Shown piece after piece: positions 1 through 33,052 of a stretch of DNA of 33,052 nucleotides. Location: the NCBI GenBank assembly GCA_021801925.1, contig JAKABH010000011.1, positions 1 to 33,052 of the forward strand. Direction: 5' to 3'. A program made the position numbers and the translations under genes. The stretch is from Thermoplasmata archaeon. Its GTDB lineage: Archaea; Thermoplasmatota; Thermoplasmata; Lutacidiplasmatales; UBA184. Each line of letters begins with the position of its first letter. Within the stretch, counting starts at the first letter, position 1. The notes under the pieces are model-generated. The model was not told the DNA's origin and searched no databases. It was given only the letters and a program-made list of their open reading frames with translations.

Positions 1-1
1 C

Positions 2-115
2 GCCGCCATTCGAACCGTGAGCAACCCGTCGGAATTTCAGAGGATCACCGACCCCGCCGTCGAAACCATCTGGCGCCGGACCGACGGATCCACGCTCCGA
101 AGGCCGTCCGCGTGA
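2..115 (+). CDS. C-terminal fragment of a hypothetical protein, truncated by the window edge
   Basis: Frame 2 is open from the window edge to TGA at 113-115 (…NPSEFQRITDPAVETIWRRTDG…); short, no family recognised. Confidence 0.35.
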   Translation, partial: AAIRTVSNPSEFQRITDPAVETIWRRTDGSTLRRPSA

Positions 116-353
116 CGGGGCGCCGGTCCGCACGACGGGCCCGCGACGGTTCGGTCCGGAGCCGATCGGCGAGGAGGTGCGGGCCGTCCGACCTACCGTC
201 GCACTCCTCGAGCCAACCACGGAGAGCCGACCGTAGCGCCGGGGCGAACTCCCCCTCCCGCTCGTGGCGAGCGCGAGAGATCGAGCCCCCACGGGCTCGG
301 GACGAGGCTTAAGTACGGGTGCCCGACGTAATGGCAGCGGGTCGGGCGATCTC

Positions 354-647
354 GTGCACAGTTACATCGATCTCTACTTTTCGCCCGAGGGGTCGTCGCC
401 GCTCGAAGTGGCGGAACGGCTCCGGACGAAGGCCGGTCTCGCCTTCGTGATCGGTCCCCACGATCTCGCCTTCGAGTGGCAGACGGTCGAGGAGTTCCGC
501 GCGAGCCTCCATCGCATCCACGACGCGCTCCAGGGCATGGGCGTCACGTACCGCGTCGAAACGGTCCCCGAGGACCCGGCGTTCGTGGAACCGATCCCGT
601 GGCCGCCGCCGCTCCACCGGGGTCATCCGAACCACCCCGGGTACTAG
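354..647 (+). CDS. Small conserved-looking hypothetical protein (~97 aa)
   Basis: GTG start at 354 (VHSYIDLYFSPEGSSPLEVAERLRTKAGLAFVIGPHDLAFEWQTVEEF…), upstream TATA-like cttaagta at ~309-316; globular composition unlike the shadow frames. Confidence 0.6.
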   Translation: MHSYIDLYFSPEGSSPLEVAERLRTKAGLAFVIGPHDLAFEWQTVEEFRASLHRIHDALQGMGVTYRVETVPEDPAFVEPIPWPPPLHRGHPNHPGY

Positions 648-720
648 CCCGGTCCCGTCCGGTTCGCCGGGAGGGGAGAGGGACCCCCACCCCCCCATTT
701 CCACTGGAACCGGTCGCGCC

Positions 721-1176
721 CTACCAACCTTCCCGTGCGGGATCGACCCCGTCCGCCTCGAGCGCGGTCCGGACCGGGGCGGGGATCGGCTTCTTGGCGT
801 TCGCCGCGTAGTCGTACGTCACGACGACGGTCCGGCCCCGGGCGACGACGGTCCCGGGGTCGTCGACCGACGAGAAACGGTAGAGCAGGGCAAAGCTCGT
901 GCGACCCGGTGGTCGGGCCGGCGCGACCTCCCCGAGCAGTTCGGTGCCGTAGCGGACCGGGGCCAGGTAGCGGCAGGTCGCCTCGGCGACGATGATGTCG
1001 AGACCGGACGGGTCCGCGGCGCCGCAGAGCGGGAGGTAGTAGTCGCAGCGGAGCGTCTCCATGAACGGAAAGTAGGCGGCGTGGTTGAGGTGGTTCAGCA
1101 CGTCGACGTCGTGGTACTGGATGTAGAACCGACGGCGGACGCGCCACGGTTCGGTCGCGGGAGCGGCTGCGGGCAC
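721..1176 (-). CDS. Acyl-CoA thioesterase, 4HBT/YbgC-like hot-dog fold
   Basis: YHDVDVLNHLNHAAYFPFMETLR motif typical of 4HBT thioesterases; GTG at 1176 lies ~21-30 nt from a TATA-like element at 1197-1206. Confidence 0.85.
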   Translation of the reverse strand: MPAAAPATEPWRVRRRFYIQYHDVDVLNHLNHAAYFPFMETLRCDYYLPLCGAADPSGLDIIVAEATCRYLAPVRYGTELLGEVAPARPPGRTSFALLYRFSSVDDPGTVVARGRTVVVTYDYAANAKKPIPAPVRTALEADGVDPAREGW

Positions 1177-1328
1177 GCTCGCGCGACGGCCTCGTTCCCT
1201 ATATGGGTTCGACGGGTTCCCCCGCCACCGGCCGGTCGGGGCCGGACGAGGGATCGATGTCGGGGTCGGGTCCGCCAAGTTCCACTGGAAACGGAGGGGT
1301 GGGGGGGTCTCCCCCCGCCGCGGGGGAG

Positions 1329-2621
1329 ATGGCGCGGACGGTCGCGGCGCTGCGCGCGACGGTCCGGCACCACTCCGCCCGCTTCGAGCGGGCGATCCCG
1401 CTGATCGCGAGCGAGAACCTCCTCTCCCCGTATGCGAAGGAGATGCTGATCAGCGACCTCCATTCCCGCTACGCCGAGGGGCTCCCCGGGGAGCGGTACT
1501 ACGAGGGGAACGAGGATGTCGACACGATCGAACGGGTGACCCTCGACCTCGCCCGGCGGCTCTTCCGCTGCTCGTTCGCCGACGTCCGGCCGATCTCGGG
1601 GACGGTCGCGAACCTGGCGGTCCTCAAGGCGCTCACCGAGCCCGGCGACCTGGTCGGGACGAGCCGGCTCGCCGACGGAGCGCACATCTCGAGCGCCGGT
1701 TTCGGCGCCTTCGGCCTCCGGGGGGTGAAGCCGGTCTACTACGCCTGGGACCCCGAGCGGATGACGATCGACGTCCCCCGGACCCGGGAGATCCTCCGCG
1801 CGGTCCGGCCGAAGACGTGCCTCTTCGGCCTCTCGCTGTTCCTCTTCCCGATGCCGATCGACGAGCTCCGGCCGACGCTCGAGGAGATCGGCGCCCGCGG
1901 CTGGTACGACGGGGCGCACGTCTTGGGCCTCATCGCCGGCGGCGAGTTCCAGGACCCGCTGAGGGAGGGGTGCACCGTCCTCTCCGCCTCGACGCACAAG
2001 ACCCTCCCGGGCCCCCAGCACGGGATCCTGCTGGCGGAGGGGGCCGATCCGGCGCTGGCGAAGAAGCTCGAGAGCGGGGCGTTCCCGGGCGTCACGAGCA
2101 ACCACCACCTCCACGCGATGGCGGCGCTCGCGGTGAGCCTCGCCGAGCATCTCGAGTTCGGGCGGGAGTATGCGCGGGCGACCGTCCGCAACGCCCGGGC
2201 GCTCGCCCAGGCGCTCCACGACCGCGGCTTCGACGTCCTCGCCGCCGACCTGGGCTTCACCCGCTCCCACACGATCGCGGTCCGCGTCGAGCGGGAGGGG
2301 GGCGGCGAGGCGGTCGCCCGCCGGCTCGCGGAGGTCGGGGTGATCACGAACAAGAACCTCCTGCCGGGGGATACGAGCCCGAAGCACCCGGGCGGGATCC
2401 GGATCGGTACGCCCGAGGTGACCCGCGTCGGCATGGGGGAGCGGGAGATGGTCCGCCTCGCCGAGATCCTGGACGGCTTCCTCCACCGGGGCCGCGCGGC
2501 GGAGACGGTCGCCCGGGAGGTCGCCGAGCTCAAGGCCGGGTTCACGACCCTGCGCTTCTGCTTCGGCGCCGGCGAGGCGGCCTACCGGTACTACGACCTC
2601 GTCGGGCGGGACCCGGCCTGA
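1329..2621 (+). CDS. glyA: Serine hydroxymethyltransferase
   Basis: PLIASENLLSP, YAEGLPGERYYEGNEDVD, STHKTLPGPQHGIL (PLP lysine motif), VTSNHHLHAMAAL; start chosen at ATG 1329, ORF open upstream to 1203. Confidence 0.93.
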   Translation: MARTVAALRATVRHHSARFERAIPLIASENLLSPYAKEMLISDLHSRYAEGLPGERYYEGNEDVDTIERVTLDLARRLFRCSFADVRPISGTVANLAVLKALTEPGDLVGTSRLADGAHISSAGFGAFGLRGVKPVYYAWDPERMTIDVPRTREILRAVRPKTCLFGLSLFLFPMPIDELRPTLEEIGARGWYDGAHVLGLIAGGEFQDPLREGCTVLSASTHKTLPGPQHGILLAEGADPALAKKLESGAFPGVTSNHHLHAMAALAVSLAEHLEFGREYARATVRNARALAQALHDRGFDVLAADLGFTRSHTIAVRVEREGGGEAVARRLAEVGVITNKNLLPGDTSPKHPGGIRIGTPEVTRVGMGEREMVRLAEILDGFLHRGRAAETVAREVAELKAGFTTLRFCFGAGEAAYRYYDLVGRDPA

Positions 2622-5440
2622 TCCGAGCTCCCGTCGTCGTCCCCGCCGGCCGCCTCCCCGTCGTCCTCCAGGAGCGCCGCCCGGGCGGCGGCGGCGCGGT
2701 CGGCCGCGGCCGGATCGACGACGACCCGCGCGGGGCCGTCCGCCCCGTGGGGGAGGCAGAAGCGGGCGACCCCGTCCGGACCGGTCCGGGCCCCGAGCGT
2801 CCCGTCGGCGACGAGCGAGGCGACCCAGTCGGAAACGGCGGTCGGCGGCGCCGACCCCCCGAACGCCGCGTCCAGGGCGGCGAGGTCGGCGACCCCCGCT
2901 TCGGCGACGAGCCGGATCACCCGGTCGCGCCCCTCCACGAACGCGCGCAGCTCCGCCTCCGACATCGTCCCGTCCGGGGGCGGCCGGCGGGCCGCCGCGC
3001 GCCGACGCGCGAGACCGACGGCGACGGCCGCCGCCGCCGCTCCGGCCGCCCCCGCCAGGGCGTAGGGGACGATCGACGACGCCGGGGCGGCCGGCCCGGG
3101 CGGTGCCGCGGGGACGACGAGCGGCCCCACGAGGATCCCGGTGAGGGGGGCGACCAGCTCGAGCACGCCCCCGCCGGCGGTCGGGGCGGAGAAGTTCATC
3201 CAGACGCCGGCGCCGCCGAGGGGACGGGCGACGACCGTCGTGACCCGGTCGTAGGAGACCCCCGGACCGGCAAAGTCGACCTGGACCTCGGCGCCGACCG
3301 CCGGGTTCCCGAACGCGTCGCGGATATGCCAGAACGTCTCGTTGCTCCGGCCGCCGGCGCGCAGGACGTCGGGGTCGTAGGCTTGGAGCGCGGCGAGGTC
3401 GGGCCCGACCGCGACCTTTTCGACCGGCGGGGACGGGACCCCGGGGAGGCCGACCAGCGCGACCGACCAGGTCCCGGCGACGGTCGTGGCGATCGACAGG
3501 TTGAGCGCTCCCAGGCTCCACGCCGCCGCCGGGAGCGCGAAAATGCCCGGAGCGACCGGGGCGAGCGGCCCGGCTCCCGAGGCGTTCACCCACGCCGGCG
3601 TGGGGACCGTCCCGTTCAGCCCGGCGAGCACCACCTCCCCCGGGGCGGCGAACGTCGGCACCGCCGCGCCGGCGCCGTCAACGGCCGCCCAGCCGAGATC
3701 GATCGGCGAGCCGGCCATCGCGCCGGCCGCCGGCGGGTTCTCGGTCGCCCGCACGACCTCCGCCGGATCGTTCCCGACCGAGACCAGCTGGACGCGGGCG
3801 GCGGCGGTCCCCTTCGCGTCGACGACCGCCAGGGAGACGACGATCGGGCCGGGGGACGCGGGGACCCAGAGGGTGGCGACCGTTCCGTCGGCGGCGGCGA
3901 CTCCGGTGGCGATCGGCGCCACAGCTCCCGAGACGTTCCACCAGTACCGGAGCGGCAGGAAGCCGCCCGAGACCGTCGCCGAGAGGAAGCGGGCTGCCCC
4001 CGCGGCCGCCTGCGAGAGGTTCGCGGGGAACGGCCCGAGCGCGAGCGGCGCCGCGATGTCGACCGTGAGCGGCTCGGTCGAGTTCGTCCCGGCGGCGTCT
4101 TGGACCGACGCGAGGGCGCCGAAGGCGCCGGGCGCGTCGTAGACCGGGCCGAACGTCCAGCTCGGGCCGGGGCCGCCGCGGCACGTCGTCGACCCGGCGC
4201 CGGAGGCGAGGCAGGCCCCGACGAACGGGCCGGTGCCGTTCTCGCCGCGGACGGTCACCGTCGCGGGCGACCCGACGTAGCCGTAGGGGGTCGCCGGGGC
4301 GATCGCGACGGTCGGGTCCGGGGCGACCGTGACGTTCGGGAGCGCGGCGGTCGCCGAGGAGTAGCCGTTCGTCACGACGACCGTCGGGGCGGCGATCCCG
4401 CTCGTGGGGTAGGGGATCGTGCCGGTGCACGTCCGCTGCTCGGCCGCCCCGGCCGCGGTCGCCGGGCCGCAGGCGAGCGCGCGGGCGGGGCCGTCAAGAC
4501 CGGGCCGCTCGATAGCGGAGTAGGTATAGCCGGGGGCCCCGGAGAGGGTCACCGAGACGGCGACAAGATCGCCCGCGTCGACCGACGTCCGGTTCTCGTC
4601 GGCGGCGACGATCGCCGTCGCGATCGCCTCCAGCGTCAGGTTCGCGGGCCCGACCGAAAAGGAGGCGGGGCCGCGCGACCAGCGGGCCCCCGCCCACAGC
4701 TCCCCGAACCCCGCCGCGGCGGCGGAGACGTTCACCTCGGGGCCGCCGGGCGGCTGGAGGAACTGCCAGCCGGCGCCGGAGAGGGACCAGTTGAAGGTCG
4801 CGGCGACCGGGCTCACCGATCCGTTCCCCATCAGCGGAACGGCGCGGATCGGCTCCCAGGCGCCCGGGCTCACGACCGCGACCGGCCCGGACGGCAGCAG
4901 CCGGATCCCGCCGAGGTCGGCGACGAAGGCGACCGTGAGGTTCCCCCCGACGATCGAGACGTTCGTCGCGTAGCCGGTCGGGGCGCCGGCGGTCGGGGCG
5001 ACCGCGAACGGGCCGTACGGGCCGGAGAATTGCGTGCAGCGGTCGGTGAACTGGTCGCACGACGACGCGGGGATCGGGAGCGACACCGCGAAGCTTCCGT
5101 TGGCGGCGGTCGTCGCGTTCCCCCCGGTCCCGAGGCAGCTGCGGCTGAGGACGGCGCCGCTCGAGCGGTTGACGACCGTACGGTCGTAGTCGTAGTCGAA
5201 ACCGATCGAGACGTTCCCGCGGCCCGGCGCGGCGGCCCCGCCGCCGTCGACGACGAGGGCGCCGGCGTAGGCGTTCCGCAGCGGCCCTCCCGCGCACGCC
5301 GAGAGCGGGCCGACCGCTCCCCCGACAGCCCCCGCGGGCCGCGCCCCGGCGACGATCCCTCCGGGCGCGGCGCAGAGGAGCGCCACCGCCACCGCGACCC
5401 AGGCGACCGGCGACCCACGGCAGGTGGCGACCGACATCCC
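2591..5440 (-). CDS. Secreted, membrane-anchored Ig/PKD-like protein with C-terminal TM and cytoplasmic wHTH-like tail
   Basis: Signal peptide MSVATCRGSPVAWVAVAVALLCAAPGG; many N-x-S/T sequons; TM IVPYALAGAAGAAAAAVAVGLARRR; ~150 aa cytoplasmic tail. Confidence 0.85.
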   Translation of the reverse strand, partial: GMSVATCRGSPVAWVAVAVALLCAAPGGIVAGARPAGAVGGAVGPLSACAGGPLRNAYAGALVVDGGGAAAPGRGNVSIGFDYDYDRTVVNRSSGAVLSRSCLGTGGNATTAANGSFAVSLPIPASSCDQFTDRCTQFSGPYGPFAVAPTAGAPTGYATNVSIVGGNLTVAFVADLGGIRLLPSGPVAVVSPGAWEPIRAVPLMGNGSVSPVAATFNWSLSGAGWQFLQPPGGPEVNVSAAAAGFGELWAGARWSRGPASFSVGPANLTLEAIATAIVAADENRTSVDAGDLVAVSVTLSGAPGYTYSAIERPGLDGPARALACGPATAAGAAEQRTCTGTIPYPTSGIAAPTVVVTNGYSSATAALPNVTVAPDPTVAIAPATPYGYVGSPATVTVRGENGTGPFVGACLASGAGSTTCRGGPGPSWTFGPVYDAPGAFGALASVQDAAGTNSTEPLTVDIAAPLALGPFPANLSQAAAGAARFLSATVSGGFLPLRYWWNVSGAVAPIATGVAAADGTVATLWVPASPGPIVVSLAVVDAKGTAAARVQLVSVGNDPAEVVRATENPPAAGAMAGSPIDLGWAAVDGAGAAVPTFAAPGEVVLAGLNGTVPTPAWVNASGAGPLAPVAPGIFALPAAAWSLGALNLSIATTVAGTWSVALVGLPGVPSPPVEKVAVGPDLAALQAYDPDVLRAGGRSNETFWHIRDAFGNPAVGAEVQVDFAGPGVSYDRVTTVVARPLGGAGVWMNFSAPTAGGGVLELVAPLTGILVGPLVVPAAPPGPAAPASSIVPYALAGAAGAAAAAVAVGLARRRAAARRPPPDGTMSEAELRAFVEGRDRVIRLVAEAGVADLAALDAAFGGSAPPTAVSDWVASLVADGTLGARTGPDGVARFCLPHGADGPARVVVDPAAADRAAAARAALLEDDGEAAGGDDDGSSDQAGSRPTRS

Positions 5441-5620
5441 GGCTCCGCGGGCGGCCCGGCAGGGGCCGACCGGGCCGGTCGAGAGGGAGCCGACGGGTTT
5501 TAATCGTATCGCGACGGCCCGTGCCGGCGAACGCTGCCCGCCCGGCCCCCGGGCGAGGGGGACGGGCCTCGGGGGGCGCCCCGCCGACACGTCGCCCGCC
5601 CCGACCGACGATCCGATCCC

Positions 5621-6139
5621 CTATCCATCCGCCAACGGGAAGCGGTCGATCGGCCGGTGGACCGCCCCGCCGGCTCCGAGCTCGCTCGCCACGAGCCAGA
5701 CCTCCGCGACCTCCACCGACTCCGGCGGCGGCGCGGGAACCTCGCCCGAGAGGACGGCGCGGGCCCGCGCCGCGGAGGGCCGGCCGACGACCCGGAACCA
5801 GGTGAGGTGCGGCGCGAACGGGCGGGGATCGGCGACGGCGCCGGCGCCGACGTCCGCCGACCGGACCGATCCCGCGAGGCGCTCGAGTTCCTCCCGGCCC
5901 CGGGTGATCCCCCGCCAGACGACGCGGGGCCGCTCCGCCGACGGGAACGCCCCGACTCCCTCGAGGGTGAGCGGGAACCGGCGGTGGGCCGCCACCCGCG
6001 GCGGCAGGGCCGCCCGAATCGCGGCGACCGTCTCGGAGCCGATCTCGCCGAGGAAGTGGAGGGTGAGGTGGCCGATCGGCCCCGGGCCGTCGGCCGGCGC
6101 CCCCGCGCGGGGGATCGGGACCGCGACGAACGCCCGCAC
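5621..6139 (-). CDS. thpR: RNA 2',3'-cyclic phosphodiesterase (LigT/2H family)
   Basis: MRAFVAVPIP N-terminus and two HxT motifs (HLTLHFLGEI, PHLTWFRVV). Confidence 0.9.
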   Translation of the reverse strand: MRAFVAVPIPRAGAPADGPGPIGHLTLHFLGEIGSETVAAIRAALPPRVAAHRRFPLTLEGVGAFPSAERPRVVWRGITRGREELERLAGSVRSADVGAGAVADPRPFAPHLTWFRVVGRPSAARARAVLSGEVPAPPPESVEVAEVWLVASELGAGGAVHRPIDRFPLADG

Positions 6140-6161
6140 GGCCGGGCGACGCCGCGGGGAG

Positions 6162-8729
6162 TTATGCCGCCGGCGGGGCGTCCGGCGGCCCCGAGGACGG
6201 GCGGAGGACCCAGACCCGCGCGTCGTCCGGCCCGATGTTCCGGGCCCTAAGCACCCGCCGGATCCGCGCCGCTCGCCCGCCGTCCCCGACCACGAACAGG
6301 ACGCAGGCGCCGCGGCCGCGCGCCTTCGCCCAGCCGCGGCCGATCCGGTCGGCCCGCATCGCCCCCGAGACCTCCGCCTCGACGTGCACGTCCCGGCCGC
6401 GGAAGTACCGCCACGCCCAGCCGCCGCGGATCCGATCGAGGAGGGCGGCGAGCTCCGCGGGGGTCGCCCGCGCCGGCGCCGGCAGCTGCCGGAAGAGGGC
6501 GTCGGGGAGCGTCGTGTCGAAGCGGCCCTGCCGGAGGATCTCGATCCGGTAGCCGCGTCGCGCGAAGACGCGGAAGGTCCGCAGCAGCAGGGCGCGGTGC
6601 TCGCTCGTCTCGCGGGTCGCCCCGGTCGGCCGGGTGAGCCCGAGCTGCCGCTCGCCGGCGGCGCTGAGCCGGAGCCGGCCGCCGACCCGTTCGATCGCCG
6701 GACTCCGGGCGAGCCGCTCCCACGCCCGTTCGAGGAGTTCGGGGGCGACCGGCCCGCCCGGGAGCGCAGCCGCCGCCGCCACCGCCTCCGCCGGACCGAG
6801 CGGGCGGCCCTCCTCCGCCGCGCCGAGGACGGCGAGGAGGAGGCGATCGACCGGCCCCTCCTCGACCGCCGCGGCGTCGGCCCCGGCGTCGCCGACGCCG
6901 AACTCGAGGCGCGTGGCGCGGAGCCGGTCGGCCCACGTCGGGCCCGGGTCGGACGGGCCGGGCGGCTCGGTCGGCAGCGCGACCGGCCCCTCGCGCTCGG
7001 GGTCGGTCGCGAGGCCCACGCCGACGGGGAGGGCGGGCAGCGTCGCCGCGGCGACGGCGGTCGGCAGGCCGATCCACGGACCGACCGTCCCCGCGGTCGC
7101 CGGGGGCACCCGCATCGCGACGAACGCGCTCGCGGCGCCGGCGGCGGCGCTCCGCACCTCGGGCGCGAGCCGGTCCGGGTACTGCGTCGCGACGAGCGCC
7201 TCGACCCCGAACTTGCGGCCCTCGGCGAGCAATTCCGCGACGAGCCGCGGCGCGAGGCCCTGGACCTCGTCCAGGACGAACAGGACCGGCGGATCGTCGG
7301 GGGCGCGGGGCCGGGCCGCGAGGCCGAGGTAGATCCGGCCGAGCACGAGCGTCGCCGCGAACGTCGCCGCCTCGGGGCCGAGCGCGGCGATCGGGAGCCG
7401 GATCGCGACCGCGCGGCCGTCGGCGAGCAGCCCCTCGGCGTCGAGCCCGCCGTCCGACGGGGCGAGGAGCTCGAGGAGGCCGGGGACGAGCACGACCTTC
7501 GAGAGCCGGGTCGCCGCCGACCAGAGGAACTCGGGGTCCCGCCGCAGGATCGGCCCGAGCTCGTCCAGGAAGCGGGCGACCGCCGGACGGAGCGGGCCGA
7601 GGCGGGCCGCCTCCCGCCGTTCCCCGTCGGTGAGGAGGGCGTAGAGGTCGACGAGCGACCCGCCCTGGTCGAGGACGAGGCGGGCGAACGAGTCGAAGAT
7701 CCGCTCGAGCCGGAACCCCCAGGCGATCTCGGTGCCGTCCGGGCTCAGCCGCTTGACCGCCGCCACGAAGTGGGCGGCGGCCCGGTCGGTCGAGGCGCTC
7801 CCCGCGACGAGGCCGGCGATCCCCGGGACCGGCGACGCGCTCGCGTCGACGGCGACGAGCCGCGCCTGCGCCGCCGCGGGGAGGCGGCGAAGCAGCCGCG
7901 GGGCGAGGTCGCCGTGGAGGTCGACGACGACCGCCGGCCGCCCGTCGGCGATCGCTTGGGCCGCCCGGGCGGCGAGCCACGTCGTCTTCCCCGCGCCCGA
8001 CGCCCCGAAGACGATCGTGTGGCCCGGCGGCGACCGGCCGGGCCGGGCGAATTCGGCGAGCCCGAGTTCGGCGGTGGCCGGCCACGGCTCGGGGGCCGTC
8101 CCCCACGCCCCGGCCGGGAGTGTACGGGCGCGGCCCCGCCGCCAGTCCCGGGCGGCCCCGAGCCGGAGGGTACCGATCCGGGCGGCGACCCCGGTGGCCC
8201 GCCTCCAATCGGCGACGAGCCGTGCGGCGACGGCGTCGAAGGCGCGGTCCCGCACCGCGGGATCGGCGGCGCCGACCCGGAAGCGGAGCCCGACCTTGAG
8301 GCCGCTCGAGCCGGCGTTCACCCAGAACGCCTGCACCGCGAAGCCGGCGCCCGCCGCGCGCAGCGGCCCGAGCGCCGGCGTCTCCGCCGGTACGGCGGGG
8401 GCGGCCGCGGGGCCGTCCGGCGGAGGCGGCCCCGGGTCGGGGACGATCGCCCCGAAGCGGCCCGCGCCGGGGCCGGGCGGCTCGGGCGCCGGCGGCACCG
8501 GGACCCGGCGGAGGCGGACCGATCCGGCGGCCGGGGCGCCGACCAGGGAGCCGGCGAGCGAGGCGGGGCGGAGGACGACGGTCGGCGGATCGCCGTCGTC
8601 GGCCGCCTCGAACAGCGCGCCGGCGGAAAGGCCGGCTCCCACGACGGCGTGGTGGACGGCCCGGTACCAGCGGAGCCGTCCGGCGTACGGGCCGTCGACC
8701 CGCACGGCGGCGACGTCAGGCGCGGACAC
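6162..8729 (-). CDS. HerA/TraD-like P-loop ATPase with winged-helix-like and putative PD-(D/E)XK-like C-terminal domain
   Basis: Walker A HTIVFGASGAGKTTW, Walker B PVLFVLDEVQGLAPRL, VATQYPDRL sensor-like motif; C-terminal TLPDALF…RDVHVEAEVS…CVLFVV. Confidence 0.85.
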   Translation of the reverse strand: MSAPDVAAVRVDGPYAGRLRWYRAVHHAVVGAGLSAGALFEAADDGDPPTVVLRPASLAGSLVGAPAAGSVRLRRVPVPPAPEPPGPGAGRFGAIVPDPGPPPPDGPAAAPAVPAETPALGPLRAAGAGFAVQAFWVNAGSSGLKVGLRFRVGAADPAVRDRAFDAVAARLVADWRRATGVAARIGTLRLGAARDWRRGRARTLPAGAWGTAPEPWPATAELGLAEFARPGRSPPGHTIVFGASGAGKTTWLAARAAQAIADGRPAVVVDLHGDLAPRLLRRLPAAAQARLVAVDASASPVPGIAGLVAGSASTDRAAAHFVAAVKRLSPDGTEIAWGFRLERIFDSFARLVLDQGGSLVDLYALLTDGERREAARLGPLRPAVARFLDELGPILRRDPEFLWSAATRLSKVVLVPGLLELLAPSDGGLDAEGLLADGRAVAIRLPIAALGPEAATFAATLVLGRIYLGLAARPRAPDDPPVLFVLDEVQGLAPRLVAELLAEGRKFGVEALVATQYPDRLAPEVRSAAAGAASAFVAMRVPPATAGTVGPWIGLPTAVAAATLPALPVGVGLATDPEREGPVALPTEPPGPSDPGPTWADRLRATRLEFGVGDAGADAAAVEEGPVDRLLLAVLGAAEEGRPLGPAEAVAAAAALPGGPVAPELLERAWERLARSPAIERVGGRLRLSAAGERQLGLTRPTGATRETSEHRALLLRTFRVFARRGYRIEILRQGRFDTTLPDALFRQLPAPARATPAELAALLDRIRGGWAWRYFRGRDVHVEAEVSGAMRADRIGRGWAKARGRGACVLFVVGDGGRAARIRRVLRARNIGPDDARVWVLRPSSGPPDAPPAA

Positions 8730-9060
8730 GGCGCTCCTCCCGGAGGCGGTCGGCGGGCGTCGGCGCGTCCTCGGTCCCGGAGCGGAGACCGTCCTCCCGG
8801 GCCCGGTCGACGAGCCGCTCCACCTCCTCGGCGAGCGCGCGGAGGCCGTTCGCCCGGGCGAAGGCGCGGATCACCCGGGTCGGGTAGGCGTGCCGGACGG
8901 GGCGGCCGTCGTCCCAGAGCCGGACGGTCCAGAGGAGGCGGCCGTCGGGCAGGCGGTAGAGCGTCGCCCACGGTCGATACGGGCCGGCGATCGGGAGCCG
9001 GAGGCGCCCGATGCGGCGGGTCGTTCGGCGTCGAACAGGTTGGCGTTCGCGCATCTCCAT
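8716..9060 (-). CDS. Small hypothetical protein overlapping the ATPase gene
   Basis: MEMRERQ…GPYRPWATLYRLPDGRLLWTVRLWDDGRPVRHAYPTRVIRAFARANGL; 14-nt overlap with the start of the ATPase gene. Confidence 0.65.
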   Translation of the reverse strand: MEMRERQPVRRRTTRRIGRLRLPIAGPYRPWATLYRLPDGRLLWTVRLWDDGRPVRHAYPTRVIRAFARANGLRALAEEVERLVDRAREDGLRSGTEDAPTPADRLREERRVRA

Positions 9061-9599
9061 CGGCGTCGCAGCTGCGACCAAGTTTCCACAGATCCTCCCG
9101 CCTCCCGGGGGCCGGCCGGAAGGAGGGCGTCGGGCGGGGGCCGCGGGACCGGAGGTCCCGTCACCGCTTCCCGAGGGCCGACCCCCGCGACCGGACCGCC
9201 GCGGGGCACGGGAAGGCGGAGGTCCGGCGAACACCGGGAACGGGGCCGACCGACGCGCGAACGCCTCCCGGAGCGATCCGCCCCGCCGGTCCGGCCGGGC
9301 GTACGCTACCGAGGACGGCGCCGAGGAGCCCTGGTCTCACTCGGGGCGGCGCGTCCGGTCAGCCGGTTGGGCGCGACCCGCGGGCCCGGCCGAGCGGGGC
9401 TCGAGCGGGCGGGAGGCAGGTCGACGCCGGGCGGGATGCGGGGAACGCGTCGTGGACCGTCGGGGCGAAGCGGTCGATCGAGCGATCGAGGGCCGACGAC
9501 GACGGGAGGGACGACGCGGTACCCATGGGACGAACGCGTCGCCCACGCCGTCGCCCGGGTCGTTCCTCCCTCCGTGATGAACGATGAACGGTGCCGGGA

Positions 9600-9730
9600 A
9601 AAGTCGCCGCGCGGGAAACCTGCGCGGACGTAGCGGGCCGGGTGTGGAGGGGTCCCTCGCACGCCCGGGACCCGGTGCATGGTCCCCTGTGGGCGATGTG
9701 GAGGGCCCCTCCTGGGGTGGTTGCACCGAC
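9600..9730. other. Candidate structured noncoding element (consecutive strong hairpins)
   Basis: CCGCGCGGG-AAA-CCTGCGCGG at 9607-9627; GGGTCCC…GGGACCC at 9650-9673; GGTGCA (9674-9679)…TGCACC (9722-9727) enclosing CCCC-TCCT-GGGG; no convincing CDS. Confidence 0.35.
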
Positions 9731-9815
9731 TCGATGCGGGCCCGACGTATTTAGGGGCGGAACGGAGGGGACGCGAAACGGTCCCCCGGTCGGCGTTGCG
9801 GCCGGCGACGGCGCC

Positions 9816-10301
9816 CTACCGGGATCGGGACGGCGCCGGGTCGGCGACCACGATGCGGGGGAGCTCCCCCTGGATCGCCGGCGGGCGCCGGTCCGCGCGC
9901 GCCGCCCGGGCGGTCGCCTGGTGGCGGGAGAGGACCCACTTCTCGCCCCAGGCGCGCAGTTCGCGCGCGGCGGGGGCGAGCCCGAGCCCCATCTCGGTGA
10001 GCGAGTAGACGACCGAGAACGGCCGGGTGCTCACGACGGTCCGCTGGACGACCCCCTGGCCCTCCAGGAACTTGAGCGTCGCGCTGAGCGTCTTCGCGTT
10101 CAGGTGGGGGCTCGACCTCAGGATCTCGCTGAACCGTTGCGGCCCCTCGAGGAGGCGGTGGACGATCGCGAGCCGCCACTCGGTGCCGATGACCCCTACG
10201 GCCGCCATCACCGGACAGAGCTCGCGTTCGTCTCCAATGTCGCAGGCGTCCGACGGGGCGGCGGCCAACGGGCCGGTGCGGCGGGGGGGAAGTGGATCCA
10301 T
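9816..10301 (-). CDS. HxlR-family winged-helix transcriptional regulator
   Basis: CPVMAAVGVIGTEWRLAIVHRLLEGPQRFSEILRSSPHLNAKTLSATLKFLEGQGVVQR…VVYSLTEMGLGL. Confidence 0.92.
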   Translation of the reverse strand: MDPLPPRRTGPLAAAPSDACDIGDERELCPVMAAVGVIGTEWRLAIVHRLLEGPQRFSEILRSSPHLNAKTLSATLKFLEGQGVVQRTVVSTRPFSVVYSLTEMGLGLAPAARELRAWGEKWVLSRHQATARAARADRRPPAIQGELPRIVVADPAPSRSR

Positions 10302-10340
10302 GAGGGAACCTCGAGACGTTCAGGGCGCGTGGCCTCTTAT

Positions 10341-10375
10341 AGTTACTGGATGTTACTAGGTAACAAAAAGTAACT
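10341..10375. promoter_or_regulatory. Operator with four GTTAC/GTAAC half-sites upstream of the HxlR gene
   Basis: AGTTACTggatGTTACTAGGTAACaaaaAGTAACT: nested inverted repeats, same-orientation half-sites 10 bp apart, overlapping a minus-strand TATA-like sequence (~10337-10344). Confidence 0.65.
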
Positions 10376-10451
10376 ACAATCGGCCGCCGCACGCTTCGTC
10401 GTCCCCGCGGGCCGAGCGTACGTTTTCTCCCCGGCCGTCCGTCCGACGCCC

Positions 10452-11060
10452 GTGCCGCTGCGTCGCCGCGAGATCGAGCTCTCCCTCGAGCGCCCGCTCC
10501 CCGGGGACGCCGACGGCCGCGTCCGGCTGAGCGCCCGCTTCGACGCCGAGGGGGAGGAGCCGCCGACGCCGGCGGAGCTCGCGAGCGCGCTCGACGGCCT
10601 GCGCGCCGACCTGGAAGTTTTGGTCGGCGTGCCGATCGCCGCCGCCGGCGTGGCCCGGCCGGCCCGCGAGCTGTCGGAGCTCGTGAGCGCCTACCGGCCG
10701 CGGCAGCGCGAGCTCGTCGACCTGCTCCGCGACGAGGGGGAGATCTCCGCGGCCGAGCACGCGCGACTCGTGGAGTACCTCGCCGCCGCCGCGCCGGTCG
10801 CGCCGGCGCCCCCGACGACGCCGACCGCCTCGACCGGCCCGGCGCGCCCTGCGCTCGACGACCGGCCGATCGCGGCGGCGCCGATCGTCGCCGAGCGGCC
10901 GACCGAGGGGGTCCGGCCGGTCGCCGACCTCCTCCGGCAGTACCAGATCGAGTCGCTGAAGCAGGCGGGCGCCGTCCGCGCGCGACGGCAGATCTCCTTC
11001 GCGGAGTACATGGCGCTCAAGCGGCATTTCGAAGGCGCCCCGCCGTCGGCCCCGGCGTGA
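10452..11060 (+). CDS. Hypothetical protein
   Basis: GTG start; acidic, helical protein (RRREIELSLERPLPGDADGRVRLSARFDAEGEE…ISFAEYMALKRHFEG), divergent from HxlR. Confidence 0.68.
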   Translation: MPLRRREIELSLERPLPGDADGRVRLSARFDAEGEEPPTPAELASALDGLRADLEVLVGVPIAAAGVARPARELSELVSAYRPRQRELVDLLRDEGEISAAEHARLVEYLAAAAPVAPAPPTTPTASTGPARPALDDRPIAAAPIVAERPTEGVRPVADLLRQYQIESLKQAGAVRARRQISFAEYMALKRHFEGAPPSAPA

Positions 11061-12408
11061 CGGATCGGCCCCGGGAGCTCGCGGCCGCCCCGGCGGGAGC
11101 GGGCGACGGGGCGGAGAGGACGATCGCCAGGAGGCCGACGTCCGTGATCCCCGCCGGCAACGGGTAGCCCCGCGGCGGATCGGGCGGGACCGTCGATCTC
11201 GGCTCGGACGGCGGACCGACGACCGCGACCGGCGGATACGCCGCGTCGCCGATCCCCCCGGCCGTCCGGGCGATCGTGACGCTCATCTCGCGGCGGCGCA
11301 CGACCGCGCGGGCGCGGGTGAGGAACGCCGCGAGCGCCGGCCCCTCGTCGACCCCCTCGGGGAGCCCGAGCGTCGTCATCGCGACGACGGCGACCCCCCG
11401 GCTCTCCGGCCCGGGCGGTCCCTCCGCATCGACGAGCTCCTCCGCCCGGGCGACGAGCCGTTCGGCCGCCTCGTCGGGCGGGGCGCGCAGCTGGAGGAAC
11501 CCGATCCGGCTCGTCCAGCCGCGGTCGAAGATCGACTCCGCGGCGGCGCGCAGCGCGTCGGACGGCGCGGCGATCACGACCGGCCGCGCGACGGACGCCG
11601 GCCGCGCGGGCGACGGCGTCGCCCCGGGGAGGTCGGCCGCGGCGGCGAGCGGCCCGAGCCGCGCCGCCCCGAGCCGGGCGACGATCTCCCGCGCCTCCGT
11701 CCGCTCGGCGGGCCGGACCGGATCGACCGGCCCGCCGCCGACGAGGCCCGGGCCGTCCCCCCGGTCGAGGACGAACGTCGCGCAGTCGCCCCGGGTGGCG
11801 GCGGCGCCGAGCCGGCCGCCGACCCCGCCGGTCCCGACGGTGCGGGCGAGGAGGGCGACGTCGCGGCCGGTGGCGCCCGCGTCGACCGCCGCCCGGAACC
11901 CCGCCTCGAACTCCGCCGGGGTCGCCCCGGGCGGCGGCACCGCGAGGGCGCGGAGCGCCCCCGGCGAGACGAGGTAGAGGAGGAGGTCGTCCGACCCGAG
12001 CCCCTCGGCGATCTCCTCGGCGGCGCGGACGATCCCCTCCGCCCGGGGGAAGCCGGGGAGCCCCGGCGGGACGATCTCCCCCCGGAACGGGATCTCGTCG
12101 GCGACCGGCTCCGGCCCGGCGACGTATCCCTGCGTGAGCCGGTCGCCGATCGCGTGGAGCGCGGCGAGCGCCATCGAGTTCGCCGCCGAGCCGACGGCGA
12201 CGAAGGCGACCTGGCGGTACCGCCGGTCGGGGACGAACCGGTTGCCGACGCGCAGCACGCCGTCCTCGCGGCCGAGCGCGGCGCGGAGCGAGCGGTAGGC
12301 GTCGGCGGCGGTCACCGCCGCCTGGACGGCGCGCCGCGGCACGGGATCCGGCCCCCGGGGGGAGGCCTCCTCCGTCGGGAACGGCTCCCACGGGAACCGG
12401 CTGCTCAC
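11017..12408 (-). CDS. DUF4147/glycerate 2-kinase-like protein, apparently catalytically degenerate
   Basis: Overall motif order resembles DUF4147/MOFRL proteins (VAVGSAANSMALAAL, DDLLLYLVSPGALRAL, GGRLGAA, GLPEGVDEGPAL) but key residues are substituted. Confidence 0.65.
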   Translation of the reverse strand: MSSRFPWEPFPTEEASPRGPDPVPRRAVQAAVTAADAYRSLRAALGREDGVLRVGNRFVPDRRYRQVAFVAVGSAANSMALAALHAIGDRLTQGYVAGPEPVADEIPFRGEIVPPGLPGFPRAEGIVRAAEEIAEGLGSDDLLLYLVSPGALRALAVPPPGATPAEFEAGFRAAVDAGATGRDVALLARTVGTGGVGGRLGAAATRGDCATFVLDRGDGPGLVGGGPVDPVRPAERTEAREIVARLGAARLGPLAAAADLPGATPSPARPASVARPVVIAAPSDALRAAAESIFDRGWTSRIGFLQLRAPPDEAAERLVARAEELVDAEGPPGPESRGVAVVAMTTLGLPEGVDEGPALAAFLTRARAVVRRREMSVTIARTAGGIGDAAYPPVAVVGPPSEPRSTVPPDPPRGYPLPAGITDVGLLAIVLSAPSPAPAGAAASSRGRSVTPGPTAGRLRNAA

Positions 12409-12456
12409 GCCCCGGCGAGCCGACGCCGCAAAAGAGAATGGCGGCCGGGGCGGCCG

Positions 12457-13623
12457 TCAGCCGAGCTGCAGGCGCTCGACCGGCGCGGCGCGGCGGGGGT
12501 CGAGGAACCGGCCGGGGCCGAAGAGCGCCGGGTCGAGGTCGGAGGCGGTGCCGAGCACCGCGGCGGCGACGCGGCGGCTCGTCGCGGGGGCGAGCATGAA
12601 GCCGTGGCCGCCGAACCCGTTCGCGTGCACGAAGCCGGCTAGGCGCGGGTCCTCGCCGAGGACCGGGAGCCCGTCCGGGGTGTCGTCGTAGAAGCCGGAC
12701 CAGGCGCGGAGGACGTTCAGCGCGCCGAGGGCGGGAAAGAGGGCGGTGACGGTCCGCGCCATCCGCGGGAGGAACTGGGGGGAGGTCGACATCCCGCCCC
12801 CCGTCCCGGGCGGGTGGGGGAGCGAGAGGCCGCCGACGAGCTCGCCGCGCATCGTCTGGCTGAGGTAGAGGCCGTCCGACGCGCGGACGACCATCGGGTC
12901 CAGGAACGGCTTCATCGGCTCCGTCGCGAGGATCTCGTGCCGCGTCGCGACGTTCGGCACGGGGAGGCCCGCGCGCCGGGCGAAGTCGCCGGACCAGCCG
13001 CCGGCGGCGTTCACGACCCGGTCGGCGGCGACGCTCCCGCGGCTCGTGACGAGCCCCGTGACGCGGCCGTCCCGCTGCGTCACCCCGGTCGCCTCGACGC
13101 CCAAGGCGACCTCGACGCCGAGCGAGCGGGCCGCCTCGTAGACGCCCCAGACCGCGGGGAACGGGTAGAGGGTCCCGTCGCTGCCGAGGTAGGCGCCGCC
13201 GACCACGGCGCCGCGGGCGAGCCCCTCGACGAGCGAGTCGACCCCGTCGGCGTCCAGCAGGCGGGCCGGCAGCCCCTCCGCCCGCACGATCTCCGTGACG
13301 CCGCGCAGCTTCTCGAGCTCGGAGGGGGTGTCGGCGAGGAACAGATAGCCGCCCTGCCGGAACCAGATGTTGTAGCCGAACTCGCGGCCGAACGCCCGGT
13401 AGTCGGCGACCGACTCGCGGGCGAGCCGGACCGTCGCCCGGGTCTCCCACTGCTGGCGGACCCCGCCGCCGTTGCGCCCGCTCGCGCCGCCGGAGAGGAA
13501 CCCCCGGTCGACGACGAGGACGGGGCCGGCGCCGGCGCGCGCCAGCCGGTAGGCGGTGAACAGCCCGACGATCCCCGCGCCGACGATCGCGACGGCGTAG
13601 CGGTCCCGGGCGAGGACGGTCAC
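12457..13623 (-). CDS. FAD-dependent amine/glycine oxidase, DAO family (SoxB/HcnC-like)
   Basis: VAIVGAGIVGLFTAYRLARAG dinucleotide motif, GGASGRNGGGVRQQ, RAWSGFYDDTPDGLPVLGE, NGFGGHGFMLAP. Confidence 0.9.
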   Translation of the reverse strand: MTVLARDRYAVAIVGAGIVGLFTAYRLARAGAGPVLVVDRGFLSGGASGRNGGGVRQQWETRATVRLARESVADYRAFGREFGYNIWFRQGGYLFLADTPSELEKLRGVTEIVRAEGLPARLLDADGVDSLVEGLARGAVVGGAYLGSDGTLYPFPAVWGVYEAARSLGVEVALGVEATGVTQRDGRVTGLVTSRGSVAADRVVNAAGGWSGDFARRAGLPVPNVATRHEILATEPMKPFLDPMVVRASDGLYLSQTMRGELVGGLSLPHPPGTGGGMSTSPQFLPRMARTVTALFPALGALNVLRAWSGFYDDTPDGLPVLGEDPRLAGFVHANGFGGHGFMLAPATSRRVAAAVLGTASDLDPALFGPGRFLDPRRAAPVERLQLG

Positions 13624-15308
13624 GGCCCTCCGTCCGTCGCGGCGATCGGATCGAGCGCCGCGAGCGCCGACAGGGGCGTCGGGACGACCGGCGGGCGCTG
13701 GGTGATGTAGCCGACGTCGGCCGGCGGCCGACCTTCGAGGATCGACAGGACGAGCAGGGCGTCCGGAAGGCAGTAGCGTCCCTGGCAGAGGCCGGTGCCG
13801 AGGCCGGAGTACCGCTTCGCGACCTCGACCCCGCGGTACCCCCGTTGCGGCACGGCCTCGAGCTCCTCGAGGAGGACGTCCTCGCACGGGCAGGCGACCC
13901 ACCGGCCGCGCCGGGGGAGCCGGAGGAGCTCCCGGTAATACCCGTCCATCTCGCCGGGGAACGGCGGGGCGGGGGGGGCCTCGGCCGGACTCGAAGGTAG
14001 CGATGCGGGGGGCGCCCCCGGGGCCGGCCCGCCGGCGAGGAGGTGGCGGGCGACGCGATCGCCGTCCGCCGCCGGATCGGTGGAGGGGCCGGCGACCGAC
14101 CCCGCGACCCAGAGGCCGGGGACGGTCGTCCGCCCCGAGCTGTCGGCGACCGGGAAGTAGGCGCCGGGCTCGGGACGCCACTGCATCCGGGCGCCGGCCT
14201 GGAAGAGGATCGGGACGTGGGGAAGGCGCCGGTGCGCGAGGACGACGGCGTCGCACGGGAGGCGGGCGACCGGTCCCCGGGCCCGGGCGCAGATGTCGAC
14301 GGCGCGGACCCGCCGCCGGCCGTGCGCCGCGAGCAGCAGCGACCGCGGATGCAGGTCGATGCCGGCGTCGGAGCAGGCCCGGACGAGCTCCGGCGGCACC
14401 GCGCCGGGGGCGATCAGCGCCTCGATGCGGTCGCCCATCCGCTCGACGACCGCGCGAGCGCGGGGACCGGCGCCGAAGACGACCCCGGCGCGGAACGCCG
14501 GCGCGGCGCCGGGCCGGTCGAGGGCGAACGCCGCGTCGGCGGTCAGCACGCCGGGACGGTCGTTCGAGCCGAAGAGGAGCGCCGCGTCGTAGCTGCCGAC
14601 GGCGACGACGACCTCCCGGGCGCGGATCCAGAGGCCGCGGGCCGGTTCCGTGAAGCCGAGAAGGGAGAACGGAGGGTCGGCCGGGCCGGGCGGCGGGAGG
14701 AACGTCACCGTCGTGTCGGGGAGGAGTTCGGCCCCCGGGATCGCCGGGGCGGATCGGCCCCGGTCGAGGAGGAGCGGCGCGCGGCCGCCGGCGACGAGCC
14801 GCTCCGCGACCGCGCGGCCGGCGCGGCCGGCGCCGACGACGACGACGTCGGCGCGGCGGACGGTCGGCGGATCGACCGGCCCGCTCGCGGCGTCGGGCGA
14901 CGGCGGGCCGTCGAACCCGGCGAGGCGGCGGACGACCGCCTGGTAGAGCCCCCGCGCCCACGCGGGGCGGCGGAAGCCGCGGAGCGTGTCGATCCCCGAC
15001 GGGAAGAGGAGGTCGAACGCCGCAAGGAGGTCGAACCGCCGGGACGGCCACGCGTTCCGGGTCGAGACGACGTCCCCGTCGGCCGGCGAGTAGCGGCAGG
15101 CGCGGACGTTCGGCCGGCCGCCGACCCGCACGAGGCAGCCGGTGCAGTGGCCGAGCCCGCAGAGCGGCGCCCGGGGCCGGTGGTACCGGGGGGAGCGCTG
15201 GAACGACGGGAGCCCGTCCGCCGCGAGCGCCTCCAGGACGGTGCCGCCGGGCGGGATCGGGTACCGCCGCCCCTCGAAGGTGAACGACGGTCCGGCCGGC
15301 TCGACCAT
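13620..15308 (-). CDS. NAD(P)/FAD oxidoreductase with N-terminal 2Fe-2S ferredoxin and C-terminal BFD-like 2Fe-2S domain (SoxA/HcnAB-like)
   Basis: CGLGHCTGCLVRVGGRPNVRAC; VVVVGAGRAGRAVAERL; CPCEDV…GLCQGRYCLPDAL; 4-nt overlap with the downstream oxidase. Confidence 0.9.
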   Translation of the reverse strand: MVEPAGPSFTFEGRRYPIPPGGTVLEALAADGLPSFQRSPRYHRPRAPLCGLGHCTGCLVRVGGRPNVRACRYSPADGDVVSTRNAWPSRRFDLLAAFDLLFPSGIDTLRGFRRPAWARGLYQAVVRRLAGFDGPPSPDAASGPVDPPTVRRADVVVVGAGRAGRAVAERLVAGGRAPLLLDRGRSAPAIPGAELLPDTTVTFLPPPGPADPPFSLLGFTEPARGLWIRAREVVVAVGSYDAALLFGSNDRPGVLTADAAFALDRPGAAPAFRAGVVFGAGPRARAVVERMGDRIEALIAPGAVPPELVRACSDAGIDLHPRSLLLAAHGRRRVRAVDICARARGPVARLPCDAVVLAHRRLPHVPILFQAGARMQWRPEPGAYFPVADSSGRTTVPGLWVAGSVAGPSTDPAADGDRVARHLLAGGPAPGAPPASLPSSPAEAPPAPPFPGEMDGYYRELLRLPRRGRWVACPCEDVLLEELEAVPQRGYRGVEVAKRYSGLGTGLCQGRYCLPDALLVLSILEGRPPADVGYITQRPPVVPTPLSALAALDPIAATDGGP

Positions 15309-15333
15309 CCGCCCCCGCTCGGCCGGCCGAGCC

Positions 15334-15343
15334 TAAGTACTTA
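15334..15343 (-). promoter_or_regulatory. TATA-box candidate for the oxidoreductase operon
   Basis: Palindromic TAAGTACTTA 26-35 nt upstream of ATG 15308. Confidence 0.55.
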
Positions 15344-15420
15344 CCTCGTGGGGGCCGGAGGGCGCCGACCGGGAGGGTAACCCGGAGCGAACTCCGTAGT
15401 CCGGCCGGTCGTCCGGAGCG

Positions 15421-15429
15421 CTATATAGA
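15421..15429 (+). promoter_or_regulatory. TATA box of the phoU-like gene, implying a leaderless transcript
   Basis: CTATATAGA begins ~30 nt upstream of ATG 15452. Confidence 0.65.
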
Positions 15430-15451
15430 TGGGCCGGGGTCGTCCGGCCGG

Positions 15452-16516
15452 ATGCGGGCGAGCGGCGGGTACCACGGCCGCCGGATCCAGAAGACCGGCG
15501 GCTCGACGTTCATCGTCTCGCTCCCGAAGAGCTGGGTCGTCGCCCGGGGGCTCGGCGCCGGGGACGTCCTCTACTTCACGCCCCGGGCCGACGGGTCGAT
15601 GACCGTCTTCCCCGAGGCGGCGAGCGGCGGCGAGGGGACGCGGCGGCTCGTCGAGGTGTCGAACGACGACAACGAGGGGCACCTCTTCCGCCGGCTCGTC
15701 GCGGAGTACATCGCGGGGTACCCCCTGCTCGAGATCCGGACGCCGGGACGGATGGGCCCGCGGACCCGGGACGTGGTCCGGAGCTTCGCCCAGCGGATGA
15801 TCGGCCCCGAGATCCTCGAGGAGACGGCGGAGGCGGTCGTCCTGCAGGACGTCGTCGGACCGAACCCGCTGCCGATCCCGTCGGTGATCCGCCGGATGCA
15901 CCAGATGGTGAAGTCGATGCAGGGGGACGCGATGGCGGCGTTCCGCGCCCGGGACCGGTCGATCGCCCGGGACGTGATCGACCGGGACTGGGAGGTCGAT
16001 CGTCTCCACTGGTTCCTCGAGAAGCAGGTGACGACCGCGCTGCGCGACGCGCGCGTCCTGGCGAGCCTCGACCTCACCCTCCCCGAGTGCACCACCTACC
16101 TGCTCGCCTCCCGGGTCCTCGAGCGGATCGCCGACCACACCGTCCGCATCGCGGAGACGGTCGCGATCCTCGGGCGGGAGCGGACCCCCGACCGGCTCGC
16201 CGACGAGCTCGACCGGATGAGCGCGACCGCCGCCGCCGCCGTCGCCGACGCCCTGGACAGCCTCGAGAAGCGGGACATCCGCACGGCGAACGCCGTGATC
16301 GACCGCGCCCAGGAGCTCACCCACTACCGGGAGCAGCTCCTCCGCGAGATCGCGTCCAAGCAGGCGCGGCTCGCGGTCGGCCTGGCCTACGTCCTCGAGA
16401 GCCTCGAGCGGATCGCCTTCTACGCGAGCGACCTCGCCGAGATCGCGATCGACCGGGCGGTCGAGATCGCGGGCCGCCCGGCGGAGACGGCCGCGACGCC
16501 GCCGTCCGGGGCCTAG
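15452..16516 (+). CDS. Phosphate uptake regulator with AbrB-like N-terminal domain and PhoU domains
   Basis: GRRIQKTGGSTFIVSLPKSWVVARGLGAGDVLYFTPR (AbrB/SpoVT-like) then PhoU-like helices (ASRVLERIADHTVRIAE, ESLERIAFYASDLAEIAID). Confidence 0.92.
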   Translation: MRASGGYHGRRIQKTGGSTFIVSLPKSWVVARGLGAGDVLYFTPRADGSMTVFPEAASGGEGTRRLVEVSNDDNEGHLFRRLVAEYIAGYPLLEIRTPGRMGPRTRDVVRSFAQRMIGPEILEETAEAVVLQDVVGPNPLPIPSVIRRMHQMVKSMQGDAMAAFRARDRSIARDVIDRDWEVDRLHWFLEKQVTTALRDARVLASLDLTLPECTTYLLASRVLERIADHTVRIAETVAILGRERTPDRLADELDRMSATAAAAVADALDSLEKRDIRTANAVIDRAQELTHYREQLLREIASKQARLAVGLAYVLESLERIAFYASDLAEIAIDRAVEIAGRPAETAATPPSGA

Positions 16517-17646
16517 CCGCGGATCCGCTCCACCATCGCGGCGACGTCCGCCCGCGTCGGCACCCGGGGGTTCCCGAGCGCCCCGGGGGCGCGCACCGTC
16601 CGCTCGACGATCGCCGCCCGCTCCGCCTCCGTCCAGTCGATCCGCCCGCGGGCGGCGCGCACCGACGCCGGGGCGCCGACCGTCTCGCGGAGGCGGCCGA
16701 GCCGGGCCGAGAGCGGGCGGTCGTCCCGGTCGTCCGGCCGGCGGGCCCGTTCGGCGAGGGTCTCGAGCCGGTCGCGGGCCGACGGCAGGTCGAACTCGAG
16801 GACCGCGGGCAGCCCGATCCCGAGGAGCCGGGCGTAGGGGAGCCCGGTCGGGCCCTCCAAGGCGCGGGCGAGGGCGTGGGCGATCCCGCGCTGGGCGTTC
16901 GAGGCGGCGAGGCCGGCCGCCGACGCGGCGTAGTGGAGCGCCGCGCGCGCCTCGGGGTCGTCGCTCCAGCGGACGGCGTGGGGGAGCCGCCGGAGCACCG
17001 TCGTCGCGGCGTCGAGCGCGAGCGCGTCCGAGAGGGGGCCGCTCCAGGCGGAGAGGTAGGCCTCGACGGCGAGCGCGAGGGTCTCGAACGCCCCGTCGAC
17101 GACCACGGCGGGGGCGAGCGTCTCGGCGAACGCCGGGTCGACGAGCGCCCAGTCGGGGACGAGGGCGCGGTGCGCGAGCTCCACGGGGGTGCCGTCCTCC
17201 CGGACGAGGTCCGCCGTCCCGCTCGCCTCCGACCCGCTGCCGCTCGTCGTCGGCACGGCGATGAGCCGCGGACCGCCCGCCGGCACCTCGAGGAGCGGCG
17301 GGAGCTCCGCGAGCGGGACGCCCGGGACCTTCGCGGCGAGCCACGCCGCCTTCGCGGTGTCGATCGTCCGGCCGCCGCCGACGGCGACGAGCGCCTCCGG
17401 TGGGGCCGCTGCGAGCCGGGCGCCGAGCGCCCGGGCGGCGTCGATCGACGGCGGCCGGCCGTCGGCGATCTCGACCGTCACGGCCGCGGATCCCTTCTCG
17501 AGTTCCTCCGCGATCCACCGGGCCCCGTCCCGCCGCGCCACCTCGGGGTCGACGAGCAGCGTCGCCCGCCGGAACCCGAGCCCGCTCAGGACCTCGATCG
17601 CCCCGGGCCCCCAGGCGAACCGGGGGGCGACGAAGAAGCCGCTCAT
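16513..17646 (-). CDS. Iron-containing alcohol dehydrogenase superfamily protein, metal ligands substituted
   Basis: VAVGGGRTIDTAKAAWL (GGGSxxDxxK-like) and AVPTTSGSGSEAS match Fe-ADH; ATG at 17646. Confidence 0.88.
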   Translation of the reverse strand: MSGFFVAPRFAWGPGAIEVLSGLGFRRATLLVDPEVARRDGARWIAEELEKGSAAVTVEIADGRPPSIDAARALGARLAAAPPEALVAVGGGRTIDTAKAAWLAAKVPGVPLAELPPLLEVPAGGPRLIAVPTTSGSGSEASGTADLVREDGTPVELAHRALVPDWALVDPAFAETLAPAVVVDGAFETLALAVEAYLSAWSGPLSDALALDAATTVLRRLPHAVRWSDDPEARAALHYAASAAGLAASNAQRGIAHALARALEGPTGLPYARLLGIGLPAVLEFDLPSARDRLETLAERARRPDDRDDRPLSARLGRLRETVGAPASVRAARGRIDWTEAERAAIVERTVRAPGALGNPRVPTRADVAAMVERIRG

Positions 17647-17665
17647 CCCGACCCTCCCGGGCGGA

Positions 17666-17989
17666 TCAGGCGGGAGCGCCGTCGCGGCACCGGGGGCACC
17701 GTCCCGTGAGCGAGAAGGCGATCCCGTCGACCGTCCAGCCGGCGGGGTGCTGCGCCGCGAGGGCGACCAGCAGCTGGCGTTCCGCGTCCTGGAGCTCGAG
17801 CCGGGCGATCCGCCCGCAGTGCCGGCAGACGATGTGGGAGTGCGGCGGCTCCGCGAGCCCGAGCGGCGGCGCCGTCGGGGCCGGCGCCGCGCGGGGAGCC
17901 GAGCTCCTCGCCGCTCTTCGGGGCCGCGCGCGGGACGGCGGCCGGCGGGGCGGTCGACGACGCTCCGCGCTCCGGGGACGTGGCGGCAT
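17666..17989 (-). CDS. Fur-like C-terminal metal-binding/dimerisation domain protein lacking a wHTH
   Basis: EPPHSHIVCRHCGRIARLEL…HPAGWTVDGIAFSLTGRCPRCRD resembles the Fur C-terminal domain; N-terminus is R/P/A-rich low complexity. Confidence 0.65.
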   Translation of the reverse strand: MPPRPRSAERRRPPRRPPSRARPRRAARSSAPRAAPAPTAPPLGLAEPPHSHIVCRHCGRIARLELQDAERQLLVALAAQHPAGWTVDGIAFSLTGRCPRCRDGAPA

Positions 17990-18016
17990 CGGCCGGGAGC
18001 GACCGCCCCGATTAGA

Positions 18017-18031
18017 TAAGGAGCCACCTTA
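18017..18031. promoter_or_regulatory. Interrupted palindrome TAAGG-AGCCA-CCTTA between divergent genes
   Basis: Perfect 5-bp arms, 28-42 nt upstream of the Fur-like ATG, in an AT-richer patch. Confidence 0.45.
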
Positions 18032-18130
18032 CGGCGCGCCCCCGGCCCGGTCGGTCGTCTTCGCACCGTCCGCGCGCCGCGGGGATCGGGCGAACGATTA
18101 TGCCGCCGGGCGCCCCCTCGCGGGGACGGG

Positions 18131-19060
18131 ATGGCGCCGCTGTTCAAATCCGGACGCGATCTCTTGGAACAGGGGCTCGATCTCGCCCGCCGCCGGGACT
18201 TCGCCCGGGCCCGGGAGAAGTTCGTCGACGCCGCCGCCCGCCTCGCCAAGGAGAGCGGGACGGTCGAGGCCGACCTCGCCCGCGCCTACGCCGACCTGAT
18301 GGGATTCGCCGTCCGCGCCCCCGACCCGGCCGCCGAGCGCGCGCTCGCCGAGTTCCTGCGGACGCGGCTCGGATCGATGGAACTGCGACCGGGGCTGCGG
18401 CCGATCTCGGGCGGGGCGCTCGCGACGCAGCTCGACCTGGACGCGCGCGACCGGGAGCTCACGGCGCAGACGGATCCCGTGGCGACGGACCCGGCCGCCT
18501 ACGCCCAGGCGCTGCAGGCGCTCGCCGGGGGCTACGCGGGCATCACCGGTCAGGTGCTGTTCCTGCCGGAGCTGATCCAGCAGCGGACGATCGCCGCCGA
18601 GAGCCGGGTCCCCGTGCTGATGGCGACCGCCTTCGAGACGCTCGGCCTCGCGGCCCAGAAGGCCGACCCGATCGCGGCGGCGGAACGGTTCCAGACGGCC
18701 CAGCAGTACTGGGTCCAGGCCGGCGAAGGACGACGGGCGGAGGCGGCCGGCCACCTCATCGAGACCCTCTCGCTCCGCGCCCGCTGCTGGATCTGCGGCC
18801 GGGCGGGCGCCGGCCACGGCGTGCAGTTCGTCTCGATGCCGGTCGAGGTCGCCCTCAGCGGCCTTAAGGATTCGAGCGACTCCCCCCTACCGTCCGTGGA
18901 TCCCACGGGGCACCACCTCTACGTCTGCATCGGGTGCCACTCCGCGGTGCGGGGACTCGCCGAGCGGATCGCCGACCGGCGCGCCGCGGCGGTCGCGGAG
19001 CAGCTCCGGGCCGAGATGCGGGCGATGGAGCGGCGCCTCCGCCCCGGGAGCGGGGCGTGA
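18131..19060 (+). CDS. Helical-repeat (TPR-like) protein with zinc-ribbon cysteines
   Basis: LLEQGLDLARRRDFARAREKFVDAAARLAKESG helical repeat; CWICGRAGAGHGVQF…YVCIGCHSAV zinc-ribbon. Confidence 0.8.
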   Translation: MAPLFKSGRDLLEQGLDLARRRDFARAREKFVDAAARLAKESGTVEADLARAYADLMGFAVRAPDPAAERALAEFLRTRLGSMELRPGLRPISGGALATQLDLDARDRELTAQTDPVATDPAAYAQALQALAGGYAGITGQVLFLPELIQQRTIAAESRVPVLMATAFETLGLAAQKADPIAAAERFQTAQQYWVQAGEGRRAEAAGHLIETLSLRARCWICGRAGAGHGVQFVSMPVEVALSGLKDSSDSPLPSVDPTGHHLYVCIGCHSAVRGLAERIADRRAAAVAEQLRAEMRAMERRLRPGSGA

Positions 19061-20652
19061 GCGGCCCGGCCGGCGGGGTCGCCGCCGTCCCGCTCCGGTG
19101 CGGATCGTGCGGCGCGCCGTACCCCGCCGGTTCGAGCGGCGAGCTCCTCACCTGCGCCTACTGCGGCGCCACGCAACGGATGGTCGATGCCCGGCAGTTC
19201 CTCGACCACTTCCGGGCGCAGGTGACGGCGTTCCTCCGCTCCGCGATCCCGGCCGGCCTCGACCTCGCCGGCGCCGCGACCGTCGATCCGGTCGCCCGCC
19301 TCGCCGCCTTCAACGCGACCGTGCGGACGCCGCTCTCCGCCGAAAGCGAGCAGTACCGGTTCGGCCTCTTCCACCTGCTCGCCTCCCCGATGGTGATCCT
19401 CCCGTTCTCGTCGTGGCTCGCGCCGCCGACGGGCCCGAACCCGGCGAGCGTCTCGATCTTCGCCGAGAAGGTCCATGCGGTCTCGGGCCTCGCCGTCGAC
19501 GACGCGTCGCGCGACCTCCTGCGCCGATCGTCGGGGATCGCGACGGCCTACCAGTCGCTGCTCGTCGCGGCCGCCCTCCTCGCGACGCCGCGTCCCGAGC
19601 GGCTCGCCCTGCTGGCGCAGGATCTGACGGTCGCCGCCGAGGCGATCGACGGGACCGGGCGCTGGGGCCCCCTCGGGATCCGGCTCCGGGGGCTCGCCGA
19701 GCAGGCGCGCGCCGCCGACGCCCTGCTCGACGGCCGCCGGGCGGAGGAGATCCGGGCGCGCCTCGACCCCGCGACGGCGCGCCTATTGGAGGCGCGCGCG
19801 GCGCTCGCGGCGATGCCGGAACTGGGGTACATGATCGCCGCCGTCGATCAGGAGGTGGCGGCGGGCCGGATCCTGGGGTCGATGACGACGATCGTGGAGC
19901 GGTCGGCCTCCGTGCAGCCGCATCCGCTCGCCTTTCTGCAGCGGCTCGAGGCGGTGCTCGACGCGCTCGCTCGGCGCGCTCCGCCCGCCTGGGGGGGCGC
20001 CTGGGCCTCCCTGCCCCGGCGGGAAGAGCTGTTCGCCCGCGCGGCGGCCCTCCGCTCGGCCCAGGCCGGCTCCGGCACGGTCCGGGCGGTGGCACCGACC
20101 GGCGCGCCGCTGCTGGTGCCGTGCTGGGTCGTCGAGCTGCCGTACACGTTCGAGACCGGCGTGCTGTGGGGCAAGCGCGGCAAGGAGGTCCCCGAGCGGC
20201 TGCTCGTCCCGGCGACGTTCCCGACCGATCCGGCGACCCTCCTCCCCGGGGGAGCCGGGCGGGCGGTCACGGACGTCTTCCGAAGCGGCGGCGCGGCCGC
20301 CCCCGGCGGGGCGCTGCTGGGCCGCCTCTCCGGTCGGGAGCAGAAGATCACCGACAGCGGGACCCTGGGGACGCTCCTCGCCTCGGCCGCCGAGCAGCCG
20401 ATCGCGGGCCAGGCGGCGCTCCCTCCCCTCGCCACCGGCGCGGAGGCGATGCGGATCGTCGGGGCCTACGTCGAGGGGATCCGGGGATCCCAGCCCGGGG
20501 CCGCCGCCCGCCTCCGGGCGAGCTCCCCCCGCGTCGGGGAGCTCGTCTACTTCCCGGCGACCCTGGACGGGCCCGTCCGGCTGCCGTGGCTCGGCGGGCT
20601 CTCCCCGGCGAGCGTCGGCGACGTGCCGACGCTCCGCGGGCTGCTCGGGTGA
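19057..20652 (+). CDS. Large hypothetical protein with N-terminal zinc ribbon
   Basis: GTG start overlaps the upstream TGA (GTGA); CGSCGAPYPAGSSGELLTCAYCGATQ zinc ribbon, long globular remainder. Confidence 0.85.
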   Translation: MSGPAGGVAAVPLRCGSCGAPYPAGSSGELLTCAYCGATQRMVDARQFLDHFRAQVTAFLRSAIPAGLDLAGAATVDPVARLAAFNATVRTPLSAESEQYRFGLFHLLASPMVILPFSSWLAPPTGPNPASVSIFAEKVHAVSGLAVDDASRDLLRRSSGIATAYQSLLVAAALLATPRPERLALLAQDLTVAAEAIDGTGRWGPLGIRLRGLAEQARAADALLDGRRAEEIRARLDPATARLLEARAALAAMPELGYMIAAVDQEVAAGRILGSMTTIVERSASVQPHPLAFLQRLEAVLDALARRAPPAWGGAWASLPRREELFARAAALRSAQAGSGTVRAVAPTGAPLLVPCWVVELPYTFETGVLWGKRGKEVPERLLVPATFPTDPATLLPGGAGRAVTDVFRSGGAAAPGGALLGRLSGREQKITDSGTLGTLLASAAEQPIAGQAALPPLATGAEAMRIVGAYVEGIRGSQPGAAARLRASSPRVGELVYFPATLDGPVRLPWLGGLSPASVGDVPTLRGLLG

Positions 20653-20737
20653 TCCCGGGGCGTCCCGGATCGACGCCCCCTCCGCCGCCCCGTTCCCGAC
20701 CCGTCAACGATAGACCCGTCCGCGACGTGGGGGAGGC

Positions 20738-21484
20738 ATGTGCCACACGGACGACTCCCGGGCGCCGGCGCCGCCGCAGAAGGGTGCGGTCGGAACCCAC
20801 GGGCCGATCGAACTCGTCGCCTCGGACGGGACGCGCCTGCGGGCCCACTCCGCGCGGCCGGAGGGCCGGCCCCGCGGCGGCGTCGTGATCCTGCCGGACG
20901 TGCGCGGCCTGCACCCCTACTACGAGGATCTCGCCGTCCGGTTCGCCGAGGCCGGCTTCTCGACCGTGGCGATCGACTACTTTGGCCGGACCGCCGGGAC
21001 CGCCCCCCGGGACGACGCCTTCGACTGGAAGTCGCACGTCGCGCGGACGACCCCCGAGGGGATCGCCCGGGACGTCGCCGCGGCCGTCGCGTTTTTGCGC
21101 GCCGAGCCGGACGGAGCCGCCCGCCCGATCTTCTCCGTCGGGTTCTGTTTCGGGGGGTCGAACTCGTGGCGCCAGTCGGGGGAGGGGCACGGCCTCGCCG
21201 GGTGCATCGGGTTCTACGGGGGACGGCCGATGGAGCGGGCCGCCGCCGCCATCCCGAAGATGACGGCGCCGCTGCTGATGCTGCTCGCCGGCGCGGACCA
21301 GGGCACCCCGCCGGAGGAGTTCGAGCAGTTCGCGGCGCAGGTCCGCGCCCGGGGCCTCGAGGTCGAGAGCCACACCTACCCCGGCGCGCCGCACAGCTAC
21401 TTCGACCGCTCGTTCGCCGAGCACCGCGCCGCCTGCGACGACTCCTGGAAGCGGATCCTCGATTTCACCGCCCGGCACTCGTGA
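20738..21484 (+). CDS. Dienelactone hydrolase family protein
   Basis: VVILPDVRGLHPYYEDLAVRFAEAGFSTVAIDYFGRTAG, nucleophile GFCFGGSNSW, catalytic-His region GAPHSYFDR. Confidence 0.92.
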   Translation: MCHTDDSRAPAPPQKGAVGTHGPIELVASDGTRLRAHSARPEGRPRGGVVILPDVRGLHPYYEDLAVRFAEAGFSTVAIDYFGRTAGTAPRDDAFDWKSHVARTTPEGIARDVAAAVAFLRAEPDGAARPIFSVGFCFGGSNSWRQSGEGHGLAGCIGFYGGRPMERAAAAIPKMTAPLLMLLAGADQGTPPEEFEQFAAQVRARGLEVESHTYPGAPHSYFDRSFAEHRAACDDSWKRILDFTARHS

Positions 21485-21517
21485 GGGGCCGCTCCCCTCG
21501 CGGGGACGACCCCCGCG
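21484..21517. terminator. Tandem hairpins directly after the hydrolase stop codon
   Basis: AGGGG-ccgct-CCCCT (21484-21498) then CGCGGGG-acgac-CCCCGCG (21499-21517). Confidence 0.35.
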
Positions 21518-21958
21518 GCGGGCGCCGTTCCTCCGGGGCCGCGCCCGGCCGCCGAAGGCCGGTGGGATGGGCGGGCGGAGCGGCTCCCGATGAGCCCCTT
21601 CCGCGGAAGGGCCCCGCCCTTTCCCCGTAGAGGTAGCCTCGCGCCCCGGGAATCTACGCAGGACCCCTGTCCGCGGGCGCGGATCGGGCGCGCCGTCCCG
21701 CGCGGAAGCGAGAGGCGACGGGCTTCCTGGTGCCGGTGCGTCCGTCCCGTCGCTACGTTTCGCGGCGCCCGCTGCTCTCCGAAGGAAAGCACTACCCGTC
21801 CTGACCGCTCCCTGTCGCCCCGGATCGGCCCGGACCCGAGGGCGCCTCCCGCACCTCGGGGCCGGCGCACCGCGGCGCGGCGCCCGTACCCCCGCCTTAG
21901 GTTTCCCGGGCGACGCGTAGGGCGCGCGCCGCCGCTTGCCCTCCCCAGGGAACGCGCC

Positions 21959-21970
21959 GGGGTATACCCC
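21959..21970. promoter_or_regulatory. Palindromic promoter/operator of merA
   Basis: Perfect 12-bp palindrome GGGGTATACCCC containing the TATA-like core, ~21-32 nt upstream of ATG 21991. Confidence 0.5.
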
Positions 21971-21990
21971 TCCCGGCGATTCCGCTCGGT

Positions 21991-23406
21991 ATGTCGCGGA
22001 CCCGAAGCGCGCCGTACGACCTCGTGATCCTGGGCGGGGGCGCGGCCGCGTTCGCCGCCGCCATCCGGGCCGACGAACTCGGCTTCCGGTCGGTGATGAT
22101 CAATCACGGCCTGCCGATGGGAGGCACCTGCGTCAACGTCGGCTGCATTCCATCGAAGTTCCTTTTGGAGGCCGGGAACGAGTACTTCTACCGGCAGAGC
22201 CCCCAGTTCGCGTGCAACCTCCCCGGCGCCGTCCGCTGCGACTTTCCCGAGGCGATCGCCCACAAGGACCGGATGGTCCGACGGCTGCGGAAGGTCAACT
22301 ACCGGGAGGTGCTGGACGGTCGCAAGATCGAGTACGTCGCCGCCTCCGGGCGGCTCGAATCGGGCCGCCGGGTCCGCGCCGGGGGGCGGCTCTTCGAGGG
22401 CCGTAACGTCCTCATCGCCACGGGCTCCGCGCCGAAGATCCCGCCGATCGACGGCCTCGCGTCCGTCGGGTACCTCACGAATCGGACCCTGATGCAACGC
22501 ACGGACCGTCCGGACGAGCTGCTCGTCCTCGGGGGCGGCCCGCTCGGGCTGGAGTTCGCCCAGATGTATGCCCACTTCGGGAGCGCGGTCACGGTGATCG
22601 AGTCGGCCGACCGTCTCCTCCCCCTCGAGGAGCCCGAGGTCTCCGCCGAGCTCACCGCGTGCCTGCAACGCGAGGGGATCCGGATCCACGTCGGAGCGAG
22701 GGTCCGCGCGGTCCGGCGCCGCGCCGGGCGCCTCGTCTGCGAGGTGACGAACGGGCAGGGCCCTATCCCGTGCCAGGTCGACGACCTCCTGGTCGCCACC
22801 GGTGTCGCGCCGAACACGACCGGCCTCGGCTTGGCCGAGGCGGGCGTGGCCCTCACCGACCGCGGCTTCGTGCAGACCGACCGGCACTTCCGGACGAGCG
22901 TGCCCGGAGTCTGGGCGGCCGGCGACGTGACGGGGCGGCTCCAGCTGGAGACGGTCGCCGCCAAGGAAGGGGCGCTGGCGGCCTCCAACGCGCTGAACGG
23001 GGAGCAGCGGTCGATCGACTACGACCTCGTTCCCCACGCGGTCTTCACGAACCCCCAGGTGGCGAGCGTCGGGCTCACGGAGGCGGAGTACCTCCGTCGC
23101 GGCGGGGCCTGCGAGTGCCGGGTGATCGGCATGGACCGCCTTCCGAAGGCGCTCACGGTCGGCGACACCCGCGGCGTGCTCAAGATGATCGCCGACGCGA
23201 AGTCCCGCCGCGTGGTCGGGGTCCACATCGTCTCCCCCCTCGCCGCCGACATGATCCACGCGGCGGCGTATGCGCTCCGGGGACGGCTCACGGTCGAGGA
23301 GATCATCGACACCGTCCACGTCTTTCCGACGTTCTCCGAGGCGATCAAGGTCGCCGCCGAGTCGTTCCACCACGACATGAGCCAGATGTCATGTTGCATC
23401 GAGTGA
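21991..23406 (+). CDS. merA: Mercuric reductase, lacking an N-terminal NmerA domain
   Basis: GGTCVNVGCIPSK redox disulfide, LLVLGGGPLGLEFAQMY NADPH domain, C-terminal vicinal cysteines HHDMSQMSCCIE. Confidence 0.92.
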   Translation: MSRTRSAPYDLVILGGGAAAFAAAIRADELGFRSVMINHGLPMGGTCVNVGCIPSKFLLEAGNEYFYRQSPQFACNLPGAVRCDFPEAIAHKDRMVRRLRKVNYREVLDGRKIEYVAASGRLESGRRVRAGGRLFEGRNVLIATGSAPKIPPIDGLASVGYLTNRTLMQRTDRPDELLVLGGGPLGLEFAQMYAHFGSAVTVIESADRLLPLEEPEVSAELTACLQREGIRIHVGARVRAVRRRAGRLVCEVTNGQGPIPCQVDDLLVATGVAPNTTGLGLAEAGVALTDRGFVQTDRHFRTSVPGVWAAGDVTGRLQLETVAAKEGALAASNALNGEQRSIDYDLVPHAVFTNPQVASVGLTEAEYLRRGGACECRVIGMDRLPKALTVGDTRGVLKMIADAKSRRVVGVHIVSPLAADMIHAAAYALRGRLTVEEIIDTVHVFPTFSEAIKVAAESFHHDMSQMSCCIE

Positions 23407-23707
23407 GCACTGGGGTTCCCCGGGCGAGTCCGGAAGGGGCGTCGGCGGGGGGCGGGCGGGTCCCGCGCCGCTGGGGAGGCCGGGCCCGCGCGTCGGGCCG
23501 AGCGTCCCGCCGGATCGGGGCGACCCCCCCTACCGGCGGCGGGGCCGTTCCGTGGCGGTGCGTCTCGGGGAGGCGGGCCGCCGGCCGCCGCCTCGGCCCC
23601 CCGACGCCGGTGGCGGTCGTCGCCCTCGCTCTCCGCACGGCACCGGAGCGCCGCGAGGAGCGAGACCGGAGTCGTCCCGGAGCCATCTCCGCGAGGCAGG
23701 GAGGCCC

Positions 23708-24445
23708 GTGAGCGCTCGGCGGAAGGCGGGGCCCCAGACGCTACGGTGTCCCGTCTGCGAGACGAGCGTACGCGCCGATCGGTTGGCGTCGCACGTCCGT
23801 GCGGTACATCCGCGCGAGCAGGGGAACCGGTCCGTACTGCAAGCCCTGCAGAACGCGCCTGCGTCGACGGCCGGGGCCGTTCCGCACCGACTGAAGGGCA
23901 CTCCCTGGTGGACCCGAGGACGGGTGATCGGGATCACGATCGCGGTGGCGATCGTCGTCCTGGTCGCCTACGCCCTGGTGAGAGCCCCGCCGACCAGCGT
24001 GCGGAACGGGGCGGCGGCGCCGGACTTCACCTTCACCGACGCCCAGGGATCTTCGCTTTCGCTGAGTTCGTTCCTCGGGAAACCGATCGTGCTGTGGTGG
24101 GTCGCCACGTGGTGCAGCAGCTGCATCGAGGGGACCCAGATCTTCGCCCAACAGTACTACGCCTCGTATCGCTCGGCGGGCGTGACCGTCCTCGAGATCG
24201 AATCGTACAACGATCTCGGGCAGACGGGGCCGAGCATCGAAGCCATGGCGAGCCAGAACGGGTACACGGGTCAGGCCGGGTGGATCATCGGAGAGGGCTC
24301 CGCCCACGCGACCAGCCTCTACAATCCGAACTCGGACCTCGAGTACTACTACGTCCTCAGCCCGCAAGGGACCGTCGTGACCCAAGGGACCCCGTTGACC
24401 GGGTCGTTCGGTGCGGCGCTCTCGGCCGCCCAAGGGTCCCAATGA
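23708..24445 (+). CDS. Membrane-anchored thioredoxin-like (TlpA/redoxin) protein with N-terminal C2H2 zinc finger
   Basis: LRCPVCETSVRADRLASHVRAVHP finger; TM GRVIGITIAVAIVVLVAYALV; APDFTFTDAQGSSLSLSSFLGKPIVLWWVATWCSSCIEGTQIF. Confidence 0.88.
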   Translation: MSARRKAGPQTLRCPVCETSVRADRLASHVRAVHPREQGNRSVLQALQNAPASTAGAVPHRLKGTPWWTRGRVIGITIAVAIVVLVAYALVRAPPTSVRNGAAAPDFTFTDAQGSSLSLSSFLGKPIVLWWVATWCSSCIEGTQIFAQQYYASYRSAGVTVLEIESYNDLGQTGPSIEAMASQNGYTGQAGWIIGEGSAHATSLYNPNSDLEYYYVLSPQGTVVTQGTPLTGSFGAALSAAQGSQ

Positions 24446-25011
24446 GCCCACCCGGCCCGCGTCCGATCTTTCCCGAGGTCCGGGCGCTTCGGACCGTCGC
24501 GGCCGAGCGATCGTACCTCCTGGCCCTGGTCGCCCTGGCCCCCGCGACCGGGTTGCTGTATGCCTGGCTGCTGCAGGCCGCCCTGCTCGGGACGGTCCAG
24601 CCGTGGATCCTGCGGTACGTCACGGTGCCGGAACTTTTGTTTTCCCTGGCAATGGCGTTCCTGCTCCCCGCCGCCATCCTGGTGAATCTCTACCTTCGGG
24701 GGCACCCGCGCTGCGATGGGGCCTCCGGCCGACGGGCGGGATCGGGTCTCCTTCCCGCCTTGATCGTCGGCCTCGCGCCGAATCTCCTGTGCTGTACCCC
24801 CTTCGTGCCCGCGGTGCTGGCGATCTTCCTCTCCGGAGCCACCCTCCTGTCCGTCTCCGGCCCAATCCAGCATTTTCTCGGGGTCGACGCGCCCCTGCTC
24901 TACGCCGTGGCCGCCCTCTCGGCCTGGGGCTCCCTCCGTATCGCCTCCCGAGCCGTGGCGGGCCCGGCACCGGCCCCGGCCATCTGCTGCGAAGTCCAAG
25001 ATCCCCGCTGA
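24442..25011 (+). CDS. Polytopic (~4 TM) membrane protein with two vicinal cysteine pairs, possible Hg(II) transporter
   Basis: ATGA overlap with the redoxin gene; GLAPNLLCCTPFVPAVLAIFLSG in TM3 and C-terminal AICCEVQDPR. Confidence 0.82.
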   Translation: MSPPGPRPIFPEVRALRTVAAERSYLLALVALAPATGLLYAWLLQAALLGTVQPWILRYVTVPELLFSLAMAFLLPAAILVNLYLRGHPRCDGASGRRAGSGLLPALIVGLAPNLLCCTPFVPAVLAIFLSGATLLSVSGPIQHFLGVDAPLLYAVAALSAWGSLRIASRAVAGPAPAPAICCEVQDPR

Positions 25012-25053
25012 TCCCGATACCGCGGCTCGGTTCGCTACCGGGAGGCGCGCTTC

Positions 25054-25071
25054 ACGGGGGGTTCGCCCCGT
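25054..25071. terminator. Hairpin downstream of the mer cluster
   Basis: ACGGGG-ggttcg-CCCCGT followed by ttcattc, 43 nt after the last stop codon. Confidence 0.35.
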
Positions 25072-25336
25072 TCATTCAGAGACCAGCACGTCCCCCGCTT
25101 CCACGGGCCACTTTCGTCGGAGGGAGCCGAGGCCCAGGGCAGGCCCCCTCGGGCCCGTCCACTTATGGGTTCATACACGTGGGGCCCCATGTGTCCCTTG
25201 TGCCTCGTTCCACCGACCGTTTCCGAGAGGCCCGAGGTGCCTCGATCACCGGCCTCTCCTCAAGGAGCCCGGCGTGCAGAGTTGGTACGACGCGCACGCT
25301 CTCCGCTCCTCCCTGTCCGCCGAAGTCAACCTTCGG

Positions 25337-26651
25337 GGTTCTTCCGGATTCTGGGTGGGTAGCCTGATGGCGTAGGAGCGGCTCGGGTCCGCCGGTGGAC
25401 GGCGTGCAGGATGCGGATCTCTGGAGCCGATTGCTGGGACTGGAACCTCCTTGGTCGGTGGAGCGGATCGAGCTCCATGTCCGTGATGAAAAGGTCGATG
25501 TGTATCAGGTGCACGCTGACGGAGTGCTCTGGCCGTGCCCGGAGTGCGGGAACAAGCTCCCGGCCTACGACCACAAGGACGAGCGGGTCTGGCGGCACCT
25601 CGACACCATGGCGTTCCAGACCGGGGTCCGCGCCCGGCCGCCTCGAGTGGAGTGCCCCGACCACGGCGTCCGTCCGGCGGGAGTGCCCTGGGCCGAGTCG
25701 AACAGCCGCTTCACGAAGTTCTTCGAGCGCTTTGCCATCGATGTCGCTCAGGAGACCGACCCCAAGGGCGCGGGGAAGATCCTCAAGCTCAGCTGGGACG
25801 AGGTCTGGGGCGTCCAGGAGCGGGCCGTCGCCCGCGGGCTTCGGGCCAAACCACCGGTGGCGCTCCGCTTCATGGGGGTCGACGAGAAGGCCGTCGGCCA
25901 CGGCCACCAGTACGCCACGATCGTCTACAACCTCGAAGAGGGGACGGGGGAGTGGGTCGGGGAGGGCCGGAAGAAGGAGACCCTCGACGGCTTCTTCCAG
26001 GGCCTCACCACCGAGCAGCGCGCCGGGATTGAGGCCGGGGGCCTCGACATGTGGGGTCCGTTCATCGCCTCGATTCGGGAGCATGTTCCCGGGGCGGAGG
26101 GGAAGCTGGTCTACGACCCGTTCCATATCGTCGGCCACATGAATGAGGCGGGCAACGACGTCCGGAAGCGGGAGCACCGGCAGCTATCGGAGGAGGGGAG
26201 GAGTCCTCTCGGTGGCACTCGGTTCTGGTGGCTCTACGGTCGAGAGAACCTCCCGGAGAGGCACCGGGAGGGGTTCGCCGCCCTCCACGCGGCGCACTTG
26301 AAGACTGGGCGAGCCTACGCGATCAAGGAGGCGCTCCGCGACCTCCGGGTCCAGGACTCCTCGAAGACGGGAGCGGCGTACTGGCGGTGGTGGCGCTTCT
26401 GGGCGACGCACAGCCGCCTGGCGCCCGTGATCCGTGTGGCCCAGATGATGAAGGCCCACCTCGATGGAGGGCTGAACTACTTCGCGCACCGGATCGCGAA
26501 CGCAGTGGCAGAGGGGCTCAACTCGAAGATCGCGACCCTCCAGAAGCTGGTCTACGGATTCCGCAACAAGGACCACTTCCGGACGGCGGTCTTGTTTCGA
26601 TGTGGAGGCCTTCAGTTACATCCCGTGACCCACCCGATTCCCGGATGAGCC
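25337..26651 (+). mobile_element. ISL3-family insertion sequence
   Basis: Terminal inverted repeats GGTTCTTCCGGATTCTGGGTGGGT (25337-25360) and GGCTCATCCGGGAATCGGGTGGGT (reverse complement of 26628-26651), 17/24 identical ungapped, flanking a transposase; no 8-bp target duplication seen. Confidence 0.83.
25395..26648 (+). CDS. ISL3 family transposase
   Basis: N-terminal zinc finger CPECGNKLPAYDHKDERVWRHLD, RFMGVDEKAVGHGHQYATIVYNL, VYDPFHIVGHMNEA, NAVAEGLNSKIATLQKLVYGFRN. Confidence 0.94.
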   Translation: MDGVQDADLWSRLLGLEPPWSVERIELHVRDEKVDVYQVHADGVLWPCPECGNKLPAYDHKDERVWRHLDTMAFQTGVRARPPRVECPDHGVRPAGVPWAESNSRFTKFFERFAIDVAQETDPKGAGKILKLSWDEVWGVQERAVARGLRAKPPVALRFMGVDEKAVGHGHQYATIVYNLEEGTGEWVGEGRKKETLDGFFQGLTTEQRAGIEAGGLDMWGPFIASIREHVPGAEGKLVYDPFHIVGHMNEAGNDVRKREHRQLSEEGRSPLGGTRFWWLYGRENLPERHREGFAALHAAHLKTGRAYAIKEALRDLRVQDSSKTGAAYWRWWRFWATHSRLAPVIRVAQMMKAHLDGGLNYFAHRIANAVAEGLNSKIATLQKLVYGFRNKDHFRTAVLFRCGGLQLHPVTHPIPG

Positions 26652-26659
26652 TGAATAAT

Positions 26660-26673
26660 TTACCTTGGGGTAA
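26660..26673. promoter_or_regulatory. Inverted repeat TTACC-TTGG-GGTAA upstream of the toxin-antitoxin pair
   Basis: Perfect 5-bp arms in an AT-rich patch (aataattta) just outside the IS end, 42-55 nt upstream of ATG 26715. Confidence 0.45.
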
Positions 26674-26714
26674 GCTTATGCTGAACGACTCTCTACCGAG
26701 AGCCCGACGGGTCC

Positions 26715-27155
26715 ATGCAGGTCGTGGAGATCCCGGTCCTTCGGTGCCACCGTTGCGCCTACGCCTGGCGTCCCTCGCAACCCGTGGTCCGCATGTGTCC
26801 CCGCTGTAAGTCTACCCTATGGGATCGGCCCAAACTCCGTACGGAACTGGGCCCACGGACCGGCCTAGGGGTCGAGCAGGTCGTGGGTCGCCACCGGAAC
26901 GAGCTTCTGAGAATCGCCCGCCGCCACGGTGCGCGCTCTGTGCGTGTCTTTGGCTCGGTCCGCCGCGGCCAGGCGAGCCGGCAGAGCGATTTGGACCTTC
27001 TGATCACTTTCCGGAAGGGGGCCGACCTCTTTGACCAACTCCATATGGAGCGAGAGTTGAGTGTTCTTCTCGGGAGGGCTGTCGACGTGGTCACGGAAAG
27101 TGGCCTGCATCCTCTCGTGCGGCCCCAGGTGCTCTTCGAGGCGATTCCGCTGTGA
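26715..27155 (+). CDS. MNT nucleotidyltransferase antitoxin (MntA-like) with N-terminal zinc ribbon
   Basis: LRCHRCAYAWRPSQPVVRMCPRCKSTLWDRP ribbon; VRVFGSVRRGQASRQSDLDLLITF (GSx10DxD). Confidence 0.9.
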   Translation: MQVVEIPVLRCHRCAYAWRPSQPVVRMCPRCKSTLWDRPKLRTELGPRTGLGVEQVVGRHRNELLRIARRHGARSVRVFGSVRRGQASRQSDLDLLITFRKGADLFDQLHMERELSVLLGRAVDVVTESGLHPLVRPQVLFEAIPL

Positions 27156-27523
27156 CCTCACCAGATGAAGTCCGGTTGGACGAGATGCTCGAGGCCATCG
27201 AGAGAACCAAGGGCTACGTTTCCCGGGGGCGCGGGGTGTTCTTCTCCGATTACGACACCCGGGAACTCGTAATTCATCACCTGGAGCACCTGTCCGAGTC
27301 GGCGGACCAGGCATCCCAACGAATCAAGAGAGCGAACTCTCTCGTCCCGTGGCAAGACCTCCGCGAGCTGCGGACCCGACTGATTCATCAGTACATGCGG
27401 CCGGACCCGGAAGCCGTTTGGGCCTTCGTCCGGGATCGACTGCCCAAGATTGAGCGACAGTTGCGACGCGTGCGGGTGGTTTCGAGTCCTCGTGAGCTCG
27501 GTCCGGACTCACCGAGAAAGTAG
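27152..27523 (+). CDS. HEPN toxin, HepT/DUF86-like
   Basis: RTRLIHQY (Rx4HxY) within a helical DUF86-like sequence; GTGA overlap with the antitoxin stop. Confidence 0.92.
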   Translation: MTSPDEVRLDEMLEAIERTKGYVSRGRGVFFSDYDTRELVIHHLEHLSESADQASQRIKRANSLVPWQDLRELRTRLIHQYMRPDPEAVWAFVRDRLPKIERQLRRVRVVSSPRELGPDSPRK

Positions 27524-27614
27524 TGCGACCCCGTATTCTCCCGTGTTGCGCTTCGAGCGGGGGCGGATTCCTTAGCCTCTATCCACGACAGAACGAAGCA
27601 TCCTAAGGCCCGAT

Positions 27615-27995
27615 TCATTCAGCGGGTCCCCACAGGCCCCTCAACGTCAACCCGGCCCCAGTGCCCGGCGCAACCTCGGGAACGGTCTGACGGTGAACCG
27701 TTGCCATCACCACCTGGACCGATGCGGGTGTATCCGGGCGGGGACTGACAGTCACCACCTTCATCGTCAACGGCGGACGCAGAACCCCTTCGACCACTTC
27801 CCCCGCAACGACGCACCCCAGGCCCACGATCGTGTAGACCTTGTCGATCCGAAACCGGACCGGACCCGAGGGCGGCGGACCGGTCGGTTCGAGAACGGAG
27901 GACGGTAGGGGGGGCTCCGCGTCGACCCGAGATGCTCCCGACCCGCCCGCCGGCTCCGGCGGCGGCGCCCCCTTCTTGCCCCACCCCCACGGCAT
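27615..27995 (-). CDS. Small protein with EF-Tu/EF1A domain II-like beta-barrel
   Basis: MPWGWGKKGAP… linker then VRFRIDKVYTIVGLGCVVAGEVVEGVLRPPLTMKVV…VPEVAPGTGAGLTLRGL. Confidence 0.62.
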   Translation of the reverse strand: MPWGWGKKGAPPPEPAGGSGASRVDAEPPLPSSVLEPTGPPPSGPVRFRIDKVYTIVGLGCVVAGEVVEGVLRPPLTMKVVTVSPRPDTPASVQVVMATVHRQTVPEVAPGTGAGLTLRGLWGPAE

Positions 27996-28313
27996 ACCTT
28001 GGGAATCCTCCCCTCCGGGGATAAGTTCGTTCCGCGCCGGTGGGACGCGGCCGCACATGCCCGACGTTCTCGCGGCGAGGGGTCGATGGCCCCGGCCGTG
28101 GTCCATGTGGCAGGGTTGGCGTTCCCACCCGTTCCCGGCTCGCTCGCCCTCCCCCGTGGGTCGAAGGACGACCGTCCGGATCGGATCCCCGGCGCGGAAC
28201 CTCGACCCAACCGCCCCCAGGCGCGGGCGGGCCGTCCGTCCCGGGGGGACCCCCGCCCGTGGGACGCCGGCCCCCGCGGGCGACTCTAAGTAGGAAGGGC
28301 TTGTCGGGAAGCT

Positions 28314-29276
28314 GTGCTGGACGCCCCGACCCGCCGGTTCCTGCTGCACAAGACCGACCCCTCGGTCCGCTACCTCACCCTGAAGGAGCTGTGCGACCGG
28401 CCGGAAAGCGACCCCAAGGTCCGGGCCGCACAGGCGGAGATCGGACGGCAGGGGTGGGCGAGGGAGATCCTCCGACTCCAGGCGTCCTCGGGCCAATGGC
28501 CGACGTATCGAGATGAGCCGGCGAATCTGTACCTCCCCAAGTACACCTCGACGAACTTCCTGCTCCTCGTCCTGTCGGAACTCGGGATGACCCGGAACGA
28601 CCCCCGCGTCGCTCGGGCGGCGAAGCTGCTGCTCGACCGGTGGTCGGATCCGACGGAGCAGGTCTGGGAGGGGGCCGGCGCGGAGACCTGCATCACGGGC
28701 AACGGGGTCCGGATGATGGTCCGCCTGGGATTCCTGGACGACCCCCGCATCCAGCGGGCGATCGACTGGCTGGTCGCCGCCCAGAAGTCCGACGGGGGGT
28801 GGCACTGCTGGAAATCCCGGACCGGCACGCTCGCCGCGTGGGAGGCGATGGCCGCCTTCGCGGCGATCCCCCCGGAATCCCGTTCGGCCCCGGTCCGTCG
28901 GGCGATCGAGCGCGGAGCGGCGTTCTTTCTCGAGCGGAAGCTCCTGTACGAGGCCGATGGATCGACCTACCCGCCGTGGTGGCGCATCCACTACCCGAAC
29001 CACTACTACTACGACTTCCTGGTCGGGCTCGACTTCCTGACCGCCCTGGGCTACGGCTCGGACCGGCGCCTGCGGGCGGCCCTCCAGCTGCTCGAGCGGA
29101 AACGCGGCCAGGACGGTCGGTGGCGTCTCGACGCCGTCCAGCCGGATCTGGAGGCCTCGGACCCCTACCATCATCCCCCGCCCGTCTATCCCGTGATGCT
29201 CGAATATCCGGGGGAGCCGAGCCGGTGGGCGACCCTGGTCGCCCTCCGGGTCTTGCGTCGGGCCGGACGCATCTGA
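28314..29276 (+). CDS. Prenyltransferase/squalene-hopene cyclase-like alpha/alpha-toroid protein
   Basis: Repeats such as RAIDWLVAAQKSDGGWHCW, RRAIERGAAFFLERKLLYEADGSTYPPWWRIHYPNHYYYDFLVGLDFLTALGY, RAALQLLERKRGQDGRWRLD. Confidence 0.87.
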   Translation: MLDAPTRRFLLHKTDPSVRYLTLKELCDRPESDPKVRAAQAEIGRQGWAREILRLQASSGQWPTYRDEPANLYLPKYTSTNFLLLVLSELGMTRNDPRVARAAKLLLDRWSDPTEQVWEGAGAETCITGNGVRMMVRLGFLDDPRIQRAIDWLVAAQKSDGGWHCWKSRTGTLAAWEAMAAFAAIPPESRSAPVRRAIERGAAFFLERKLLYEADGSTYPPWWRIHYPNHYYYDFLVGLDFLTALGYGSDRRLRAALQLLERKRGQDGRWRLDAVQPDLEASDPYHHPPPVYPVMLEYPGEPSRWATLVALRVLRRAGRI

Positions 29277-29588
29277 GCCGTCCCTCCGCACCGTCGACCG
29301 GTCTTCCGGCTTCCGTAGCGTCCACCAGATGGACCCGGAGAGCCGGTCGGGGTGCCGGGAGGCGTACGGCGCCGGGGTAGCGGGCCTCGTGTTCAGCCGG
29401 TCCGCTTCCCCGGCCGGGCCACAGCGTTCCCGGTCGCGGTCGTCTGCCCGCCGGGGTCGAGTCGCCGGTCAACGGATCGCGCCGGGTCCGCGGTCCCGCA
29501 GGGGGCCTTCGCTCCCGCCCCGAGAGCGGCGGGCGAAGGGGGGAGGGTCGCCGCATCTTTCTTGCGGGGCCGATGTCTGGGCGGCGTC

Positions 29589-31739
29589 GTGGTCCCGCGG
29601 CCCGGTCGCCTCCTCGCCGTCGCCCTCGTCCTGGGCCTCCTGATCGCCGGCTTCGGCGGGGCCGGGCCCGTACGGCCAAGCGGACCGATGCCGGGAATCC
29701 GGGCCGGCCCTCCTCCTCCCGCCGGGCCGATGCTCCCGCCCCCGTTGCTCCGGGGCTCCCTTTCGGCCTGCCGGCCCGGATCGTCCCCTGCCGCCGGGGC
29801 GGGGGGGCTCTTCGGCGCCGACGCGGTCGGTTCGGGGATCTATGCGACCGGCAACCTGAGCGACCTATCCAACAACTCCGGGATCAACGCGACGCTGCCG
29901 GCCCCCGACGCGGCACCGGGATCGGACCAGTTCGTCGTGGTCGCCATCGCCGACTTCCTGAACGCCACCGAGGCGGTGGCGGTCGGCGTCGCGGAGACCG
30001 GCCTGCCGATCGTCGGCCCGATCGCGGTCCCGGTCGCCTATCTGCCGAACGGCAGCGAGATCTACTCGACCTCCGGCCCGTACCTCACGCGGGGCTCCAC
30101 CTACGACTTCGAGATCCGGCATGCGGTCGGGGACTGGTGGACCCTCTCCTACGGGAGCCATGCGATCACGGGAGGCGCCGCGTGGGAGAACGGCACGTAT
30201 GACCTCGGCACGTCCTCCGCCGCGGGCGTCACCTGCTCCGAGGGGGTCCGGACCGCGCCGGCCCTCCTTGTCGCGCTCTACGGCAACGGGGTCGCCCCGC
30301 CGGACCTGCCGCGGACCCGGATCCCGAGCGCCCTCGGGATCGCCCCCGGGGCCAACGCCTCCTCTTCGTACCGGCCGTTGAGCGCGAACGCCCTCCCTCA
30401 GTTCAACGCCTCCCTCGGCACCCTCGACCTCGAAGGGACCGACCAGAACGCCTCGCTGCCGCTCGACAGCGTCACCGTCGCCTCCAATGCCTCGTTCGGC
30501 TACCCGGGCGCGAACGCCTCGGTATGGGGGACGTACGTCGTCCGGGCGATCGCGACGGTCGCGCTGTCCCCCTCGGTGGCGTCCGTGTCGGCGGGGGGCG
30601 TCGAGCGGTTCGTCGCGACCGCGACCGACCTCGGGGGGACGCTTCTCCCCGCCTCGTTCTCCTGGCAGGTCGTCCCGGCGTCGCTCGGCCGTCTCAACCG
30701 CACGACCGGGGACTCCGTGACGTTCTCCGCGGGTGCCCAGAACGGCACCGGCTCGATCTCGGTCGTCGCCGCGTACAACTGCAGCGTCGGCGCCGCGCGC
30801 TCGAACGTGACGGTGACGGGCGGCGCACGCCCGACGATCGCCTCGTTCACCGTCGCCCCGGCGGCCGTCGTGGTCGGCGAGGCGGCGAACTTTTCCGTCA
30901 CGTTCGGCCCGGGGCCGACCCCGGTCGCGATCGCCTACGCCGGACTCCCCCCGCCGTGCCGGAGCGCGAACGCGACGCGGCTCGCCTGCACCGCCGCCAC
31001 GCCCGGCCTGTATTCCGTGACGGTCTGGGCGAACGCCTCGGACGGGGCGAGCGGCCGCGCCACCGTCTCGTTCCCGGTCGATCCCGATCTCCGCCTCACC
31101 GGCTTCGCCGCCGCTCCGAACGTCGTGACGGAGGGGGGGAGCGTCCAGTTCCAGGCGAACGCCTCGGGCGGGGTCCCCCCCCGGACGTACGCGGTAACCG
31201 GCCTTCCGCCGGGGTGCGCGCCCCCGAGCGACCCGCTCGCCTTTACCTGCACTCCCGCGCGGGTCCCGGGCGTCTTCGAGGTGCGCCTGTATGCGAACGA
31301 CTCCGCCGGCCACTCGACGAGCGCGACAACGAACCTCACGATCGTCCCGCCCCCGGCGCTGCTCGTCCAGCTCGCGGCGACCCCGAACCCGGTCGAGGTC
31401 GGGGAGCCGACCGTTCTCGAGGTCTTCGTGAACGGCGGGAGCGGCGCGGCGACGTTCGGCTACACCGGACTACCGCCCGGCTGCGCCCCGTCGAACACCT
31501 CCCGGCTGGGGTGCACGCCGTCGGAAGTCGGGACGTATCGGGTGACGGTCACGGTGACCGACCCCTCCGGGGCGGTCGGGCAGGCGAACCGGAGCGTGAC
31601 GGTGACCGCCCCACCCGCCGCCCCGGCGTTCGGCGGCCTCGGCCCGGACGGAGGGCTCGTCGTCGCCGGGGCCGCGATCGCGGTCGTCGTCGTCGCCGTG
31701 GCGGTCGTCGTCCGTCGCCGTCGGCGACGGGGCGGGTAG
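29589..31739 (+). CDS. Secreted surface protein with PKD-like repeats and C-terminal membrane anchor
   Basis: GTG start with signal peptide RLLAVALVLGLLIAGFGGAG; three YxGLPPGC…CTP…GxYxVTV repeats; many sequons; C-terminal TM plus RRRRRRGG. Confidence 0.87.
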   Translation: MVPRPGRLLAVALVLGLLIAGFGGAGPVRPSGPMPGIRAGPPPPAGPMLPPPLLRGSLSACRPGSSPAAGAGGLFGADAVGSGIYATGNLSDLSNNSGINATLPAPDAAPGSDQFVVVAIADFLNATEAVAVGVAETGLPIVGPIAVPVAYLPNGSEIYSTSGPYLTRGSTYDFEIRHAVGDWWTLSYGSHAITGGAAWENGTYDLGTSSAAGVTCSEGVRTAPALLVALYGNGVAPPDLPRTRIPSALGIAPGANASSSYRPLSANALPQFNASLGTLDLEGTDQNASLPLDSVTVASNASFGYPGANASVWGTYVVRAIATVALSPSVASVSAGGVERFVATATDLGGTLLPASFSWQVVPASLGRLNRTTGDSVTFSAGAQNGTGSISVVAAYNCSVGAARSNVTVTGGARPTIASFTVAPAAVVVGEAANFSVTFGPGPTPVAIAYAGLPPPCRSANATRLACTAATPGLYSVTVWANASDGASGRATVSFPVDPDLRLTGFAAAPNVVTEGGSVQFQANASGGVPPRTYAVTGLPPGCAPPSDPLAFTCTPARVPGVFEVRLYANDSAGHSTSATTNLTIVPPPALLVQLAATPNPVEVGEPTVLEVFVNGGSGAATFGYTGLPPGCAPSNTSRLGCTPSEVGTYRVTVTVTDPSGAVGQANRSVTVTAPPAAPAFGGLGPDGGLVVAGAAIAVVVVAVAVVVRRRRRRGG

Positions 31740-32070
31740 CCGCCAGGTTCCCGAACTTGGGGGACCGGTCCGGCCGCCACGCCGTCCCCGGCCGCCTGTC
31801 GACCGGGGCGGGTCGCCCCGGCCCGACCGAGCCTCAGCGCGTGGTCAGGTGGGTCCCGCACTTCTGGCGGCTGAGCACCTTCGGCGACGCCCGGCCGATC
31901 GTCACCTCGGTCCGATGCTTCACGAACTCTTTCGGGATGGGCACGCGCATCGCGCCGGGAGAGGCATTGCATCGGGCCCCGGGTCTTGAACCCTCCGAGA
32001 AACGAACCGTCCCGAGGACGACCGCCCGACCGATACGCGGCTCCGAGCCGGGCCAGCGGCTCGGCTCGCG

Positions 32071-32523
32071 CTACGACTTCCGGTGGCGTCGAGCGTTCTG
32101 GGCCGCCCCCGTCCGGAGCGACGGGGTCGAAGACGCCCGGGACCGGTCCGACGTGCGCCGCCGCACGGCGGCGCGGACGAGCGCCTTCACCCCCGCCGCG
32201 TCGATCTTCGAGCCGACCGGAACATCGATCCCCCGGGAGTAGCCGTTGCGCTGCGCATTGAAGAGCCGCTTCGGGTCCGGTAGCTCCGCTCCCTCGGCGA
32301 AGACGAGGCGGACGCGTCCCTTGAGCGGGATCAACAGGCAGACGATGCCGTCGTGCTCGAAGACGGCCACGCCGTGGGGATTGCTCGGCTTCCTCCACTT
32401 GACGACCTCCTCGATTCCCGGATCCGCCGCCTGGACCAGCTCCCGGAGTTCGGCCAGGAGCGCCCCCCGCCCATCGGGCGTCGCCTCGATGAGGGCGTCG
32501 ACCTCCGGGCTGCGGCCGGTCAT
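32071..32523 (-). CDS. DUF1801 (YdhG-like) domain protein
   Basis: LRELVQAADPGIEEVVKWRKPSNPHGVAVFEHDGIVCLLIPLKGRVRLVFAEGAELPDPKRLFNAQRNGYSRGIDV. Confidence 0.88.
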   Translation of the reverse strand: MTGRSPEVDALIEATPDGRGALLAELRELVQAADPGIEEVVKWRKPSNPHGVAVFEHDGIVCLLIPLKGRVRLVFAEGAELPDPKRLFNAQRNGYSRGIDVPVGSKIDAAGVKALVRAAVRRRTSDRSRASSTPSLRTGAAQNARRHRKS

Positions 32524-32790
32524 GTGCCCGGCGGACGGGGCTAACCCCCCAAATTAGTTGCGAACGGCCGCACTGCTTCTCCGGCGCATCGACCGAGGGG
32601 ACGATCGGGCCGCCGACGGACCCCTTTCCCACGGTCGAGGTTCGGCCGCGACGGAGGAGACGGGGTTGGCGATGCATCGCCTCGACGCCTCCCGCGGGCG
32701 GCCGTCATTCCCGGGCGCCATAGAGCGGGCGCGAACCGGATGTCGAAAGGGATCGATCGGGAACCGGCGGGGGGTTCGAACCGCCCGGCG

Positions 32791-32878
32791 TGGTGCGGGG
32801 AGAGGGATTTGAACCCACGAACCCCTACGGGACCAGACCCTGAATCTGGCGCCTTTGGCCAAGCTTGGCAATCCCCGC
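32791..32878 (-). tRNA. tRNA-Leu (anticodon CAG), CCA encoded
   Basis: Acceptor GCGGGGA/TCCCCGC, anticodon arm CCAGA-TTCAGGG-TCTGG, long variable arm, T-loop GGTTCAAATCC, 3' ACCA. Confidence 0.95.
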
Positions 32879-32934
32879 GCCGCGGGGCCGAGCGGTCCCC
32901 GGGATAAGATGGTTGGGGCGGGCCTGTCCTCGGC

Positions 32935-33051
32935 TCACGCCGGGGCCGCGGCCGGGGCGCGCTCCGAGGCGAGGACGTCCATCGCCTCGCCGACCGTCGC
33001 CCGTTCGTGGACGATCGCCCGGAGCGCCTTCAGCATCGCGACCGGGTGGTC
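32935..33051 (-). CDS. C-terminal fragment of a protein, truncated by the window edge
   Basis: Open to the window edge: DHPVAMLKALRAIVHERATVGEAMDVLASERAPAAAPA*; ATVGEAMDVL weakly recalls mutase C-termini, not enough to name. Confidence 0.5.
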   Translation of the reverse strand, partial: DHPVAMLKALRAIVHERATVGEAMDVLASERAPAAAPA

Positions 33052-33052
33052 G

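Follow-up and report, generated by a model that had tools for sequence, protein, structure and literature searches.

A membrane-anchored thioredoxin-fold protein (the redoxin) and a membrane protein with vicinal cysteines (the CC membrane protein), encoded beside merA in a Thermoplasmata archaeon, are probably an overlooked part of microbial mercury capture and movement. They are assigned to mercury handling because the pair recurs beside merA in unrelated archaea and bacteria. We rate the locus as a mer operon carrying an undescribed, putative Hg-handling module; mer operons themselves are known. The original prediction had placed merA, a gene for a C2H2-TM-thioredoxin-fold protein and a gene for a membrane protein in a row, and open reading frames and profiles find all three where they were expected in the window, which is the whole 33,052 nt stretch of DNA that was analysed (Table 1).

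Table 1. Features of the merA cassette and its borders, with positions in the window
Feature	Position	Strand	Evidence
Truncated HxlR-type regulator relic	21514..21791	-	tblastn, E 6e-11
TATA-box-like GGTATACC	21961..21968	+	30 nt before merA
merA, mercury(II) reductase, 471 aa	21991..23406	+	TIGR02053; PDB; active-site residues
Decayed MerF-like gene remnant	23403..23711	+	Alignment with intact gene, L049 7949-8254
Redoxin, 245 aa, GTG start: C2H2-type motif, one TM, ResA-like domain	23708..24445	+	Pfam, fold model, family alignments
CC membrane protein, 189 aa, four predicted TM helices	24442..25011	+	Family alignment, model
ISL3-family insertion element, downstream cassette border	25337..26651	+	Pfam/NCBIfam ISL3 transposase, 25395-26648

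The merA cassette and what it has lost

The product of the first gene scores 534.6 bits against TIGR02053, for which the curated equivalog cut-off is 454.45, and its best PDB matches are mercuric reductases. It carries the redox-active pair C47-x4-C52, Y104 (equivalent to Tyr264), F445 (equivalent to Phe605) and a C-terminal vicinal pair, C468-C469; the list of archaeal MerA features, Phe605 included, is taken from the available part of a survey (PMC3466566; Boyd and Barkay, 2012). Judged by these scores and residues, the product is a true MerA. A motif resembling GGTATACC is found at the same distance from merA in the closest relative (L049) and in L052/L054, and GGTATACC is a putative promoter element of merA.

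The redoxin and membrane genes share an ATGA between stop and start, the 4 nt overlap that had been predicted, and the gap after merA, put at about 300 nt, is 301 nt (23407-23707). In L049, merA is followed by a small intact MerF-like gene, the redoxin gene and the CC gene, with a 4 nt overlap at each junction. By hhalign the MerF-like proteins of L047, L049 and L053 match MerF at 94% and MerT at 87%, above shuffled controls. The corresponding remnant in the window retains both 4 nt GTGA overlaps but has lost the TM helices and the CC pair; its dN equals its dS (0.61/0.61) and codon-position bias is absent. The nucleotide score of the gap against the L049 gene (39, compared with a shuffle maximum of 35) is weak alone and is supported by the position of the remnant. 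From alignment and position, the gap is what a MerF-like gene has left behind on decaying.

The relic of an HxlR-type regulator upstream of merA has a nucleotide score of 82 in comparison with a shuffle maximum of 39, and an intact copy of the regulator that it matches, oriented divergently to merA, is present in L049, L052 and L054. HxlR-type regulators adjoin merA in 12 relatives (L047, L048, L049, L050, L052-L056 and L058-L060), the copy in L048 being partly degraded, and those beside merA have conserved cysteines (CMI...YCID). The merA-adjacent HxlR protein, which differs from both MerR and ArsR, is a candidate sensor of mercury in archaea; we found no paper in the open literature on HxlR with mercuric reductase in archaea. 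An intact HxlR-family regulator is also encoded in the window at 9816-10301 on the - strand, 12 kb upstream of merA.

The dN/dS ratio is 0.11 for merA (window and L049 compared), 0.28 for the redoxin gene and 0.24 for the CC gene. These three genes look to be under purifying selection while the MerF-like gene and the regulator have decayed. The source genome (1.57 Mb, 94.7% complete, of which the window is contig 20) has no HMA domain and no MerT above the profile cut-off, in agreement with the original prediction, which had recognised neither MerP nor MerT. Because the MerF-like neighbour has decayed and the genome is without a MerP-type (HMA) protein, the window pair would be what remains of the import side.

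The cassette appears in mobile surroundings. An 86% identical copy of the ISL3 element, with the same ends, is present in L065 (4913-6227), and homology between the window and L049 stops at the cassette borders. The L065 copy interrupts the redoxin gene, and in the L065 membrane gene (6284-6844) an in-frame TGA stands precisely where the CC pair should have its second Cys; the L065 pair is probably a broken copy. A 4.5 kb merA cassette, in which the membrane gene is reduced to a relic, is 99.8% identical in L052 (1-4519) and L054 (4073-8591), from genomes of two genera, and this near-identity reflects either a recent transfer or an error in binning. The window also encodes, downstream of its ISL3 element, a nucleotidyltransferase and HepT-like pair (MNT/HepT type toxin-antitoxin, 26715-27523). 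PADLOC gave no match to anti-phage defence.

Two proteins with paired cysteines

The redoxin has an N-terminal C2H2-type motif (C14-x2-C17-x11-H29-x4-H34), a single predicted TM helix (residues 73-91) and a domain above the Pfam AhpC-TSA/Redoxin cut-off with the active-site motif WCSSC. Pfam zf-Di19 scores 18.7 bits against the N-terminus, below the cut-off of 27.5, and the redoxin family profile matches the PDB finger 2elo (E 0.005). The motif is absent from the redoxins of L064, L066, L067 and L102. The structure model has the ResA fold (pLDDT 80; best PDB match ResA, TMt 0.82). This thioredoxin fold rules the protein out as MerP, which has an HMA fold with a CXXC metal site.

Fold, CXXC and membrane anchor are shared with the ResA/TlpA-type thiol-disulfide oxidoreductases, from which the window redoxin differs in its mer linkage, its C2H2-type motif and the lack of a cis-proline opposite the CXXC. 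In an HMM alignment the cis-proline of ResA falls on an acidic residue of the redoxin family, which is Glu in the window protein. All 20 redoxins, archaeal and bacterial, keep the CXXC and have Asp or Glu at the cis-proline position. In thioredoxins the cis-proline is conserved more strongly than the CXXC and may stop metal binding there (PMC2757866, citing Su et al., 2007). Its loss therefore disfavours ordinary disulfide exchange, and metal binding would be permitted.

The cysteines of the window CC membrane protein are CC 117-118 in TM3, C91 in loop 2 and CC 182-183 in the C-tail. Both of the vicinal pairs that had been predicted are thus present, but CC 182-183 is not conserved in the alignment and we rejected it as a family hallmark. 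The intramembrane CC is invariant in all 23 aligned membrane proteins, archaeal and other, each of which has 1 to 3 further Cys, always in loop 2 or the C-tail; both segments are predicted, by charge, to be cytoplasmic. Vicinal Cys in a TM helix together with Cys on the predicted cytoplasmic side, the arrangement of MerT, MerF and MerC, is therefore found in 23 of 23. In the model, which has low confidence at TM3, this helix is broken at PNxLCCTPxxP. Thermoplasmata and other CC proteins are joined by hhalign at 99.5%. The acidic cis-proline position of the redoxin and the invariant CC with other Cys predicted to be cytoplasmic are two features that fit metal handling.

The CC membrane protein matches no Pfam or NCBIfam family and no fold in the PDB, and a search of viral contigs gave no relatives. 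Membership of MerT/MerF was considered, but Pfam, NCBIfam and hhalign with local-shuffle controls fail to show a relation: the CC family matches MerT at 37% and MerF at 12%, near the shuffled controls, and an enlarged family at 67% and 34%. A paralogous second CC membrane protein follows the first in L046 (9057-9680) and L054 (8911-9519).

Linkage to mer genes in archaea and bacteria

Among 101 genomes of the same family, 13 encode a strict MerA, 13 the membrane gene and 10 both (Fisher P 4e-9, kinship ignored). For 300 genomes of the class the corresponding numbers are 60, 14 and 11 (P 2e-6, kinship ignored), and P is 0.002 when co-occurrence is collapsed to genera. The redoxin and membrane genes lie as a unit, no more than about 3 kb from merA, in G000, G209, G273, G186, G226, G101, G208 and G212; the pair is also near merA in G093 (L067) and apparently, across a contig break, in G154. 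In G200 (L054) the membrane gene survives only as a relic after the merA-adjacent redoxin, and about 2 kb away there is another pair, which is degraded. The predicted linkage thus holds for most Thermoplasmata relatives that have the pair but not for L063, L064, L071, L072 and L102, where the pair is not near merA, and G195 and G207 have it without a strict MerA. Overall, homologues are not consistently away from merA, and the membrane protein matches no known unrelated transporter family; either result would have spoken against the original prediction.

The MerA tree has two clades, one with most family loci and one with the enzymes of L050/L055, L067, L110, L111 and L112. The pair adjoins both clades and its order is swapped in L067, so that pair and merA probably came together on more than one occasion. 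Because 49 of the 60 MerA-bearing Thermoplasmata are without it, the pair is an accessory. A search of genome contigs with a 6-member membrane-family profile recovered Thermoplasmata MAGs only, one of them labelled 'bacterium'; isolate names suggest that the pair-carrying MAGs come from acid-mine metagenomes.

The system had been proposed as archaeal, and this did not hold. When 72,556 plasmids, unselected for mer, were searched at the protein level with the membrane family, 14 records had a member, and inspection of all 14 placed every one inside a mer cluster, although these amount to about three or four independent lineages and not 14. The plasmids of Acidithiobacillus ferrooxidans YQ-N3 and Acidiphilium multivorum JZ-6 have merR, merA, redoxin and CC genes in the order of the window, and the last two overlap by 4 nt; A. 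multivorum AIU301 pACMV1 has an HTH gene, a hypothetical gene, merA, redoxin and CC genes. These operons (CP084175.1, NZ_CP041718.1 and NC_015178.1) share gene order and homologous redoxin and CC proteins with the window. They differ in having a MerR regulator, a MerA with an N-terminal HMA domain, and a redoxin whose N-terminus is signal-like and lacks the zinc-finger motif; the records give these products no name. A 197 aa Met-rich protein is encoded downstream of one bacterial merA-redoxin-CC operon (L121, 8410-9003).

Two Halorussus plasmids carry merB and merA with a divergent unit of ArsR, a 79 aa CC protein (L124, 4071-4310), a protein in which zinc-finger-like repeats are combined with a redoxin region and DUF3105 (L124, 4536-5987), and the CC membrane protein. 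Single-sequence hhalign gives no support for the 79 aa protein as a relative of MerF. Neither MerT nor a stand-alone MerP was found in L121-L124. Finally, a gammaproteobacterial Tn3-family mer transposon on marine and IncC plasmids (IncC pIP40a and R16a; Shewanella sp. ANA-3) has merR-T-P-C-A and, downstream, a second unit (L126, 4998-6414; also L125 and L128-L134) of MerR2, a 131 aa membrane protein and a CC protein whose gene overlaps the one upstream by 4 nt; there is no redoxin. The settings of the plasmid relatives include haloarchaea of saline soil as well as mer transposons from marine and clinical sources. Because the arrangement seen in the window recurs in other archaea and in bacteria, it is more than chance.

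The original prediction also had the pair replacing MerP and MerT. This fits the window, the Acidithiobacillus and Acidiphilium plasmids and Halorussus. However, L050/L055 and L067 have an HMA (MerP-like) protein alongside the pair, L047/L049/L053 have a MerF-like protein with it, and the transposon has its CC protein beside merT-P-C. Strict replacement is therefore not general, but the window and the acidophile plasmids are plausible cases of it.

A possible route for mercury and the alternatives

In bacterial mer import, MerP and MerT, MerC or MerF lead to MerA. The window module has the same succession of paired Cys outside, in the membrane and inside, beside merA, and the same CC followed by Pro in a TM helix. 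Unlike the bacterial proteins, its outer component has a thioredoxin fold, not an HMA fold, and its membrane component belongs to a four-TM family for which a relation to MerT/MerF is not demonstrated.

We think it somewhat likely that the redoxin and CC protein serve the mer system as an accessory module, binding Hg(II) on the outer side of the membrane and passing it in to MerA. The anchored redoxin, facing outward, would bind Hg(II) by its CXXC pair, the loss of the cis-proline having opened the thioredoxin fold to metal. Hg(II) would then be exchanged to the buried CC of TM3 and from there to the cytoplasmic Cys of loop 2 or the C-tail, which would pass it to MerA for reduction to Hg(0). 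Sequence gives the identity of the genes, their linkage to mer across domains, the invariance of the cysteines, the loss of the cis-proline and the selection acting on the merA, redoxin and CC genes; the topology, the binding of Hg(II) and its direction of travel are inferred. The adjacency to merA of two clades, the operon order shared across domains, the mer linkage of all 14 plasmids and the four overlapping genes of L049 are in favour of this, and so are the lack of HMA and MerT in the source genome, the cysteine and cis-proline features of the two families and the purifying selection. The occurrence of MerP-, MerF- or MerT-like proteins in other clusters together with the pair or the CC protein, the undemonstrated relation of the membrane family to MerT/MerF and the transposon CC protein without a redoxin count against it, as do the pairs away from merA, which adjoin MsrB/MsrA in L071 and a pyridine nucleotide-disulfide reductase in L072.

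These last neighbours make an envelope thiol-redox system the main and a serious rival, though we consider it unlikely. The membrane protein would pass electrons outward in the manner of CcdA/DsbD and keep the extracytoplasmic redoxin reduced; the redoxin would repair thiols damaged by Hg(II) and oxidants, so that the linkage to mercury would come from damage and not from transport. The ResA/TlpA fold and CXXC agree with such a role. Matches of the CC family to DsbD_2 (2 of 12 members, E 0.068) and MauE (1 of 12, E 0.019) are marginal, and no CcdA/DsbD model is matched above its cut-off. The Asp or Glu at the cis-proline position throughout the redoxins, the mer linkage of all 14 plasmids and the Tn3 transposon, where the membrane protein accompanies mer genes without a redoxin, also argue against it.

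It is improbable that the pair excludes Hg(II), or holds it at the outer face, with no import. The same anatomy would suit an outward or holding role, and the genomes with a pair but no strict MerA are consistent with one, but the operon is coupled to an intracellular reductase and the extra Cys are all on the predicted cytoplasmic side, as in import relays. It is very improbable that the pair only travels with merA on mobile islands and plays no part in mercury handling: the cassette is mobile, as the near-identical copies in two genera and the end of homology to L049 at its borders indicate, but in L049 merA, the MerF-like gene, the redoxin gene and the membrane gene overlap by 4 nt, gene order is the same in bacteria and archaea, and the pair or the CC protein is also found in haloarchaea of saline soil and in mer transposons of marine and clinical origin.

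Capture and inward transfer of Hg(II) may extend to a wider proposal, which we make tentatively: a second kind of mercury relay, common to archaea and bacteria, in which a thioredoxin-fold Hg(II) chaperone without the cis-proline and a four-TM CC carrier would do the work of MerP and MerT, and which would be the sole surviving import side in the window. Neither a redoxin nor such a membrane protein is among the mer functions given in the available parts of PMC3466566 and PMC8261052 (Christakis et al., 2021), and we found no paper on a redoxin with a mer operon in the open literature, subscription journals being outside the scope of the search.

According to the available part of the survey of Boyd and Barkay (2012), archaeal mer loci are generally without membrane and extracytoplasmic Hg-handling proteins, which raises the question of whether Hg(II) is delivered to MerA in archaea and by what means. 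A conserved module of two unnamed proteins, encoded beside merA in haloarchaea and in acidophiles among both archaea and bacteria, makes archaeal Hg(II) delivery testable in ordinary laboratory strains, and the membrane part of the module also rides classical IncC mer transposons. If the proposal is true, a thioredoxin fold would have been turned from disulfide exchange to metal handling.
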